Of a stretch of DNA of 64,000 bases, positions 1 through 64,000 are shown one piece after another. A program made the position numbers and the translations under genes. Numbering within the stretch: position 1 is the first letter of the stretch; each line of letters starts with the position of its first letter. The notes under the pieces were generated by a model that ran no database searches, had not been told where the DNA came from, and saw nothing but the letters and a program-made list of their open reading frames with translations. The stretch is from Proteiniphilum saccharofermentans (GTDB taxonomy: Bacteria; Bacteroidota; Bacteroidia; Bacteroidales; Dysgonomonadaceae): NCBI RefSeq assembly GCF_900095135.1, contig NZ_LT605205.1, forward strand, positions 1,922,001 through 1,986,000. Reading direction: 5' to 3'.

Positions 1-1
1 A

Positions 2-178
2 AAAGAGTTCTTATTAATCGTTGTTATTGTTATCTCTTTTGGCCTCATACCGGCTGTTATACCTTTCTTCAGCCTGTTCAACCTGATGAAGAACGTCCCT
101 AAAAACCATCTTTTTAACAGGCTTACAAAAATAGCATATTTTTTCGGTTTGATAAAATTATTTGGGACAAAAAACTGA
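2..178 (+). CDS. C-terminal end of an unidentified membrane protein (5' end outside window)
   Basis: The frame is open from the window edge to a TGA at 176-178 and gives 58 residues. The first half is strongly hydrophobic (about residues 3-27: FLLIVVIVISFGLIPAVI and so on), followed by a basic loop and a second short hydrophobic stretch before the end. This fits the last transmembrane segments of an integral membrane protein. I do not recognise the family, and there is not enough sequence to assign one. The reading is by frame openness and composition only; a chance open frame of this length cannot be excluded. Confidence 0.4.
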   Translation, partial: KEFLLIVVIVISFGLIPAVIPFFSLFNLMKNVPKNHLFNRLTKIAYFFGLIKLFGTKN

Positions 179-283
179 AAATTGGCACTATCCAAAAATC
201 GGGCAGGGTCAAAGACCTGTCACTTTAGAGAAATATTTCTTGTACAGCCTGTTTTTTCCGGGATTATATTTCTTAAACAGGTT

Positions 284-1294
284 TTACCCGTGACGATATT
301 CCTTAAACCAGTCGTAGAAATTCCTGATACCGGTCTCAACCGATGTATGGGGTTTGTATCCGAACTTCTGTTCAAGCAATGATGTATCGGCATAAGTAGA
401 TACCACATCTCCGGGTTGCATATCTACCATTTCCTTGACAGCTTTCTTTCCGGTGGTTTTTTCGATAATACGGATGAAATCCATTAGTTGTACAGGCGAA
501 GCACAGCCCATGTTATATACTACACTGGGAATCCCGGCTTGCGGAGGAGCAGGCATAATTTTGAGTACTCCTTCCACAATATCGTCGATATAGGTGAAAT
601 CACGCTGCATTTCCCCATTGTTGAAAACCTTAATAGGCATTCCTGCCGTAATGGCCGACATAAACAACCAGGGTGCCATGTCGGGACGTCCCCAGGGGCC
701 ATAGACCGTAAAAAAACGAATACCGGTTGCAGCTATTCCATAAAGTTTACTGTAGGAATAGGCCAACAGCTCGTTTGCTTTTTTAGTAGCCGCATAAAGA
801 CTTACGGGATGATCGGTTTGGGCCGATTCCTTGTAGGGAGTGGGAGTGTCGTCTCCGTAGACGCTGCTGGAACTGGCATAAAGGAAATGCCGGACAGGAT
901 AGGAACGGCATACCTCCAGCAGGTGGGTAAAACCCACTATATTGGAATTGATGTATGAAAGAGGATTTTCAAGGGAGTACCTAACCCCGGCCTGTGCAGC
1001 GAAATGGAGAACATGTGTGAATTGTTCTTCACGGAAGAGGGTGAGAAGTCCTTTGGCATCAGTCAGGTCAAGCCGGATAAAACGGTAGGTCGGGTATTTA
1101 TCGCTCTGGACCCATTCGCCCTCTTTTATTTTTCCCTGTGGTATACCTGTTTCGGCCAGACGGGCATATTTTAATTGTACATCATAATAAGCGTTGATGT
1201 TGTCGAGACCGGCCACATCATATCCCTGCCGGACTAATTCGCGTACGACGTGAAAACCAATAAATCCGGCGGTGCCGGTAACCAATATCTTCAT
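284..1294 (-). CDS. UDP-glucuronate 4-epimerase (extended SDR, CapI/LpsL type)
   Basis: NAD-dependent extended short-chain dehydrogenase/reductase of the CapI/LpsL type, which interconverts UDP-glucuronate and UDP-galacturonate in the cytoplasm. Seen: Rossmann motif GTAGFIG at residues 7-13, DNINAYYD at 31-38 after the second strand, SSSSVYG at 141-147 and the catalytic YAATK (Tyr167, Lys171). About 336 residues, full length for the family. The frame stays open to an ATG at 1318, but that would extend into the upstream transferase gene; starting at 1294 puts the nucleotide-binding motif at the usual distance from the N-terminus (1300 is also possible). It is the last gene of a - strand operon with a GT83 transferase and a polyprenyl-phosphate glycosyltransferase, so UDP-galacturonate is the likely product used next door. 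The exact substrate is inferred. Confidence 0.88.
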   Translation of the reverse strand: MKILVTGTAGFIGFHVVRELVRQGYDVAGLDNINAYYDVQLKYARLAETGIPQGKIKEGEWVQSDKYPTYRFIRLDLTDAKGLLTLFREEQFTHVLHFAAQAGVRYSLENPLSYINSNIVGFTHLLEVCRSYPVRHFLYASSSSVYGDDTPTPYKESAQTDHPVSLYAATKKANELLAYSYSKLYGIAATGIRFFTVYGPWGRPDMAPWLFMSAITAGMPIKVFNNGEMQRDFTYIDDIVEGVLKIMPAPPQAGIPSVVYNMGCASPVQLMDFIRIIEKTTGKKAVKEMVDMQPGDVVSTYADTSLLEQKFGYKPHTSVETGIRNFYDWFKEYRHG

Positions 1295-1304
1295 CTTCAT
1301 CAGA

Positions 1305-2864
1305 TTATAAAACAACAATGAGGTAAGGGCCGGTTTTGTGTTGCTCTTTGCCTGATATAACAGATTGAATCTGACGGTTATTCAATACTGCTTTCTCGGG
1401 TAACAGTAGCAGTTGGCCGGATAATGTATTGTTCAGTATATCTTCTTCGGAAGCAACTATGGCTTCTTTTCCAAGAAAAACATCCATACTTCCGGGCCGT
1501 GAAATCTTATACACATAATATTCGGAAGTGCCTTTCTCTTCCGCAATACGAATCGCTTCGTTGCATAATGTGTTCCATCCCATATAAGGATTCAACTGAG
1601 GCAAGGCTAATCCGGCGATAAAGATAGTCAATAAAAGGGTGAAAGTCATCACACGGATAGACTTACGGAGCGCTTTTTCCCGGAATAGCAGATATAAGAT
1701 TGTGATTCCGCCGAGTGAGATAACAGCTGCCGCTGCATAGACCAATGGTACGGCGATATAAGAGATTTCGTCGATTCGTTTTATATAAAAAACAGCCGGC
1801 AGCACTACTGCGAAAACGACAGCAGGCACTGCCACCGAAAGCCGTAACCAGATATTTTTCTCATCGAATTTATCGAGTAGCATGGCCGGGAGATAGATCA
1901 GAAAGGGTATGGCGGGAAGCAGGTAGACTGCCAACTTGGAACTGATCAGGGATAGCATGACGAAAGTCGTCAGGATAATCGTAAGAAAAAACTTTTCGGT
2001 CTCGGTTTGGATTTTTTTGCGAACCACTCCGGCAATGATCAGTCCCACGCATAAAAACATCCAGGGGGCCAGCAAGTACCAGATGGCAATAGCATAGTAA
2101 TAGAACGGAGATTTATGGTGAAAAGCATTCACACCTCTTCCTACTGTTTGATGTACTAACAGGTTATTGAGATAGGCGTCTCCTCCTTCCATATAAACAC
2201 CGGTAAACCAGATACCACATCCCAGCAGTAGAACCAGCCAGCTTTTCCATCCCCAATATTGTTGCCATGTATGGATTTTACCCCGGTAGAGAAGAAATAT
2301 CAGGGTGGAGAGCAACGGAACCAATATGCCGACGGGGCCTTTTGAGAAAAGAGCTAGAAAGACATAGAGCGGAAACAGGTAAGCATCCCGTTTCTTTCCT
2401 TCCCCCTGGTATATCTTAAAAAAAGTGTAGAGTGAAAGGGTGATAAACATCACCATCAGCATATCCATCCGAATAGTAATGGTGAGAGCCAGAAAGAAAC
2501 CGCCGGTCATCAGCATCAGCAAACCATCGGGTTGGCAGGCAAAAGATTTCTCTCTTCTCATCCATTTCTCCATTACCATCAACACTACCAATGCGGGCAA
2601 AAACGATAAAAGCGACAGAAACCACATTTGGTGACTGCCGAGCAATGTTTTCCCTGCCATCATCAGCCAGAAGCTGAGAGGCGGCTTATCGGCATAGATC
2701 TCACCATCCAGCGTGAAAGTAAAAAAATTGCCGTTACGCAAAGCTTCATCAATAATGCTCAGGTAACGTAACTCATTGTTGGGGGTATAGTCCCGTAAGA
2801 CCATAACCGGGAGCAGTGCTATAAACCAAAAGAGATAGAGATACTTAGTTTTCATCCGAGTCAC
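1305..2864 (-). CDS. GT83 polyprenyl-phosphate-sugar transferase (ArnT/Rgt family)
   Basis: Integral membrane glycosyltransferase of the ArnT/PMT superfamily, which moves a sugar from a polyprenyl-phosphate carrier to lipid A or LPS on the periplasmic side. Seen: the N-terminal RDYTPNNE motif (residues 24-31) with the acidic residue expected in the first periplasmic loop, YADKPPL (57-63), which is the family signature, then about ten further hydrophobic segments. A soluble C-terminal tail runs from roughly residue 430. 519 residues, close to E. coli ArnT. The stop codon lies 5-11 bp before the epimerase start. With a UDP-GlcA epimerase rather than an Ara4N pathway beside it, galacturonate is a better guess for the sugar than aminoarabinose. 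Confidence 0.87.
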   Translation of the reverse strand: MTRMKTKYLYLFWFIALLPVMVLRDYTPNNELRYLSIIDEALRNGNFFTFTLDGEIYADKPPLSFWLMMAGKTLLGSHQMWFLSLLSFLPALVVLMVMEKWMRREKSFACQPDGLLMLMTGGFFLALTITIRMDMLMVMFITLSLYTFFKIYQGEGKKRDAYLFPLYVFLALFSKGPVGILVPLLSTLIFLLYRGKIHTWQQYWGWKSWLVLLLGCGIWFTGVYMEGGDAYLNNLLVHQTVGRGVNAFHHKSPFYYYAIAIWYLLAPWMFLCVGLIIAGVVRKKIQTETEKFFLTIILTTFVMLSLISSKLAVYLLPAIPFLIYLPAMLLDKFDEKNIWLRLSVAVPAVVFAVVLPAVFYIKRIDEISYIAVPLVYAAAAVISLGGITILYLLFREKALRKSIRVMTFTLLLTIFIAGLALPQLNPYMGWNTLCNEAIRIAEEKGTSEYYVYKISRPGSMDVFLGKEAIVASEEDILNNTLSGQLLLLPEKAVLNNRQIQSVISGKEQHKTGPYLIVVL

Positions 2865-2879
2865 TAATTAACTAATTTC

Positions 2880-2914
2880 CAATTACTAATTACCAATTAC
2901 CAATTACCAATTAT
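2880..2914. repeat. Five tandem heptads (CAATTAC type)
   Basis: Five exact 7-bp units in a row: CAATTAC, TAATTAC, CAATTAC, CAATTAC, CAATTAT. Looser copies precede them from 2864. The array fills part of the gap between the LAB_N protein gene and the transferase gene. Similar 7-bp periodicity with other unit sequences occurs at 28315-28342 and 61045-61065. Confidence 0.75.
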
Positions 2915-3016
2915 CGTGCGAAGCACATATTGCCGAGGACACTTTAACTACACTTCCGATTTCTTTTCTTCTAACATCATTCACATTGACACTACACGCC
3001 CCGAGTTGGCGGGATT

Positions 3017-3044
3017 ATTCATATTGGCACATTCATATTGGCAC
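3017..3044. repeat. 14-bp direct tandem duplication overlapping a stop codon
   Basis: ATTCATATTGGCAC occurs twice back to back (3017-3030 and 3031-3044). The second copy holds the stop codon and last codons of the LAB_N gene, whose protein ends NVPI. Bases 3014-3028 recur in inverse orientation at 61016-61030 (15 identical bases). Confidence 0.7.
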
Positions 3045-3674
3045 ATTAGTTTTAGTCTGTAAGCCGATCATGATGTTACGTACATAAGCAACAAAACCTA
3101 CCGATTGTCCCAGTATGAGAACAGGGTCGTGGCGAATGATCCCGTAAGCGACGATAATACCTGATCCCAACAGGCTGATAATCCAGAAACCGATTGGCAG
3201 TACAGACCGATGAAGATGGGCAGAATAGATCCATTGATAGATGAAACGGAATGTAAAGAGCACCTGACCGGCCGAACCGAAGATCAGTAACCAGACAGGT
3301 ATATCCTTCTGCCGGAAAAAGAGGGTGGTAAAAGCATTCATGTCGCGCATCAGTAATGCAACCGCTATCACCGGTGTTAATAGGAGAATGGCTTTCAGTC
3401 CGACATGTATTTGTTTCCAGATTCCCTGCATATTGAGGTTCCAGAGATAGATATAATATGCAATGAATTGCCCGAATATAATGGCAAAATCGTTTCTGAG
3501 TACCCCGTAAATAAAAAGCAGGTAGGAACCGAAAATGCTCAGGATCCAGAATATAGGGGGCGAGATTATTTTCTTTGCTTTCTCGGTTACAATCCACTGG
3601 TAAAGTATTCGTGCCGAGAAGAAGATCTGGGCTAAAAAGCCAATTCCGTAAATCCAGATGGTTGTTCCCTGCAT
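3033..3674 (-). CDS. Membrane protein with two lipid-A-disaccharide-synthase N-terminal (LAB_N) domains
   Basis: 213 residues made of two similar multi-helix units. Unit 1 is about residues 5-85 and contains FSARILYQWIVTEK and PPIFWILSIFGSYLLFIYG. Unit 2 is about residues 120-205 and contains FTFRFIYQWIYSAHLHRSV and PIGFWIISLLGSGIIVAYG. The repeated R-x-x-YQW and G-x-x-FGQ/GQS patterns are those of the LAB_N family, also found at the N-terminus of some LpxB proteins. No enzymatic role is established as far as I know; such proteins often sit beside ArnC/ArnT-like genes, as here. The start lies 3 bp after the stop of the GT2 gene, so they are co-transcribed. Confidence 0.8.
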   Translation of the reverse strand: MQGTTIWIYGIGFLAQIFFSARILYQWIVTEKAKKIISPPIFWILSIFGSYLLFIYGVLRNDFAIIFGQFIAYYIYLWNLNMQGIWKQIHVGLKAILLLTPVIAVALLMRDMNAFTTLFFRQKDIPVWLLIFGSAGQVLFTFRFIYQWIYSAHLHRSVLPIGFWIISLLGSGIIVAYGIIRHDPVLILGQSVGFVAYVRNIMIGLQTKTNVPI

Positions 3675-3677
3675 AGA

Positions 3678-4415
3678 TCAATCTAAATTGGTTCCACTGA
3701 TCTGGTAATTGATATAGCGTTTTTTCATCCACCGGTAAGCAAAACAGTCGATAAAAGGGCCGGTAAGCCGGTTCCACAGATGATATTTCGATTTTCCTGC
3801 TATACGGGGATAGTGACGTACCGGGATTTGTTGTATCCTGCCGTTTTGCAACAGAATGAGTGCCGGAAGGAACCGGTGCATTCCGTTGAACATTGGTACA
3901 CGTTTGGCGTACCCGGTATGCAACACTTTTAGCGGACAGCCGGTATCAGATACGCCGTCACCGGTCATCATCCGCCGGTATCCGTTGGCTATTTTTGATT
4001 GCAGGTTCTTGAAGAACGAGTCTTTGCGGTTAGCACGTATACCTGTTACCAATTCATATTCGGCCAGATGGGGGAGTAGCAGGTTGAAATCGTCGGCGTC
4101 AGTCTGCATGTCGGCATCCATATAACCCACGAATTCCGAAAAACAGTAATCGAATCCGGCTTTTAAAGCAGCACTCAATCCACCATTCTTTTTCATGTCA
4201 AGATAGAAAAAATGGGGGTTCCGTTCGCAGATACTATGTATTTTTTCCCGGCTGCCGTCGGTCGAACCGTCGTTGACAAACAGTACACAAGCAGGATATA
4301 GCGACTGAGGTAAGAAGTTTTGTAGTTTTTCTTCTAACCGACTGATGTTCTCTGCTTCATTGTAAATCGGGACAATAATGGTAAAAGTGTATTGACTTGT
4401 TTCGTTTCTTTCCAT
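3678..4415 (-). CDS. GT2 polyprenyl-phosphate glycosyltransferase (dolichyl-P-mannose synthase / ArnC / RgtE-like)
   Basis: Family 2 glycosyltransferase of the DPM1-like group, which charges undecaprenyl phosphate with a sugar from a nucleotide sugar at the inner face of the membrane. Seen: FTIIVPIYNEAENISRLEEK near the N-terminus, VNDGSTDGSREKI, GGLSAALKAGFDY, and MDADMQTDADD, the D-x-D metal and nucleotide-sugar site. It ends soon after the catalytic domain with no transmembrane hairpin, unlike ArnC. The frame is open to an ATG at 4433; the start at 4415 removes six residues not expected in the family. First gene of the operon running toward 284, with a TAnnTTTG box at 4501-4508. The donor is inferred to be UDP-galacturonate from the epimerase in the operon. 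Confidence 0.85.
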   Translation of the reverse strand: MERNETSQYTFTIIVPIYNEAENISRLEEKLQNFLPQSLYPACVLFVNDGSTDGSREKIHSICERNPHFFYLDMKKNGGLSAALKAGFDYCFSEFVGYMDADMQTDADDFNLLLPHLAEYELVTGIRANRKDSFFKNLQSKIANGYRRMMTGDGVSDTGCPLKVLHTGYAKRVPMFNGMHRFLPALILLQNGRIQQIPVRHYPRIAGKSKYHLWNRLTGPFIDCFAYRWMKKRYINYQISGTNLD

Positions 4416-4500
4416 TTCTGTATCGATGATCAACTTGAAAAGAAGGCAACATTTTCAACTGATGGGTTTGGCATCAAATGGAGCTGATTGTCTTCGGCGA

Positions 4501-4508
4501 CAAAAGTA
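4501..4508 (-). promoter_or_regulatory. Promoter -7 box for the envelope-sugar operon
   Basis: Read on the - strand this is TACTTTTG, an exact match to the Bacteroidetes -7 consensus TAnnTTTG. It lies about 90 bp before the GT2 start. No clear -33 element was picked out. Confidence 0.55.
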
Positions 4509-4526
4509 GCTAATATTATTCAGATT

Positions 4527-5648
4527 TCAATTAATCCCCTCCCACCATTTACTGAAAACCTGTGTAGTGTCGTTCAGATAGACAACTTCGCCGATCCTGG
4601 GAGTCACCAGTGGTATCTGGTCTCCTTGCTCATTCATTTCGGTTATGGTTTTTAACGGCTCGTCCCAGGGATGGTGAGCTAATTTGAATTTAGAAGAATG
4701 GACGGGAAACAAGCGTTTTGCTTTTAGGTCTTTTGCTGCCTGTAATCCCTCCTCGGGCAGTAGATGGATGGCTCGCCACGCCTGATTATACTGGCCGTTC
4801 TCCAGAATCGCCAGATCAAATCCACCGAATTTTTCTCCGATTTCAGCAAAATGGGTGTCATATCCACCGTCGCCCCCGAGATATAATTTTAACTCTTTGG
4901 TTTGTAGAATAAATGCCAGCCAAAGAGTGTTGTTCCTTGAAAAACTCCTGCCTGAAAAATGGCGTGCCGGTGCAGTATACAGGGTGATATTATTGGAAAT
5001 AAACATACTTTCGTTCCAATCTTTCTCGGTAATTTTTCCAGGGTCGAATTTCCAGTACTCTAAATGTGCTCCTACACCCAGACCGCAGACAATGTGCCCG
5101 ATCTTTGGTTTCAATTTCATTATTGTCGGATAATCAAGGTGATCGTAATGATCATGAGTGATAAGCAGATAATCAATTTCAGGCATATCATCGGCCGAAT
5201 ATACATCTGTCCCATTGAATGATTTATTGGAATTAGGTACCGGCGAAGCGTTGCCGCTAAAAACCGGATCGATCAGAAACCGCTTTCCGTTGAGTTGGAT
5301 AAAATAAGAGGAATGGCCGAACCATACCAGCACATTTTCATGGATGGGCAGATTTTTCAAATCTGTCTTCAGAGACGGGATCTCGTCAACGGGTCTTGTA
5401 CGTGGAACTTTCTTAAAAAGGAAATTGAAAAAGATTTTTGCAGGCGATTGATCTCCGCTGAAATTGGGTGTATGACGGATATTCCGGAATTGTCCATCTT
5501 TGTAATTCGGGGATTGTTGTAGTTGCTCGAGTCGTTCCCCGCTTGGAGCTCTGCCGAACTTCGGTTGCCGGATATAGAAAAATATCGTAATGCTCAACAG
5601 CAATACAATGCTTACAAGGATTATCATTATTCGTTTTATCAATTTCAT
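4527..5648 (-). CDS. Membrane-anchored metallo-beta-lactamase-fold hydrolase (NAPE-PLD/UlaG-like)
   Basis: 373 residues. An N-terminal hydrophobic anchor (about residues 7-29) is followed by a metallo-beta-lactamase domain with the metal motif THDHYDHLD (HxHxDH), FGHSSYFIQLNGKRFLIDPV upstream of it, and later ARHFSGR, GGDGGYD and PVHSSKFKLAHHPWDEP. This order matches the NAPE-hydrolysing phospholipase D-like branch common in Bacteroidetes. The substrate cannot be told. Probably a single-gene unit: its promoter box at 5672-5679 is divergent from the erm promoter. The anchor suggests it faces the periplasm. Confidence 0.82.
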   Translation of the reverse strand: MKLIKRIMIILVSIVLLLSITIFFYIRQPKFGRAPSGERLEQLQQSPNYKDGQFRNIRHTPNFSGDQSPAKIFFNFLFKKVPRTRPVDEIPSLKTDLKNLPIHENVLVWFGHSSYFIQLNGKRFLIDPVFSGNASPVPNSNKSFNGTDVYSADDMPEIDYLLITHDHYDHLDYPTIMKLKPKIGHIVCGLGVGAHLEYWKFDPGKITEKDWNESMFISNNITLYTAPARHFSGRSFSRNNTLWLAFILQTKELKLYLGGDGGYDTHFAEIGEKFGGFDLAILENGQYNQAWRAIHLLPEEGLQAAKDLKAKRLFPVHSSKFKLAHHPWDEPLKTITEMNEQGDQIPLVTPRIGEVVYLNDTTQVFSKWWEGIN

Positions 5649-5671
5649 GTAGTAAAGTCGTTATCTACCAT

Positions 5672-5679
5672 CAAAGGTA
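5672..5679 (-). promoter_or_regulatory. Promoter -7 box for the MBL-fold hydrolase
   Basis: TACCTTTG on the - strand, exact TAnnTTTG, predicting transcription start near 5665 and a leader of about 17 nt. It lies 24 bp from the oppositely directed erm box. Confidence 0.65.
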
Positions 5680-5702
5680 TCAGTTTTTAAAGAAAAATCG
5701 TG

Positions 5703-5710
5703 TACTTTTG
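5703..5710 (+). promoter_or_regulatory. Promoter -7 box for the erm transcript
   Basis: TACTTTTG, exact TAnnTTTG, on the + strand. Predicted transcription start is near 5717, giving a leader of roughly 230 nt before the methyltransferase start codon. This is long for these genes and agrees with leader-based control. Confidence 0.65.
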
Positions 5711-5730
5711 TAACAATAAATATACACATT

Positions 5731-5763
5731 ATGTATTTCAGCAGACCGTGGACTGCTATCTAA
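5731..5763 (+). CDS. Candidate leader peptide 1 upstream of erm (MYFSRPWTAI)
   Basis: A 10-codon ORF (ATG at 5731, TAA at 5761-5763) that begins about 14 nt after the predicted transcript start. Its codons overlap two alternative hairpins. One pairs AGCAG at 5740-5744 with CTGCT at 5753-5757. The other pairs GGAC/CTATC (5750-5760) with GATAG/GTCC (5766-5777). The two cannot form together. This is the layout expected of a regulatory leader, but translation is not shown and ORFs this short arise by chance. Confidence 0.35.
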   Translation: MYFSRPWTAI

Positions 5764-5859
5764 GTGATAGACGGTCCTTTGATTATTTTATTTGTTTTCT
5801 CCTTTTTTAAAAGAAGAATACTATTTGTTTTGCATTGTTTTCTTTTTTGAGCTAAGGCA

Positions 5860-5910
5860 ATGCAGTCTTGTTATTTCTGCAGGATAATACTGTCTGTCAC
5901 TTTTCTGTGA
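5860..5910 (+). CDS. Candidate leader peptide 2 upstream of erm (MQSCYFCRIILSVTFL)
   Basis: A 16-codon ORF, ATG at 5860 and TGA at 5908-5910, ending 39 nt before the methyltransferase start. AAGG precedes the ATG. The ATG lies in a possible 7-bp stem (TGCATTG 5831-5837 with CAATGCA 5858-5864). Codons 8-11 lie in the left arm of a long hairpin whose right arm ends 14 nt before the erm ATG. Its size, hydrophobic C-terminal half and overlap with the hairpin resemble the ErmC-type stalling leaders of Gram-positive bacteria. The stalling function is inferred. Confidence 0.45.
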   Translation: MQSCYFCRIILSVTFL

Positions 5911-5935
5911 TCTCTCTTCAGTGCAGTATTCATCC
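5882..5935 (+). promoter_or_regulatory. Hairpin upstream of the erm start codon (candidate translational attenuator)
   Basis: GGATAATACTG (5882-5892) pairs with CAGTATTcATCC (5924-5935), an 11-bp stem with one bulged base. An inner TCAC/GTGA stem (5897-5900 with 5907-5910) can also form. The right arm ends 14 nt before the erm ATG, so the hairpin could hide the translation start region. A ribosome held on the 16-codon ORF would open it. Confidence 0.5.
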
Positions 5936-5949
5936 AAAAGAAATGTACA

Positions 5950-6756
5950 ATGAACAAAAATAGAGTTCCTGTAAGATTTACAGGACAACACTTTATAATA
6001 GATACACAATTAATAGAAGATTCCATCCGCTTAGCTGAAATACAAAAAAATGATCTGGTCCTGGATATTGGTGCAGGCCGGGGATTCCTTACAGGCCATC
6101 TGGTCAGATATTCAGGAAATGTAATAGCTATTGAAAGTGATCCTGGTCTCGTTGCTGAATTAAGAACGAGATTTGCTTTCAACAAAAATATTACTGTCGT
6201 TAATTCAGATTTCAGGAAATTCCGGATACCTCAGAAACAATTCAAGGCAGTTTCTAATATACCTTATGGTATTACCTCTTACATACTTAGATCGTTGATG
6301 TATAATAATACGGAATTTTTTGAAAAAGGGAGTCTGGTAATACAGTTAGAGGCGGCTCAAAAGCTCTTCCGGAGAAGAGTTTTCAATCCCTACGTGCTGT
6401 TTTACCATACGTTTTATGATTTAGAATTAATCTATACTGTTCCTCCGGCTAGTTTTATGCCGCCTCCAACAGTTCAGTCGGCACTGGTGAAGATAAGTAA
6501 AAAACAATCCCCAAGGATAAATATTGAAATGAAAGAGAAATATTTTGATTTCCTTTGCTTCATATTAAGATATCCTGATTTATCGGTACGTACCGCCTTG
6601 AAGGAAATATTCCGAAAGCGGCAAATAAGAGAATTCTCACACAAATATGGTTTGAAGCTGGATGATGTAGTTACCCTATTTCTACCCGAACAATTATCAG
6701 ACTGTTTTGTAGAGATGCTAAGAGTCGTTCCCGATAAATTCCATCCTGAAAATTGA
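5950..6756 (+). CDS. erm: Erm-family 23S rRNA (adenine-N6) methyltransferase, Erm(F)-like
   Basis: Dimethylates A2058 of 23S rRNA and so gives macrolide-lincosamide-streptogramin B resistance in characterised members. 268 residues, about the length of Erm(F). Seen: FTGQHF at 10-15, SAM-binding motif LDIGAGRGFLT (38-48), acidic AIES (60-63), NSDFR (85-89), catalytic NIPYGIT (103-109), then FYHTFYDLELIY and PDLSVRTALKEIFRKRQ as in Erm(F); the end VVPDKFHPEN also matches that group. The N-terminus matches Erm(F)-type proteins closely, but many positions differ, so it is not Erm(F) itself. KsgA is a relative, but the QHF start and C-terminal part favour Erm. Visibly more AT-rich than its neighbours, yet no mobile element flanks it. 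It is a single-gene unit with its own leader and terminator. Confidence 0.9.
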   Translation: MNKNRVPVRFTGQHFIIDTQLIEDSIRLAEIQKNDLVLDIGAGRGFLTGHLVRYSGNVIAIESDPGLVAELRTRFAFNKNITVVNSDFRKFRIPQKQFKAVSNIPYGITSYILRSLMYNNTEFFEKGSLVIQLEAAQKLFRRRVFNPYVLFYHTFYDLELIYTVPPASFMPPPTVQSALVKISKKQSPRINIEMKEKYFDFLCFILRYPDLSVRTALKEIFRKRQIREFSHKYGLKLDDVVTLFLPEQLSDCFVEMLRVVPDKFHPEN

Positions 6757-6831
6757 TCTTTATAGTCTCAGAAAGATCTTTCAGACTGGGAATTGAATAT
6801 TTGGGTTTGTTTCAAATAGATTATTCAAGCA

Positions 6832-6868
6832 AAAAGAGGGTTAAATCATGTTGATATATCCCTCTTTT
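6832..6868 (+). terminator. Terminator after erm
   Basis: AAAAGAGGG (6832-6840) and CCCTCTTTT (6860-6868) form a 9-bp stem with a 19-nt loop, ending in a T run. It lies about 75 bp after the erm stop and may also serve the convergent aldo/keto reductase gene. Confidence 0.7.
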
Positions 6869-6944
6869 CCAATATTATATGTGCGTATCTTATTTGCAGA
6901 TTATTCTTTCAGCTCTTTGTAATAAGGCGAAATACTGAGCTGTT

Positions 6945-7889
6945 TTATTTACTCGCTTTATCAAGTAAATCCAGGTCTTCTTTATCCAGATCCAGTTTGG
7001 TTGCCACAAATAGAGTTTCCAGTTGGTTTTGGTTTGTCGCGCTTGCAATGGGCGCACCTATATGCGGTTGTGCCAGGAGCCATGCCAACGCGACTGCCGC
7101 CTGTGATGTGCCGTGTTTGGCAGAAACTTTATCCAAAGTATCTAAAACGGCAAAACCTTTCTCATTCAGGTATTTTTTTGCTCCCGCCCCTCTTACACTC
7201 TTTTTGAAATCGGCTTCGGAGCGGTATTTTCCCGTAAGGAAACCCGCTGCCAAAGACCAGTAAGGGAATACGCTTAAATTATATTTTTCCACCAGAGGTA
7301 AATAGTCATTCTCATATTTTGCTCTTTCTATTAGATTGTAATGCGGTTGAAGAGCGACATATTTGGGAAAGTTGTTTTTTTCCGCCGCTTCAAAAGAGGC
7401 TGTCAATCTTTCAGGTGAAACATTGGACGCGGCTATGTAGCGAACTTTTCCGGCCTTTATGATTTCGTCGTAAGCAGACAATGTTTCTTCGACAGGCGTC
7501 TTTTCATCATCGAAGTGGGTATAATAGAGATCGATATGATCGGTCTGAAGCCGTTGCAATGACTCATCTACAGATTGCAGGATATGCTTCCTGCTGATAT
7601 CAGAAGTGTGCTCATTGGTTTCAGAACCGACTTTGGTAGCTACGACCAAATCCTGCCGATTCCCTCTTGATTTTATCCATTTTCCGATAATGGTTTCCGA
7701 TAATCCCCCTGTGCCGTTTACCCACCAGGGATAAGTATCAGCGGTATCGATGAAATTTCCACCCTTTTCAATGAATTTGTCCAGAATTTCAAAGGACCTG
7801 GTTTCATCCAGTGTCCATCCGAATACATTTCCACCCAGATTGATGCGGGTTATCTTCAAATCTGTGTTGTTGATCTTTATTTTGCTCAT
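6945..7889 (-). CDS. Aldo/keto reductase
   Basis: NADPH-dependent oxidoreductase with the TIM-barrel aldo/keto reductase fold; cytoplasmic. The catalytic tetrad is visible: Asp48 and Tyr53 in FIDTADTY, Lys86 in ATKVG, His125 in YYTHFDD. The later AASNVSPERL and QPHYNLIERAKYE patterns fit the YajO/YghZ-like branch. 314 residues, full length. The substrate is unknown. The gene faces erm tail to tail and lies about 100 bp after the dienelactone hydrolase gene on the same strand. Confidence 0.88.
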   Translation of the reverse strand: MSKIKINNTDLKITRINLGGNVFGWTLDETRSFEILDKFIEKGGNFIDTADTYPWWVNGTGGLSETIIGKWIKSRGNRQDLVVATKVGSETNEHTSDISRKHILQSVDESLQRLQTDHIDLYYTHFDDEKTPVEETLSAYDEIIKAGKVRYIAASNVSPERLTASFEAAEKNNFPKYVALQPHYNLIERAKYENDYLPLVEKYNLSVFPYWSLAAGFLTGKYRSEADFKKSVRGAGAKKYLNEKGFAVLDTLDKVSAKHGTSQAAVALAWLLAQPHIGAPIASATNQNQLETLFVATKLDLDKEDLDLLDKASK

Positions 7890-7993
7890 AATTTTACTTT
7901 TCCGTTTTCAACGGGATATAGAGATATACCCCGCCAATTCGTTTTTTGTCAGGATCCTTTTATTTTGTGTTTTGAAATTCGCAAAAACGTTTG

Positions 7994-8737
7994 TTATTTT
8001 AATATCTCTTCGAGAAACATCAATGTATGTTTCCAGGCTCTTTTGGCCATAACTTCGTTGTATTCGTGCGATTCGGGATTGGTGAAGGTGTGTCCGCTAT
8101 TAGCGTATATAATGATCTGCCAGTCGGCATTGCCATCCCGCAGTTCCTTCACCAGACTGTCATAATCTTCCTGGGATACACTCTGGTCTTCTGCCGGATG
8201 TTCCACCAATACTTTTGTTTTTATAGGTGCATTCGGTCTGCTTTTGTCTTTACCCAATCCTCCGTGTATAGAGACGACTCCCTGTATGTCAAATTCTGCA
8301 CGTGCCGCTTCCAGGGCTCCTGTCCCGCCGAAACAATAACCGATGACGGCTATCTTGTCAGGCAAAGCGCCTTGCTTTTCCAGTTGCTCTAACGCCAAAG
8401 CGATCCGGTGCTGATACGCTTTATAGTCGCTTTTGTAGGACCCGGATAATTTCGCGGCGGATGCATTGTCCTCCGGGATATTCCCTTTGCCGTAAATATC
8501 TGCGATAAAGGCAATGTAACCCTCTTTTTCCAATTCTAAAGCAGCCGTTCTGGCTTCATTGTCAACACCTTTCCATGCTGGCAGGATTAATACGCCGGGT
8601 AATTGTTGTCCTGCATTGGCAGTAACTAACCCATTCAATTCCTGTGTTCCGTCCATATAAGAGACCGTTTTCAGGGACTGGGCCGGACTCATTTGTACGA
8701 TGGCCATCAGTGATACTATTACAATTAGTTTATTCAT
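7994..8737 (-). CDS. Exported dienelactone hydrolase family protein
   Basis: Alpha/beta hydrolase of the dienelactone hydrolase family. A signal peptide (MNKLIVIVSLMAIVQMSPAQ) shows export when the start is taken at 8737; the open frame continues to 8791, but those 18 residues would hide the signal. Nucleophile motif GYCFGGTGAL (Cys), acid in the HPAEDQSVSQED region and His in NSGHTF make the usual Cys-Asp-His triad. 247 residues. Bacteroidetes carry many such exported proteins of unknown substrate. The removed upstream codons fall in a dispersed repeat (8783-8827), which also argues against the longer start. Confidence 0.83.
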   Translation of the reverse strand: MNKLIVIVSLMAIVQMSPAQSLKTVSYMDGTQELNGLVTANAGQQLPGVLILPAWKGVDNEARTAALELEKEGYIAFIADIYGKGNIPEDNASAAKLSGSYKSDYKAYQHRIALALEQLEKQGALPDKIAVIGYCFGGTGALEAARAEFDIQGVVSIHGGLGKDKSRPNAPIKTKVLVEHPAEDQSVSQEDYDSLVKELRDGNADWQIIIYANSGHTFTNPESHEYNEVMAKRAWKHTLMFLEEILK

Positions 8738-8782
8738 ACGATTAAAATTATTTATATTCAATTGTATCGTATGGAACTCGCT

Positions 8783-8827
8783 TTTAATCATGTTCTTGTG
8801 TGATAATGATTGTCATGCTCGTTTCAT
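8783..8827. repeat. Dispersed intergenic repeat, copy 1 (about 45 bp)
   Basis: Begins TTTAATCATGTTCTTG and ends TCATGCTCGTTTCAT. The same two ends, with a 13-14 bp diverged middle, recur at 28344-28387. Both copies have the same orientation and lie just upstream or between - strand genes. Confidence 0.65.
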
Positions 8828-8890
8828 ATGATTATTTTATTTTTTCATTTTGGTGTATGGAACTTTTTCATCAAGCAATGAGTCGATTAC

Positions 8891-9040
8891 TTCGTAATTG
8901 ACTATGTCTTATTTCATAATTGACTACGTCTTATTTCATAATTGACTACGTCTTATTTCATAATTGACTACGTCTTACTTCGTAATTGACTATGTCTTAC
9001 TTCGTAATTGACTACGTCTTACTTCGTAATTGACTACGTC
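8891..9040. repeat. 22-bp tandem repeat, nearly seven copies
   Basis: Units start at 8891, 8913, 8935, 8957, 8979, 9001 and 9023 (last one 18 bp). The consensus is TTCGTAATTGACTACGTC followed by TTAC, with variants at only a few positions (TTCG/TTCA, TAC/TAT). Each junction forms TTAC-TTC-GTAA, a small inverted repeat. Stop codons in the unit and a period that is not a multiple of three rule out coding. It fills the space between the dienelactone hydrolase gene and the end of the DUF6157 gene. No spacers, so not CRISPR. Confidence 0.9.
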
Positions 9041-9054
9041 GATTGCAAGGCAAT

Positions 9055-9462
9055 TCATGTTCGTTTCATCGCTTTTATCTTCTTTACAGTAGTATCGGCT
9101 GAAAACTGTTGATACTCTTTGGTTTCCATTCCGTAGAGAGCGATCTTTCCTTCGCCGTTACTATGGATCCCAAAGCCGTAATTCTTTGTCAGCGGTGAAG
9201 TGCGCATGCAGGGTTGTCCTTTCGAGAAGAACTGTTCCCTTGCCCGGGGATATTCATCTTGGGGGATATTATTCCTTTCTGCATATACCAGAAACAGTAC
9301 ATCATCGGAACTGTAGTTGTATGGATTACCATCCAGCAGTTCGTATTGCATTTGTGCGACGGTCTTTTTATCTTTTGCAGGCGGTATTGTTCCACAGTTT
9401 ACTTTTGTATCTTCCGCCACTTCAATCAATGTATTGAAATAATTTGTCGTATGAGTCTTCAT
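9055..9462 (-). CDS. DUF6157 family protein
   Basis: 135 residues, cytoplasmic by composition. It matches my recollection of the small DUF6157 family found in Bacteroidetes and Firmicutes: start KTHTTNYFNTLIEVAEDTK, middle TVAQMQYELLDGNPYNYSSDDVLF, then FFSKGQPCMRTSPLTKNYGFGIH and a short basic end. No function is known for the family. It is read alone on the - strand, with the tandem repeat directly after its stop. No promoter was identified. Confidence 0.72.
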   Translation of the reverse strand: MKTHTTNYFNTLIEVAEDTKVNCGTIPPAKDKKTVAQMQYELLDGNPYNYSSDDVLFLVYAERNNIPQDEYPRAREQFFSKGQPCMRTSPLTKNYGFGIHSNGEGKIALYGMETKEYQQFSADTTVKKIKAMKRT

Positions 9463-9500
9463 ATCGGTGCCCTGTTACAATCATCTCTTATTAAAACAAA

Positions 9501-9528
9501 AAAAGGGATTGAATGTTTCATCCCTTTT
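9501..9528. terminator. Terminator after the DUF3307 gene
   Basis: AAAAGGGAT (9501-9509) and ATCCCTTTT (9520-9528) make a 9-bp stem with a 10-nt loop. It can act on either strand; by position it ends the - strand SatD-DUF3307 transcript. Confidence 0.75.
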
Positions 9529-9575
9529 ATATAAATGTTCGTTAGCCTCTGCGAGGAAGAGTTATTGATATAATC

Positions 9576-10283
9576 TCATTGTAATTCCAGTACAAGCATT
9601 GCTGTAGCTACGGCTATACCAAAACTGAGTAAGGTCCCGATTAAAATATATTCTGTTAATTTTCTGTCTTTTGATTCCCTTAAATCCCCAAAACGGAAAA
9701 CCGATTTTGCAGCCAGTAAAAATCCGATAGCTCCCCAATTACCGGTTAATATAAATGTAAAGATAAATAATCGCTCTAATATACCGATATACTTGCCTGC
9801 ACTGGCCAGGGATGCATCGTTATTGTCGTTCAACGATTTTGACCAGTTGGACATGAGAACCTGTATGATTATACTGCTTACTACCGTTAAAAAAAGTATC
9901 GCTGTGATGTAAATCCATACATTTACATTATCGAACCATTCATGAAAATTGAAACTTAATCCGCTCCAAATATACCATAATACCACGATGGTGATGATAT
10001 GCAGCCCCTGGTCTATCAAAAACCACTTGGGTTTGTTGTCTTCTTTTTGGGCATATAGTTTTACTATATCAATTATCCCGTGTGCAAACATCAGTACCAA
10101 TGCCAAAAGCCAATAGTTCCAATCCCAAAGTATCAATAGGTATAATATGCCGTGCAGTAAAATATGCAGATAGAATTGAGGATATTTGAGTTTTTTAGTC
10201 TCTTTCTCTTTAACCCACGATTTGGGTTGCAATAAAAAATCCCCGATAAAGTGAGCCAATATGAGTTTGATGAGCAATATCAT
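9576..10283 (-). CDS. DUF3307 integral membrane protein
   Basis: 235 residues with about six or seven hydrophobic segments. Polar residues recur inside or next to the N-terminal helices in a set pattern: AHFIGDFLLQ (His11, Asp15), LHILLHG (His40, His44), AHGIIDIVK (His68, Asp72) and IDQGLHI (Asp91, His95). Such His/Asp pairs in membrane helices suggest a metal-dependent membrane enzyme, but no activity is known for DUF3307. The start codon overlaps the SatD stop by 4 bp, so translation is probably coupled. The pairing suggests the two proteins act together. Confidence 0.78.
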   Translation of the reverse strand: MILLIKLILAHFIGDFLLQPKSWVKEKETKKLKYPQFYLHILLHGILYLLILWDWNYWLLALVLMFAHGIIDIVKLYAQKEDNKPKWFLIDQGLHIITIVVLWYIWSGLSFNFHEWFDNVNVWIYITAILFLTVVSSIIIQVLMSNWSKSLNDNNDASLASAGKYIGILERLFIFTFILTGNWGAIGFLLAAKSVFRFGDLRESKDRKLTEYILIGTLLSFGIAVATAMLVLELQ

Positions 10284-10924
10284 GATAGTAGAGTTTTAAT
10301 CTTTTTTCGATACATCTTTTCCACATCCAATGCTTCTTCTACATTGGCCCGATTCCATCTTCCACTGACGCCGCTTTGTTTTATTCCCAACAATTTCCCA
10401 ATCTCTTGCTGTGTATATGTATTGTTTTGAAGTACTGCGTGCATCAACTCTGCCGAAGATATAGTCCATTTATTCATAAAAGTGCCGGCTAATTTCAGAT
10501 ATAAATTGATTTCCTCATCAAAAGGCGACCAGGGGCTTTTTATCCCCATAGTGATCTTTTCCTTTCTAAGGGCATCAAATTTTTCACCGGCGTAGATGAA
10601 TGCTGATCCGTTACTTTCTGATATTTTTACACCCGTATAGGTCTTTTCTCCTATCCCTATGCTTATTCTCACATCTATGGGACTGATCTTTTTTTGCTCA
10701 TCCAGTGGTTCTGTTTTTTTTATCAGCGTCTTTATGATAAAGGCTTTTTGGAGTGCTTCTTCCGGGTGATCAATCTCTATCTGAAAAAAATCACCCCACA
10801 CCAACTCCCATTGCTCGGGAGTCTTTCCCCATGTGGACAACAGGTTCTTTAATGGTGACAGCCATTTCTCCTGATCTGTCAGCTTCCTTGATGCGATGAT
10901 ATCCCCTTTTATAACTGCTATCAT
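10280..10924 (-). CDS. SatD-family protein with C-terminal helix-turn-helix
   Basis: 214 residues. The N-terminal part (about 1-120) has the SatD pattern: VIKGDIIASRKL (Asp8), WGDFFQIE (Asp45), DVRISIGIG (85-92) and SNGSAFIYAGEKFDAL. The order Asp, GD, RxxIGIG resembles the metal-binding layout of class III nucleotidyl cyclases; that resemblance is my inference. The C-terminal part (about 155-205) has a helix-turn-helix: YTQQEIGKLLGIKQSGVSGRW. The protein could therefore bind the inverted repeats lying over its own promoter. SatD was named from a streptococcal secretion/acid-tolerance operon; the function here is unknown. Confidence 0.8.
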   Translation of the reverse strand: MIAVIKGDIIASRKLTDQEKWLSPLKNLLSTWGKTPEQWELVWGDFFQIEIDHPEEALQKAFIIKTLIKKTEPLDEQKKISPIDVRISIGIGEKTYTGVKISESNGSAFIYAGEKFDALRKEKITMGIKSPWSPFDEEINLYLKLAGTFMNKWTISSAELMHAVLQNNTYTQQEIGKLLGIKQSGVSGRWNRANVEEALDVEKMYRKKIKTLLS

Positions 10925-10948
10925 GTTATGGTTGTTATAATTGAATCA

Positions 10949-10956
10949 CAAAGTTA
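10949..10956 (-). promoter_or_regulatory. Promoter -7 box of the SatD-DUF3307 operon
   Basis: TAACTTTG on the - strand, exact TAnnTTTG. Predicted start of transcription is near 10942, an 18-nt leader. The first inverted repeat (10962-10985) covers the spacer and the expected -33 position. Confidence 0.65.
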
Positions 10957-10961
10957 AATAT

Positions 10962-11013
10962 AATATTGCATATTAGCGCAATATTTTAAATTATTGCATA
11001 CTTAAACAATAAT
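10962..11013. promoter_or_regulatory. Two inverted repeats over the SatD promoter (candidate operators)
   Basis: Repeat 1: AATATTGC (10962-10969), 8-bp spacer, GCAATATT (10978-10985). Repeat 2: ATTATTG (10990-10996), 10-bp spacer, CAATAAT (11007-11013). All four arms contain ATTG or its complement, and the centres are about 28 bp apart. The position from about -20 to -70 of the promoter suits a repressor; the HTH of SatD is the obvious candidate. Confidence 0.55.
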
Positions 11014-11018
11014 ATGGA

Positions 11019-11067
11019 GTATCGCGTAAATCCGCGATAATTCAAATTATCGCGGATTTTGTGATAC
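11019..11067. repeat. Long near-perfect palindrome upstream of the SatD operon
   Basis: AAATCCGCGATAATT (11028-11042), two bases, AATTATCGCGGATTT (11045-11059): 15 bp perfect. Outer arms GTATC (11019-11023) and GATAC (11063-11067) extend it. There is no T run after it on the - strand, so it does not look like a simple terminator. It lies between the end of the mgsA transcript and the SatD operators. Confidence 0.7.
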
Positions 11068-11201
11068 AATTCTTACTCATCTTTAGTTATTTGTTGCGCT
11101 ATATTTAAAAGTTCACAGGTTGTTTTCCAATTCCTTGTGGTAGGCTGTGACTTTTAGTTTTGCTTTTGTCCGCATTATGAAGGATAACCATCTATTAAAA
11201 A

Positions 11202-11235
11202 ATCCCTCATTGGCTATTGTCGGCTGATGAGGGAT
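11202..11235 (-). terminator. Terminator after mgsA
   Basis: ATCCCTCAT (11202-11210) and ATGAGGGAT (11227-11235) pair over 9 bp. On the - strand the stem is followed by six T. It lies 24 bp after the mgsA stop. A weaker imperfect hairpin (AAAAGTTCACAG 11107-11118 with CTGTGACTTTT 11145-11155) lies further on. Confidence 0.78.
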
Positions 11236-11258
11236 CAAATCTTTAGTTAATCGTTGTT

Positions 11259-11717
11259 TCAGAGATTCAACGATTCCCTGTCAAATTTCTCATATCGGGG
11301 TGGGGATGGAGTATAGTCATCATCATCCCATAGATTACTGGTGATCATGAGGTCGGCGCTGTACCGGTTACAGGCTATGGGTACATTATGCACCCGGCAC
11401 TGCCGGAGCAACATCATGATATCTGCTTCGTGAGGTTGCGGATTGAGGTCGTCTATCAGAAAAACGGCCAGATCTATCTCTTTACGAACCACCATAGCAG
11501 CAATCTCTGCATCACCACCCATTGGCCCCGAATTCATTATAGTGAAGTCAGGACAGACTCCTTTTTCGTACAAAGCATCACGTACCAGTGTTCCGGTGGT
11601 GCCGGTGCAAACGAGGTGATGCTTCGACAAAAAATCGGCATTAAAAACCACCCATTCCACCATATCGGCTTTGCGGTGGTCATGCGCCACCAAAGCTATT
11701 GTTAGTTTTCGTTTCAT
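11259..11717 (-). CDS. mgsA: Methylglyoxal synthase
   Basis: Converts dihydroxyacetone phosphate to methylglyoxal and phosphate, a bypass of lower glycolysis that relieves sugar-phosphate overload. 152 residues, the E. coli size. Seen: VAHDHRK (10-16), TGTTG (38-42) phosphate site, NSGPMGGD (62-69) with catalytic Asp69, and PQPHEAD (93-99) with His96 and Asp99. It follows the phosphohexomutase gene on the same strand, but a hairpin with a T run in the 118-bp gap suggests at least partly separate transcription. Confidence 0.95.
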   Translation of the reverse strand: MKRKLTIALVAHDHRKADMVEWVVFNADFLSKHHLVCTGTTGTLVRDALYEKGVCPDFTIMNSGPMGGDAEIAAMVVRKEIDLAVFLIDDLNPQPHEADIMMLLRQCRVHNVPIACNRYSADLMITSNLWDDDDYTPSPPRYEKFDRESLNL

Positions 11718-11773
11718 ATTTTTTTAGAGTAAACAATAAAGAGCCACGAACCAAGACAGGTAAACTAAAAGTG

Positions 11774-11796
11774 AAAAAACGGGACAAGTTGTCCCG
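11774..11796 (-). terminator. Terminator after the phosphohexomutase gene
   Basis: The palindrome CGGGACAA-G-TTGTCCCG (11780-11796) can form a 6-bp CGGGAC/GTCCCG stem with a 5-nt loop. On the - strand it is followed at once by six T. Confidence 0.72.
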
Positions 11797-11835
11797 ACTT
11801 GCCGGGATCGTTAAATCAGCAAATCTTCAAATCAA

Positions 11836-13587
11836 TTAAATGCCCAATTCTTCGCGAATAGCATTAATTTTTCGATTTGCAACTGCTTCTGCTTCTTCCA
11901 GAGCCTCTCTTGTTTTTGCGTGACCACTCTTCACTTCAATATAGAATTTGATTTTTGGTTCTGTCCCTGAAGGGCGGATAGAGAGTTTTGTGCCTTCTTC
12001 CGTGAAGTATTGCAGGACGTTGGAAGTGGTTGGCATTTCAAGGGAGATATGCTCGCCATGAATATAATCTACAGCCTCCAGTTTTGCAAAATCTTTCACA
12101 AGGGTGACCGGGGATCCGCCCAGTGAAGCCAGAGGATTCACCCGGAAATTCTTCATCATAGCTTCTATCTCATCGGCACCTTCCTTGCCTTTGCGTACGA
12201 GGGAGATACCCACTTCTTTGGAATAGCCGTATTCCAGATAAATATCCTGCAATAGTTCGTACATACTCTTCCCGTTGTCACGTGCCCAGGCTGCTATCTC
12301 TGCGAACAGGGTACAGGCCGATACGGAGTCTTTGTCGCGTACGAAGTCACCGGCCAGGAAGCCGTAGCTCTCTTCTCCTCCTCCGATATACTTTTTTATT
12401 CCTTCGTTCTGGCGGATGATCTCTGCGATCCATTTGAACCCAGTGTAGCAGTCGAAGATCTCAATTCCCCTCTTAGTGGCAATTTCTTTTACCAGTTCGG
12501 TGGTGACGATTGTCTTTACTACATATTCCTTACCCGTAAGCAGTTGCAGTTCATCGCGACGGGTCATCAGGTAATAGAGGCAGATCAGCATCGTCTGGTT
12601 ACCGTTGACTAAAATGAAATTCCCTTTATTGTCCCGGATAGCCGTGCCGATACGGTCTGCATCGGGATCGGTTGCCATCACCAGGTCGGCACCGGTTTCA
12701 ATGGCCTTTTTGATAGCCAGGTCGAGTGCTGCCGATTCTTCCGGGTTGGGGGATACCACAGTCGGAAAATCTCCGCTTATCACATCCTGTTCAGGTACGG
12801 AGATGATATTGGTAAAACCTACAGCTCTCAAAGCATCGGGCACGAGCGTGCTTCCGGCTCCATGGATCGGCGTATAGACAATCTTCAGGTCGTTATGGCG
12901 GGTAATGGCCTCCGGAGAGAGCACCAGTTTTTTTACCTCTTCGATAAACGCTTTGTCCATATCCTTTCCAATAATCTCGATCAGGCCTTTGTTTCCCTCA
13001 AAACGGATATCATCTACCGATTTAATACGGTTAACCTCAGCAATGATATTTTTATCGTGCGGGGCAAGCACCTGCGCACCATCGTTCCAATAAGCTTTAT
13101 AACCGTTGTATTCTTTGGGATTGTGTGAAGCGGTAATCATAATTCCGCTCTGGCATCCCAGCCTTCTGATAGCGAAAGATACTTCAGGGGTAGGACGCAG
13201 ATTCTCAAAAAGATATACTTTGATGCCGTTTGCACTGAAGATATCAGCCGAGATTTCAGCAAATTTACGGCTGTTATTACGGCAGTCATGCCCGATCACT
13301 ACCTTGATTTCATCCAGGTCGGCAAATTCTTTTTTGAGGTAATTCGAAAGCCCTTGTGTGGCAGAACCTACCGTATAGATGTTCATTCGGTTGCTACCGG
13401 CACCCATGATGCCGCGCAGACCGCCGGTGCCGAATTCAAGATCTTTATAGAATGCATCGATCAGTTTTGTTTTATCGTGGCTGTCGAGCATCTGTTGTAC
13501 CTCTTCTTTCGTATCAGCATCGTAATTTCCTTTAATCCAGGACATAGCCTTATCGGTGACCTGGGCTAATAATGTTTCTTCTTCCAT
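11836..13587 (-). CDS. Phospho-sugar mutase (phosphoglucomutase/phosphomannomutase)
   Basis: Alpha-D-phosphohexomutase that shifts phosphate between C1 and C6 of glucose or mannose; cytoplasmic. All four domain motifs are visible: TASHNPKEYNGYK (phosphoserine Ser154), DPDADR metal loop near residue 310, GGEESYG sugar loop near 400, and RPSGTEPK phosphate site near 540. EFGTGGLRG (51-59) is typical of the long 580-residue PGM2-like group. 583 residues, full length. It starts 23 bp after the C69 peptidase stop, so the two are probably co-transcribed. Preference for glucose or mannose cannot be told. Confidence 0.92.
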   Translation of the reverse strand: MEEETLLAQVTDKAMSWIKGNYDADTKEEVQQMLDSHDKTKLIDAFYKDLEFGTGGLRGIMGAGSNRMNIYTVGSATQGLSNYLKKEFADLDEIKVVIGHDCRNNSRKFAEISADIFSANGIKVYLFENLRPTPEVSFAIRRLGCQSGIMITASHNPKEYNGYKAYWNDGAQVLAPHDKNIIAEVNRIKSVDDIRFEGNKGLIEIIGKDMDKAFIEEVKKLVLSPEAITRHNDLKIVYTPIHGAGSTLVPDALRAVGFTNIISVPEQDVISGDFPTVVSPNPEESAALDLAIKKAIETGADLVMATDPDADRIGTAIRDNKGNFILVNGNQTMLICLYYLMTRRDELQLLTGKEYVVKTIVTTELVKEIATKRGIEIFDCYTGFKWIAEIIRQNEGIKKYIGGGEESYGFLAGDFVRDKDSVSACTLFAEIAAWARDNGKSMYELLQDIYLEYGYSKEVGISLVRKGKEGADEIEAMMKNFRVNPLASLGGSPVTLVKDFAKLEAVDYIHGEHISLEMPTTSNVLQYFTEEGTKLSIRPSGTEPKIKFYIEVKSGHAKTREALEEAEAVANRKINAIREELGI

Positions 13588-13610
13588 GTTAAAACAGTCT
13601 TATTTTTTGT

Positions 13611-15248
13611 TTATTCAATAGGATGTACTTTGTATTTTTCGCCAGTCTGGTCGACTATCTTTCTGTAATATTCGTTCGAATATCCCGGACGTAAAGGAGA
13701 AGCCGGTTCCCCGTATGGGTTGCGCTTAAATTGTCCGTTCTCCTCTCTTTTGATTACACCGTCTACATATTTCACCATAAGATATTCACCCAGTTTTTTC
13801 CATTCTGCTACACCTTCTTTTACAAGGTTGTTGGTGTATTGTGTAAGATACTGAACAGCTTGCGGGGGAGATTGTTCATGGAGCCGCGCCGCTTCCTGTT
13901 CTACTTCGGTTTGTGCGGTTTGGAATTGGTTTTCGAGCTTCGATTGCACTTTTTTCATGTCTACGCTCATATCGCTGTAACGGGTATACACCATATTGGA
14001 GACCCAATTGTGAATCCAGAAAGCGGATGTCCATGAAAAAGTGAGCAGGTCGCCATTTCCGGCAGTCATTTCGTGAGGTGTTTCGGTGTGGCCGCAATAG
14101 AACGGATAGTACACCGTTTGTGCCGCATCGTCGATACCGAACCAGAGGATGCCCCCTATTTCATTGGGTAGCCAGGAACGCATTTGCGCTACGAAAGAGA
14201 AAGCAGTTTGTTGAGTAGCGATAGGACGTTCATTGCAATACTCCACGGAATCGACCTCAAAAGAGAGCGGACTCCAACGGTAGGGCGAGTTGAAAGGACC
14301 TGCGCCTACATCGAAACGCCAGTCGAGTTCGGTCCCCTCATAATGGTCGCGCATCATCTCTTGGATATCCTGTGCGCTCAACTTTCTGTCCGGCTTGATA
14401 TAGAGTGGCATGGGATCCGTAGTTTTTCCCTGTGCATAGGTGACGTATTGGGCCATATCCTTGTTTACTTTATTGAAGAACGACCATACACGTGCTTCAC
14501 AATAGCGGAGTGCACCAAAATCGAGCGGAGCATAGGCTTTGGCAAAACTGAAATCGGCATCGTCCCCATCGAAATATCCTCGTTCGCGGGCGAACGAGAT
14601 CACATCGGGAGAGTAGATGCAATTTTCGGGATCATTCATCGGAAATTGCTGTATCCGTGCCTGGTTAGCATGAGCCGATACGCAATCGTCGGGAATACGT
14701 ACAGCTACCCAGACAGCCCCTTTATTGCCGGGACCCTTGCCGATCATTTCCATTACCCATACTTCATTAGGATCGGCAATAGAAAACGATTCACCTGAAC
14801 TGTAATAACCGTAATCCCTTACCAATCCGGTCATTATGCTGATGGCTTCGCGGGCATTTTTGGCACGCTGAAGTGTAATGTAAATGAGGCTTCCATAGTC
14901 CATGATGCCGGTAGAGTCGGATAGTTCACTTCTTCCTCCAAAAGTAGTCTCACCAATGGCTAACTGATGTTCGTTCATATTGCCGATCACGTTGTAAGTC
15001 CGTAGAACCTGAGGTATCTCTCCAAGATATTTCCCCGAGTCCCATTCATACACCTTGAGCATCTCTCCGGGACTGTATTCTCTGGCGGACCAGTGGTACA
15101 GTTCGCCATAAAGTGCATAGGAATCAGCAGCATAAGATATCAATGTAGATCCGTCTGTGGAGGCTTTTTTTCCTACCAGTAAATTTGTACAGGGAAAGGA
15201 TGTGGAAATTACGAATAATAACGCAATTACAGCAATGATTTTCTTCAT
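13611..15248 (-). CDS. Peptidase family C69 dipeptidase (U34, PepD-like), exported
   Basis: N-terminal-nucleophile hydrolase of the C69 family. A hydrophobic signal (residues 4-17) ends directly before Cys20 in FPCTNLLVGKKAS. In this family the exposed N-terminal Cys is the nucleophile, so cleavage just before it would activate the enzyme. Further family patterns: GSTLISYAADS, GETTFGGR, YYSSGESFSIADPNEVWVMEM, HANQARIQ. 545 residues, as expected for Bacteroidetes members; likely periplasmic or surface, where it would trim dipeptides. It leads the transcript into the phosphohexomutase gene. The upstream TATCTTTA-like element (near 15277) is only a near match to a promoter box. Confidence 0.88.
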   Translation of the reverse strand: MKKIIAVIALLFVISTSFPCTNLLVGKKASTDGSTLISYAADSYALYGELYHWSAREYSPGEMLKVYEWDSGKYLGEIPQVLRTYNVIGNMNEHQLAIGETTFGGRSELSDSTGIMDYGSLIYITLQRAKNAREAISIMTGLVRDYGYYSSGESFSIADPNEVWVMEMIGKGPGNKGAVWVAVRIPDDCVSAHANQARIQQFPMNDPENCIYSPDVISFARERGYFDGDDADFSFAKAYAPLDFGALRYCEARVWSFFNKVNKDMAQYVTYAQGKTTDPMPLYIKPDRKLSAQDIQEMMRDHYEGTELDWRFDVGAGPFNSPYRWSPLSFEVDSVEYCNERPIATQQTAFSFVAQMRSWLPNEIGGILWFGIDDAAQTVYYPFYCGHTETPHEMTAGNGDLLTFSWTSAFWIHNWVSNMVYTRYSDMSVDMKKVQSKLENQFQTAQTEVEQEAARLHEQSPPQAVQYLTQYTNNLVKEGVAEWKKLGEYLMVKYVDGVIKREENGQFKRNPYGEPASPLRPGYSNEYYRKIVDQTGEKYKVHPIE

Positions 15249-15373
15249 ACAACTATTTTTAATTTCTTAACTTGAGCGTAAAGATACTTTATTTTGTTTA
15301 ATTTGCCCCAAGGGTAGGTGTATATTTTGGATTTATTTCCATGCAATGGTTCGCACAATTGGAAAAAAGACGC

Positions 15374-15381
15374 TATTTTTG
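15374..15381 (+). promoter_or_regulatory. Promoter -7 box for the DivIC-like gene
   Basis: TATTTTTG, exact TAnnTTTG. Predicted transcription start near 15388, 17 nt before the ATG at 15405. This position excludes the longer upstream start at 15318. Confidence 0.65.
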
Positions 15382-15404
15382 TATTGCTTAAAAGTTGTGT
15401 AACA

Positions 15405-15719
15405 ATGAATAAATATATAAAGAAGTTCGGGTCGGGAAGAATTCTGGGTCTCACAGCCTACCAAATCATTATTCTTCTTGTGCTGGTCGCAATGCTCTTT
15501 TTTTTCAGTGACAGCAGTGTTACCAAAAGAATGCGGTATGAGTCTCAGATAAAAGACCTTGAATCCCAAATCGAATTTTATCGGAAGCAGACGGAGGCAG
15601 ATAGGGAAAAGCTGAATGAACTTCAGTCCAATAAAGAAGATCTGGAGAAGTTCGCCAGGGAAAATTATCTGATGAAAAAGGAGAATGAAGAAATTTTTAT
15701 CATCAAAGAGAAGAAGTGA
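15405..15719 (+). CDS. Septum formation initiator family protein (FtsB/DivIC-like)
   Basis: 104 residues: short cytoplasmic N-terminus, one membrane helix (about residues 19-36, IIILLVLVAMLFFF), then an extracytoplasmic coiled coil (about 45-90, with repeated ESQIKDLESQIEFYRKQ-type heptads) and the typical ARENYLMKKENEEIFIIKE end. That is the FtsB/DivIC layout; such proteins link FtsL and FtsQ in the division complex. The frame is open to 15318, but the promoter box at 15374-15381 and the family length favour 15405. First of a run of + strand genes. Confidence 0.87.
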   Translation: MNKYIKKFGSGRILGLTAYQIIILLVLVAMLFFFSDSSVTKRMRYESQIKDLESQIEFYRKQTEADREKLNELQSNKEDLEKFARENYLMKKENEEIFIIKEKK

Positions 15720-15753
15720 GATAGGATTAAGTTGAAATAATTAAAAAAAGTGG

Positions 15754-15761
15754 TACCTTTG
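15754..15761 (+). promoter_or_regulatory. Promoter with -33 and -7 elements for the small membrane protein gene
   Basis: TACCTTTG (15754-15761) with GTTG at 15731-15734, 19 bp upstream, as a -33 element. Predicted start near 15768. One of the best-formed promoters in the window. Confidence 0.68.
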
Positions 15762-15824
15762 TAAGGTCATAACCGGGTTTTGGTTGATATTTCACAAAAA
15801 AAATTAGCATATATAACAAATAAA

Positions 15825-16169
15825 ATGCATCGTGTAAAGGATGTCTTGTTTCGGATTTCCGGTATTTTGATTTTATTGTCAGCGGTATTGTATCTTTTTA
15901 TACCTGCTGTAGTACCTTGGATAATGGCCGTGTCCGTGGTAATATTTACTGCCATCACTTTTACAAACCCGTATCCAGGGAAGAGTATCCGTGGTAAGAG
16001 ATTGTTTAATTTTCAGCTATTTTCATGCATATCGATGATTGTAGCGACCTATCTGATGTTCAGGGAACGTAATGAGTGGGTACTGGCAATGATCGTCGGA
16101 GCAATATTTTTACTCTATGCATCTGTTATGATACCCCGAGAGTTGGAAAAAGAGAAAAATAAACTATAG
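15825..16169 (+). CDS. Small four-helix membrane protein, unknown function
   Basis: 114 residues from the ATG at 15825 (a TTG 45 bp upstream would add 15 residues with little support). Hydrophobic segments lie at about 10-25, 29-45, 60-78 and 84-98, separated by short basic loops (NPYPGKSIRGKR, RERNEW), with a charged tail RELEKEKNKL. I do not recognise the family. It sits between the divIC-like gene and the response regulator on the same strand, with its own promoter. Confidence 0.68.
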   Translation: MHRVKDVLFRISGILILLSAVLYLFIPAVVPWIMAVSVVIFTAITFTNPYPGKSIRGKRLFNFQLFSCISMIVATYLMFRERNEWVLAMIVGAIFLLYASVMIPRELEKEKNKL

Positions 16170-16200
16170 GCTTCCGGAATGTTGTACCCAATATTCTATT

Positions 16201-17511
16201 ATGGATAATATAAACAGGAATATACTTGTTATTGACGACAATCTGACTGTCTGTCTGATGCTGAAATCCTGGCTGGTAAAAAAAGATTTCGGTGTGGAAA
16301 CGGCCTCCAGTGTAAAAGAGGCAAAGCAGAAGGTGAAGGAACAACCGTTTGATCTAATTCTGTGTGATATAAGGATGCCGGATGCAGACGGTTTCGATTT
16401 TCTTTCCTGGGTTAAGAAATATGATTCGGATATTCTTGTAATCATGATGACCGGCTATGCAGACATTGAATCGGCGGTCGAGTCGATGAAATCGGGCGCA
16501 GTAGATTATATCTCCAAGCCCATTGAACCGGAGCAGCTCTTTAAGAAAATAGATGAAGCCTTTACCCTTCAGGAACGGGTATTGAGACAGACCCGGTTCT
16601 CAGATAATTTTATCAAATTCCCTGGTGAAGAATACAGCAAACTTTACAAGGAGCTCGAACATACTGCAGAAAATAACCTGCACCGGTTGATTATTGGGGA
16701 TCCGGCAACAGGAAAACTCTCAGTAGCGAAATATATCTACGAAAAGGGAACCCATTTATCGGAGCCATTTGTAATTTTTGATAATGATAAGTCGGCCGAT
16801 AGTGCAAACTCCTATCGTACATCGTCCAACGGAAGTGATGATAGGTCACCACTTATGCAGAAATTCCAGGAAGCAAAAGGTGGATTATTATATATACGGC
16901 AAACTGCTTATCTCGATATTAACCAGCAGAATGAATTGTTGGGCATCCTTACCAGACAAAAAAAGGACGATGATTTTACGCAAGTGATCATGAGTACCGA
17001 AATAAGCAAGGATGAATTGCAAAGACGTCTTATACCCAAACTTTACAACCTGATAATACAGGATTGTATTATATTACCTACCCTGAAAGGTAAAAAAGAG
17101 GTAATTAGCTTCCTTGCCAATCATTTTCTTCAATTTGCCAATACCACACTTGATAAAAAGATAGAAGCCATTGATCCTGCCGTATTGGTGCGCCTCACCG
17201 GATATGCCTGGCCGGGAAATATACAGGAATTGAAGAACTGCATCATAAAAGCTGCTTTGCTTACAGAGGATGAAATCATTCCTGCTTCCATTGTTCCGGA
17301 GTTATTTGGGGACAAAACAAAGAACGAAGACCGTACGCTATTATTAAATCCGATCCAGGGGCTTCGTAAGGAATATTATGAAAAGGAAAAGATTATAGAA
17401 GCATTGGAACTGGCCAAGGGTAATAAAACAATGGCGGCGTCTATTTTGAATATCGACAGGAAAACACTCTACAATAAAATAAAGCTTTACAACGTTTTTC
17501 CAAACAATTGA
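16201..17511 (+). CDS. NtrC-like response regulator with degenerate AAA+ domain
   Basis: 436 residues in three parts. The receiver domain (1-125) has Asp11-Asp12, phosphoacceptor Asp56 in CDIRMPD and conserved Lys106. The central AAA+-like domain (about 150-365) keeps a Walker A-like GDPATGK (166-172) and TGYAWPGNIQELKNC, the NtrC-type R-finger/sensor region. A Fis-type HTH lies at about 395-432 (KGNKTMAASILNIDRKTLYNKI). The sigma-54 contact loop GAFTGA is missing and the Walker B region reads GGLLYIRQ instead of GGTLFLDE. It therefore probably binds DNA and responds to phosphorylation but cannot drive sigma-54 promoters. The hybrid kinase starts 7 bp after its stop and is the likely partner. 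Confidence 0.87.
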   Translation: MDNINRNILVIDDNLTVCLMLKSWLVKKDFGVETASSVKEAKQKVKEQPFDLILCDIRMPDADGFDFLSWVKKYDSDILVIMMTGYADIESAVESMKSGAVDYISKPIEPEQLFKKIDEAFTLQERVLRQTRFSDNFIKFPGEEYSKLYKELEHTAENNLHRLIIGDPATGKLSVAKYIYEKGTHLSEPFVIFDNDKSADSANSYRTSSNGSDDRSPLMQKFQEAKGGLLYIRQTAYLDINQQNELLGILTRQKKDDDFTQVIMSTEISKDELQRRLIPKLYNLIIQDCIILPTLKGKKEVISFLANHFLQFANTTLDKKIEAIDPAVLVRLTGYAWPGNIQELKNCIIKAALLTEDEIIPASIVPELFGDKTKNEDRTLLLNPIQGLRKEYYEKEKIIEALELAKGNKTMAASILNIDRKTLYNKIKLYNVFPNN

Positions 17512-17518
17512 AAATGAT

Positions 17519-20041
17519 ATGCGATCATTACCTGAAAATAAAAAACAAGGCTCATTGAAGATTAAATTTACAGTCATTATAGGGTACTTGCTTGTAGTGG
17601 TAGTGATGGCATTTGGGCTTGTCGCTCTTTATCATAATTTGGTTGACTACTCAAACAAAAGGATAAGCAGTGAGGACATGTCAGAATTATTGATTGTGGG
17701 AAACACATTATCCATGCTTTATGAGATTGAGAGTGAGCAGAATCTTATTAATGCGGAAAATGCAGAACAATATTTTCTTAAGTACGATTCCATAGCGCCG
17801 AAAATCAAAGCCAATCTGGTTGAATTGAAAGAGGTTGCTGTCGATTCCTCGCGGATAGAGAAACTGGATACCATTCAACTGCTGGTCGACAAGAAAAGGG
17901 AAAATCTGCAGGAAGTTGCCGCATTGCTCGATTCTATTCGTCGTGCCCCAAGGGTAGTGGCGCAGACCGAGAGCAGTTATGTGCCTCTGAAGCTGAACAA
18001 GGAAATATCCGATTATTTGGAGAGCAAAAACCTGAATAACGCTGATGTCAATCAGAATGATACGAGTGTAGTCGTCGGCTCCAGGAGAGGTTTTCTTGAT
18101 CGGGTACGTGATGTATTCGTGGCCCGTTCCGACTCAACCGTTGTGATAGAAAAAAAATCGATAGTATCGGATAATGACCTTAAACTGATCGTAGATACCA
18201 TTATCAACAAAGTCCGTTATTCAGAGAGGCTCGATTTGGAACGGCAAAGGCAATTCCAGTTAGCTTACCTCAAGCGTCAGGAAACGATGACCGAAACTAA
18301 CCGAATGCTTACCTTGCAGATAGACGAACTGTTGAAAGGGATTGAACATGAAGAGTTGGAGAAGTCGCTGAGACTCCTGAAGGAAAAAGAGGAGATGCTT
18401 GCAAATTCGCAACATACCATGTTTATCGCTTTTTGTGTGGCATTGTCCATAGCATTTGTTTTTGCCATACTCTTCCTGATAGATATCAATAAGAGTCAAC
18501 GTTACAGGAGACAATTGGAGGCATCCAATAAGCGTATTTCCGATTTGCTGGATTCGCGCGAGAAACTGATGCTTACCATATCGCATGATATCAAGGCTCC
18601 CATGAGTTCAATACTTGGATTTATTGAATTAATGGATTACCATGGCAATCCGAAAAATGAGACTTACCTGAACAATATGCAGAATTCAGGAGAGCATATT
18701 CTGGAGCTTGCCTCAGCATTACTCGATTATCATAAATTAGAGGAGGGTAGCTGGCAATTGAAGGAGTCGGACTTTAACCTGTACGATCTTGTTGGGAATA
18801 CGACTTCAGGATTTAAGCCGCTGGCTGCAAGAAAAGGACTGGAATACAGTGTTAAGAATGAACTGCCGAAACATTTGGCTGTTTATGGGGATCTCTATAT
18901 GATACGACAGATCATGAACAATATTATCTCCAATGCAGTAAAATATACATCGGAAGGAAGCGTCCATGTAAACGCTTGGCTAGAAGATAAAGATTCATCG
19001 AAACGCCTCGTGTTTTCAGTCAACGATACCGGGGAGGGAATTGATGAAGCCGACCAACAGATCGTTTTCCAGGAATTCAGGCAACTGGATAATCCTCTCG
19101 GGGAGGAAGGAAGTGGTCTGGGACTGGCCATTACCAAGGGATTTATAGAGGCATTAAAGGGAACCATTCGTCTCAATTCCCGAAAAGGAGAAGGTTCTGA
19201 ATTCATTGTGGAAATCCCCCTGAAAGATGCAAATGAGAATGAACCAAAGAGTAAGGGCAGGGATAACTCTGAAACTGTACCACAGGATCTTGAAGGCATC
19301 TCCGTACTTCTTGTGGATGACGACCCCGTTCAGTTGACAATGACTTCTGAAATGCTTTCCAGAAAGAAGGTCACGAGTGTGACAGAGATGAATCCTGATA
19401 AAGTGTTGCCGCTCCTTGAGTCGATGTCATTCGATATCCTGTTCATGGATATTCAGATGCCGGGTACCGACGGCCTGGCACTGGTTGAAAAAATTCGCCG
19501 GTTAGGAAGTGAGCGAATAAAGAATATGCCCATGATAGGCTTGTCAGCCAGATCGGATATGTCGGGAGAAAAGATGAAGGCCGCAGGATTTACCGGTTTC
19601 CTTATTAAACCGTTCACTTCTGATAGATTATACAGTATAATCTGGCACCATGTGCGAGGTGAAAGTCCAGGCCAGATAGCTTTCGTTGAGGAAGAAAATC
19701 AATCTTTCGATGAGAAGGGAGCCAGAGCGTTAATAGAATTTGTGAGTGATGACAAACGGGCTTCTGTAGCCATTTTACAATCGTTTATCAATGAACTGGC
19801 AGAGTGCCGTATCCAGTTGCAGGAGGCTTTTCAGAAAAAAGAGGGAAAAATGGTTCAGGCAATTACTCACAAGATATTACCGTTATTCCGGTCAATGGGA
19901 AATAAGTCGTTAATAGGACTTATGGAAAAACTGGAAAAAGGAGAGACTTTACCGGATAAAGAGAAGGCTTTTGTGCTGGATAAAATCCAGGAATATCTTG
20001 AAGAGGTAGAAACCCTCAGAAAAGAGTTCGATGAAAATTGA
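17519..20041 (+). CDS. Hybrid sensor histidine kinase with receiver and HPt domains
   Basis: 840 residues. Two membrane helices (about 17-38 and 300-322) enclose a mostly helical periplasmic sensor. HisKA domain has His356 in TISHDIKAPMSS. The ATPase domain has NNIISNAVKYT (468-478), DTGEGI (503-508) and GSGLGLA (531-537). The receiver domain has Asp600-601 and phosphoacceptor Asp644 in FMDIQMPG, with Lys697 in IKPF. The C-terminal HPt domain has His784 in AITHKILPLFRSMG. Phosphate can thus pass His-Asp-His and on to the neighbouring NtrC-like regulator, 7 bp upstream. The signal is unknown. Confidence 0.92.
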   Translation: MRSLPENKKQGSLKIKFTVIIGYLLVVVVMAFGLVALYHNLVDYSNKRISSEDMSELLIVGNTLSMLYEIESEQNLINAENAEQYFLKYDSIAPKIKANLVELKEVAVDSSRIEKLDTIQLLVDKKRENLQEVAALLDSIRRAPRVVAQTESSYVPLKLNKEISDYLESKNLNNADVNQNDTSVVVGSRRGFLDRVRDVFVARSDSTVVIEKKSIVSDNDLKLIVDTIINKVRYSERLDLERQRQFQLAYLKRQETMTETNRMLTLQIDELLKGIEHEELEKSLRLLKEKEEMLANSQHTMFIAFCVALSIAFVFAILFLIDINKSQRYRRQLEASNKRISDLLDSREKLMLTISHDIKAPMSSILGFIELMDYHGNPKNETYLNNMQNSGEHILELASALLDYHKLEEGSWQLKESDFNLYDLVGNTTSGFKPLAARKGLEYSVKNELPKHLAVYGDLYMIRQIMNNIISNAVKYTSEGSVHVNAWLEDKDSSKRLVFSVNDTGEGIDEADQQIVFQEFRQLDNPLGEEGSGLGLAITKGFIEALKGTIRLNSRKGEGSEFIVEIPLKDANENEPKSKGRDNSETVPQDLEGISVLLVDDDPVQLTMTSEMLSRKKVTSVTEMNPDKVLPLLESMSFDILFMDIQMPGTDGLALVEKIRRLGSERIKNMPMIGLSARSDMSGEKMKAAGFTGFLIKPFTSDRLYSIIWHHVRGESPGQIAFVEEENQSFDEKGARALIEFVSDDKRASVAILQSFINELAECRIQLQEAFQKKEGKMVQAITHKILPLFRSMGNKSLIGLMEKLEKGETLPDKEKAFVLDKIQEYLEEVETLRKEFDEN

Positions 20042-20933
20042 GATGGATCGGGATCCAAAGGTTGAAAAATACAAACGTTATCTTCTGTTAGAGAGGGGAT
20101 TATCGGCGAATAGCATTGACGCCTATATGACCGATCTGCAGAAATTGCTTGATTTCATGGAAAACAAAGGGATTGATATGAAATCTGTTCAGACCGTCCA
20201 TCTCGAAGAGTTTCTCTCGGAATTGCATGATAAGGATATCTCACCACGTTCCATTGCCCGTATTATATCAGGCCTGAAATCTTTTTTTCGGTTTCTGGTG
20301 CTGGACAAAATTCGTCCGGATGACCCTGCTGAATTAGTGGAGGCTCCCAAGATCGGACTGAAACTTCCGGTTGTTTTATCGGTGGAGGAGATCGATTCTC
20401 TACTGGCTGTCATTGATGTCTCGACGGCTGAAGGGACCCGTAACTACGCTATTATTGAAACATTATACAGTTGTGGACTTCGTATCTCCGAATTGACCAA
20501 TCTCCGTTTCTCGAATCTCTTTTTCAAGGAGGGATTTATACGTGTGGAAGGGAAGGGAAGCAAACAACGGCTGGTACCTATTTCCGATGTGGCGATACGG
20601 AAGATTAAGGATTGGCTTTATTACCGCAATCAAATTCCCATCCGGAAGGGAAATGAAGACATTCTCTTTGTCAGCTCGCGTGGCAAAGCGATCTCCCGTG
20701 TCACGGTGTTTTATTATATCAAGCGTTATGCCGAAGAAGTAGGTTTGCAAAAGAAGATCAGCCCGCACGTTTTTCGTCATTCGTTTGCAACTCATCTGCT
20801 CGAAAGGGGTGCCAATATAAGGGTGATCCAGGAGATGCTGGGACATGAGAAAATTACCACTACCGAGATTTATACGCATATCGACCGCAATTTTCTGCGA
20901 CAGGAAATCATAGAACATCATCCGAGAAGTTGA
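20031..20933 (+). CDS. xerD: Tyrosine recombinase XerD
   Basis: Site-specific recombinase that resolves chromosome dimers at dif with XerC. 300 residues: SAM-like N-terminal domain (about 10-95) and catalytic domain with Arg151 (CGLRISEL), Lys175 (EGKGSKQR), His246 and Arg249 (SPHVFRH), His272 (LGHEKI) and Tyr281 (EIYTHI). The motifs and length match XerD rather than integrative-element integrases, and no mobile element surrounds it. The start overlaps the end of the kinase gene by 11 bp; an alternative ATG lies at 20043. Confidence 0.92.
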   Translation: MKIEMDRDPKVEKYKRYLLLERGLSANSIDAYMTDLQKLLDFMENKGIDMKSVQTVHLEEFLSELHDKDISPRSIARIISGLKSFFRFLVLDKIRPDDPAELVEAPKIGLKLPVVLSVEEIDSLLAVIDVSTAEGTRNYAIIETLYSCGLRISELTNLRFSNLFFKEGFIRVEGKGSKQRLVPISDVAIRKIKDWLYYRNQIPIRKGNEDILFVSSRGKAISRVTVFYYIKRYAEEVGLQKKISPHVFRHSFATHLLERGANIRVIQEMLGHEKITTTEIYTHIDRNFLRQEIIEHHPRS

Positions 20934-20997
20934 TGTGAATTTTAAACAGGCATTGAAAATTTATCGGAAAAAGGATCGAAGCACCGGGATAATTTTA

Positions 20998-21005
20998 TAT
21001 ATTTG
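20998..21005 (+). promoter_or_regulatory. Promoter -7 box for dnaN
   Basis: TATATTTG, exact TAnnTTTG, about 39 bp before the dnaN ATG. No convincing -33 element. Confidence 0.55.
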
Positions 21006-21043
21006 CTGAAGATAAAGATAAATAAAAAAATAAATATTATCGT

Positions 21044-22168
21044 ATGAAGTTTGTAGTATCAAGCGCCGCACTATTGAGTCACTTGCAGGCCATAAGCAGA
21101 GTTATCAATTCCAAAAACACATTGCCTATTCTCGACTGCTTTTTGCTCGATTTAAAGGGCAGCACACTATCACTAACCGCAGCTGATAATGAGACTCGGC
21201 TGGAAACAACGGTGGAGGTGAATAGCGCGGAAGGTGAAGGAAGCCTGGCCATCAATGCCCGGAACCTGCTCGATCCGCTGCGTGAATTGCCTGACCAGCC
21301 GCTTACATTCGATATCAATGACGAAACGTTGGAAATATTTCTCTATTATCATAATGGGAAGTACAATTTTGTTGGTCTGAAAGGAGATGAATACCCGGAA
21401 CCAAAGCCGCTCAAAGATTCATTTATGACATTGACGGTGGAGGTCGATACACTTTTCTCGGGTATCAACCGGACTGTCTTTGCTACCGCAGACGATGAAT
21501 TGCGTCCGGTGATGAACGGTATCTATTTTGATATTACTACCGACGATCTTACTTTCGTGGCTTCTGACGGACACAAACTGGTACGTGTGACTACTACCGA
21601 GACCAAAGGAGAAGGACGTTCATCATTTATCCTGCCTAAAAAACCGGCAACCCTGCTCAAATCGCTCTTACCGAAAGAGTCAGGTGCGGTAGAGATTAAG
21701 TTCGATGAAAATAACGCATACATTGCCATGTCGTCTTACAAGATGGTATGCCGGTTTGTGGAAGGGCGCTATCCCAATTATAATTCAGTAATTCCGCAGA
21801 ATAATCCCAACACTTTTGTGCTGGACCGCCTGACACTGTTGAACGCACTCAAACGTGTGGCTGTATTCTCCAATCCGGCCAGCAACCTGGTTAAATTCCA
21901 ACTTTCAGAAGATAAGATAGTGGTGACTGCCCAGGATATCGATTTCCTGACTACAGCAGAAGAAACTATTCCTTGCACTTACGAAGGGAATGTGATGAAT
22001 ATTGGCTTTAAAGCCTCTTTCCTGATTGATATACTTGACAATATACCCTCTTCTGATGTGCGGATAGAGCTTTCTGACCCGTCACGTGCGGGATTGATCC
22101 TTCCTGTAGATAAGGAGGAAAACGAAGATATGCTGACGTTGCTGATGCCGATGATGTTGAATGACTAA
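21044..22168 (+). CDS. dnaN: DNA polymerase III sliding clamp (beta subunit)
   Basis: Ring-shaped processivity factor for the replicative polymerase. 374 residues with three clamp domains. Seen: MKFVVSSAALLSHLQAISRVINSKNTLPIL at the N-terminus, ADNETRLETTVEV, FATADDELRPVMNGIYFDI, VASDGHKLVR, and the end ...ENEDMLTLLMPMML, which corresponds to the hydrophobic-cleft C-terminus of other clamps. The last 8 bp overlap the next gene, a DnaQ-like exonuclease, so translation is probably coupled. As usual in Bacteroidetes, dnaA and recF are not adjacent. Confidence 0.96.
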   Translation: MKFVVSSAALLSHLQAISRVINSKNTLPILDCFLLDLKGSTLSLTAADNETRLETTVEVNSAEGEGSLAINARNLLDPLRELPDQPLTFDINDETLEIFLYYHNGKYNFVGLKGDEYPEPKPLKDSFMTLTVEVDTLFSGINRTVFATADDELRPVMNGIYFDITTDDLTFVASDGHKLVRVTTTETKGEGRSSFILPKKPATLLKSLLPKESGAVEIKFDENNAYIAMSSYKMVCRFVEGRYPNYNSVIPQNNPNTFVLDRLTLLNALKRVAVFSNPASNLVKFQLSEDKIVVTAQDIDFLTTAEETIPCTYEGNVMNIGFKASFLIDILDNIPSSDVRIELSDPSRAGLILPVDKEENEDMLTLLMPMMLND

Positions 22169-22949
22169 CAATAACCAGATGAAGTTAAATCTTAGGAATC
22201 CGTTGGTCTTCTTCGATTTGGAGACGACCGGGATCAACATCACTCGCGACCGTATTGTAGAGATATCATTTTTAAAAGTCCATCCTAACGGAAAGGAGGA
22301 AGTAAGATCGCGGCGTATCAATCCCGAGATACCTATTCCTCCCCAGGCTACAGCGATTCACGGTATCACTGATGATGACGTGAAAGATTGCCCTACCTTT
22401 AAACAGGTGGCGCGGTCACTGGCCGACCAACTGGAAGGGTGTGACCTGGCCGGCTTCAACTCGAGCCGGTTTGATGTGCCGATGCTGGCGGAAGAGTTCC
22501 TCCGAGCCGGTGTGGATTTTGATATGAGTAAACGTAAATTTGTGGATGTGCAGATCATCTTCCATAAAAAGGAACAGCGTACACTCGAAGCGGCATATGC
22601 CTTTTATTGCAATAAAAAACTGGAGAATGCACATTCTGCCGAAGCGGATACCATCGCTACTTATGAAGTGTTGAAATCTCAACTCGACCGTTATCCTGAT
22701 CTGGAGAATGATATCGAGGTGCTATCAAAAGAGTATTCGAGTTTCAATAATAATGTGGATTTTGCCGGACGGTTTGTCTATGATGAGAAAGGGGTAGAAG
22801 TTTTCAATTTTGGGAAACATAAAGGGAGGCCGGTGTCAGAAGTCCTTAAAAATGAACCGAGTTATTATGCCTGGATGATGGATGGTGATTTCCCGCTCAA
22901 TACCAAACAGGTGCTTACTAAAATCAGGCTTCGTGAGATGAATAGTTAA
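22161..22949 (+). CDS. DnaQ-like 3'-5' exonuclease (DEDDh) with exonuclease-X-type C-terminal domain
   Basis: 262 residues. The exonuclease domain has Asp19 and Glu21 in FFDLETTG, IHGITDDDV, LAGFNSSRFDVPML with the second Asp, and AHSAEADT with the His and final Asp. These are all parts of the DEDDh active site. A short C-terminal domain (about 215-250, FNFGKHKGRPVSEVL...YYAWM) resembles the tail of exonuclease X. It overlaps dnaN by 8 bp. A proofreading or repair role tied to the clamp is plausible. The upstream gene end overlaps its first codons, so the start is constrained to 22161 or the ATG six codons later. Confidence 0.9.
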   Translation: MTNNNQMKLNLRNPLVFFDLETTGINITRDRIVEISFLKVHPNGKEEVRSRRINPEIPIPPQATAIHGITDDDVKDCPTFKQVARSLADQLEGCDLAGFNSSRFDVPMLAEEFLRAGVDFDMSKRKFVDVQIIFHKKEQRTLEAAYAFYCNKKLENAHSAEADTIATYEVLKSQLDRYPDLENDIEVLSKEYSSFNNNVDFAGRFVYDEKGVEVFNFGKHKGRPVSEVLKNEPSYYAWMMDGDFPLNTKQVLTKIRLREMNS

Positions 22950-22981
22950 ACGTGCTGTTGGCACATTGAGATATCTTCCTC

Positions 22982-23812
22982 ATGATCTTAAAGAATACCG
23001 TTTTATTTTTAATTGTAGGCTTGGGATTATTCACGTCCGGTTGTACGACCTATTATTATTCCACCGTTCAGTCGTATGAAAAAGAGTTACGGCGGAACCA
23101 GGATGGTTCATTTCGTACTTCTCGTAACGATTTATCTGTGAACTATTCATTCAAGGATTTGGGCGGGAAAGTAGTGTATGAAATCCATAATGAGTCGGAT
23201 GATCCGGTTTTTGTAGATTGGTCGCGTTCGGTGATTATTGCTGAGGACTATGCTGTGCAACTGAGAGATAATACCGCACGCTTTCACGGCGATGTAAGTA
23301 CCACGACCTATCATTTCTCAAATACCAATTACAGTGCTTCTTCGGGAAGTATTTCCGGGCGGGTTGTGTTACCCCAGAGTGATTTGTTTGTTCCTCCTCA
23401 TTCTAAAGTTGTTCATTCACCTATGGCGTTGTCGCGCGTTTTGAATCTGGATATTCCCGCATATCTTTATCAGAAGCGGGACATAGGTCTGTCATCTGTT
23501 CGTTTTATCAATTTTACTGAAGAAGACACACCTTTAAAATTTCGAAGCTATTTAACCATTGTCAATGACAGGGATAAAAGTCAGACTGTTTTTGAAGATG
23601 TGTTTTTTATTTCGGAGATAATAAAAACAGGTAGTAAAAATGACCTCTTATCCCGTGATATTCAACAACGGGGTGACATATTTTATATAGAGATTGTCAA
23701 CCGGAATGCCGTTACTGCCGGTTGGATTGTGGCAGGAGCAGCCGCTGTAGGAGGGTTGATCCTGCTAGCGCCGCACATGCCGGTCGAAGAACCCTTTACA
23801 CCTGCGTACTAA
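22982..23812 (+). CDS. Lipoprotein of unknown function with C-terminal membrane helix
   Basis: 276 residues. The signal ends in a lipobox (LGLFTSGC, Cys21), so it is an exported lipoprotein. The body is beta-rich and polar, and a hydrophobic segment (about 248-262, TAGWIVAGAAAVGGLILLA) lies near the end. No domain recognised. It lies 33 bp after the exonuclease gene and 30 bp before truA, so probably transcribed with both. The context gives no functional hint. Confidence 0.75.
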   Translation: MILKNTVLFLIVGLGLFTSGCTTYYYSTVQSYEKELRRNQDGSFRTSRNDLSVNYSFKDLGGKVVYEIHNESDDPVFVDWSRSVIIAEDYAVQLRDNTARFHGDVSTTTYHFSNTNYSASSGSISGRVVLPQSDLFVPPHSKVVHSPMALSRVLNLDIPAYLYQKRDIGLSSVRFINFTEEDTPLKFRSYLTIVNDRDKSQTVFEDVFFISEIIKTGSKNDLLSRDIQQRGDIFYIEIVNRNAVTAGWIVAGAAAVGGLILLAPHMPVEEPFTPAY

Positions 23813-23842
23813 ATTAATTGTTTCTTAATTTATAAACTTCGG

Positions 23843-24592
23843 ATGTCCCGTTTTTTTATCACACTTTCCTATAACGGAAAAAATTATGTGGGCTGGCAGA
23901 TCCAGCCTAACGGAATGAGTGTGCAGCAGGCGCTTCAGGATGCACTCTCTGTGATTTTAAGGAAGGACGTGATGGTGGTAGGTGCCGGCAGGACTGATGC
24001 AGGCGTGCATGCCCGTGAGATGATTGCCCATTTCGACTGGGAAGGAGATATTTTTTCTCCGGATGATCTGGTATACAGACTCAATAATTTCCTTCCGAAA
24101 GATATTTCCCTTTCCACTATACGACAGGTGCACCCGGATGTGCATGCACGCTTCAGTGCGGTTTCGCGTACTTATAAATATTATGTGACGACGGTGAAAG
24201 ATCCGTTTCTCTATGAATACTCTTACCGGGTGTTTTTTCAACCCGATATTGAGGCGATGAATACCTTCTGTGAAGTATTGAAAGAATATAAAGACTTCAC
24301 CAGTTTCAGTAAGCTGCATACCGATGTGAAGACCAACAATTGCCGTATTGAATATGCCCGGTGGGAGAAAAAAGAAGAGTTGTACGAATTTACCATCCGA
24401 GCCGACCGTTTTCTTAGGAATATGGTGCGTGCTATTGTAGGAACATTGTTACAAGCGGGTAGGGGACGACTCGATGAACAGGGGTTTCGACGTATTATTG
24501 AAGCCGGAAATCGGAATGTGGCAGGTGACTCTGCACCGGGACATGCCCTTTTCCTGGAAAAGGTGATCTATCCTGATGATATCTGGTTGTGA
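23843..24592 (+). CDS. truA: tRNA pseudouridine synthase A
   Basis: Makes pseudouridine at positions 38-40 of the tRNA anticodon arm. 249 residues. Seen: YNGKNYVGWQIQPN near the N-terminus, catalytic loop GAGRTDAGVHA with Asp52, ARFSAVSRTYKYYV, and FLRNMVRAIVGTL near the end. All family signatures are present and in order. Last gene of the dnaN run; its stop is followed by a 78-bp gap to the next gene. Confidence 0.95.
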   Translation: MSRFFITLSYNGKNYVGWQIQPNGMSVQQALQDALSVILRKDVMVVGAGRTDAGVHAREMIAHFDWEGDIFSPDDLVYRLNNFLPKDISLSTIRQVHPDVHARFSAVSRTYKYYVTTVKDPFLYEYSYRVFFQPDIEAMNTFCEVLKEYKDFTSFSKLHTDVKTNNCRIEYARWEKKEELYEFTIRADRFLRNMVRAIVGTLLQAGRGRLDEQGFRRIIEAGNRNVAGDSAPGHALFLEKVIYPDDIWL

Positions 24593-24670
24593 CAAGAGGT
24601 GGTAACCTGTTATTCCATGGGGAATAGTCTGTATAAACCAAAAATATATTAATCGAAAGTAAAAGATAAC

Positions 24671-25402
24671 ATGATGAAAAAGAGCATTTTATTAACTATT
24701 TGTGTCATTTATTCTCTCAGTGCATTTACGCAATGGACACCTGCACAGACCGAATGGTATTATCCCGTACCAGAGAAAGTCATCCCGGGTAAAACAGCCG
24801 GTGCCGCACCTTCTGATGCCATTATACTCTTTGATGGGGGAGATCTTTCTGAATGGGTGAATGAAAAGGGTGAAAAACCGCGGTGGAATGTAGAGAATGG
24901 AGTCTTATCAGTCAGGCCGGGCACGGGAGCAATTATGACCAAGGAACATTTTGGCGATTGTCAGTTACATATAGAGTTCAGGTCTCCGGATCCGGAAAAC
25001 CATAACGGTCAAAACCGTGGGAATAGCGGTGTCTTTCTAATGAGCCGGTATGAAGTTCAGGTACTGGATGGTGATAATAACGATACTTATGTGAACGGGA
25101 TGGTGGGCAGTATATATAAACAGGCAGCCCCATTGGCCAATGCATATACAAAAAACGGGGAATGGCAGGTGTATGATATTTACTGGAAAGCACCCAGATT
25201 TGGGGCTGGAGGCGAGCTGGAGTCTCCTGCAATGATAACAGTGGTATTGAACGGTATCCTTATACAAAACAATTATATACTGAAAGGGCATACTCCTTAT
25301 ATCGGATTGCCGGAGTACAATGCCCATGGAAGACTTCCCCTGATGCTTCAGGATCATGGAACGGCAGTATCTTTCCGGAATATCTGGATAAGGAATTTAT
25401 AG
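24671..25402 (+). CDS. DUF1080 protein (3-keto-disaccharide hydrolase domain), exported
   Basis: 243 residues with a signal peptide (about 1-19, ending SAFTQ). One DUF1080 domain covers most of the protein: IILFDGGDLSEWVNEKGEKPRW near the N-terminus, GDCQLHIEFRSP, NRGNSGVFLMSRYEVQVLD, and PLMLQDHGTAVSFRNIWIRNL at the end. The fold is a concanavalin-like lectin/glucanase sandwich; some members hydrolyse 3-keto-glycosides and others are only presumed sugar-binding. It stands alone, facing the xylose operon, with a strong shared terminator between them. The substrate is unknown. Confidence 0.85.
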   Translation: MMKKSILLTICVIYSLSAFTQWTPAQTEWYYPVPEKVIPGKTAGAAPSDAIILFDGGDLSEWVNEKGEKPRWNVENGVLSVRPGTGAIMTKEHFGDCQLHIEFRSPDPENHNGQNRGNSGVFLMSRYEVQVLDGDNNDTYVNGMVGSIYKQAAPLANAYTKNGEWQVYDIYWKAPRFGAGGELESPAMITVVLNGILIQNNYILKGHTPYIGLPEYNAHGRLPLMLQDHGTAVSFRNIWIRNL

Positions 25403-25471
25403 TGTATATGCTCTGGAACTTCTGAAATGGATCTGTTACCGGATTACCGCAAAGACAAGTATGTCAAAATT

Positions 25472-25513
25472 TATCCGGTGATAGGAGAATAAATGTTATC
25501 TTATCACCGGATA
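25472..25513. terminator. Bidirectional terminator between the DUF1080 gene and the xylose operon
   Basis: TATCCGGTGATA (25472-25483) and TATCACCGGATA (25502-25513) form a perfect 12-bp stem with an 18-nt loop. Short T-rich stretches follow on both strands. The two genes converge on it. Confidence 0.8.
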
Positions 25514-25521
25514 TTTTATCT

Positions 25522-26916
25522 TCAACGTTTTTTCCACAATTTCTCCATCTCTTCAAGTGATTTGCCTTTCGTTTCAGGTACCATCTTCCAGACAAACAAT
25601 GCTGAAATGACAGCCATCAATCCGTAAAAACCGTAAGTCATTCCACTGCTGAATTCCATCATCGCTGGGTAAGTGGATGAAATCAGATAGTTGGCAAACC
25701 ATTGGAAAGCAACGGCAACTGCCACAGCCTGGCCACGAATCCTGTTGGGGAAGATCTCTGATATGAGCACCCAGCAAATCGGCCCCCACGACATCATGAA
25801 AGAAGCAGTGTATATAATAATAAATATCAATGTGCCGATCCCTATAATGTTGTTAAATGCCAGTGCCGATATGGCAAACATACCTACAGCCATCCCTATC
25901 GATCCTGTAATGAGAAGTGGTTTCCGCCCCCATTTATCAACTGTTAGAATTGCCACAACCGTAAAGACAACATTTACAAAACCCATTACAATGGTTTGTA
26001 ACATCGAAGCATCTTTAGCCGCACCCATGCTTTCAAAAATGCGGGGAGCGTAATAAAGAGCCACATTTATTCCTACAAATTGCTGGAAGACCGATAATAG
26101 AATACCTATGATTATCACTATCTTTCCATATGAGAATAGCTTTGCACGTTCAGTAGTCTGTCCTACAGACTGCTTAATCTCCGAGAAAATCGTTTGCGTT
26201 TTCAGCTTGTCGCTATAAATTTTATTCAAAACCGACATCGCTTGCTCATTCCGGTCTGACAGCACCAGGAATCTCGGTGTTTCGGGAACCAGAAGTAATA
26301 AGATCCCGAACAATGCAGCAGGAATAGCTTCCGATGCAAACATATACCTCCATCCTATAGCATTTATCCATTCTATACTCTGTCCGTTGGCAATAGCCCA
26401 ATTTACAAAGTAGACCACCAACATTCCAAGGATAATGGCAAACTGGTTGAATGAGACCAGCCGGCCACGAATATCTGCAGGGGCTATCTCGCTGATATAC
26501 ATGGGTGACACCGCAGAGGCAAGTCCTACCCCAATACCACCGATGATACGATATAAGTTGAACACCAGCAGTAATCCTATTGAAGGCTCTCCCCTGGTAA
26601 AGAATAGCGTTTCCGGATAGCCCGATCCCAGGGCGGACAGAAAGAACAATACTGAAGCAAATAATAGTGTTTTCTTACGTCCCAGACGATTTGAAAAGAA
26701 TCCTGACAGTACTCCTCCTATTATACAACCGATCAATGCGCTTGAGACCGTGGCTCCGTGTATCAGGGAATTCAACCCCAACGGCCTGATAAGATAGGCT
26801 TCAATAGATTTCTCAGCTCCTGAAATTACCGCTGTATCGTATCCGAAAAGCAATCCTCCCAGGGTAGCGACCAATGTGATACCGAACAGGTAAGGTTTAT
26901 TATACTGTTTTATCAT
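25522..26916 (-). CDS. xylE: Sugar:H+ symporter of the MFS sugar-porter family (xylose transporter)
   Basis: 464 residues and twelve hydrophobic segments. Sugar-porter signatures: GGLLFGYDTAVISGA (near 16-30), GGVLSGFFSNRLGRKKTL, RIIGGIGVGLASAVSPMYISEIAPADIRGRLVSFNQ split across the first half, QQFVGINVALYYAP in the second half, and PETKGKSLEEMEKLWKK at the end. These match E. coli XylE. The frame extends to 26940; the ATG at 26916 (MIKQYNKPYLFG) is the natural start. It follows xylA by 48 bp in the xylB-xylA-xylE operon, which supports xylose as substrate. Confidence 0.9.
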   Translation of the reverse strand: MIKQYNKPYLFGITLVATLGGLLFGYDTAVISGAEKSIEAYLIRPLGLNSLIHGATVSSALIGCIIGGVLSGFFSNRLGRKKTLLFASVLFFLSALGSGYPETLFFTRGEPSIGLLLVFNLYRIIGGIGVGLASAVSPMYISEIAPADIRGRLVSFNQFAIILGMLVVYFVNWAIANGQSIEWINAIGWRYMFASEAIPAALFGILLLLVPETPRFLVLSDRNEQAMSVLNKIYSDKLKTQTIFSEIKQSVGQTTERAKLFSYGKIVIIIGILLSVFQQFVGINVALYYAPRIFESMGAAKDASMLQTIVMGFVNVVFTVVAILTVDKWGRKPLLITGSIGMAVGMFAISALAFNNIIGIGTLIFIIIYTASFMMSWGPICWVLISEIFPNRIRGQAVAVAVAFQWFANYLISSTYPAMMEFSSGMTYGFYGLMAVISALFVWKMVPETKGKSLEEMEKLWKKR

Positions 26917-26964
26917 ATGATGGGAAATTGAACAATACAAACTCTTGTCATTGCATATCCTGTT

Positions 26965-28296
26965 TTAGATATACATATTTAAAATAGCTTCGTATAACTC
27001 CTGCTTACCACTGATTTGTTCAGGTTCTCTGCCTAACGATAGTGCATATTCACGCAGTTCTTCCAGGGAGAGTTTTCCCTCCTCGAATTCTTTTCCTTTG
27101 CCATTGTCGAAAGAGGCGTATCTCTCTTTCCGCATTGTGGAATAGGGCGACTCTTCAAGGATTGCAGCAGCAGCCTCCAACGCATGCGCGAAAGCATCCA
27201 TACCGGCAATATGGGCGATGAAAATATCTTCCAGGTCAGTGGAATTCCGGCGGGTTTTGGCGTCGAAATTTGTTCCGCCACCTTGCAAGCCTCCACTTTC
27301 CAGGATGACGAGCATGGCTTGTGTCAGCTCGTATACATCAATAGGAAACTGGTCGGTATCCCATCCGTTCTGATAATCCCCCCTGTTGGCGTCGATGGAT
27401 CCAAGCATGCCGGCATCTGCCGCACATTGCAGGTCATGTTCAAATGTATGGCCGGCCAGGGTGGCATGGTTCACTTCAATATTCAGTTTAAAATCTTTAT
27501 CCAGATTATGGGCGCGCAGGAACCCTATCACTGTTTCAGCATCATAATCATACTGATGTTTTGTCGGTTCCATTGGTTTGGGCTCGATAAAGAAAGTACC
27601 CTTAAAACCTTTTGCCCTGGCATAATCACGTGCTTTGGTCAACATCATGGCCAGATGCTCTTTTTCCCGTTTCATATCGGTATTGAGTAAACTCATATAT
27701 CCTTCGCGTCCGCCCCAGAATACATAGTTCTCTCCACCAAGTTCGATCGTGGCATCCAGTGCATTTTTGATTTGCGTAGCGGCATATGCCACACTGTCGA
27801 AGTTGGGGTTGGTGGCTGCCCCGTTCATATAGCGCTTGTGACCAAAGACATTGGCAGTTCCCCATAACAGTTTTATACCGGTTTCAGCCTGTTTTTGCTT
27901 GGCATAAGCAACGATCGCCTTGAGATTAGCTTCATATTCTTCAATCGAATCGCCTTCGGCAATCAGATCCACATCGTGGAAACAGTAATACTCGATACCT
28001 ATTTTCTGCATAAATTCAAAACCGGCGTCTAATCGCTGTTTGGCAATATCCAGAGCTGAACTGCCTTGTGCCCAGGGAAATGTTTTTGTTCCCGGTCCGA
28101 ACGGATCGCCACCCTCAGCACAGAGGGTATGCCAATAAGCCATTGAAAATTTGAACCAATCTTTCATCTTGCGTCCGTAAACCACTTTTTCGGCATTATA
28201 ATACCGGAATGCCAACGGATTACGACTTTCCTTTCCCTCGAATTTGATCTTCCCTATACCCGGGAAAAATTCCCCTGTTGTTCTTTCAGTTTCCAT
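26965..28296 (-). CDS. xylA: Xylose isomerase
   Basis: Converts D-xylose to D-xylulose with two divalent metals; TIM barrel. 443 residues, the length of the Bacteroides-type enzyme used in yeast engineering. Seen: [11 protein letters not shown] with the active His/Asp, [26 protein letters not shown] with metal Glu, [18 protein letters not shown], and [19 protein letters not shown]. It lies between xylB and xylE. The 127-bp gap to xylB holds a heptad repeat and a copy of a dispersed repeat but no obvious promoter. Confidence 0.96.
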
Positions 28297-28314
28297 AATT
28301 TAAATTTTTAGAGC

Positions 28315-28342
28315 CAAGAATCAAGACTCAAGATACAAGACA
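28315..28342. repeat. Four tandem heptads (CAAGAnn type)
   Basis: CAAGAAT, CAAGACT, CAAGATA, CAAGACA back to back, in the xylB-xylA gap. Same 7-bp period as the arrays at 2880-2914 and 61045-61065 but a different unit. Confidence 0.65.
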
Positions 28343-28343
28343 A

Positions 28344-28387
28344 TTTAATCATGTTCTTGGGCAGAATGACACTCATGCTCGTTTCAT
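28344..28387. repeat. Dispersed intergenic repeat, copy 2 (44 bp)
   Basis: Matches copy 1 at 8783-8827: the first 16 bp (TTTAATCATGTTCTTG) and last 14 bp (CATGCTCGTTTCAT) are identical, the middle differs. It lies between xylB and xylA, directly after the heptad repeat. Confidence 0.65.
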
Positions 28388-28423
28388 AAAATATTTATTA
28401 AAAAAGTAGTTGCATCTTTTTCT

Positions 28424-29896
28424 TTATATCAGGGATTTCCATCGTTGATATGCTTCCTGATATTGTGCTTTGTTCCTATTGTCCGGTTCCACAGTCATAA
28501 TCTTCTTCAAAGAGGAAAAAGCCTCAGCAGGTGATGCATAAATTCCGGCACCGACACCGGCGGCTTTTGCCGCACCTGCAGCTCCGTCGGTATCGAAAAG
28601 TTCGATAACGGCCCCGCTGATTGAAGCCAGTGTCTCCCTGAATAGCGGGCTGAGGAACATATTGGCGTTTCCCGCACGAATAACCCGGATATCCATCCCG
28701 ATCTCCTCCATGATTTCCATGCCATATTGAAAGGAGAAGACAATTCCTTCCTGTACTCCGCGTAGCAGATCGGAAAGGGAATGAATATTGAAATTGATGC
28801 CATGGAACGAGCTGTCTCTATTTCGGTTTTGCAGTACCCGCTCCGCCCCATTTCCAAAAGGAATCACTGAAATGCCTCTTGCACCGATGGGCGAGTGTGC
28901 CGCAAGTGCATTCATCCCGTTATAGCTTAATTCTTCCGGCACTATATTTTTCTTTATCCACGAATTGAGGATGCCTGTACCGTTGATGCAGAGTAAAACA
29001 CCCAATCTTGTCAATTCCGGTTTATGATTGACATGTGCAAAGATATTCACCCTTGAAAGGGGATCATATTTCACTTCATCCAATACCCCGTATACCACCC
29101 CCGATGTGCCGGCGGTAGATGCAATCTCTCCCGGATTGAACACATTCAGGGATGCCGCGTTGTTGGGTTGATCCCCTGCACGGTAACTGACCGGTGTTCC
29201 GGGGTAGAGACCGAGTTCTCTTGCTGTGGAGCCTGATAACTCTCCTTGTATACCGAATACCGGTGTTATTTCAGGGATTAACTCTTTCTTAAATCCGAAA
29301 TAATCCATGATTTCCTGTGATATCCTGTTCTCTTTGAAATCCCAGAAAATCCCTTCCGACAGTCCTTCCATGGTAACCGATATCTCGTCCGTTAATTTCA
29401 TGGCGATATAATCGCCGGGAAGCATAATTTTGTCGATACGGTCATATATCCCAGGTTCATTCTCCTTTACCCATGCCAGTTTGGCAGCAGTGAAATTGCC
29501 GGGTGAGTTCAATAGCCGGGACAACACCTTCTCTTCGCCTATTGCATGAAAGGCCCTCTCGCCAAAAGATACCGCACGACTGTCGCACCAAATAATCGAG
29601 GGACGTAATACTTCCCTGTTTTTATCCACCATTACCAGTCCGTGCATTTGCCATGAGATACCGATGGCTTTGATATCTTGCGGGTCTACTTGCGATTGCC
29701 GGAGTATCGAAGCGTTGGCCAGTTTTAAGTTTGCCCACCACATCCCGGGATCCTGTTCGGCCCATCCCGGCTGTACAGCATACATTGTCATCTCCTTCTT
29801 TGGGTAGAAGTCGGAAGCTATTGTTTTTCCGGTCTCAATTTCCACCAAAGCAGCTTTTACCGAAGAGCTGCCTATGTCATATCCTAATACATACAT
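28424..29896 (-). CDS. xylB: Xylulokinase
   Basis: FGGY-family kinase that phosphorylates D-xylulose to feed the pentose phosphate pathway. 490 residues. Seen: GYDIGSSSVKAALVE (ATP site strand) at the N-terminus, ISWQMHGLVMVD, WCDSRA, LPGDYIAMKLT, and GDQPNNAASLNVFNPGEIASTAGTSGV split around the catalytic region, with RAGNANMFLSPLFRETLA near the end. First gene of the xylose operon. Its promoter box lies about 130 bp upstream, next to an inverted repeat that may bind the divergent NUDIX regulator. Confidence 0.94.
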   Translation of the reverse strand: MYVLGYDIGSSSVKAALVEIETGKTIASDFYPKKEMTMYAVQPGWAEQDPGMWWANLKLANASILRQSQVDPQDIKAIGISWQMHGLVMVDKNREVLRPSIIWCDSRAVSFGERAFHAIGEEKVLSRLLNSPGNFTAAKLAWVKENEPGIYDRIDKIMLPGDYIAMKLTDEISVTMEGLSEGIFWDFKENRISQEIMDYFGFKKELIPEITPVFGIQGELSGSTARELGLYPGTPVSYRAGDQPNNAASLNVFNPGEIASTAGTSGVVYGVLDEVKYDPLSRVNIFAHVNHKPELTRLGVLLCINGTGILNSWIKKNIVPEELSYNGMNALAAHSPIGARGISVIPFGNGAERVLQNRNRDSSFHGINFNIHSLSDLLRGVQEGIVFSFQYGMEIMEEIGMDIRVIRAGNANMFLSPLFRETLASISGAVIELFDTDGAAGAAKAAGVGAGIYASPAEAFSSLKKIMTVEPDNRNKAQYQEAYQRWKSLI

Positions 29897-29986
29897 AATC
29901 TGTAATTGTTTCTGTTATTCCACTCACTTTTATTTGTGTATACGGAGTAAGTAAGGCATGATTACCCACTGATTAATTCGATGATA

Positions 29987-30028
29987 CAGACCAATATCCT
30001 TATTGTATAAAGTACGTATATTGATCTG
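29987..30028. promoter_or_regulatory. Candidate operator of the xylose regulator
   Basis: CAGACCAATAT (29987-29997) and ATATTGATCTG (30018-30028) form an inverted repeat with one mismatch and a 20-bp spacer. It begins next to the xylB -7 box (30029-30036) and covers the predicted start of transcription, which suits repression. Assignment to the NUDIX regulator is inferred from position. Confidence 0.45.
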
Positions 30029-30036
30029 CAAACTTA
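30029..30036 (-). promoter_or_regulatory. Promoter -7 box for xylB
   Basis: TAAGTTTG on the - strand, exact TAnnTTTG; predicted start near 30022, leader about 125 nt. Confidence 0.6.
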
Positions 30037-30091
30037 TTCATTTTTTTTGAATAATAACTACAATAAGAAGAAAAATTAATAAAATAGTTCA

Positions 30092-30099
30092 TATATTTG
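30092..30099 (+). promoter_or_regulatory. Promoter -7 box for the NUDIX regulator gene
   Basis: TATATTTG, exact TAnnTTTG; predicted start near 30106, leader about 38 nt. Divergent from the xylB promoter. Confidence 0.55.
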
Positions 30100-30143
30100 A
30101 GATTTTATTTTGGAGCACAATTTTCTATTGAGTACAATAATTT

Positions 30144-30908
30144 ATGATAGACAATAAAGTGTCACAGGAGACATCCCAGCCAATAGCATATAATCCTCAT
30201 GTCTCTATTGACTGTGTAGTATTCGGTTTTGATGGGGAAAAATTAAAAATACTCTTAATTGAACGTACGATCAGGGAAGGGGATGGAAATTATAGTGATA
30301 AAAAATTGCCGGGAAGCATTATATATCAGGATGAAGATCTGGATACCGCGGCAACGCGCGTTCTGAATGAACTTACGGGTCTAAAAAATATTTTCCTGCA
30401 TCAGTTTCATAGTTTTGGCGATCCCAAAAGAACCAGTAACCCCCGGGATAAGAATTGGTTGGAGAAAACGACCAATACTAAAATCGGACGTATTGTAACT
30501 GTAGGCTACCTTGCACTGATCAAGATCAGCCGGAAAATTATTTTTGAGTCCGAAAATACTACTGCAAGATGGTATGATGTCAAATCGCTTAGCAACATGA
30601 AGCTTGCTTTTGACCATAATCAGATTGCGGAGGAAGCGTTGAAGCATATACGCCATCAGGTGATGCTCCAGCCTTATATGCTTTTCGAATTACTACCGCG
30701 TAAGTTTACAATGACTCAACTCCGTAATTTATACGACCTTATACTTGAAACAAAATCCGATGTGCGTAATTTTCAAAAGAAAATGTTACAGATCGATGGC
30801 CTCGAACAGTTGGATGAAGTTCAAAAGAATGTACCTTACAGGGCTCCCCGGTTGTACCGGTTTAACAAGAGGAAAGCTAAAATATCCAAACTCAAGCCGG
30901 GCTTTTAG
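30144..30908 (+). CDS. xylR: NUDIX-type transcriptional regulator of xylose use (NrtR/AraR family)
   Basis: 254 residues. The N-terminal NUDIX fold (about 20-155) has a degenerate Nudix box: GSIIYQDEDLDTAATRVLNE keeps the spacing but has Val where the catalytic Arg-Glu pair needs Glu, as in the sugar-sensing regulators of this family. The C-terminal winged helix (about 175-235) has FTMTQLRNLYDLILETKSD and NFQKKM. In Bacteroides such regulators sit beside and control arabinose or xylose genes. Here it is divergent from xylB-xylA-xylE, so xylose or a derivative is the likely effector. The name rests on context. Confidence 0.86.
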   Translation: MIDNKVSQETSQPIAYNPHVSIDCVVFGFDGEKLKILLIERTIREGDGNYSDKKLPGSIIYQDEDLDTAATRVLNELTGLKNIFLHQFHSFGDPKRTSNPRDKNWLEKTTNTKIGRIVTVGYLALIKISRKIIFESENTTARWYDVKSLSNMKLAFDHNQIAEEALKHIRHQVMLQPYMLFELLPRKFTMTQLRNLYDLILETKSDVRNFQKKMLQIDGLEQLDEVQKNVPYRAPRLYRFNKRKAKISKLKPGF

Positions 30909-30920
30909 ATAGGAGCAACA

Positions 30921-30957
30921 AAAAACGCAGCGAACCATGAAGTCCGCTGCGTTTTTT
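30921..30957. terminator. Bidirectional terminator between the xylose regulator and rho
   Basis: AAAAACGCAGCG (30921-30932) pairs with CGCTGCG plus a T run (30945-30957), 12-nt loop. Strong GC stem with A and T runs on both sides; serves the two convergent genes. Confidence 0.85.
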
Positions 30958-31001
30958 TGTTGTCTGCTTTTCCTTTAGGAGAAAGCTATTTTCCCGGAAG
31001 A

Positions 31002-32960
31002 TCAATCATTCATTGAAATAAGGAATTCTTCATTGCTTGAAGTACGTCTCAGACGGGTCAACAGGAATTCCATCGCTTCCACCGAATTCATATCCGAAAG
31101 GAAGTTGCGGAGTACCCACATGCGGCTAAGCGTTTCCTGCGACAGGAGCAGGTCGTCACGACGCGTGCTCGATGCAATAATATCCACAGAGGGGAATATC
31201 CGTTTGTTGGAGAGTTTGCGGTCGAGTTGCAATTCCATGTTGCCGGTACCCTTGAACTCTTCGAAGATCACGTCGTCCATTTTGGAGCCGGTTTCGGTGA
31301 GCGCTGTTGCGATAATGGTAAGTGAACCGCCATGTTCGATGTTACGGGCTGCACCAAAGAACCGTTTTGGTTTATGCAACGCATTGGCGTCCACACCTCC
31401 CGAAAGCACCTTTCCCGAAGCAGGTTGTACCGTATTATATGCACGAGCCAGGCGGGTAATGGAGTCGAGCAGTATCACTACATCGTGTCCGCATTCCACC
31501 AGCCTGCGGGCCTTGTTCAGTACAATTTCGGCAATCTTCACGTGACGGTCTGCCGGTTCATCGAAAGTAGAAGCGATTACTTCTGCATTTACGCTCCTTT
31601 CCATGTCAGTCACCTCTTCAGGGCGTTCGTCAATCAGCAGTATGATCATATATACTTCCGGATGATTGTCGGCAATAGCGTTGGCAATATCCTTCAACAG
31701 CATTGTCTTCCCTGTTTTGGGTTGTGCTACGATCAGACCGCGCTGTCCTTTTCCGATAGGAGAGAAGAGGTCAACCACACGACAGGAAAGATTGTCGTTA
31801 TGTCCTTTGGTGAGGTTGAATTTTTCGTTAGGGAAAAGAGGTTTCAGGTGATCGAAAGGTACACGGTCGCGTACATCATCAGGATTGCGTCCGTTGATAT
31901 TGTCCACTTTTACCAATGGGAAAAATTTTTCTCCTTCTTTGGGCGGACGGATAGGGCCTTCCACCACATCACCTGTCTTCAGTCCGAAGAGCCGGATTTG
32001 TGATTGTGATACATAAATGTCATCGGGCGAGGACATATAGTTGTAATCGGAGGAGCGCAGGAAGCCATAACCGTCAGGCATGATCTCCAATACGCCGGAT
32101 GCATTCAGTATGCCGTCAAAATCATAAGCGGGATCTTTTTCCTTGGGTTGCGGAGCCTGTACCTGAACTTGAGGTTGTACCTGGCCCTGATGTGCCTGAG
32201 GTTGTTTATTCTGTTGTGCAGCCGCCTGTTTAGGTTGCAAAGGCGAAGGCGATATGAGATCCATCATGGATAGTTTACCACCGGGGACAGGAGCCTCTTT
32301 CACGGGTGTGTCTGTTTTTTCTTCCGGTGCCTCCTCTGCCACTACCGGTGGTAATGTGACAGGAGCAGGTGTGCTCTTTTCCTCAATACGATGTTTTGAG
32401 GAACGAAAAACCAGCTGTATCGGTTTTCCGGGTGCCTTTGGTGTAGCCGTTTCTTCAGCTTTTTTCTCCGGGGTTTCGATTTTTGTTCCGGTTGTTTCAA
32501 TACTTTTTTCCGGAACTGTTTTGGTAGTTGCCGGCTTAGTTTCCGGCTGACTGCTCAGGGACACTTTTTGTGTTGCCGGAACTTTCTCTTCGGTAACAGC
32601 GGACTCTTTCCTCACTAATTTAGGCTTTTCTACAGCCTGCACAGGCTGTGATTGGCTTTGGGTCTTTGTCTTGTCTTCTTTTTTATCGGTTTCCTTTTCT
32701 TTGGGTTCCTCTTTCCTGTTAGAAGTTTTATTTCTTTGGGTGTTCGTTTTGCTGTCGGAACCTCTTCTCGGTGTGTAACCCTGTTGGGTTCCACCGTCTG
32801 CGCTCAATTTTTTTGTTTCGGCAATTGCCTGTTCATCAAGGATTTTATAAATGAGCTCTTCCTTTTTGTATGCATCGGGACGTCTTATTCCCATCTCTTT
32901 GGCGAGAACTCGTAATTCTGTTGTGAGCTTTTCATTAAGCTCAATAATGTTATAAGCCAT
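31002..32960 (-). CDS. rho: Transcription termination factor Rho with long low-complexity insertion
   Basis: RNA-dependent ATPase/helicase that ends transcription. 652 residues, well above the 419 of E. coli. Rho_N at about 1-45 ([19 protein letters not shown]); an insertion at about 48-275 rich in K, E, P, T, Q; the cold-shock-like RNA-binding domain with [11 protein letters not shown] at about 295-360; and the ATPase core with Walker [35 protein letters not shown] and the Q-loop/R-loop region [20 protein letters not shown]. Such insertions are known in Bacteroidetes Rho and are thought to aid RNA binding or phase separation. Upstream lies a long non-coding leader. Confidence 0.96.
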
Positions 32961-33054
32961 GTAGGTGTATGAAATTCGTTATGGTTTTTGAATAAATATT
33001 GTTATTGATGTTCTGATCTTAATTTGGCATCTGTTGAACTTTGCCATGAAAGGA

Positions 33055-33171
33055 ACTATTTCGATAAATAAATACAGCAGCAAAACCTGCTTTGACTTTG
33101 TTAAGTGTAGGACTATTTTATCAAGTGAGAGCAGAGTAAATTTATTTGCTTTGCCGAACGCTGAAATAGTC
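33055..33171. repeat. Dispersed palindromic element(s) in the rho leader region
   Basis: 33111-33171 begins GACTATTT and ends AAATAGTC and resembles 35659-35724, which has the same ends and shares GAGCAGA, TGCC and GAAATAGTCTAA. A related left end, ACTATTTCGATAA, starts at 33055. Further pieces lie at 38735-38749 and 53271-53285. Confidence 0.55.
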
Positions 33172-33237
33172 TAAAGCACTTGAAATAGCACAATAAAAAT
33201 TGAAAATAACTAAGTTTACTAGAACTATGTCGAGCAC

Positions 33238-33266
33238 AGAAAAAGTCTAATAAGAAAAAGTCTAAT
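33238..33266. repeat. 14-bp direct repeat
   Basis: AGAAAAAGTCTAAT at 33238-33251 and again at 33253-33266, one base apart. It lies in the rho leader. The core AGTCTAA also ends the palindromic elements at 33171 and 35725. Confidence 0.7.
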
Positions 33267-33315
33267 GTTATTGAACAGTAGTTATGAGTAAAATTACTGT
33301 TATAAGATTTGATGG

Positions 33316-33323
33316 CAAAGGTA
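33316..33323 (-). promoter_or_regulatory. Promoter -7 box, probably for rho
   Basis: TACCTTTG on the - strand, exact TAnnTTTG. The next - strand gene downstream is rho, about 355 bp away, so the leader would be long. Other rho promoters nearer the gene were not seen. Confidence 0.5.
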
Positions 33324-33382
33324 ATCCTTTTTTTGAAAACTGGAAATTAAGTTTGGAGTTTTTTTAGGTTGAGATAAAATAA

Positions 33383-33418
33383 ACCCGAAAAAAGGAGATC
33401 AAATCGCTTTTTTCGGGT
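33383..33418 (-). terminator. Terminator after the DUF6340 gene
   Basis: ACCCGAAAAAAG (33383-33394) and CTTTTTTCGGGT (33407-33418), a perfect 12-bp stem with a 12-nt loop, 20 bp after the stop of the - strand gene and followed by T-rich sequence. Confidence 0.8.
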
Positions 33419-33438
33419 CATCCATGGATAGAATCTCA

Positions 33439-34488
33439 TTACAGGTCATCCATATTTAATCTGTTGGAATTATTGTTCCGCCTTTCAATTTCGTTTTTGT
33501 AAAGGAGTGATCTCCTTCTCTCCAGAGAGTTGGGTGCTGTAGATTCAATGAACAGGTTATTTGAAAGGGTTGCCCATTCCAATGCCTGTTCCATATCGTC
33601 TAACATCTCATAAGCCAGCGCGATGTTACTTGCGGCTTTGGCTTTGTCAGTTTTTTTAGAACTGTTATTATAGAAAGCTTCCCATTTTTCAATTGCTTCC
33701 TCCCATTGCGACCCTTTAGCGTAGGCTTCTCCTTCACGCATCAGTGAGTTGGGCAACGTGTAATACCATCTGTCCTGCATCTCCCAATGCGGGGCAAATA
33801 CGTAAGTCATCTTCTCCGCAGCCCTTACTGACAAAAGTTTTACCGCTTCCTCACGGGAGGGGAGCATAATATCGGCATAGGCCTTTCCATCCTGGATGTC
33901 AAACCCTTCCCAATGGATGCTGTCGGTGTATTGCACCGCAGGAATTTTTCCTTCCATGGTAGGCATATATACACGGAGGATGGAATGTATTTTTCCGGTC
34001 ATATCAGCATAGATATACCCCTGTTGCTTGAAATGATCTCTCTTTTTGGTTTCAATGATCAGCTTGTCGAGAGAGATAATTGCATCAGCACCTGTTTCCT
34101 TTCTTATTCTGTTCATTGTTTCGGGTTCGAGCGGTCTCTCCCTGAAGAAGTCATTGTCCTTCCTCAACGGTTCATTATAATGTATTACCCTGTGAAAATA
34201 ATCCTCTTCATCCAGAAACTGGGCCAGAGCTTCGGTGTAAAAAATAGCGGCACTGTCGGCCGGTGCTTTTACCCTTTCAGCTTGCGTATGTCCTATCGGG
34301 ATGCTGTCGTGTCCTACTTCATCGGGTTGTTGTAGCACATTATTGACAATCGCTATCGAAAGTACATTTGAAGGGAGATTCACCTGTGCCGGCTCACGCG
34401 TTTCCACTGTCAGGTATTTAATTCCGGCACAACTGCTCATCATCAGAGCCAAAAAAAGAATTATCAAAGAGGATGTTGTCTTTTGCAT
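33439..34488 (-). CDS. DUF6340 family lipoprotein with TPR-like C-terminus
   Basis: 349 residues. Signal peptide with lipobox MMSSCAG (Cys about 20), so an exported lipoprotein. The start at 34488 is chosen because the promoter box at 34506-34513 lies between it and the upstream ATG at 34524. The N-terminal half has a GNA1162-like pattern (LSIAIVNNVL..., ETGADAIISLDKLII). The C-terminal part, about 255-325, has helical repeats resembling TPR (AKGSQWEEAIEKWEAFYNN, AASNIALAYEMLDDMEQALEWA). I recall this as the DUF6340 family of Bacteroidetes; function unknown. Confidence 0.78.
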   Translation of the reverse strand: MQKTTSSLIILFLALMMSSCAGIKYLTVETREPAQVNLPSNVLSIAIVNNVLQQPDEVGHDSIPIGHTQAERVKAPADSAAIFYTEALAQFLDEEDYFHRVIHYNEPLRKDNDFFRERPLEPETMNRIRKETGADAIISLDKLIIETKKRDHFKQQGYIYADMTGKIHSILRVYMPTMEGKIPAVQYTDSIHWEGFDIQDGKAYADIMLPSREEAVKLLSVRAAEKMTYVFAPHWEMQDRWYYTLPNSLMREGEAYAKGSQWEEAIEKWEAFYNNSSKKTDKAKAASNIALAYEMLDDMEQALEWATLSNNLFIESTAPNSLERRRSLLYKNEIERRNNNSNRLNMDDL

Positions 34489-34505
34489 ACGATTAAAATT
34501 TACTG

Positions 34506-34513
34506 CAAAGTTA
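34506..34513 (-). promoter_or_regulatory. Promoter -7 box for the DUF6340 lipoprotein
   Basis: TAACTTTG on the - strand, exact TAnnTTTG; predicted start near 34499, 11 nt before the chosen ATG. Confidence 0.6.
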
Positions 34514-34722
34514 TCATATTTCATTCATATTTACAGAAAAATAAATATTTTCTGCTGAAGCCTTTTGTATTACTTATTCATGTTTCCTAAGTCGTGTGAT
34601 TGCCTTTAAGGCATTCAGTGGAATTATACTATTATAGAGATAAGTTTCTCCATGTTTGGTTTAATGCCTCATTTCATTTTTTAGAAAATTGATAATGTAG
34701 CGCTAGGCATGGCAAATTTTAT

Positions 34723-34730
34723 TATATTTG
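34723..34730 (+). promoter_or_regulatory. Promoter -7 box for the etfBA-acyl-CoA dehydrogenase operon
   Basis: TATATTTG, exact TAnnTTTG, about 46 bp before the etfB start. No clear -33 element. Confidence 0.55.
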
Positions 34731-34775
34731 CGTTCTTAAAACATTTAATACATCTATAAGAGATAAACTAATCTA

Positions 34776-35654
34776 ATGAATATGGCTTTTAACATTATTG
34801 TGTTGGCTAAGCAGGTTCCCGATACACGGAATGTGGGGAAAGATGCGATGAAAGCCGACGGGACTGTAAACAGGGCGGCACTGCCCGCCATCTTTAATCC
34901 TGAGGATTTGAATGCGATGGAGCAGGCGTTAGACATCAAGGACCGGTTTCCCGGTTCAACCATTACGGTGCTGACTATGGGACCTGGACGTGCTGCCGAA
35001 ATTTTACGTGAAGGGTTGTTTCGTGGAGCAGACGATGGAGTGTTGTTAACCGACAGGGCTTTTGCCGGTGCAGACACGCTGGCTACTTCATACGCATTGT
35101 CGATGGCGATCCGTAAAATCGGAAAGTTCGATATCATTATTTCGGGACGTCAGGCCATTGACGGTGATACAGCACAGGTTGGCCCGCAGGTGGCCGAAAA
35201 GTTGGGAGTTCCGCAAATCACCTATGCTGAGAATATTGAAAAGATCGGGAATGGTAAAATAACCGTCAAGCGCCGTTTGGAAAATGGGGTGGAAGTGGTA
35301 GAATGTCCTCTTCCGGTGGTTGTCACTGTGAACGGTTCTGCCCGTGCTTGCCGTCCCCGTAATGCAAAATTATTATTGAAATACAAACATGCCAAAACCG
35401 TTACCGAACGGCAGGCTGAGAATATCGACTATATAGATATCTATAGCAGCCGCCCCTATCTGAACCTGACCGAATGGAGTGTGGATGATGTGGAAGCCGA
35501 CAAGGTACAGTGCGGTCTCTCCGGCTCTCCTACAAAAGTGAAAAAGATAGAGAATGTGGTGTTTCAGGCTAAAGAGAGCAGGCATCTTACCGACGACGAT
35601 GTCGATATTGAAGAGTTGATGAAAGAACTGATAGATAGTCACACGATTGGATAA
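34776..35654 (+). CDS. etfB: Electron transfer flavoprotein beta subunit
   Basis: Carries AMP or FAD and forms a heterodimer with EtfA to accept electrons from acyl-CoA dehydrogenase. 292 residues. Seen: IIVLAKQVPDTRNVGKDAM at the N-terminus, ITVLTMGPGRAAEILREGLFRGADDGVLL (in two parts), IISGRQAIDGDTAQVGPQVAEKLG and CPLPVVVTVNGSARACRPRNAK, all in order. The start could be 34776 or the ATG two codons later. etfA follows after 98 bp and an acyl-CoA dehydrogenase after that, a set known from Bacteroides. Whether this pair bifurcates electrons cannot be told here. Confidence 0.94.
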   Translation: MNMAFNIIVLAKQVPDTRNVGKDAMKADGTVNRAALPAIFNPEDLNAMEQALDIKDRFPGSTITVLTMGPGRAAEILREGLFRGADDGVLLTDRAFAGADTLATSYALSMAIRKIGKFDIIISGRQAIDGDTAQVGPQVAEKLGVPQITYAENIEKIGNGKITVKRRLENGVEVVECPLPVVVTVNGSARACRPRNAKLLLKYKHAKTVTERQAENIDYIDIYSSRPYLNLTEWSVDDVEADKVQCGLSGSPTKVKKIENVVFQAKESRHLTDDDVDIEELMKELIDSHTIG

Positions 35655-35658
35655 CACA

Positions 35659-35724
35659 ACTATTTCGTTAAGCTAAATGAGCAGAAGATAAACCTGTTTA
35701 TATTCTGCCATAGCGAGAAATAGT
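35659..35724. repeat. Dispersed palindromic element between etfB and etfA
   Basis: 66 bp, ends ACTATTT (35659-35665) and AAATAGT (35718-35724) inverted to each other. The first 15 bp (ACTATTTCGTTAAGC) recur inverted and exact at 38735-38749, so two copies flank etfA and the acyl-CoA dehydrogenase gene. It resembles 33111-33171. Confidence 0.6.
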
Positions 35725-35752
35725 CTAATTTTAATGAAGGAACAGATTAAAC

Positions 35753-36778
35753 ATGAATAACTTATTTGTATATTTGGAAATCGAGGATGGAGTAGTAGCC
35801 GATGTGAGCCAGGAACTACTGACCAAAGGGCGCTCACTTGCCGGACAGTTGGATTGTAAACTCGAAGCCATCGCTGCCGGATCTGTTGCCGACCTCGAAA
35901 AAATAGAAGGGCAGGTATTCCCATATGGTGTGGATGTGCTCCATCTTTTCAAAGATGATCGCCTGTCGCCATATACCACGCTTCCGCATACTTCTATCCT
36001 GACGGAACTTTTTAAAAAAGAACAGCCGCAGATTTGTCTTATGGGTGCTACCATTATTGGTCGGGATCTGGGCCCACGTGTTTCATCCCTTCTGGGTAGC
36101 GGTCTTACAGCCGACTGTACCTCACTTGAGATAGGTGACCATGAGGACCGGAAAGCAGGAAAGACCTACAAAAATCTGCTTTACCAGATACGCCCTGCCT
36201 TTGGAGGTAATATCGTGGCATGGATCATCAATCCCGATTGCCGCCCGCAGATGGCTACCGTACGTGAAGGGGTGATGAAGAAAGAAATTTTCGACCCTTA
36301 TTATAAAGGTGAGACCGTGGAGCACAATGTGGCTGACTATGTGAAAGAGGAAGATTTTGTAGTTTCTATTATCGACCGCCATATCGAAAAATCGAAAGTA
36401 AACATCAAGAATTCACCCATTATCGTCTCCGGAGGATATGGAGTGGGTTCAAAAGAGAACTTCCAACTGCTTTATCAACTGGCCGACGTGCTGGGAGCCG
36501 AAGTAGGGGCTTCTCGTGCCGCAGTGGATGCCGGCTTCACAGAACATGAACGCCAAGTGGGACAGACAGGGATCACCGTCCGCCCCAAGGTCTATATTGC
36601 TTGTGGTATATCGGGGCAGATACAACACATCGCCGGTATGCAGGACAGTTCTATCATTATTTCTATCAATAACGACCCCAACGCGCCTATCAACTCAATC
36701 GCTGATTATGTGATCACCGGTGAAATAGAGAAGGTAATTCCGAAGATGATCAAGTATTATAAGAAGAATTCAAAATAA
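35753..36778 (+). CDS. etfA: Electron transfer flavoprotein alpha subunit
   Basis: 341 residues. N-terminal domain pairs with EtfB; the C-terminal domain binds [65 protein letters not shown] (split), and [20 protein letters not shown]. Full length. Delivers electrons from the acyl-CoA dehydrogenase encoded next, 88 bp downstream, to a quinone or other acceptor not encoded here. Confidence 0.95.
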
Positions 36779-36866
36779 GGGGACAGAGAGAGTGTGTGGA
36801 GAGGAGGGAAAGTAAATTCCGGCTTTTCCGAAACCAATAACAATAAATAATATTCAGAAGAACGAA

Positions 36867-38585
36867 ATGGCAAACTTTTATACAGATACACCGCAATTCC
36901 GTCATTATCTTCAGCACCCGCTGATGAAACGAATTGTGGAATTGAAAGAGAGAAATTATGCAGATCGTGAAACATATGATTACGCTCCGATGGATTTTGA
37001 GGACGCGATGGACAGTTACGACAAGGTGCTGGAAGTGGTAGGCGAGATCTGTGGCGATATCATTGAACCGAATGCTGAAAAAGTAGATCATAGCGGACCT
37101 ACGGTAAATGAGGGGCGAGTGACTTATGCTGCACCTACACAGGAAAACCTGGATGCCCTCAATAAGGCGGAACTGATGGGGATGGGGCTTGCCCGTAAGT
37201 ATGGTGGTCTCAATTTTCCGATGGTGCCCTATATGATGAGCGCCGATATTGTCAGCCGTGCCGATGCCAGCTTCCAGAATATCTGGATGTTGCAGGACTG
37301 CGGTGAGACAATATATGAATTTGCCGATGAAAAGCAGAGGGAAAAATACCTGCCCCGTATCGTAAAAGGGGAGACCATGTCGATGGATCTTACCGAACCC
37401 GATGCCGGATCGGATCTTCAGGCGGTTATGTTGAAGGCAACCTATAACGAAAAGGAAGATCAGTGGTACCTGAACGGTGTGAAGCGTTTTATCACCAACG
37501 GCGATGCCGATATCCATTTGGTACTTGCCCGCTCGGAAGAGGGTACCAAAGATGCCCGCGGCTTGTCGATGTTTGTCTATGACAAGAGAAATGGAGGAGT
37601 GGATGTACGCCGTATCGAAAATAAGATGGGAATCAAGGGGGCACCCACCTGCGAATTGGTATATAAAAATGCCAAAGCTGAATTGGTTGGATCGCGCCGG
37701 ATGGGACTGATCAAATATGTGATGTCGCTGATGAACGGTGCCCGTCTTGGAATTATGGCCCAGTCGGTAGGTATATCGGAAGCAGCTACCCGTGAGGCAT
37801 ACAACTATGCTCTTGAGCGTCGTCAGTTCGGAAAAGCCATTATTGAGTTCCCTCCGGTGTATGAGATGCTGGCCAATATGCGGGCCAGGACCGATGCGTC
37901 GCGTGCATTACTGTATGAGACCTGCCGTTTTGTGGATATGTATAAAACACTGGAAGATATCAGCCGGGAACGGAAACTGACTCCTGAGGAACGGAATGAG
38001 ATGAAGCACTTTTCCCGTTTGGCAGATGCTTTCACTCCTCTTGGAAAGGGAATGAGTAGTGAATATGCTAACCAGAATGCTTACGACTCCATCCAGATAC
38101 ATGGAGGATCGGGTTATATGAAAGATTACAAGTGCGAGCGTCTCTACCGTGATGCACGTATCACCAATATTTACGAAGGTACTACCCAGTTACAGGTGGT
38201 GGCTGCAATCCGTCACGTCACGACTGGAACCTATCTGCAGCAGATCAAAGAGTATGCAGCTATGCCGGTCGTGCCTGAACTGGAAGCGTTGAAGCGTGAT
38301 TTGGCTAACATGGCAGAGACCTATGAAAAAATGGTGGAGGCAGTTATCTCTCCCAAGGATGAGGATTATCTCGATTTCCATGCACGTCGTCTCGTGGAAA
38401 GTGCTGCACATATAATTATGGGGCACCTTCTTTTGCAGGATGCCAATAAAGAACCGGAAATGTTCCGTCGCAGTGCGGAAGTCTATATCCATTACGGAGA
38501 GATAGAGGTGATGAAAAATTACAACTTCGTCACCAAATCACGTATTGAAGATCTAGGTTATTATAAACCGGTTATCGGCGAGTAG
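36867..38585 (+). CDS. Acyl-CoA dehydrogenase
   Basis: FAD enzyme that introduces the alpha-beta double bond in acyl-CoA and passes electrons to EtfAB. 572 residues, the long form with an extra C-terminal helical domain. Seen: MSMDLTEPDAGSDLQAVMLKA (flavin site) in two parts, RFITNGDADIHLVLAR, ARLGIMAQSVGISEAATREA, YALERRQFGKAI, and IHGGSGYMKDYKCERLYRDARITNIYEGT with the catalytic Glu just before GT. Last gene of the etf operon, followed by a terminator. Chain-length preference unknown; with the fatty-acid ligase at 39-41 kb it may act on exogenous or branched acids. Confidence 0.94.
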   Translation: MANFYTDTPQFRHYLQHPLMKRIVELKERNYADRETYDYAPMDFEDAMDSYDKVLEVVGEICGDIIEPNAEKVDHSGPTVNEGRVTYAAPTQENLDALNKAELMGMGLARKYGGLNFPMVPYMMSADIVSRADASFQNIWMLQDCGETIYEFADEKQREKYLPRIVKGETMSMDLTEPDAGSDLQAVMLKATYNEKEDQWYLNGVKRFITNGDADIHLVLARSEEGTKDARGLSMFVYDKRNGGVDVRRIENKMGIKGAPTCELVYKNAKAELVGSRRMGLIKYVMSLMNGARLGIMAQSVGISEAATREAYNYALERRQFGKAIIEFPPVYEMLANMRARTDASRALLYETCRFVDMYKTLEDISRERKLTPEERNEMKHFSRLADAFTPLGKGMSSEYANQNAYDSIQIHGGSGYMKDYKCERLYRDARITNIYEGTTQLQVVAAIRHVTTGTYLQQIKEYAAMPVVPELEALKRDLANMAETYEKMVEAVISPKDEDYLDFHARRLVESAAHIIMGHLLLQDANKEPEMFRRSAEVYIHYGEIEVMKNYNFVTKSRIEDLGYYKPVIGE

Positions 38586-38609
38586 GGATCAACTTTTTTC
38601 AGATATTAT

Positions 38610-38639
38610 AAAGCGGGGGAATTGAGTTTCTTCCGCTTT
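38610..38639 (+). terminator. Terminator after the acyl-CoA dehydrogenase gene
   Basis: AAAGCGG (38610-38616) pairs with CCGCTTT (38633-38639), 16-nt loop, with one further T and then a T-rich stretch. It starts 24 bp after the stop codon. Confidence 0.68.
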
Positions 38640-38734
38640 TTCTATCTCTTAGGGTTTAATTCCTTTAAGATACCCCGACCGCTTGCGGCACGGAAATCCA
38701 TTAAGTAAGTGTAAATTACAGTAAATAATCTCTT

Positions 38735-38749
38735 GCTTAACGAAATAGT
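38735..38749. repeat. Partial copy of the dispersed palindromic element
   Basis: GCTTAACGAAATAGT, exact inverse of 35659-35673. Preceded by GTAAATT and TTGC pieces also present in the copy at 33111-33171. Confidence 0.6.
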
Positions 38750-38841
38750 AGACTTTTCATGCAATGTTTTGGTATCCTGTTTCGTCTATATAGTGGATAG
38801 CCTAAAAATGATATAGAAACCATTTCATAAAGTAAATAAAA

Positions 38842-39435
38842 ATGAACAGATTTTCTTTGATTACAGTCTTGGTCTTATCCATGTTCTGTATTTGCACAGG
38901 TTGCGAAAAGAATGAAACCGATGCTTCGAATGTAGATATGCAGACAATAATCCATGCGGAACGCTATGGTCAATTGGACAATAATACTCCTTTGACCCAA
39001 GTTCGAATTACAGGGGATGAACTGCATGTAACCATTACGGCAAGTGGATGCAACGGTTCAAGATGGGAAGCCACATTGATAGATTCCGGTAAACAGGCCT
39101 ATTCCAATCCCCCACAGCGATATGCTAAAATAGAATTTGTGAACAACGAAGATTGTCTGGCAGTGATATCCCGGACTTTTGTATTTAATCTGAAGCCTCT
39201 CCGGGTAAAGGAATCCCGAAAAGTATACATCAATTTAGAAGGATGGCCCAATTGTTATTATATACATATTAAAACATCCCGTTTTTCTTTACGAAATTTA
39301 CAATATCTTCTCCAACGCTTCCAGGTTCTCCGCAGACGTAGCCGGTTTACCTTCGGGGGTATAAAGCGATGCTATTTTCGAAGCATACGTTTCATAAACC
39401 TTGTGCTTCACGATCTTCATGGTGGAGTTCACTAG
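38842..39435 (+). CDS. Small lipoprotein with a probable C-terminal frameshift
   Basis: Open frame of 197 codons. Signal and lipobox (ICTGC, Cys21) followed by a compact beta-rich domain with Cys pairs (SGCNGSRWEATL, NNEDCLAVISRTFVF, YINLEGW). Such small Bacteroidetes lipoproteins end soon after the LEGW-type motif. Here the frame instead runs 138 bp antisense into the fatty-acid ligase gene. Adding one C to the CCC at 39247-39249 would give the ending LEGWPQLLLYTY and a stop at 39270-39272, 25 bp before the ligase stop. I therefore think a base was lost, in the genome or in the assembly. Function unknown. Confidence 0.62.
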   Translation: MNRFSLITVLVLSMFCICTGCEKNETDASNVDMQTIIHAERYGQLDNNTPLTQVRITGDELHVTITASGCNGSRWEATLIDSGKQAYSNPPQRYAKIEFVNNEDCLAVISRTFVFNLKPLRVKESRKVYINLEGWPNCYYIHIKTSRFSLRNLQYLLQRFQVLRRRSRFTFGGIKRCYFRSIRFINLVLHDLHGGVH

Positions 39436-41172
39436 TCCATTCTTTTCGGAGAAGGGTTCTTCTATAACGGCAAAAGCCGAAGGTATCCAGCGATGGGGGA
39501 ACAGTCCATCGTGCTTGCCACCGCTCCTGTACGCGTTGATCGCTTTTTCTATCAGAAGCGCGGCTTGTTCGGGATCGGCCTTTACTTTTTGCAACTCTGC
39601 CGCATTTGGCACAATAAGCGCTGTTGTATAAGGACTTTGATTGTTGTAGAGTACACACTGGTCGATAAAGGGTGATGTGGAGACGATCGATTCTTCAATC
39701 CCTTCGGGAGAGAATTTCTCACCATCGTCACTTATCAGCAGCGATTTAGTGCGTCCCAACACATAGAGATAGCCGTCCTTATCGATATATCCCATATCGC
39801 CTGTCCTGAGCCAACCGTCCACAATGGTTTCTGCCGTTGCCTGGGGATTTTTCCAATATCCTTTCATTACATTTCCCCCGCGAATGATGATCTCGCCTTT
39901 TTCACCTATAGACACTTCCTTGAGGTTGTCATCCACAATCTTGATATCCATACGGGGAACAGGTTTTCCGGAAGACCCCAGCTTGTGTGCATGCGGACTG
40001 TTCGCCGAAATAATAGGTGTCGCCTCCGATAAACCGTAGCCCTGATACATGGGGATACCGATAGCGTAAAAGAACCGTTGTAACTCGATATCCAAGAGCG
40101 CCCCACCACCAATAAAGAAATCCATATTACTGGCAAATGATTGTCTTATCTTGGAGAAGATCAGCTTATCATAAATGGAGAGCATCAAACGTCCGCGTCC
40201 TCCTTTATTATATCCTTCTTTATTATAGGCATAAGCGGTTTTGAGCGCTCTTCTGAATAATGAGGCGGTGAATTTTCCTTTTTTCTCTATCTCTGCTTCT
40301 ATACTCTTTCGGAAATTAGAAGCGAGTGCCGGAACGCTCATCAGTATATGTGGGTTAATAGCTTTGATACTTTTGGGTACATTGCGCAGGATCTCCATGG
40401 GCGACTTCCCCATTGCAACAGATGCAATGGAAGCCCCGCATTTCATGAAGGTATAGATCCCGGCTGTATGGCCGAAGGAATGATCCCAGGGTAATATCAA
40501 CAGGGTACAGTAATGTGGAGGGATCCCGTTGAGGATATCCACAGCTTGTCCTGCATTGCATACATAATTGCCGTGGGTAAGCATGATTCCTTTCGGATTG
40601 GCAGTGGTGCCTGATGTATAGGATATGTTTGCCAAAGAATCGGGTTTCACTGTCTCCATCCTCTCTTTCAAAACTGACGGATTGGTTTCGAGGAGTCTTT
40701 TTCCAGCTTCTGTCACCGATTCGAACGACTGTTCGTCATTTTCGGGCTGATCTTCCGGATCCAGTAATATGTAATGCTTCACAGTGGAGAACAGTCCCTT
40801 CATCGGACGCAGTTTTGCAATCTGCTGATCCGAGGCAAGTACAGCTACACACCCGGAGTGATTGATCCGGAAACTCAGATCCTGTTCGGTCTGGAGCTTC
40901 ACAGACAAAGGCACACTGGCTGCCCCGGCGTGGAGAATGCCTAATTCGCCGATCACCCAGTTGTTTTTTCCTTCGGAAATAAGTGCTATACGGTCACCTG
41001 CCTCAATTCCCAATGCAATAAGCCCTGCTGCGAACTGCAAAGATTGTTCTTGTACCTGCTTATACGTTAAAGATGTGTATTGTGTGCCTTTTCTTGCTTC
41101 GTGCAGATAGGGCCGATCGCCGTATTTCTCTACGGCTTCTTTCAGTAAGTCCAGAATGGTATTGTTTTCCAT
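39298..41172 (-). CDS. AMP-dependent synthetase/ligase (long-chain fatty acid-CoA ligase family)
   Basis: Activates a carboxylic acid, probably a fatty acid, to its CoA thioester through an acyl-AMP. 624 residues. Seen: YTSGTTANPKGIMLTHGNY (P-loop), LPWDHSFGHTAGIYTF, YQGYGLSEATPIISANSP, GWLRTGDMGYIDKDGYLYVLGRTKS (in parts) and the late FSEKNGLVNSTMKIVKHKV with a catalytic-type Lys. The frame is open to 41214, but the promoter box at 41199-41206 lies inside that extension, so the ATG at 41172 is the start. Probably linked in metabolism to the acyl-CoA dehydrogenase operon 0.7 kb away. Confidence 0.92.
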   Translation of the reverse strand: MENNTILDLLKEAVEKYGDRPYLHEARKGTQYTSLTYKQVQEQSLQFAAGLIALGIEAGDRIALISEGKNNWVIGELGILHAGAASVPLSVKLQTEQDLSFRINHSGCVAVLASDQQIAKLRPMKGLFSTVKHYILLDPEDQPENDEQSFESVTEAGKRLLETNPSVLKERMETVKPDSLANISYTSGTTANPKGIMLTHGNYVCNAGQAVDILNGIPPHYCTLLILPWDHSFGHTAGIYTFMKCGASIASVAMGKSPMEILRNVPKSIKAINPHILMSVPALASNFRKSIEAEIEKKGKFTASLFRRALKTAYAYNKEGYNKGGRGRLMLSIYDKLIFSKIRQSFASNMDFFIGGGALLDIELQRFFYAIGIPMYQGYGLSEATPIISANSPHAHKLGSSGKPVPRMDIKIVDDNLKEVSIGEKGEIIIRGGNVMKGYWKNPQATAETIVDGWLRTGDMGYIDKDGYLYVLGRTKSLLISDDGEKFSPEGIEESIVSTSPFIDQCVLYNNQSPYTTALIVPNAAELQKVKADPEQAALLIEKAINAYRSGGKHDGLFPHRWIPSAFAVIEEPFSEKNGLVNSTMKIVKHKVYETYASKIASLYTPEGKPATSAENLEALEKIL

Positions 41173-41198
41173 ATAATCATTGGATTGTATTGCGGGTG

Positions 41199-41206
41199 CA
41201 AATATA
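41199..41206 (-). promoter_or_regulatory. Promoter -7 box for the fatty-acid ligase
   Basis: TATATTTG on the - strand, exact TAnnTTTG; predicted start near 41192, a 20-nt leader to the ATG at 41172. It decides the start codon. Confidence 0.62.
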
Positions 41207-41415
41207 ACTACCACTTGGTGATTTTACCCCATCTTTGTTGAATAAATTTTGGGGATAGATTGTAAATCGCACATATTTATATGGTTATAGGGTGTTCGCT
41301 GGACTGTTTTTTTGTATGAAATTATTTCTTTGCTGGTACTCTGTCTGTAATGGTGTTGATAAACCGTGCCGTAACTTTATGTAAGTGCGGTATATGGTCT
41401 ATTTTGACGAATATA

Positions 41416-42579
41416 TTATTGTGTTTCTGGCTTCAAAAATTTTTTACGAAAATTTAAAGGTGTCTGACCGGTATTTTTTTTGAAGATCCGATAAGCATTT
41501 CTTATATCATTAAAACCTGTCTCAATGGCGATATCCAAAAAACTTTTTTCTGTAGTTAATAATTCGAAGGAAATATGTTCTATTTTCTTTTCCAGAATGA
41601 ATTGGTAAATGGAGGAACCCATGATTGCTTTGAATTTCTTTTCAAGGTTTCTTCGGCCAAGCGGAACAACTTGCGTTAGTTGATCAATTGAAATGTTTGT
41701 TTTGCAATTTTTTTCAATATATTCTATTATCGTTGTGATGTATTTGTTTGAGATATTATATTTTTCCGTAGATTGTCGCTGTTCGATATGTAGTGGCTTT
41801 TTGACTATATTGAAAGGAATATTCTTTTTATTTACAATCAGTGCATGGATCTTTTTTCCAGCTATATACCCGATATTTTCATCGTCGGTTACAATAGACG
41901 AGATGGATGGATAAGATAAGTTACAGATAAGTTCGTCATTATCAACTCCGAGTAAGCATAACTCATTTGGAATATCGATATTGTTTATTTTACACATCTC
42001 TGCCACTTGAAGGGCAAAATAATCATCACATGCGAAAACGGCAACAGGTTTTGGAAGCAATGACAGCCATTCATCCAATTCTATATGACTTCTACTCCAT
42101 TGGCTATTTGTTAAATATTCCGATTCAAAGTAATAATAATTACCTCCTAATTTTTCTACTTCGATTCTATATCCTTCAGCTCTTCCTTTCGACCAGAGGA
42201 AATTTTTGTTACCATAGAAAGCGAAATTTTTAAACTTTTTTTTAGCGAAAAAACTCGCGGCCATTGCACCCACTTCTATATAGTCACCGGAAATTTTTGA
42301 AAACCAATCGGCGTTATCTTCATAATTTTGAAGGAATACAGGAATATCCAGTTGTTTTAAAAATTGAATCTCGTTGTATTCCCATTGGACAAAGATTGCG
42401 TCGATACCCCAATCTTTGATTCGTTCTACAATGCCGGCTTCTCCGTAAAGCACTTTATAATACAAAGGTAATCGATAAAATGTCCAAGGTCCGTTCTCAT
42501 GTGCGTAACGAATCAGGCCAGTAAGAAAACGACGACTGAATTCAGTGGCAGAATCTATAAGGACAAGTATTTTGATCAT
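41416..42579 (-). CDS. LacI-like sensor / AraC HTH hybrid regulator (XylR type)
   Basis: 387 residues from the ATG at 42579; the open frame to 42636 adds residues not typical of the family. The N-terminal two-thirds is a LacI/periplasmic-binding-type sugar sensor (IKILVLIDSATEFSRRFLTG, FACDDYFALQVAEMC, LLGVDNDELICNLSYPSISSI). The C-terminal AraC domain at about 285-385 has two HTH units (ISIDQLTQVVPLGRRNLEKKF; FLDIAIETGFNDIRNAYRIFKK). This is the E. coli XylR domain plan. It is divergent from the SusC gene and is the likely local regulator. Being near an amino-sugar gene set, its ligand is probably not xylose. Confidence 0.88.
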   Translation of the reverse strand: MIKILVLIDSATEFSRRFLTGLIRYAHENGPWTFYRLPLYYKVLYGEAGIVERIKDWGIDAIFVQWEYNEIQFLKQLDIPVFLQNYEDNADWFSKISGDYIEVGAMAASFFAKKKFKNFAFYGNKNFLWSKGRAEGYRIEVEKLGGNYYYFESEYLTNSQWSRSHIELDEWLSLLPKPVAVFACDDYFALQVAEMCKINNIDIPNELCLLGVDNDELICNLSYPSISSIVTDDENIGYIAGKKIHALIVNKKNIPFNIVKKPLHIEQRQSTEKYNISNKYITTIIEYIEKNCKTNISIDQLTQVVPLGRRNLEKKFKAIMGSSIYQFILEKKIEHISFELLTTEKSFLDIAIETGFNDIRNAYRIFKKNTGQTPLNFRKKFLKPETQ

Positions 42580-42715
42580 TGCTAATCTATAAAGAATCTC
42601 TTTAACCAGATTTAAATCATTATTTTCATTTAACAATACAAATAGTATATTGTTCTATAATCAATACTATTTCTATAAATCTATTCGTAATAAGCCACTG
42701 ATCTTTTCGTTAATT

Positions 42716-42727
42716 ATCTTATAAGAT
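42716..42727. promoter_or_regulatory. Palindrome ATCTTATAAGAT upstream of the SusC promoter
   Basis: Perfect 12-bp palindrome ending 15 bp before the SusC -7 box, so at roughly -30 to -41. A possible operator for the divergent regulator; no second copy was found. Confidence 0.4.
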
Positions 42728-42742
42728 GCCAGATCCAGCCTC

Positions 42743-42750
42743 TATCTTTG
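42743..42750 (+). promoter_or_regulatory. Promoter -7 box for the SusC-SusD operon
   Basis: TATCTTTG, exact TAnnTTTG; predicted start near 42757, leader about 25 nt. Confidence 0.65.
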
Positions 42751-42781
42751 TGAATACAATCACAAATTTAAATACATACCT

Positions 42782-45700
42782 ATGGAACGAATAATTCGGA
42801 AATTGTTTTTGATAAGTACATGTCTCTTATTTTTGTCAATCCCTATTTATAGTCAAGACATGTCTACCAGACAGGGAGTTGTTACCGATAAGGTAACGAA
42901 AGAAACCTTACCCGGTGTTCAGGCTATTGTGAAAGGCACAACCAGAGGAGGAGTGACTGATGTGGACGGAGTTTTTAAAATTGAAGCAAATAATGGCGAT
43001 TATCTGGTATTTAGTATGCTCGGTTATGAATCTGAGGAAATCCTTATAGGGAACGAAACTTCTTTCAATATTGAATTGACCCCTACCACATACGACCTCG
43101 GAGAGGTAGTAGTTACCGCATTAGGGATTGAACGAAAGACCCGGACATTGTCCTATTCAACCCAACAAATAGAGGGTTCAATAGGAGAAATAAAGGACAA
43201 CAGTTCTAATATCTTAAGCAGTTTATCGGGAAAAATATCGGGGGCGGTAATATCTACCGCGGCAACAGGGCCCGGTGCCGCTGCCCGTGTGGTGCTCAGG
43301 GGAAACCGATCCATCAGTGGAAACAATACCGCCCTGATCGTTATTGATGGTGTCCCGTATGATAATACGTCTTACGGTCAGGCTACGGGTACTACCTATA
43401 ATTATGGGGGAAGTGACGGTGCGGTGAATATCAATCCCGATGATGTTGCCTCTATCAATGTCCTTAAAGGCCCTTCCGCAGCCGCATTGTATGGCAGCAG
43501 GGCAGCTAACGGAGCTATCATCATCACTACAAAACAAGGAAAAGAGGGTGGATTGAAGATAGATCTTAATAGCGGGATGTCGGTAGACCAGCCTCATTTA
43601 CTAATCAACTTCCAGGATACATACGGCAGAGGTAACGGAGGGGTTGCAGCGGAAGGTGTAGGTGAAAGCTGGGGAGCAGCAGCTCAAACTTATCCGACCA
43701 ATGTGAAAGACTTTTTCGAAACCGCTTATTCTTTTAATAATACAGTGAGCCTGTATGGAGGGACGGATATGATGCAGGGATTTGCTTCCTATACCAATAA
43801 CTCGGTAGAGGGGATGATACCGGGTAATAAGCTGGAGAGGAATACAATGAACCTGAGAATAAATACTCAGTTTGATTCCAGACTCACGACCGATGCCAAG
43901 ATTACATACGTAAATCAGAGAGTGAAAAATCGCCCGCGCCTGGGAGATGCCGGGACACCCATAGAGGCATATATCATGCCGAGGGATATGAGCGAGCAGG
44001 AGTTAAAAGATTATGAGACAATCAATCCGAATAATGGACAACCGGTACGAAAATACTGGACTACCTCTTCCATTTACGACAATCCATACTGGAGTACCAA
44101 CAGGACGTCGGTAAACGAAGAGCGTAACCGTGTGACATTACTGGGCTCTGCCAAATATCAGTTGTTAGATTGGCTGAGTATCTTGGGGCGGGTGAGTTAT
44201 GACCGGTATGATGATAAGATAGACGGTTCTTTTTACGATGGTACGGTTTCGTTAGGAGACGTAAAGGCAGGTGGTAAATATTACGAGACCAATTCACAAT
44301 ACTGGGAAAGGAACTTCGATTTTCTTCTGTCAGGGGAAAATACTATTGCAGAGCATATAAGCCTTAACTATAATCTGGGAACCAGCTTCTTAAAGAGAAA
44401 ATATGCTACAGTGACGGATATGGCCAACGGGCTTTCTATTCCAAACAAGTTCAGCCTGACCGCGGCAACTACCCCGGCTTTTCAGGATGTAGGAGGATAT
44501 ACCCGGGCTTTGAATTCTGTATATGGTAACCTGCAAGTGGGGTTTAAATCCTATTTATTCATAGATGTGACCGGAAGAAACGACTGGTCGTCCACATTGC
44601 CTTCTCCTCACAGTTATTTTTATCCTTCCGTCGGTTTATCCGCCATTATATCTGATATGGTGAATATGCCTTCCTGGGTTAGCTTTGGGAAAATAAGGGC
44701 TTCTTATACACAAGTGGGGAATGATCCCGATCCTTATTTGCTGAAACAAAGATTCCTTTTTGCTTTGGGTGCCGGTCAAGGATTTATTTCACGGAATCAG
44801 ATAAAATCAATTCAGGATTTGAAACCGGAAAAGACAAAATCATACGAAATCGGTCTGGACTGGCGTTTCTTAAATGGCCGTTTAGGTCTCGATGCGACTC
44901 TTTATAAGAGTAATACGATCAATCAGTTGCTGTATGTGGGTTTACCTATGGCCAGCGGGTTTAACAGGCGTTATATCAACGCCGGGAATATCGAGAACAG
45001 AGGGATAGAAATTCAATTGAACGCTACTCCCGTTGAAACGGAACACTTTACCTGGAACACCGGTGTCAATTTTTCAAGGAATATAAATAAAGTAATTGAA
45101 TTGGCACCGAACACCACGCAGGTGAATATTACCGACAATACAAAATATGCCACGGTGATTGTTAAGGAAGGTAGTTCTTATGGTGATCTATATGGATGGG
45201 CATGGAAAAAAGATGCTGCTACAGGGAAATATGTAGTGGATGACAGAGGATTGCCGGTAGTAGAGTCCAATCAAAAACTGGGGAATTTTAATCCCGATGC
45301 TATGTTGGGATGGAGCAACCGGTTGGGATATAAAAATTTCAGCATTTCATTCCTGATCGATGCCCGTATCGGAGGAGAGATGGTTTCCGGAACCGATGCT
45401 TATCTTGCGGCCTATGGGGTTGCCGGTTACACGGAAAAATTCAGGGAAGGAGGCTTGGTCCTTGATGCCGTAAAGGCCGACGGTTCTGCCAATACTACTG
45501 CCATTACTTCCCAACAGTTGTGGACTACCGTTTCCCAGAACGGGCGTGATGCATGGGGTGATTTCTTTACCTATGATATGACCAATGTGCGTCTCAGGGA
45601 ATTATCGGTCGGATATGATTTTCAATTAAAAGAAACCGCAATCGTTGAATCTGCATCGCTCTCCATTACAGGAAGAAATCTGCTATTCTTCTATAGAGGA

Positions 45701-45850
45701 AAATCGATAATGAACATTAACGGTATCGGCAAAAGAGATAATCCTACTGATCCGGATGCCTCTTTGGGCGCCGGAAATTATCAAGGGGTGGAATTGGGTT
45801 TGCCGCCACTGTCAAGGTCAATCGGTCTTAATATTAAATTAACTTTCTAA
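42782..45850 (+). CDS. SusC/RagA-family TonB-dependent outer-membrane transporter
   Basis: 1022 residues. Signal peptide (about 1-25, ending PIYSQ). A carboxypeptidase-regulatory-like beta domain (about 30-105: GVVTDKVTKETLPGVQAIVKG, VDGVFKIEANNGDYLVFSMLGY). A plug domain (about 115-235: EVVVTALGIERKTRTLSY, ALIVIDGVPYDNTSY, INVLKGPSAAALYGSRAANGAI, the SusC signature). Then a 22-strand barrel to the C-terminus, ending in an aromatic residue (KLTF). It imports oligosaccharide with the SusD-like lid encoded next, 8 bp downstream. Full length, no frameshift. Substrate inferred from neighbours only. Confidence 0.95.
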   Translation: MERIIRKLFLISTCLLFLSIPIYSQDMSTRQGVVTDKVTKETLPGVQAIVKGTTRGGVTDVDGVFKIEANNGDYLVFSMLGYESEEILIGNETSFNIELTPTTYDLGEVVVTALGIERKTRTLSYSTQQIEGSIGEIKDNSSNILSSLSGKISGAVISTAATGPGAAARVVLRGNRSISGNNTALIVIDGVPYDNTSYGQATGTTYNYGGSDGAVNINPDDVASINVLKGPSAAALYGSRAANGAIIITTKQGKEGGLKIDLNSGMSVDQPHLLINFQDTYGRGNGGVAAEGVGESWGAAAQTYPTNVKDFFETAYSFNNTVSLYGGTDMMQGFASYTNNSVEGMIPGNKLERNTMNLRINTQFDSRLTTDAKITYVNQRVKNRPRLGDAGTPIEAYIMPRDMSEQELKDYETINPNNGQPVRKYWTTSSIYDNPYWSTNRTSVNEERNRVTLLGSAKYQLLDWLSILGRVSYDRYDDKIDGSFYDGTVSLGDVKAGGKYYETNSQYWERNFDFLLSGENTIAEHISLNYNLGTSFLKRKYATVTDMANGLSIPNKFSLTAATTPAFQDVGGYTRALNSVYGNLQVGFKSYLFIDVTGRNDWSSTLPSPHSYFYPSVGLSAIISDMVNMPSWVSFGKIRASYTQVGNDPDPYLLKQRFLFALGAGQGFISRNQIKSIQDLKPEKTKSYEIGLDWRFLNGRLGLDATLYKSNTINQLLYVGLPMASGFNRRYINAGNIENRGIEIQLNATPVETEHFTWNTGVNFSRNINKVIELAPNTTQVNITDNTKYATVIVKEGSSYGDLYGWAWKKDAATGKYVVDDRGLPVVESNQKLGNFNPDAMLGWSNRLGYKNFSISFLIDARIGGEMVSGTDAYLAAYGVAGYTEKFREGGLVLDAVKADGSANTTAITSQQLWTTVSQNGRDAWGDFFTYDMTNVRLRELSVGYDFQLKETAIVESASLSITGRNLLFFYRGKSIMNINGIGKRDNPTDPDASLGAGNYQGVELGLPPLSRSIGLNIKLTF

Positions 45851-45858
45851 TAATCAGT

Positions 45859-47409
45859 ATGATGAAAAAATATATTTACAGTTATGTGATGTCTCTCATA
45901 ATATTGATGGGATGTACGGGAGACTTTGAGGAAATGAATACGGATCCTAATAACCTGACGGAAGTGGGTCCACGCGAAATGCCGTTCATGTTTGCCAAAG
46001 CTCAATCATCATCGGCTTTAAACCGTAGTTTTTACCAAACTGTACAGAATCTGGGTGCGGACTTGTACGCCCAATATTTTGCACTGACAAGTACGTCTTT
46101 CTCCACTGACCGCTATGTGCTTGTTCCCGACTGGCAACGTCGTTTCTGGACCGTTGTCTATGTGGATACAGCTCCTCAACTGAAAGCCATTAAAGAAAAT
46201 GCCGAGCCCGGTTCCGGAGAAGCCGCTTTGGCTGATATCCTATGGGTATATGCTTTTCACCGGTTAACCGATCATTTTGGCCCTGTTCCCTATTTTCAGG
46301 CTGCCGAACCGATTGAGGTAATTCCGTATGATTCTCAGGATAAGATATATGATGATTTTTTTATCCGTCTGGAGTCGGCCGTGAATATCCTCAGGCTACT
46401 GCCGGAAGGAACCACTGTCTTTAAGGGGTATGAACTGATGTATGACGGGGATATTAAGAAATGGATCGCTTTCGCCAATACACTGCGTCTTCGCCTGGCG
46501 TTACGCATATCGAAAGTAGATCCGGCCAGGGCTAAAACCGAAGCGGAGGCAGCTGTTGCGGCCGGTGTATTCTTGGATAATTCGCAAAATGCACTTCTGA
46601 AAAAGGCAGAACCGGGAAATGATACAAACGGCTTGTCACAGGTGGCAGCCTGGAATGAATTTGCAATGAGTTCTACCATAGCGTCCTATTTGAAAGGTTA
46701 TGAAGATCCGCGTCTGGAGGTTTACTTCCAACCCAATGTGACGACCGGAACATATACCAGTGTAAGAAACGGGTTACCGGCAACCCTGTTGGGAAAACCG
46801 AGGAATACCCCTTCACAGAATTCTAATGTGGGAACTTATTGGGTGACACCCAAAAGTGATAAGACTTTTAACCCGAATCTTACAGCCCCGTTCCATGTGA
46901 TGTGTGCGGCCGAAGCTTATTTCCTGAGAGCAGAAGGAGCTTTGAATGGATGGAATATGGCCGGGACAGCCGAAGAATTATACAATAAAGGTATAGAAAC
47001 AAGTATGGAACAATGGGGAATTGGTTCGGACGATATTACCGGATATATCCAATCTGATAAGCAACCCATAGCTCCGGAGGATGACCAGGAATCGCCGGCA
47101 GTGGCATCCATTCCTGTAAAATGGAGTAACAATGTCGACGAACAACGTCAACAGATAGGAACCCAGAAGTGGTTGGCCATTTTTCCTGATGGTATGGAGG
47201 CCTGGGCGGAATTCAGAAGATCGGGATATCCCGTCATGTATCCGGTTTATCAATCGGACAACCCGCTGCTACCACAAGGAAGTTTTATCAAAAGATTACC
47301 GTTCCCGTTGACCGAAGAAGCGAATAATAAAGAAGAACTGGAAAAAGGAAAGGCTCTTCTGGACGGTCCCGACAATGTCGCAACCAACCTCTGGTGGGAT
47401 GTGGACTAA
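45859..47409 (+). CDS. SusD/RagB-family surface lipoprotein
   Basis: 516 residues. Lipobox IILMGC (Cys about 20) then GDFEEMNTDPNNLTEV, the typical start of SusD-like proteins of the SusD_2-type branch. The TPR-like helical body includes LADILWVYAFHRLTDHFGPVPYFQA and WIAFANTLRLRLALRIS. A later segment, FHVMCAAEAYFLRAEGALNGW, is the conserved TPR pair. It binds glycan at the cell surface and forms the lid of the SusC barrel. Directly follows susC. Confidence 0.93.
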   Translation: MMKKYIYSYVMSLIILMGCTGDFEEMNTDPNNLTEVGPREMPFMFAKAQSSSALNRSFYQTVQNLGADLYAQYFALTSTSFSTDRYVLVPDWQRRFWTVVYVDTAPQLKAIKENAEPGSGEAALADILWVYAFHRLTDHFGPVPYFQAAEPIEVIPYDSQDKIYDDFFIRLESAVNILRLLPEGTTVFKGYELMYDGDIKKWIAFANTLRLRLALRISKVDPARAKTEAEAAVAAGVFLDNSQNALLKKAEPGNDTNGLSQVAAWNEFAMSSTIASYLKGYEDPRLEVYFQPNVTTGTYTSVRNGLPATLLGKPRNTPSQNSNVGTYWVTPKSDKTFNPNLTAPFHVMCAAEAYFLRAEGALNGWNMAGTAEELYNKGIETSMEQWGIGSDDITGYIQSDKQPIAPEDDQESPAVASIPVKWSNNVDEQRQQIGTQKWLAIFPDGMEAWAEFRRSGYPVMYPVYQSDNPLLPQGSFIKRLPFPLTEEANNKEELEKGKALLDGPDNVATNLWWDVD

Positions 47410-47483
47410 CCTGATAAGGTGATTGTCAACTTACAAGGAAGAAAGAAATATACTATACAAATTGATACATAATTGATTTAGAA

Positions 47484-48251
47484 ATGACAATTGAAATTAA
47501 ACAATTCAAAAAAGAAAATCTTGCAGTTCGTATTTTTACGGATGAGACTTCTGCCGGAAAGGGTAGTGCGGATTTTGTCGCCCAACATTTGAATAACGCG
47601 ATTCAGGCCAAAGGGTATGCCACTCTGATTCTGGCTACAGGCGCTTCACAATTTGCCTTTATTGAGGCTCTCAAAACGCTTCAGGTCGATTGGAGTAAAA
47701 TTACCGTATTCCATCTGGATGAATACAAAGGTCTGCCTGAAACACATCCGGCCAGTTTCAGAAAATACCTGAAAGAAAGAATCCTCGATATTGTAAAACC
47801 ATTTCAGGTGCATTATATAAATGGTGATGCAAAAGATATTGACCGGGAAATAGCCGGATATGAAGAGCTACTGAAAGCTGCCACTGTGGATGTTGCCTGT
47901 ATCGGCATCGGGGAGAATGGACATATTGCCTTTAATGATCCTGAAGTAGCAGATTTTAATGATCCTGCGCTGGTGAAAATAGTCCAACTGGATGATATCT
48001 CACGCCGGCAGCAGTTGGGAGAGGGATGGTTCTCCACTCTTGAAGAGGTGCCGAAAGAGGCGATCAGCCTGACAATTCCCGCTATCATGCGTTGTAAAGT
48101 AATCAGTTGTATGGTGCCGGATAAGCGAAAAGCCAATGCCGTGTATAATACACTGAATGCTGAAATATCGACTGCATGCCCGGCGACGATCTTAAGAAGG
48201 CATCCTCATACAGTATTGTTTTTGGATAAAGACTCTGCCTCTCAGTTATAA
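47484..48251 (+). CDS. Glucosamine-6-phosphate deaminase-like protein
   Basis: 255 residues, NagB/6-phosphogluconolactonase fold; cytoplasmic. Seen: LATGASQFAFIEAL (phosphate loop), VFHLDEYKGLPETHPASFRKYL (the FxxDEY motif of NagB, in two parts), IGENGHIAFNDP with His, and MVPDKRKANAVYNTLN. Asn stands before the GH where E. coli NagB has Asp, as in many Gram-positive deaminases. It would turn an amino-sugar 6-phosphate into a ketose phosphate and ammonia. No nagA deacetylase or sugar kinase lies in the window, so those steps must be encoded elsewhere. Its stop overlaps the next start by one base. Confidence 0.86.
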   Translation: MTIEIKQFKKENLAVRIFTDETSAGKGSADFVAQHLNNAIQAKGYATLILATGASQFAFIEALKTLQVDWSKITVFHLDEYKGLPETHPASFRKYLKERILDIVKPFQVHYINGDAKDIDREIAGYEELLKAATVDVACIGIGENGHIAFNDPEVADFNDPALVKIVQLDDISRRQQLGEGWFSTLEEVPKEAISLTIPAIMRCKVISCMVPDKRKANAVYNTLNAEISTACPATILRRHPHTVLFLDKDSASQL

Positions 48252-50287
48252 TGAAGTCAAAGCTGTTTGTTCTGCTGTTTATCGTTATATTCAGCAAAGG
48301 TATACGGGGACAAAATGATCTCCCGTATATCTTTACCGATAATAAAAATAACGATTTGATAAGCTTTTCTTTTAAGAGAGAAGCAGCAAAAGCTTATAAT
48401 CTGTTACAGGTTCCACAAAGTAAGGATGAATGGAATACACGGAGAGAAAAGCTAAAGGAGGCTATTCTTGCACATGCGAGAGTTTCCTATAATCATGATT
48501 TGCCTTTAGAGTATAGTGAGACAGCTATATATAAAAAAGGAGAATTTCTTGTTAAAAATATTTTCTTTCAGACACGACCTGATCTGTTTGCTACGGCTAA
48601 CTTATATATTCCCGAAGGAAAGGGTCCCTTTCCTGCTGTAGTTGTAGCAATGGGACATTCACGCAACGGGAAACTGTTTCATGAATATCAGGCATTAGGA
48701 CAAACATTAGCCATGAATGGTTATGTAGCAATAGCTATTGATCCCTGGGGAGCCGGGGAGCGGACCACTGTTCACGGTGAGTTCGAATATCACGGGGCTA
48801 ATCTGGGTGCGTCCCTCTTGAATGTGGGAGAGACCTTAATGGGAGTGCAGATTACGGACAATATGCGGGCTGTCGATCTGCTCTCCTCTCTCCCTTTTGT
48901 GGATAGCAAAAATATTGGAGCAACAGGGGCGAGTGGGGGAGGTAATCAGGTAATGTGGCTTGCTGCAATGGATGAGCGCATCAAAGCGGTCGTTCCGGTG
49001 GTAAGTGTGGGAACCTTTCAGTCGTATATATTGAATAGTAATTGCATCTGTGAAGCATTGGACGGAGGATTGACTTTCACCGAAGAATCGGCTGTATTAG
49101 GTCTTATTGCACCCCGGGCACTGAAAATCTGTAACGGATTGAGAGATTCGAATGCGGCATTTCATCCACGGGAAATGTTGAGAAGTTTCAATGGAGCAAA
49201 GACTATATACCGGTTTTATGATGCTGAAGAGAATCTCTCTTATCAGATATTTGATACACCTCATGGTTATTTCCCTGAAATGAGGGAGACTATGCTCGGA
49301 TGGTTTGATCTACACTTGAAAAATAAGGGTACGGATACGCCGAAAAAAGAAAAACCGTTTGCGCCATTGCCTGAATCTGAATTAATGGTTTTTCCCAAAG
49401 GGCAACGCCCGGAAGAGATTGTCTCTACCGCAGAGTACTGCTTTAATCAAGGATCACTTCTGAGAGCAAAGATGCTGTCGGATACCAGTATGAATATCCG
49501 GGAGAAAAAAGAGGAGTTAAAACGAATAGTAAGAATATCGGATAATTATGACCTGAAGAATGTTCACCAATTCTCAAATGTAAATAATTGGGAACGGTAT
49601 GTGTTGGAAACAACAACCGGAGATCTTATCCCCTTGTTGCTATATTTCCCTAATAAGAGCAGCCGTGAATACGTTTTAATTGCTAATTCAAAAGGAAAGG
49701 ATTGGATTGATACCGATTTGATTGATGGACTTATAGCACGGGGAACCGGTATCTGTATTGTAGATCTGTGGGGTATTGGAGAGAGCGCTTCTTCCGAGGC
49801 TAAACATATTGACGGATCGTTACCGGAATTTCATACTTTATTCCGTTCTGCATTATGGTTAAACCAAACCATGCAAGGAATTTGGATCGGCCAGTTGGAT
49901 ATTGTTTTGAATTGGCTTGTCAACTCACATCAGATAAAAGAAATCACTATTGATGCCGATAGGGAATTAGCTGTAGCAAGTGTATTGTCTTCTGTCCTTG
50001 GGAATAAGGCTGATAAATTAATTCTCAGGGAAATGCCATTGAGTTATTTATTTGATAAATCCGGTGATATCAATTATTTTTCCATGGCTGTCCATATTCC
50101 TGACTTTTTACTCTGGGGAGATATGTCGCTTGCAGTTGCAATGTCCGGTAAAGATATTACCTTTATTGATCCGGTAACCATTTCCGGAAGGGAGTTAAGC
50201 TGTAAAGAAATTGAAGCGTTCAGAACTGAAGTCAATCACTTCAGTCCACACTTGGAGAAGCGTTCGGAGGTTCATTTTCTAAAATAA
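48251..50287 (+). CDS. Exported alpha/beta hydrolase, two hydrolase-like halves (acetyl-xylan-esterase-like)
   Basis: 678 residues with a signal peptide (about 1-20). The N-terminal half has an active alpha/beta hydrolase: TANLYIPEGKGPFPAVVVAMGH, AIDPWGAGER, nucleophile elbow GATGASGGG, and DTPHGYFPEM with the expected His. The C-terminal half (about 410-670) repeats parts of the fold (PLLLYFPNKS, GICIVDLWGIGES, LAVASVLSSVLG) but lacks a clear nucleophile elbow, so it looks inactive. Such proteins recur in Bacteroidetes glycan loci and are presumed to remove acyl groups from sugars. Inside the SusC/D operon. Confidence 0.8.
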   Translation: MKSKLFVLLFIVIFSKGIRGQNDLPYIFTDNKNNDLISFSFKREAAKAYNLLQVPQSKDEWNTRREKLKEAILAHARVSYNHDLPLEYSETAIYKKGEFLVKNIFFQTRPDLFATANLYIPEGKGPFPAVVVAMGHSRNGKLFHEYQALGQTLAMNGYVAIAIDPWGAGERTTVHGEFEYHGANLGASLLNVGETLMGVQITDNMRAVDLLSSLPFVDSKNIGATGASGGGNQVMWLAAMDERIKAVVPVVSVGTFQSYILNSNCICEALDGGLTFTEESAVLGLIAPRALKICNGLRDSNAAFHPREMLRSFNGAKTIYRFYDAEENLSYQIFDTPHGYFPEMRETMLGWFDLHLKNKGTDTPKKEKPFAPLPESELMVFPKGQRPEEIVSTAEYCFNQGSLLRAKMLSDTSMNIREKKEELKRIVRISDNYDLKNVHQFSNVNNWERYVLETTTGDLIPLLLYFPNKSSREYVLIANSKGKDWIDTDLIDGLIARGTGICIVDLWGIGESASSEAKHIDGSLPEFHTLFRSALWLNQTMQGIWIGQLDIVLNWLVNSHQIKEITIDADRELAVASVLSSVLGNKADKLILREMPLSYLFDKSGDINYFSMAVHIPDFLLWGDMSLAVAMSGKDITFIDPVTISGRELSCKEIEAFRTEVNHFSPHLEKRSEVHFLK

Positions 50288-50298
50288 TATATTTCGCC

Positions 50299-51747
50299 AT
50301 GCAAATTAATAGAAGAAATTTCTTTAAAATAGCAGGAGCTGCAACCGTATCGGCCATGTTACCGGCCAAGGGGCTAAGTAGTGGAATACCTGCTGACATT
50401 CAACAATCGGACAAGTCCTTAAAAAAAATATACAGCGAAGCGTATAAGAAACATCCTCAGAAATTTAATATGTGCGGGTATGCTGCTCCTAAACTGGAAA
50501 CCGTCAGAGTTGGTTTTGTGGGCGTCGGATCGAGGGGAACCGCTGCCGTAGAGAGGATGAGCCGTATTGACGGAGTCAGGATTGTTGCCATCTGCGACGT
50601 ATTGACCGAGCATGCAGAGAAAGCAAAAGCGCGTATTCTGACACCGGGACATCCGGCCATTGTCTATTCAGGAAAAGAAGATACCTGGATGGAGATGTGC
50701 CGAAGGGAAGATATCGACCTTATATATGTGGCCACTCCCTGGGAATTGCATGCCCCGATCGGGATCTATTCCATGAGGCAGGGTAAGCATGTCGCATTGG
50801 AAATCCCTGCTGCAACTACAGTAGAAGATTGCTGGCAATTAGTAGAGACCTCTGAACATACAAAAAAGCATTGTGTGATCCTGGAGAACTGCTGCTATGA
50901 TTTTTTTGAATTACTTACCCTGAATCTGGCACGTAATGGATTTTTTGGTGAGATAGTGCATGCCGAAGGAGGATATATTCATGAAATAGGGGAAAGCTTG
51001 TTCTTCAGGGGGAAACCCGGACGCAGTTGGCGCTTAAATGAAAATATGAAAAGAAATGGAAATCTCTATCCGACACATGGATTGGGACCTGTGGCACAAA
51101 TCATGGATATCAACCGGGGAAACCGGATGGAGTATATGGTGTCGATGTCTTCTGATGACTTTTTAATGAATAAATATGCCAAAGAGTTGTCACAGAAAGA
51201 AGATTACTTTAAACAGTTCGAAGGTGCCCCATTCCGGGGGAACATGAATAATTCGATCATAAAAACGGTAAAAGGACAAACGATCCTTATTCAGCACGAT
51301 ATCACCACACCCCGGCCTTACTCCCGATTGCATACCATAAGCGGGACAAAAGCAACAGCGCAGAAATATCCCCTCCCTCCCCGTCTATCCATAGCTGAGA
51401 ATCACCAGGAATGGTTGTCTGAGGAGAAATTCAGGGAAATTGAACTGCAATATAATCCCCCTATCATAGAGAAGATGCAGGATATTGCCAAAGAGATTGG
51501 GGGGCACGGAGGAATGGATTTTCTGATGGACTGGAGATTGATTGACTGTTTAAGGAACAGTTTGCCCGTGGATATGGATGTATACGATGCTGCGTCATGG
51601 AGTGTCATTGGTCCGTTAAGCGAATGGTCGGTAGCCAACCGCTCGGCACCGATCGATATCCCGGATTTTACGAATGGAGCCTGGAAAACAAATCAACCCC
51701 ATGATATCTCTTTAAAGGACGGAGGAACTACGGGTGTTATCGTATAA
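50299..51747 (+). CDS. Gfo/Idh/MocA-fold glycosidase, GH109-like (alpha-N-acetylgalactosaminidase family)
   Basis: 482 residues. A Tat-type signal (INRRNFFKIAGAATVSAML, twin Arg at 4-5) shows folded export. The Rossmann domain begins with VRVGFVGVGSRGTAAVERM, NAD-binding GVGSRG near residue 75, then AICDVLTEHAEKAKA and EIPAATTVEDCW. The C-terminal part has HGLGPVAQIMDINRGNRME and GGHGGMDFLMDWRLID, which are features of GH109. That family uses bound NAD in a redox-type hydrolysis of alpha-GalNAc. Not all members have been shown to act on GalNAc. With the deaminase and symporter here it suggests use of a GalNAc- or GlcNAc-containing glycan. Confidence 0.88.
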   Translation: MQINRRNFFKIAGAATVSAMLPAKGLSSGIPADIQQSDKSLKKIYSEAYKKHPQKFNMCGYAAPKLETVRVGFVGVGSRGTAAVERMSRIDGVRIVAICDVLTEHAEKAKARILTPGHPAIVYSGKEDTWMEMCRREDIDLIYVATPWELHAPIGIYSMRQGKHVALEIPAATTVEDCWQLVETSEHTKKHCVILENCCYDFFELLTLNLARNGFFGEIVHAEGGYIHEIGESLFFRGKPGRSWRLNENMKRNGNLYPTHGLGPVAQIMDINRGNRMEYMVSMSSDDFLMNKYAKELSQKEDYFKQFEGAPFRGNMNNSIIKTVKGQTILIQHDITTPRPYSRLHTISGTKATAQKYPLPPRLSIAENHQEWLSEEKFREIELQYNPPIIEKMQDIAKEIGGHGGMDFLMDWRLIDCLRNSLPVDMDVYDAASWSVIGPLSEWSVANRSAPIDIPDFTNGAWKTNQPHDISLKDGGTTGVIV

Positions 51748-51776
51748 AGACAATTTTTTGAAATAATACTTCCTTA

Positions 51777-53126
51777 ATGAATAAAAAAGTTTTTTATACC
51801 TCGATGGGTATCCTGGCCGTTATGTATTTTGTTTTCGGCCTGGTATCATGGGTGAATGCAATCCTTATTCCTTACTTCAAGATAGCTCTTGAACTGACAC
51901 ATTTTCAGTCATATTTCGTTACTTTTGCCTTTTATATCGCCTATTTTGTGATGGCAATTCCATCGGGATTGTTATTAAACAGAGTGGGGTATAAAAAAGG
52001 GATTATGTACGGATTCATATTCCTCTCATTGGGCGCCCTCATTTTTGTCCCGGCAGCACTTATGCGACAATATGCCGTTTTTCTTGCAGGATTGTATTGC
52101 CTCGGGACAGGGCTTGCCATTCTTCAAACGGCAGCAAACCCTTACGTCACCATAGTCGGACCGATCGATAGCGCAGCACAGCGAATGAGCGTGATGGGAA
52201 TCTTCAACAAGTCCGCAGGTATCATTGCTCCTTTGCTTTTTGCAGCGGTAGTGTTCAAATCGACTGATGACAGCACCTTTGCATTACTTGAAGCAGGAAC
52301 GCTCTCCGAAACAGAGAAAAATATTATTCTGCAGGAATTGATCAGGAGGGTAATTATGCCCTATTCCATCCTTGCCGCTCTTTTGCTATTAACAGGTATC
52401 GGCATAAGATATTCAGTATTGCCGGAGATAGAAGAAAAAGAGGATGAACCCAAAGAGGAGAATAATACTTTATCTGTTGTAAATCCGTCAAAGAAGTCTC
52501 TTTTGGATTATCCTTATCTCATCTTTGGAGCCATCGCGATTTTCCTGCATGTAGGTACGCAAGTGGTGGCGATAGATACTATTATCAATTATGCCGGGTC
52601 GATGGGGATCGGCCTGCTGGATGCAAAGTTCTTTCCGTCTTACACGCTTATATGCACCATTATCGGTTATTTGCTGGGTATCTTGCTTATTCCCCGGTTT
52701 GTTTCGCAAAAGACGGCTTTACAGTTTTGTACCGCACTCGGGCTACTCCTTTCTTTAGGGGTAGTACTTGCCAACCATACTGTTTCACTGTTCGGGCATA
52801 CGGCAAACATCTCGATATGGTTCTTAGCCTCGATAGGATTTCCTAATGCATTGATCTATGCCGGTATCTGGCCCTTGTCGATCCATAACTTAGGGAAATT
52901 AACCAAAACGGGCTCTTCCCTTTTGATCATGGGATTAAGCGGGAATGCCATCCTGCCACTGATTTATGGTGCGATAGGAGATCACTATGGCTTGAGAGCA
53001 GGCTACTGGGTTCTGATTCCGTGCTTTATTTATTTGGTATGGTTTGCTTTTCACGGACATACGATTAATTATTGGAAAAGAGAAAAAAGAATACAAAATG
53101 AAAAGATTGATAATAGAGAAGGGTAG
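51777..53126 (+). CDS. FHS-family sugar:H+ symporter (NagP/GluP-like MFS)
   Basis: 449 residues and twelve hydrophobic segments. Seen: VFGLVSWVNAILIPYFKIALELTHFQS (in parts), FYIAYFVMAIPSGLLLNRVGYKKGI, LYCLGTGLAILQTAANPYVT and IFNKSAGIIAPLLFAA, the signatures of the fucose-galactose-hexosamine symporter group (GluP, NagP). A charged cytoplasmic loop (about 215-240) divides the halves. Last gene of the operon, 29 bp after the GH109-like gene; it should take up the sugar freed in the periplasm. A palindrome CCGCTATATAGCGG lies at 53136-53149, just after it. Confidence 0.9.
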   Translation: MNKKVFYTSMGILAVMYFVFGLVSWVNAILIPYFKIALELTHFQSYFVTFAFYIAYFVMAIPSGLLLNRVGYKKGIMYGFIFLSLGALIFVPAALMRQYAVFLAGLYCLGTGLAILQTAANPYVTIVGPIDSAAQRMSVMGIFNKSAGIIAPLLFAAVVFKSTDDSTFALLEAGTLSETEKNIILQELIRRVIMPYSILAALLLLTGIGIRYSVLPEIEEKEDEPKEENNTLSVVNPSKKSLLDYPYLIFGAIAIFLHVGTQVVAIDTIINYAGSMGIGLLDAKFFPSYTLICTIIGYLLGILLIPRFVSQKTALQFCTALGLLLSLGVVLANHTVSLFGHTANISIWFLASIGFPNALIYAGIWPLSIHNLGKLTKTGSSLLIMGLSGNAILPLIYGAIGDHYGLRAGYWVLIPCFIYLVWFAFHGHTINYWKREKRIQNEKIDNREG

Positions 53127-53135
53127 GTTATTTTC

Positions 53136-53149
53136 CCGCTATATAGCGG
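53136..53149. repeat. Perfect palindrome CCGCTATATAGCGG after the symporter gene
   Basis: 14 bp, ten bases after the stop. It could form a weak hairpin but no T run follows, so a terminator role is doubtful. Confidence 0.5.
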
Positions 53150-53374
53150 AAGTATTGTTGACAAACGTGGAATTTCATCTCTAATTATTTGGTAATTATA
53201 TTTTTTTTATTTTTCTTTGTTTTAATAAATTTCCTCGTTTGTTGACATCGTGAGTACAGTTTATCTTTAACTCATTTAGCTAACGCAAACGCTGGTAAGA
53301 ACAAACACTAAAATCATTTGCCTATAAGTCCTCTTTACTCAATTGAACTTACATAACAATTAAGAAGTAAAGCA

Positions 53375-53968
53375 ATGGATACTTTCTGCATGATGACCGA
53401 TGAAGAATTGGTCGTTTCGTATGCCGACGGCAATGACTATGCGTTTGATCTGCTCCTCAACCGGCATAAACAATCTCTTTACGCTTATATCTTCTATACT
53501 GTCCGTGACCAGGGACTGGCCGAAGATATCTTTCAGGATACTTTCTTCAAAGCTATCACAACTATCAGGCAGGGCAGATACACTGAAACAGGCAAATTCA
53601 AAGCATGGATTACACGTATTGCCCATAATCTGATAATCGATTATTTCCGTCAGAGAAAGAATGAAAATACCGTCTCCAATGATGCTTACGAGGTCGATCT
53701 GTTGAACAATCCCTCCCTGTGTGACGATACCGTAGAGATGAAAATGGTGAAAACTCAGGTGCTCGACGATGTGAAGAAACTGATCGACTTTTTACCTGTT
53801 GAACAACGTGAAGTACTGGAGATGCGATATTATGGGGATTTAAGTTTTAAGGAGATTGCTGATGTCACCGGTGTAAGCATCAATACCGCTCTTGGACGTA
53901 TGCGCTATGCTATTCTCAACATGCGTAAACTGGCCACTGACCACAAAATGATCTTAACAATTAATTGA
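53375..53968 (+). CDS. RNA polymerase sigma factor, ECF subfamily
   Basis: 197 residues. Region 2 at about 25-95 (LLLNRHKQSLYAYIFYTVRD, AEDIFQDTFFKAITTI, FKAWITRIAHNLIIDYFRQR) and region 4 at about 130-185 (FLPVEQREVLEMRYYGDLSFKEIADVTGVSINTALGRMRYAI). These are the two domains of ECF sigma factors. No FecR-type anti-sigma gene follows; the next gene is convergent. So control is by other means or by a distant partner. The first ATG (53375) gives MDTFCMMTDEELV; the ATGs 15-18 bp later are also possible starts. Confidence 0.92.
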   Translation: MDTFCMMTDEELVVSYADGNDYAFDLLLNRHKQSLYAYIFYTVRDQGLAEDIFQDTFFKAITTIRQGRYTETGKFKAWITRIAHNLIIDYFRQRKNENTVSNDAYEVDLLNNPSLCDDTVEMKMVKTQVLDDVKKLIDFLPVEQREVLEMRYYGDLSFKEIADVTGVSINTALGRMRYAILNMRKLATDHKMILTIN

Positions 53969-54054
53969 TGGTCTTACTGATACGATGCATCTTCCGGACA
54001 AATTGCTGAGACCATTGTTATCGTGCCCAATACTTATCGTTCCCGGGCAATGAT

Positions 54055-54948
54055 TTATCGTCCAGGCCTGAAGAGTAATTCCAGTTTGGGTTGTGGGCGC
54101 ATTTTCCCGGAGAACATATCGCGCATCCATATCATACCGGCTTCCACACCCATGGTGGGTTTGAACCAGTGCTCCACAGAACCCCCGTAGTAAGGAGCGT
54201 TCATCATTGGTAACATCGGCATGTCTGACTTGTTACTGTTTTGTAATACAGGCATCCCTCCATAAGCGTTGAGATACCAGTCATCGTTAAGCCGGTAGCG
54301 ACCGTGAAGGTCGATCATTACAGCCGATTGGTTGAGAGAGAAATCATTTCTAGCCGTCTTCATATAGGTCAACCCTCCATCGAACATCAGGTTACGATTC
54401 ACCTGGTAGCTGGCATCAATTCCTGCATTCCAGAGAGGCATCACATCGAAATTGGAGTTATAGCCACCGCTGACGCCCATCGTCAACGCAGGATTGATCG
54501 CATAGCGGGCCCCTGCATCCAATATATAGTAATAGCCTTTACCGAAGAAAGGAGTCTCCACCATACCGATGGTAGCCGATGAATGTAATAGCAGGTTGGA
54601 AGTTGGCATTGTTGTAGCAATGGCCGTGCGACTCTTGCTATTGATGAAATCAGATGCGGCTCCGTGCCAGTGAATCTGGGGGAAGTTAGTTTCTTTATCC
54701 GAATGTTGTGGCTCCAGGGTGAACCGTTGGTAAGGAGTAAATTGCGGCAGAAGATTTTCTGCCGGATTCAGTCGGGGTAATCTTAACGGAAGCTGGCCGG
54801 ATCTGAGAGAGTCGGCCTGTTTTGGCAATCCACCGGCGATTCCGGTTTTCAAATCCAGACTATCCGGTTTCACCGGGATATCCTGTGCAAAACTTTTCGT
54901 CTGAACGAAGAAAAGGATCATCAGAAACGGAATATAAAAATGTTTCAT
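54055..54948 (-). CDS. Outer-membrane beta-barrel-like protein, unknown function
   Basis: 297 residues. Signal peptide (about 1-21, ending KSFAQ). A proline-rich stretch follows, then alternating amphipathic strands with Gly/Tyr turns (YYYILDAGARYAINPALTMG, NRNLMFDGGLTYMKT, IDLHGRYRLNDDWYLNAYGG), ending KLELLFRPGR. This is barrel-like, but I do not recognise the family. It converges with the ECF sigma gene. Own promoter box at 54983-54990. Confidence 0.72.
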   Translation of the reverse strand: MKHFYIPFLMILFFVQTKSFAQDIPVKPDSLDLKTGIAGGLPKQADSLRSGQLPLRLPRLNPAENLLPQFTPYQRFTLEPQHSDKETNFPQIHWHGAASDFINSKSRTAIATTMPTSNLLLHSSATIGMVETPFFGKGYYYILDAGARYAINPALTMGVSGGYNSNFDVMPLWNAGIDASYQVNRNLMFDGGLTYMKTARNDFSLNQSAVMIDLHGRYRLNDDWYLNAYGGMPVLQNSNKSDMPMLPMMNAPYYGGSVEHWFKPTMGVEAGMIWMRDMFSGKMRPQPKLELLFRPGR

Positions 54949-54982
54949 ATCGCTTGCGGAGTTAAGAGTTATCCTATTGGAA

Positions 54983-54990
54983 CAAAGATA
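54983..54990 (-). promoter_or_regulatory. Promoter -7 box for the outer-membrane protein gene
   Basis: TATCTTTG on the - strand, exact TAnnTTTG; predicted start near 54976, leader about 28 nt. Confidence 0.62.
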
Positions 54991-55389
54991 ATAAAAAATT
55001 CAGGAAATCTTATTTTCAAATTTATCTCTATCCTTAATTTATTATTCAAATAAATATATTCCGAGTGCTATTGCGTAATATGTAAACAATCACTGCTTCT
55101 CATTTGTTGTATACGATCGGTTATCAATTTCTTTACTACATTGGGTATCTCATATGTCATTAATTAATTGAATGAATTAATACAATTTTATTTGGTGATC
55201 AGTGCTTTTTTATTTTCCTTTGTTATTGAAAAATAATAAATACTAAAAGCATTTTTCTAATGCTCTTTTTTTACAGGATATTAATTCTATAATGAAGTGC
55301 TAAATAAGGCTTGCATTTAAAAATGGTTCTTTGTCCAGGAAAAACACAGAGACTCCTTTGACAGTTAGCCATCTTTTTAATTTACGGAC
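54991..55389. other. AT-rich gene-free stretch
   Basis: No coding frame seen. Apart from an AT-only inverted repeat ATTAATT/AATTAAT (55159-55165, 55175-55181) I see nothing specific. It must hold the promoter of the lipoprotein operon at 55390, but no exact TAnnTTTG box was found near its start; GGTTCTTTG near 55332 is a poor match. Confidence 0.5.
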
Positions 55390-56409
55390 ATGAAAAAAAT
55401 CGGGATAATTTTTTTTCTTTTCTTTCATTTATTCTATTCGTGTGAATATGATAAAGATTTCATATATACGAATGAAATAACACCACCGGAAGATGACTTT
55501 AAAGTGGAGATAAATCTTTCCGATGTTAAACCAAACAGCACTCTATTTATTTACCAATACACCAAGGTCTCATTTGCCATTGACACAAAAGGACATGAAG
55601 TGCTCAATCAAACAATTACTATTGATGCCGATGCTTACATAGACAATAATAGTATTTATTTATATCCTTTAAACGATAATTCTGTCCGAAAACTGGTGTT
55701 CGATATAGAATTAAAAACCAATACAGGAAGTATTGCGGAGAAATTAGGTTATGAAAAGTATGTGGGCAGGTATGAATATGATGTGAAATTTGTCAAACTG
55801 GAAGAAGATTTTACTATCGACTTTCAGGGAGGGGTTTCAGACGAGGGATATTTACAATTACAGTGGAATGAGCCTGAATTTGACAATGCGACGTTTCAAA
55901 AATATGAACTTACTTTCTTCAATAGTATTACTGATAAGCAAGAAACTTATATTATCACTGATCCGAAGCAAACTGGTTTTATTGATAAAAATTATGTTTG
56001 GGGCTATCGTGCCTATCAACTTACCGTGCATTATAAGAATAATGATGTGAATTATACATCAGCGAGGGAGAGCTATTTTACGCCTGCTTATTATGGTTCA
56101 GGTGGTGCGACAAAATTTAGTTATCAATATATTGACCATGAATGGATGAATGTCTCCTGGAAATATACCGGTTATAAGTGTAAATATTTGCTGGAAGTTG
56201 ATGGAGATGGTACAAAAATAGAATGTGATGAAAATAAAAGGAATGCAAAGATACAACGTTTCAGATTCCCAATAGATCCGCAAAGATTCAAGCTTTACGT
56301 CATACCTTATCATCTTCCGTATGAAGAATATAAGAAATGTCCCTTTATCGCTGCTGATTATAAGTCGGAGGATGAACGTTCCGTAGTAATTAAACCGCCT
56401 ATGGCGTAG
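55390..56409 (+). CDS. Surface lipoprotein paralogue A, N-terminal part (gene split by an in-frame TAG)
   Basis: 339 residues. Signal with lipobox HLFYSCEYDKDF (Cys about 18), then beta-rich domains. They match the N-terminal half of the protein at 57294: CEYDKDFIY vs CEYDRDDVY, TLFIYQYTKVSFAI vs TLYIYKKTKLHYQL, SIAEKLGYEKYVGRYEYDVKFV vs the same place. The second domain looks like fibronectin type III (LQLQWNEPEFDNATFQKYELTF). The frame ends at TAG 56407-56409 and is then open, in the same frame, through the next ORF to 57291. The total of 634 codons equals the length of the intact paralogue. Most simply a nonsense mutation in a duplicated gene. Confidence 0.72.
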   Translation: MKKIGIIFFLFFHLFYSCEYDKDFIYTNEITPPEDDFKVEINLSDVKPNSTLFIYQYTKVSFAIDTKGHEVLNQTITIDADAYIDNNSIYLYPLNDNSVRKLVFDIELKTNTGSIAEKLGYEKYVGRYEYDVKFVKLEEDFTIDFQGGVSDEGYLQLQWNEPEFDNATFQKYELTFFNSITDKQETYIITDPKQTGFIDKNYVWGYRAYQLTVHYKNNDVNYTSARESYFTPAYYGSGGATKFSYQYIDHEWMNVSWKYTGYKCKYLLEVDGDGTKIECDENKRNAKIQRFRFPIDPQRFKLYVIPYHLPYEEYKKCPFIAADYKSEDERSVVIKPPMA

Positions 56410-56436
56410 AATCTGGGGAGAGATGAGTACTATTTC

Positions 56437-57291
56437 ATGGAAGACGGTCTGTTGAATATCTATTCTGTCTCCAATTTCAAGAAGAAAAGGGATTTATTGC
56501 TAAGACCTGTTTATACGCTTGATCCCTCCGACCGTATTATCTTATCAGCCACCCCTCTAACTTCACGAATTGCAATTTATAAACATACCTATGGATCCCC
56601 CCGTCCATTTTATGAAATTTATATCTACAATGTGAATAACTTTGAGGATCCGCTTCCTGTGAAAATCTTAAATCCATGGGAGGTAAATATTTTTATTGCA
56701 GACAATTACCGCTTATTTTTTAGAGATGGTGTGATAGATGACAATGGATACTATTTATATTCATCTCTTTTTGCAGCTGATTCAAAAACAGGAGAAATAG
56801 TAGCGGAAAAAAAGATGGTAGAGGGATACGCTAAAGTTGCAGTATCATATGATGGGAAATATATATGTGAATATTATGAAGATAGTTATCGGATATATAA
56901 ATTTGATAATGACGTTTTTATTCCACTATATTCTTATCATAATACGGAGTATTCATATGAGATTTGTCAGTTTAGTTACACCAATCCAAACGAGTTGATT
57001 TTAAGTGGAGGGAACGAGACTGTTGTGTTTGATGTGAGTACATTGAGGGAAAAATACAAGGTAGGTGGTCTGTTTATTGTTCAGGATCCCATAACAGGGA
57101 ACTATGCCTGTCTGGATGAATTCCATAATGAAAACTCTCTTCTCGCTATTTATGATAATACTTTTGACAGGATATTGACAAGAATACCCTTCAGCCAATA
57201 TAAATACCCTCATTATTTTATGAAGAACAGGTTGATTATCTATGGAGCAGGGTATGGTGCGGCACTGGATTTAACTGATTATATCAAATAG
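56437..57291 (+). CDS. Surface lipoprotein paralogue A, C-terminal beta-propeller part
   Basis: 284 residues from an ATG nine codons after the stop that ends the preceding ORF, in the same frame. It has no signal peptide, so translated alone it could not reach the surface. Blades of four strands repeat (VAVSYDGKYICEYYEDSYRIYKFD; FSYTNPNELILSGGNETVVFDVSTL; YACLDEFHNENSLLAIYDNTF). They match the C-terminal half of the next protein (VAVSRDGKYVAIYYN; FNEKETNLMIITFEEA; DPYTGNIVTANGYY) and end in the same way: LDLTDYIK vs LDITNYLKK. Either the 3' part of a pseudogene or read by suppression of TAG. Confidence 0.65.
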   Translation: MEDGLLNIYSVSNFKKKRDLLLRPVYTLDPSDRIILSATPLTSRIAIYKHTYGSPRPFYEIYIYNVNNFEDPLPVKILNPWEVNIFIADNYRLFFRDGVIDDNGYYLYSSLFAADSKTGEIVAEKKMVEGYAKVAVSYDGKYICEYYEDSYRIYKFDNDVFIPLYSYHNTEYSYEICQFSYTNPNELILSGGNETVVFDVSTLREKYKVGGLFIVQDPITGNYACLDEFHNENSLLAIYDNTFDRILTRIPFSQYKYPHYFMKNRLIIYGAGYGAALDLTDYIK

Positions 57292-57293
57292 GG

Positions 57294-59225
57294 ATGAAAA
57301 TAGATTATTTAATTCTGTGCACAATCTTATTCTTCTTCGCTGCCTGTGAATATGATAGGGACGATGTATATTATGTGGATGTTCCGAAACCGGATGACAA
57401 GGAGATCATACTTAATCTGGCTGATTTCCCTTCCGGTGCCACTCTCTATATTTACAAGAAAACAAAATTACATTATCAACTTTCCTTACCGGAAGGGCAA
57501 GTATTAAAAAAACGGTTCAGTCTGAGTGGTGAAGAAATATATCCGATGGATGGTTATTTCGAATTCGTACCAACCGGCAATGTCCGGACTACAAAAAAAC
57601 TGACAGTTGATATAGAAGTGGATCCTCATTCTGAAAGTATTGCCGGTAAGCTGGGATTTGAAAACTATATAGGTAAATTTGAATATACGTTAGTTTTTAT
57701 TCCTGATGCGGTGCTGCATCTCAACAATATTGTCCATCATAGAAATAAGGATGATTATTTTGAACTGACCTGGGACAAACCGGAGCTGGAACAATATACC
57801 GTAGATAAATACAGGATAACCTATTATCACAATAACAAAACGTATGTAAAGGAGATTACCGACCCTCATGAAACAGGTTTTGTAGACAGTTTAGCCGTGT
57901 TCGGTGCGTTATATTACAGGATAGAAACATTCTTTAAAGAAGCTATAAGGGAACCTTGGGTAGATGTATATACAACGGTAATTGAATTTCCAAAAAATTC
58001 TATCCGGTTTGAATATACCGGAGTCAATTCAGGAAAAATATCATGGCCGAAGAACGAATATAAGTCCAGATATGCTTTTGCAACCGGTTACTACGGCGAT
58101 ATAGTATACGAGGGGGAGGAAAATTATTTCGAGATCGATGACCTGATAGAGTTTACGCGGGATAAAAACAATCTGTTCCCTTTTTCGCAAGGTGTCCTGT
58201 ATGAATTGTACGTTGTGCCTTTCGATACGAAGAGTATTAGTAAAGATGGGGCTTGGCCTATTCATTATGATGTGCTCTATTCTCCCAGTCTGATTACCAT
58301 TGAAGACGGTTATTTGGATTTTCAAATTTGTACGGATACGCCAACGAATAGATTATTTGTCAGGAACGGGTATAACTTTTGGATTTATGATAAGGATGAT
58401 TTAAAATTGTTAGACCAGGGAATCGTAGATGCGTTATCCATTTCATGGAATGGTCGGATTTTTTGCTCTGAGAAATCCTCATTGATAGTCATTCCCTCGA
58501 GTGGATGTATCGAGTTAGTCAGCTATGATCTTAAAAACTATGAGAAGCTACAATTCGATAGGGAAGAAGAACTTACGTATCATGAAGCTTTTTTAGGTAC
58601 CAATGATGTGGTATTTATCAAAACCTATATGGATGTGGTGGATAGACTTCCGGGAGGGATCGAAGCGTTCGAGGGAAAACTGTTCGCGTATAGTCTGGAG
58701 ACACGTGAACTGATTGATTATCTTATTCTCCCCAACAAGAATGATCATGTTGCCGTTTCGAGAGATGGTAAATATGTGGCAATTTATTATAATTCTCATA
58801 TAAAGAATGATGTTTCCGTGTATGAGTTTGGTGAAAACGGATTTTCATTGGTATACCAGGAAGATTTTCCGGTATACGGTCAAAGAGAAGATCCTAAGCG
58901 CATCAATTTTAATGAAAAAGAAACCAACCTGATGATTATCACTTTTGAAGAAGCCGGAGGACAAACCTATGTGGTGAATTTAAATGACGGTACGAAGAGT
59001 CAGAAAAGAACGGGTTTATATGTCGGTTCAGATCCATATACCGGTAACATCGTGACAGCTAATGGCTATTATTGTTCGATACATGATCAGACATTTACCA
59101 AAGAGCTTTTCGCACAGGAACGGACATATGTCAACTGCCTGTTTAATAACTATTTCTTTACAACTGCCCATGGGGGAGTTTCCAAACTTTATTATTTAGA
59201 TATCACTAACTACTTAAAAAAATGA
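57294..59225 (+). CDS. Surface lipoprotein with Fn3-like and beta-propeller halves (paralogue B, intact)
   Basis: 643 residues. Lipobox FFFAACEYDRD (Cys about 18). The N-terminal half (to about 330) has two or three beta-sandwich-like domains, one like fibronectin type III (FELTWDKPELEQYTVDKYRITYY). The C-terminal half has WD/YVTN-like blades (FAYSLETRELIDYLIL, HVAVSRDGKYVAIYYNSHI, TYVVNLNDGTKSQKRTG). It begins 2 bp after paralogue A and its stop overlaps the next start by 4 bp, so the set is one operon with the barrel protein. Binding of a ligand or partner at the cell surface is a fair guess; no family name recognised. Confidence 0.78.
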   Translation: MKIDYLILCTILFFFAACEYDRDDVYYVDVPKPDDKEIILNLADFPSGATLYIYKKTKLHYQLSLPEGQVLKKRFSLSGEEIYPMDGYFEFVPTGNVRTTKKLTVDIEVDPHSESIAGKLGFENYIGKFEYTLVFIPDAVLHLNNIVHHRNKDDYFELTWDKPELEQYTVDKYRITYYHNNKTYVKEITDPHETGFVDSLAVFGALYYRIETFFKEAIREPWVDVYTTVIEFPKNSIRFEYTGVNSGKISWPKNEYKSRYAFATGYYGDIVYEGEENYFEIDDLIEFTRDKNNLFPFSQGVLYELYVVPFDTKSISKDGAWPIHYDVLYSPSLITIEDGYLDFQICTDTPTNRLFVRNGYNFWIYDKDDLKLLDQGIVDALSISWNGRIFCSEKSSLIVIPSSGCIELVSYDLKNYEKLQFDREEELTYHEAFLGTNDVVFIKTYMDVVDRLPGGIEAFEGKLFAYSLETRELIDYLILPNKNDHVAVSRDGKYVAIYYNSHIKNDVSVYEFGENGFSLVYQEDFPVYGQREDPKRINFNEKETNLMIITFEEAGGQTYVVNLNDGTKSQKRTGLYVGSDPYTGNIVTANGYYCSIHDQTFTKELFAQERTYVNCLFNNYFFTTAHGGVSKLYYLDITNYLKK

Positions 59226-59920
59226 GAAAATATATCTTCTTGATTCTTGCATTATTCTCTAGTGGGTTATTACAGGCACAATTCACCGTGAGTTATTCCG
59301 GCGGCTACTCCTCTTATGATACGGGAGCCATGAGAAGCATGATAAGAAGTGTACTGGGAAGACCTCCCGCATCCATTATCGGTGCAAAGAACGTAGATAA
59401 TTTTCCGGCACAAAATATGATTCATGTTATAGATATTGGTTATTTGTTTGAACAACATGAGTTTGGCTTAAAGGGGGGAGGATATCACTCCACAGGAGGA
59501 AAACTGTCTCTCAAAGATTATTCGGGAGAATATGCCAATAGGTTTATTGTGAATGGTGTCAGAGCTGGGATATATTATAAATATTACTTTTTTACCTATG
59601 AAAACAGGCGGGGGAGGGAACTCTTCTCTTTCTTTGGGGAAGTATCTCCCGGTATGTTTATGACTCAATTTAAAAACCGGGGGTTTTTTATGGTGAATGG
59701 TGAAGAACTGGACAATTTTGATGAAATGTTTAATACATCCGGTTTTTCTTTTTTAACCCAGATAGGAACTAAATATTACATTACTGAAAAGATAAATATA
59801 CATGTTTCGGTGGGTTATGACTTCGTTGCTAAAGCTGAATGGGGAGAATCTGCCTATAATTCCGCTTCGATCAATTGGAGTGGAATAAGATTTACCGGAG
59901 GAGTAGGATTCTCATTTTAG
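59222..59920 (+). CDS. Outer-membrane beta-barrel protein, unknown function
   Basis: 232 residues. Signal peptide (about 1-19, ending LLQAQ). Then eight or so amphipathic strands (FTVSYSGGYSSYDTG, HVIDIGYLFEQHEFGLKGGGYH, GVRAGIYYKYYFFTY, FFGEVSPGMFM, FLTQIGTKYYITEKINIHVSVGYDFV), ending in IRFTGGVGFSF with a C-terminal Phe as in BAM substrates. This fits an OmpX/OmpA-like small barrel. ATGA overlap with paralogue B indicates coupled translation and a shared role; it may be the membrane partner of the lipoproteins. Confidence 0.78.
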   Translation: MRKYIFLILALFSSGLLQAQFTVSYSGGYSSYDTGAMRSMIRSVLGRPPASIIGAKNVDNFPAQNMIHVIDIGYLFEQHEFGLKGGGYHSTGGKLSLKDYSGEYANRFIVNGVRAGIYYKYYFFTYENRRGRELFSFFGEVSPGMFMTQFKNRGFFMVNGEELDNFDEMFNTSGFSFLTQIGTKYYITEKINIHVSVGYDFVAKAEWGESAYNSASINWSGIRFTGGVGFSF

Positions 59921-60025
59921 GAACAGCTCTATGGATGAAATCGTTACCTTATTCCGGAAGGAGATTTAACAGGAGAAAAGATCATCGGGTAATTTAAATA
60001 GTAAACCCTTTATGTGATGAAACAA

Positions 60026-60053
60026 AAAAAGCCGGCTGCAAAGCCGGCTTTTT
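60026..60053 (+). terminator. Terminator of the lipoprotein/barrel operon
   Basis: AAAAAGCCGGCT (60026-60037), GCAA loop, AGCCGGCTTTTT (60042-60053): a perfect 12-bp stem with a tetraloop and T run, 105 bp after the stop codon. Could act on both strands. Confidence 0.9.
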
Positions 60054-60900
60054 GTATATGGTAGGAGTTCAAATCGTTCTGTACTGAACGGTGCAAAAAC
60101 TGAAAATGTGTTCAATTGCCTGAGAAAATCTCAAACTCTGTGGAAACTGAAACTGGCTTAGAAAGTCAATTTTATGATTTCTACAGGGGCTTATACTTCA
60201 GAATGCGGATACTTCAAAAAACGTCTGAAGCAGTGTTTGAAGCTGCTAAAGCTGCTCTGAGAAGTCTTGTATATCATTCAATTCGATAACATTAAATCGT
60301 TTGATACATAATTTTTCCGGATTGTGAAGCAGAATCAGTCATACGAATGTAATCATGTATTTCAACCCTCGAATTCTTACCGTCGGATTTTTCCGGTTTG
60401 GAAAAGGCCGATGTAGTAAAAAATCAATGTTTGAGACCGGATTTTCATCCCTATTCCCGGAATTTACAAACTCTTGTATCTGTTTCCGGCGAGTTGGCTT
60501 GCCCGTGAAGGTTTACCTTTCAACCAAAATAGGATACAAAAGCAGTCACAAATTCTGCCTATGCCTGAAGATGGTTCATTCGTCCGAGTCGGTCGCTATT
60601 TTGCAATCACTCCCTTACATATACAGATAAACTGCTATCAAGGGGAATCACGTAACGAAAAACTTATGGTTCATCCGATAGAAACATTTTATCAATGTCT
60701 CACTCTTCATGAACAAAGAGAAAAACAAACGGATTTGCCGATCTCTTGAATGAAACTCTTCCCGTTGTGTACAAAATGTCAATGAACTCCTATGTATGTC
60801 TTTTGTACGAAATTCGTACTTTATCTCTCATTGTTGTTCTGCAAATATAACATACCGGACAAATAAATTGCAAATATTTTTGGTCGTTTTTATGAACAAC
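60054..60900. other. Gene-poor stretch with hairpins, flanking the DnaA-box cluster
   Basis: Two overlapping 91-codon frames (60355-60630, 60474-60749) have no recognisable protein features, and I do not call them genes. Structured pieces: TGAGA/TCTCA near 60121, CTTCAG/CTGAAG (60196-60201, 60225-60230), a direct repeat AGCTGCT near 60240, GTACAAAA (60769-60776) with TTTTGTAC (60801-60808), and GTACGAA-A-TTCGTAC (60805-60819). From about 60830 the sequence is very AT-rich. Confidence 0.45.
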
Positions 60901-60931
60901 TTCTCAACAGGTTATCAACAAGTTATTAACA
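60901..60931 (+). promoter_or_regulatory. Three DnaA-box-like 9-mers with an 11-bp period
   Basis: TTCTCAACA (60901-60909), TTATCAACA (60912-60920) and TTATTAACA (60923-60931). Against the consensus TTATCCACA they have 2, 1 and 2 mismatches. Equal orientation and 11-bp spacing put them on one face of the helix. An AT-rich stretch lies just upstream. A DnaA-binding cluster, possibly part of an origin, is a reasonable reading. Confidence 0.45.
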
Positions 60932-61044
60932 GTGGTGTGCTGGATTGACTAAGAGAGTGGAGAGGTGGGAAGGTTGATGTGATGATAGAGATAGGAAGGT
61001 TTGTGATGTACCATCGCCAATATGAATAATGTGGAAAGGCGTTT

Positions 61045-61065
61045 GTAATTAGTAATTGCTAATTT
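61045..61065. repeat. Three tandem heptads (nTAATTn type)
   Basis: GTAATTA, GTAATTG, CTAATTT in a row, next to the inverse copy of the 15-mer from 3014-3028 (61016-61030). The 2.9-3.0 kb gap holds the same two kinds of sequence side by side. Confidence 0.55.
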
Positions 61066-61093
61066 GTATTTTAAATCAATTTTGCAATTTAAA

Positions 61094-61441
61094 TCAATGA
61101 TGTGCAGAAGTGAATTGCAATCCAACGATCGAAATAATTAGCGTGCTAAGGAAAAATATTCTCCAGAAAGTGACCGGTTCCCTGAAAACCAGGATACTGA
61201 GAACAACCGTTCCTACAGCGCCGATGCCAGCCCAGACGGCATAGGCGGTTCCTGTCGGAATCGGGTGGGAGCCTCCCATCGATTTGAACAGTAAAAACAT
61301 GCTAAGGCTTACACTGGCAAGAAATATCGCAAGCCACAGCCACATCTCTTTGCCTGATGTCTGTTGCATCTTTCCCAGGCTCATCGCAAAAATTGATTCG
61401 AAAACTCCTCCAATAATCAGGATTATCCAGTTAATGTTCAT
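61094..61441 (-). CDS. Small multidrug resistance (SMR) family transporter, SugE/Gdx- or EmrE-like
   Basis: 115 residues and four membrane helices. The first helix has the essential Glu in GGVFESIFAMSLGK (Glu15). Then LFKSMGGSHPIPTGTAYAVWAGIGAVGT, the SMR signature, and a last helix IFFLSTLIISIVGLQF. Works as an antiparallel dimer exporting guanidinium or quaternary ammonium ions for protons. The GGVFES pattern and short helix 1 favour the guanidinium-exporter (SugE/Gdx) branch, without certainty. Single-gene unit with its own promoter. Confidence 0.9.
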   Translation of the reverse strand: MNINWIILIIGGVFESIFAMSLGKMQQTSGKEMWLWLAIFLASVSLSMFLLFKSMGGSHPIPTGTAYAVWAGIGAVGTVVLSILVFREPVTFWRIFFLSTLIISIVGLQFTSAHH

Positions 61442-61467
61442 TTTATACGACTATAATTATTTCTGCC

Positions 61468-61475
61468 CAAAGGTA
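61468..61475 (-). promoter_or_regulatory. Promoter -7 box for the SMR gene
   Basis: TACCTTTG on the - strand, exact TAnnTTTG; predicted start near 61461, leader about 20 nt. Confidence 0.65.
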
Positions 61476-61564
61476 GCAAAAAACTCCCATCCATAATTGT
61501 TTATTGCATTCAAAATAACTATATACATTGCGCCATTTGGAATTATCGGCAATATACCGGAAAA

Positions 61565-62812
61565 CTACTCAAACCGGATGGATTTGGCAGGGGTGATCTT
61601 GGCGACCAGATAGGAGGGGCCGATCATCATCAGTAAGGAGACGACGAGCGTACCGATATTAAGAAGAATAATATATAGCGGGTTGAGATCTACCGGTACT
61701 GCTGAGAGGTAATAGGTGGACGGATCGAGTTTTAGTAGCTGAAATTTATCCTGGATAAGGCAAAAAGCCAGAGCAATTATATTTCCCCATAACATCCCCT
61801 GTCCGATAAGAAAAGCAGAAAGGTAGAGAAAAACCTTGCGGATACTGAAATCCCTTGCTCCCATCGATTTCAACATGCCGATCATATTGGTACGTTCGAG
61901 GATGATGATAAGCAGGCCAGAGATCATGGTGAAGCCCGAAACCACTAACATAAGGATGATAATAACCCACACATTCATGTCGAGTAGGTTCAACCAGTTA
62001 AATATCATGGGGTTGATGTCCTTGATGGAACGGGTATAAAGGGCATTGCCGAGGCGGTCTTTGTATGATGCCATATCGAAGAAAAGATCCTGTGCAATCC
62101 TGTCGAGATTATCATAGTCACGTACCAGTACTTCGATCCCGCTCACCATATCACTATCCCATCCATTAAGGGAAGAAAGGATCTCATTCCCGACAATCAC
62201 ATAGAGTTTGTCATAATCTTCAAAATTGGTGCTGTAAATACCGCTAATATGAAATCTACGGGCACGGACAGGCTCCTGTACGAAATAGCAGGTAAAACTG
62301 TCCCCTGTCTTTAATCGTAATTTATCGGCAATCTCTTTTGAAATAATAGCCTGATTAGCCGTAATAGTATCGTTGGCTTGGATAATAGTTCCCTCTAGCA
62401 GGTTTTTCTTGAAAAATTCCCAGTCATATTTTTCTGACACTCCTTTCAATACCACGCCCATAAAATCATCGTCGGTCTTGATAATAGCCGGTTTGGTAAT
62501 GAATTCCTGAAAGTGACGGATATCAGGGTTGGCAGTGAGTATGGACGCCAGTGTATCTGAGAATGCAATGGGGGAATGCTCATAGGACGAGTTGCTCTCG
62601 AAGGCAGTGATCTGGATATGGGAGCCGAAACCCACCACCTTGGCACGTACTTCTTTTTTGAAGCCGACAATGATACATACTGCCACAATCATCACGGCCA
62701 GACCGAGCGCAATGCCGGCAATGGCAATTTTGATGGCAGGCGATGAGACCCGTTTATCATTCTTTTTATCGCCTTTGTAAATCCGCCTCGCTATAAAGAG
62801 CTCCGCATTCAT
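61565..62812 (-). CDS. LolC/LolE-type ABC transporter permease (FtsX/MacB-like)
   Basis: 415 residues from the ATG at 62812 (MNAELFIARRIYKGDKK); the frame extends to 62839. One membrane helix near the N-terminus (about 30-52), a large periplasmic domain (about 55-260) and three helices at the C-terminus (about 265-300, 320-345, 370-400), ending GPSYLVAKITPAKSIRFE. This is the layout of LolC/LolE, which lift lipoproteins from the inner membrane. No ATPase gene is adjacent in the window. Its start lies inside the last 47 bp of the aminotransferase gene, so they are co-transcribed. Confidence 0.88.
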   Translation of the reverse strand: MNAELFIARRIYKGDKKNDKRVSSPAIKIAIAGIALGLAVMIVAVCIIVGFKKEVRAKVVGFGSHIQITAFESNSSYEHSPIAFSDTLASILTANPDIRHFQEFITKPAIIKTDDDFMGVVLKGVSEKYDWEFFKKNLLEGTIIQANDTITANQAIISKEIADKLRLKTGDSFTCYFVQEPVRARRFHISGIYSTNFEDYDKLYVIVGNEILSSLNGWDSDMVSGIEVLVRDYDNLDRIAQDLFFDMASYKDRLGNALYTRSIKDINPMIFNWLNLLDMNVWVIIILMLVVSGFTMISGLLIIILERTNMIGMLKSMGARDFSIRKVFLYLSAFLIGQGMLWGNIIALAFCLIQDKFQLLKLDPSTYYLSAVPVDLNPLYIILLNIGTLVVSLLMMIGPSYLVAKITPAKSIRFE

Positions 62813-64000
62813 GTTTATGGGTATGTGGATATGCTTCAAGTGCTTTTTCCAGCACTATGAGCGCATTGTTTAGATCGTCTTTATTGAGCACATAAGCGAT
62901 ACGAACTTCATTTCTGCCCAACCCGGGAGTGACATAGAAGCCGGATGCGGGTGCCATGAAGATGGTCTGACCCTGATAGCGGAAATCGGAGAGGCACCAA
63001 GCACAGAAAGCATCGGCATCATCAAGAGGGAGCTTTGCCAGGGTATAGAATGCTCCTTGTGGCATGGGGGAATAGACTCCGGGAATATTGTTCAGCCGTT
63101 CTATAAGGAAATCGCGGCGACTCTTGTACTCGTCGAAGTTATGTTGCATATATGCGCCGTTCTCCTGTAACGATGCATTGGCTGCGATCTGTCCGATTAG
63201 GGGAGGGCTCAGGCGTGCCTGGCAGAACTTCATGACGGTATCGTGCACCTTCCGGTTCTTGGTGATAAGTGCCCCGATACGGATACCGCACTCACTATAT
63301 CTTTTGGATACCGAATCGATTAGCACCACATTCTCTTCGACATCCTTCAGGTGACAGGCGGAAATGTAAGGTGTATCGTTGTAGATAAATTCGCGGTATA
63401 CCTCATCGGAAAAGAGGTAGAGATCGTATTTCTTTACTAGTTGCCTTATCTGTTCCATTTCGTGCGGCGTATAGACATAACCCGTGGGATTGTTGGGATT
63501 GCAGATAAGGATCCCTTTGGTACGTTCGTTGATCAGTTTCTCGAACTCTTCTACCGGGGGAAGGGCGAATCCCGTTTCCATGGTAGAGGGGATGGTACGG
63601 ATGATCGCTCCGGCAGAAATGGCGAAAGCCATGTAATTGGCATAAGCCGGCTCGGGGACGATGATCTCATCGTCCGGGTTGAGACAGGCCATAAAGGCAT
63701 AGAGTACTGCTTCCGATCCGCCGGCAGTGACGATGATCTCTTCGGGAGTAAGGCTGATATTAAACTTTTTATAATAATCAACCAAATTCTCCCGGTAAAA
63801 CCGGTAGCCGTCACTGGGACTGTATTCCAATGTGGTACGGTCGATATTGCGGATGGCATCCAATGCCGATGTGGGAGAAGGGAGGTCGGGCTGGCCGATA
63901 TTGAGGTGATATACTTTTACCCCCTTTGCTTTGGCCGCATCGGAAAGCGGTGCCAGTTTTCGTATGGGTGAAGGAGGCATCTGTATGCCCCGTTGGGATA
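62766..64000 (-). CDS. Pyridoxal-phosphate aminotransferase, class I/II (5' end outside window)
   Basis: Fold-type I aminotransferase. Seen: HLNIGQPDLPSP, TAGGSEAVLYAFMA, EPAYANYMAFA, CNPNNPTGYVY, FSDEVYREF, the PLP lysine in DSVSKRYSECGIRIG and a late R in RNEVRIAYV. An ATG lies at 63980, but the frame continues upstream to the window edge as SQRGIQ before MPPSPIRKLAP. Homologues have a similar SKRG-x-x-MP start, so the true start is beyond 64000. 404 residues from the internal ATG. The C-terminus overlaps the permease gene by 47 bp. Amino-acid specificity unknown. Confidence 0.9.
   Translation of the reverse strand, partial: SQRGIQMPPSPIRKLAPLSDAAKAKGVKVYHLNIGQPDLPSPTSALDAIRNIDRTTLEYSPSDGYRFYRENLVDYYKKFNISLTPEEIIVTAGGSEAVLYAFMACLNPDDEIIVPEPAYANYMAFAISAGAIIRTIPSTMETGFALPPVEEFEKLINERTKGILICNPNNPTGYVYTPHEMEQIRQLVKKYDLYLFSDEVYREFIYNDTPYISACHLKDVEENVVLIDSVSKRYSECGIRIGALITKNRKVHDTVMKFCQARLSPPLIGQIAANASLQENGAYMQHNFDEYKSRRDFLIERLNNIPGVYSPMPQGAFYTLAKLPLDDADAFCAWCLSDFRYQGQTIFMAPASGFYVTPGLGRNEVRIAYVLNKDDLNNALIVLEKALEAYPHTHKHECGALYSEADLQRR

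What the first reader, a model, noticed from the sequence alone, without database searches (positions are those of the whole stretch)
5703..5950. erm gene with a two-ORF, multi-hairpin leader in a Bacteroidales chromosome
Seen: a promoter box, about 230 nt of leader, a 10-codon and a 16-codon ORF, mutually exclusive hairpins over the first ORF, a stem hiding the start of the second ORF, and an 11-bp stem ending 14 nt before the erm ATG that shares bases with the second ORF. Known: Gram-positive ermC-type genes use drug-induced stalling on a leader peptide to open such a stem. Inference: this is a translational (perhaps also transcriptional) attenuator in Bacteroidetes. The peptides MYFSRPWTAI and MQSCYFCRIILSVTFL do not match leader peptides I remember.
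Basis: partly seen in the sequence, partly recalled or inferred. Interest (0 to 1): 0.72.

Follow-up and report, generated by a model that had tools for sequence, protein, structure and literature searches.

The report
Drug-sensing leader of an ermF-like gene
A Bacteroidota chromosome carries an ermF-like macrolide-resistance gene behind a short RNA leader whose tiny peptide fits a known erythromycin stalling motif and whose base pairing is conserved in distant relatives, suggesting that this gene family was originally switched on by the drug.

Summary
The window (genus of Proteiniphilum acetatigenes) has an intact ErmF-like methyltransferase gene (5950-6756) behind a leader with a strong predicted fold (z -4.15). 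I compared 15 leaders: the window and 14 relatives, 52-75% identical in protein. The 10-codon ORF1 (5731-5763) keeps [R/K]-[P/L]-W in 15 of 15 and reads MYFSRPWT-x-[IV] in 11. This fits the erythromycin arrest motifs XP(W)/+X(W) (PMC6238534). It is exclusive with hairpin A:B over ORF1 and shares four bases with stem C:D, which covers the erm start. Best reading: an ermC-like translational attenuator; a ribosome stalled at RP(W) hides A and frees B. Against: no experiment; A:B lacks covariation; at equilibrium a modelled stall opens the erm start clearly in only 2 of 12 leaders, so opening must be kinetic. The leader is shared with mobile ermF, of which several copies have lost it. New variant of a known kind.

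The parts
5703..5710 (+). Bacteroidota -7 promoter element TANNTTTG (TACTTTTG; consensus recalled)
   Evidence: present upstream of ORF1 in 12 of 15 leaders, 2.9% of random 60-nt stretches
5731..5763 (+). ORF1, leader peptide MYFSRPWTAI with RP(W) arrest motif (R5 5743-5745, P6 5746-5748, W7 5749-5751)
   Evidence: [RK]-[PL]-W in 15 of 15 leaders; motif from PMC6238534
5750..5760 (+). arm A (segment 1), pairs with B; inside ORF1 from the W codon on
   Evidence: fold; 88.9% of cells paired, covariation not above shuffles
5764..5777 (+). arm B (segment 2); 5764-5775 pairs with C; begins just past the expected edge of a ribosome stalled with P6 in the P site
5830..5865 (+). linker hairpin (GCATTG/CAATGC) over the ORF2 start; sequence not conserved
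   Evidence: fold; linker identity at shuffled level in 8 of 9 comparisons
5860..5910 (+). 16-codon ORF2; judged not functional as a peptide
   Evidence: start codon lost in L004; arm C read in another frame in L006-L008
5882..5900 (+). arm C (segment 3): 5882-5892 pairs with D, 5889-5900 pairs with B
5924..5935 (+). arm D (segment 4), just upstream of the erm start
   Evidence: erm start region 0.29 unpaired in the free RNA
5950..6756 (+). erm gene, 268 aa 23S rRNA adenine methyltransferase, ErmF-like

Best explanation
A macrolide-inducible translational attenuator of the ermC type, built with a different sensor. Without drug, ribosomes finish the 10-codon ORF1, hairpin A:B forms, and stem C:D with its outer extension closes the erm start. 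With drug, the ribosome stalls with P6 in the P site and W7 in the A site (RP(W)), hides arm A, and leaves arm B free. B then pairs with C as C emerges from RNA polymerase, so C cannot fully hold D and the erm start opens. Shown here: conserved ORF1, conserved B:C and C:D pairing, and the spacing. Inferred: the stall in this organism, the opening of the start, and the induction.
For: ORF1 has [RK]-[PL]-W in 15 of 15 leaders, with the W codon 15 nt before arm B in 14 and 14 nt in L018 (counted). XP(W) and +X(W) are erythromycin-dependent arrest motifs with a footprint edge at +17 from the P site (PMC6238534 passages); counted from the first base of the P codon (my assumption), 5746+17 = 5763, and B begins at 5764. 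C is the best downstream partner of B in 15 of 15 leaders, -14.9 to -19.3 kcal/mol; mononucleotide shuffles reach this in 0 of 60 for 8 leaders and 1-2 of 60 for 7. In 9 distinct leaders 106 of 108 B:C cells pair (hand-set, one bulge left out in four); re-dealt C arms reach this in 0.36% of trials. Tool count on 10 leaders: 95.0% paired, covariation 0.157 against 0.112, 4 of 500 shuffles. C:D is 92.2% paired. In the stalled window transcript B:C stands at 0.97-0.99 until the 3' end reaches -13; in the free full-length RNA it is 0.00. Against the window, ORF1+B is 72-92% identical in 9 relatives (shuffled 58-63%) while the linker is at shuffled level in 8 of 9. In overlapping samples of 335, 237 and 101 genomes, hits of the ORF1 model at 60 bits or more lie in 11 distinct genomes, each beside an erm gene or remnant; 8 of the 11 fed the model, 3 did not.
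Against: No experiment. In the stalled full-length RNA B:C has a share of 0.15 in the window, 0.64-0.85 in L007, L010, L019, and 0.00-0.12 in the other 8 of 12 leaders; forcing it costs 1.3 kcal/mol in the window and 6.7-10.6 in L020, L021, L022, L027, L029. The modelled stall raises the unpaired share of the erm start by 0.10 or more only in L010 and L019 of 12 (window 0.29 to 0.33); opening would have to be kinetic. Without any stall B:C already has 0.94, 1.00 and 0.51 in L006, L007 and L010, which predicts leakiness. A:B covariation is not above shuffles (62 of 500), and L006 and L007 break A:B at two pairs. B:C and C:D share only four bases and might partly coexist. C to ATG is barely above shuffled identity in L010 and L018 (68 against 63%, 67 against 61%). 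Few independent lineages; 3 of 12 inner tree branches well supported. Shuffle counts are not probabilities for related sequences.
Confidence: 0.75

Rival explanations
1. The attenuator is real but its sensor is the 16-codon ORF2: stalling in ORF2 opens the stem that it shares with the erm leader.
For: ORF2 overlaps arm C in the window; frames with CRVIL[SP] residues exist in the six ermF-type leaders and L010, and CQVILS in L019, with TTG starts; most other leaders also have some frame over C. ErmB needs a second leader peptide (PMC8274638 passages).
Against: Start ATG is ACG in L004, with no other ATG, GTG or TTG start in that frame; L006-L008 read arm C in another frame; L018 and L021 have only short frames that start within C in that register. 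The shared residues follow from the bases needed for pairing.
Confidence: 0.07
2. Transcriptional attenuation: hairpin A:B followed by the U-rich tract (5778-5806) ends transcription unless a stalled ribosome prevents it, as in ermK-type leaders (type recalled).
For: U-rich stretch after A:B in the window and in L006/L007.
Against: No terminator-like site on the + strand by a simple pattern scan; the tract is missing directly after A:B in ermF-type relatives; the conserved C:D stem covers the start codon, which a pure terminator switch does not need.
Confidence: 0.06
3. The stall on ORF1 mainly protects the mRNA from decay, and pairing is secondary.
For: Proposed for another erm leader (PMC5118997: title and start of abstract seen in the listing).
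Against: Does not explain the B:C and C:D covariation.
Confidence: 0.07
4. No regulation: a conserved promoter and chance hairpins upstream of a constitutive gene, close to the reading given for the ermFU upstream region in PMC4481100.
For: Its authors read the region as a possible promoter (section 15), though they also leave regulation at translation open (section 17).
Against: ORF1+B is conserved while the linker is at shuffled level in 8 of 9 relatives, and the 40 nt upstream are at or below it in 4 and two points above it in 1 of 9; covariation.
Confidence: 0.05

Closest known systems
ermC (ErmCL) translational attenuator of Gram-positive bacteria (four-segment 1:2/3:4 to 2:3 model, recalled)
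   Same: Leader ORF overlapping segment 1; segment 2 able to pair with 1 or 3; segment 4 next to the methyltransferase start; an erm gene downstream.
   Different: The leader peptide is RPW-type, 10 aa, not MGIFSIFVIS (ErmCL motif seen in PMC13410324). A linker of 59-100 nt lies between the B and C pieces. The host is Bacteroidota.
erm(F)/ermFU of Bacteroidota mobile elements
   Same: Same leader: ORF1 as MYFSRPWTSI and arms A-D in L020, L022, L027, L028, L029, L031.
   Different: The window gene is 54% identical to the ErmF-type protein of L029 and lies in a chromosomal setting shared, by eye, with L004. Some mobile copies lack the leader or are separated from it.
Erythromycin arrest motifs XP(W) and +X(W) from inverse toeprinting (PMC6238534)
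   Same: R-P-(W), K-P-(W) and R-L-(W) in the natural leaders.
   Different: Found there in random libraries with E. coli ribosomes; stalling here is untested.
ErmBL (two-leader ermB region, PMC8274638)
   Same: Erythromycin-responsive leader peptide upstream of erm.
   Different: Different peptide; the second ORF here is not conserved.

Membership tests
erm translational attenuator (ermC type) | Short leader ORF between promoter and erm, conserved | tested here: met
   ORF1 in 15 of 15 leaders; TANNTTTG upstream in 12 of 15. The transcript itself was not tested.
erm translational attenuator (ermC type) | Drug-dependent ribosome stalling on the leader peptide | not testable with these tools
   Only a motif match, RP(W)/+X(W), to PMC6238534.
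erm translational attenuator (ermC type) | Segment 2 pairs with 3 as the alternative to 1:2 and 3:4 | tested here: met
   B:C best partner in 15 of 15, covariation 4 of 500 shuffles; C:D conserved. Met as conserved complementarity, not as an observed structure.
erm translational attenuator (ermC type) | Segment 1:2 hairpin under selection as a pair | tested here: inconclusive
   88.9% of cells paired, covariation 62 of 500 shuffles.
erm translational attenuator (ermC type) | erm start closed in the free RNA and opened by the switch | tested here: inconclusive
   Window start region 0.29 unpaired free, 0.33 stalled, 0.53 with B:C forced at a cost of 1.3 kcal/mol; a rise of 0.10 or more by the stall in 2 of 12 leaders.
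ErmCL leader peptide | MGIFSIFVIS-type arrest sequence | tested here: not met
   ORF1 is MYFSRPWTAI; ErmCL motif from PMC13410324.
Erm(F) proper (NCBIfam NF012223) | Score at or above the curated cut-off of 575 | tested here: not met
   327.1 bits.
23S rRNA methyltransferase Erm (NCBIfam NF000499) | Score at or above the cut-off of 212 | tested here: met
   217.6 bits; Pfam RrnaAD 192.8.
ermK-type transcription attenuator | Intrinsic terminator in the leader | tested here: not met
   None on the + strand of 5640-6000; simple pattern scan only.
Known Rfam families | Gathering-score match in the leader | tested here: not met
   0 in the window; six matches below their gathering scores in 5690-5980.

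The most novel reading that the evidence does not exclude
The ermF clade of Bacteroidota is ancestrally drug-inducible through a new class of macrolide-sensing leader peptide, the first natural RP(W)/+X(W) sensor, working by a switch helix that spans about 110 nt in RNAs that start translation without a Shine-Dalgarno sequence (recalled for the phylum). Bacteroidota erm genes would then use at least three arrest modules (RPW here; FVI-like in L012; VDK-like in L035).
Probability: 0.55. Interest if true: 0.72.

Novelty: new variant of a known kind. Interest (0 to 1): 0.6.

Why it matters
ErmF is a widespread macrolide-lincosamide resistance gene of Bacteroidota (recalled), and its upstream region has been read as a possible promoter (PMC4481100, sections 15 and 17). 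A conserved attenuator would mean that inducibility is its original state and is partly lost in mobile copies. It gives a natural, testable case for an arrest motif that I have seen described only from random libraries, and a test of how translational attenuation works in a phylum that rarely uses Shine-Dalgarno sequences (PMC8710568, start of abstract in the listing).

Tried and rejected
ORF2 as sensor: rejected on start-codon and frame loss. The AGCAG/CTGCT hairpin over ORF1: 0 of 8 other leaders aligned. Intrinsic terminator: none found on the + strand. Rfam: nothing at gathering score, six weak matches. Viral contigs: no Erm relative and no ORF1 pattern; phages: no match to the L029 leader DNA (the protein was not sought there). 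Genome contigs gave one relative, P. acetatigenes. Protein searches in three further families, 388 genomes, added one distant gene, L035. Papers: MYFSRPW in no paper. ermF with leader peptide: 9 papers, none of whose listed titles or abstract starts treats an ermF leader. Searches (25 of 35 listed; 15 of 62 listed; none) showed no description of an ermF leader peptide in the listings or in the passages that I opened. The library lacks most subscription papers; two original ermF and CTnDOT papers are not held, and supplementary Table S1 of PMC11264731, which bears on predicted uORFs of erm genes (section 15), was not opened because supplement look-ups are capped at 0. An earlier listing of this uORF is therefore possible.

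Rows dropped: one search used 9 of 15 leaders (without L008, L022, L027, L028, L029, L031); searches used 10 of 15 (without L008, L022, L028, L029, L031); searches used 9 of 15 (without L008, L018, L027, L028, L029, L031); one search used 12 of 15 (without L008, L028, L031); one search compared 9 of 14 relatives. In one search the mask covered the first base of B in L018, so that row is flawed. Of 19 whole genomes with a match at E <= 1e-60, 10 have the intact adjacent leader. G001 has the leader with an erm remnant; G264 has it apart from erm; G039 and G400 lack most of it; G204, G389 and G452 keep only the D-side end; G079 has a decayed gene start without the leader; G086 has another leader. 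Of 16 plasmid records with the gene, 6 hold the adjacent leader (5 read; CP094932 judged from its 100% match).

Full report
What is there. The window is a piece of a 4.41 Mb chromosome of the genus of Proteiniphilum acetatigenes, the one named relative found (its contig has the length of the G001 contig). At 5950-6756 lies an intact 268-aa Erm protein: NCBIfam Erm 217.6 bits (cut-off 212), Erm(F) model 327.1 bits (cut-off 575), so it is ErmF-like but not Erm(F) proper. The sequence upstream of erm in L004, and its downstream aldo/keto reductase-like sequence, match the window's neighbours by eye, so this looks like a resident chromosomal locus in part of the genus; 3 of 39 genomes of the genus, the window's own included, have a match at E <= 1e-60.

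The leader. To see which parts matter I read the upstream DNA of relatives from whole genomes and plasmids. Fifteen have the whole leader next to erm: ten genomes (L001 the window, L004, L006, L007, L008, L010, L018, L019, L020, L021) and five plasmids (L022, L027, L028, L029, L031). Protein identity to the window runs from 75% (L004) over 64% (L006-L008) and 53-55% (most others) to 52% (L018).

ORF1 is the conserved peptide. Eleven of 15 read MYFSRPWT followed by AI, NI, FV, FI (two) or SI (six ermF-type leaders). The others are MYYSRPWTTI (L019), MYFSKPWLSI (L010), MFCLCRLWTSI (L021) and ...MKPWLLSE (L018). The constant core is [R/K]-[P/L]-W. An inverse-toeprinting study with a random library found XP(W) and +X(W), with W in the A site, among the erythromycin-dependent arrest motifs, and tested formyl-MAXP(W) in vivo (PMC6238534, passages; repeated in the review PMC13410324, passages). 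With P6 in the P site (first base 5746) and the +17 edge given there (counting from the first base of the P codon is my assumption), the ribosome would cover up to about 5763, and arm B begins at 5764. The distance from the W codon to B is 15 nt in 14 leaders and 14 nt in L018.

The switch helix. Arm B (GTGATAGACGGT, 5764-5775) pairs over 12 positions, two of them G-U, with 5889-5900. In 15 of 15 leaders the same site is the best downstream partner of B (-14.9 to -19.3 kcal/mol); mononucleotide shuffles of the downstream region reach the value in 0 of 60 for eight leaders and in 1-2 of 60 for seven. In nine distinct leaders (of 15; L006/L007 and L001/L004 are close pairs) 106 of 108 cells pair; one position takes the types T-G, G-T, A-T, T-A and C-G, and T-T in L019; re-dealt C arms reach 106 in 0.36% of trials, and the 99 Watson-Crick cells in 0.84%. 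The alignment tool, without the hand-set bulge, gives 95.0% paired, three pairs with changes on both sides (28 of 500 shuffles) and covariation 0.157 against 0.112 (4 of 500); slid by +3 columns the value is 0.115. Stem C:D gives 92.2% paired, three pairs with changes on both sides, covariation 24 of 500. Hairpin A:B gives 88.9% and no covariation beyond shuffles (62 of 500); L006 and L007 break it at two inner pairs while keeping B:C.

Conservation by segment. Against the window, in nine relatives, ORF1+B is 72-92% identical (shuffled 58-63%) and C to ATG 67-96% (shuffled 56-65%; barely above it in L010 and L018). The linker is at or within two points of the shuffled level, or below it, in eight of nine (not L004). 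The 40 nt upstream are above shuffled in L004, L006, L007 and L010, two points above it in L018, and below it in the other four.

Energies. With a ribosome masked over ORF1, the growing window transcript has B:C at 0.97-0.99 until the 3' end reaches -13 from the erm start, 0.83 at -1, 0.48 at +5 and 0.15 at +11. In the free RNA it is 0.00 at full length, with a transient of up to 0.68 at one shorter length. Forcing B:C costs 1.3 kcal/mol and raises the unpaired share of the start region from 0.33 to 0.53. Against the model, over the 12 leaders: in the stalled full-length RNA B:C exceeds one half only in L007, L010 and L019; it is 0.00 in L020, L021, L022, L027 and L029, where forcing it costs 6.7-10.6 kcal/mol; and the stall raises the unpaired share of the start by 0.10 or more only in L010 and L019. 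In L006, L007 and L010 B:C already has 0.94, 1.00 and 0.51 without a stall. So the switch must be kinetic (co-transcriptional), or other factors help, and this step is inferred, not shown. B:C and C:D share only four bases, so a pseudoknotted intermediate is possible.

Specificity. A 47-nt covariance model of ORF1 and its hairpin has hits of 60 bits or more in 4 of 335 phylum genomes, 2 further of 237 order genomes (3 with the window's own) and 7 of 101 family genomes (samples overlap): 11 distinct genomes, all with an erm gene or remnant beside it. Eight of the 11 supplied rows of the model and match by construction; G001, G088 and G264 did not. The useful result is that no strong hit lies elsewhere. 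In G264 the gene follows after about 1 kb of inserted DNA; in G001 only an erm remnant is left. L018 scores 27.4 bits and is a true leader. The other 12 weak hits of the phylum and order searches (21.7-26.6 bits) showed no erm-like protein as the longest open stretch within 1.5 kb downstream; L050 and L054 are cut by contig ends, so their position was not read exactly. One weak family hit (G028, 30.6 bits) is a decayed copy beside a short erm-like stretch, by eye.

ORF2. Its 16-codon ATG-started frame occurs only in the window among the 15; L004 has ACG at the start, and L006-L008 read arm C in another frame; other frames over C, often with TTG starts, exist in most leaders. Peptide-like similarity in other leaders follows from the bases that pair. 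I therefore reject ORF2 as sensor, with some reserve because ErmB uses a second leader (PMC8274638, passages).

Natural variation. In several mobile or chromosomal ermF copies the leader is missing, shortened, or separated from the gene by an insertion. PMC4481100 reports upstream differences among ermFU alleles and reads the region as a possible promoter, leaving translational regulation open (sections 15 and 17 read). This is described only; no allele was compared for resistance here.

Tree. An Erm tree of 15 rows, one of them a distant KsgA-like row, has 3 of 12 inner branches well supported and leaves the deep forks open. RPW-type leaders sit on 10 of the 14 Erm rows, the long branch L018 included; the other four are L011 (lost), L024 (none seen), L012 (FVI-like) and L035 (VDK-like).

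Conclusion. The evidence supports an ermC-like translational attenuator with a new sensor peptide, shared by the chromosomal gene and by mobile ermF. Stalling, opening and induction remain untested.

Noticed in passing
L012 (G086, erm 46% identical, reverse strand), ORF 240 nt upstream of erm: Leader ORF MGCFSMFVINFRLRSA resembles the ErmCL arrest sequence MGIFSIFVIS (motif in PMC13410324), followed by an inverted repeat seen by eye; a second sensor type in the same family of genomes.
   Followed up: partly
L035 (G658, erm 38% identical), ORF 307 nt upstream of the match start: Leader ORF MDLTNFRYVDKIRRAHGV has R7, D10 and K11 within the R7-K11 stretch critical in ErmBL, which stalls at codon 10 Asp (PMC8274638, abstract start and passages; full ErmBL letters recalled), with an 8-bp inverted repeat right after VDK by eye, not in the minimum-energy fold.
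   Followed up: partly
L005/L003 (P. acetatigenes DSM 18083, G001): Same locus with most of the leader kept, but the leader's 3' end and the first part of erm missing: a remnant. Described only.
   Followed up: partly
L060 (G028, same genus), reverse strand: Decayed copy of ORF1 and hairpin (30.6 bits) next to a short erm-like stretch, by eye: another remnant.
   Followed up: partly
L048 (G264) and L032 (S. faecium plasmid): Whole leader present but separated from ermF by an inserted element. Described only.
   Followed up: no
L019 (G685), just upstream of erm: The start region of the gene is tandemly repeated, by eye.
   Followed up: no
L044, L045, L051: Weak hits of the leader model fall on the starts of large proteins beginning MYV(R/S)RPWT (methylmalonyl-CoA mutase-like, recalled); taken as chance likeness.
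   Followed up: no
L006-L008 linkers: The linker of these leaders holds a small TAGAC/GTCTA repeat; a similar AGAC/GTCT repeat is in ermF-type leaders; function unknown, seen by eye.
   Followed up: no
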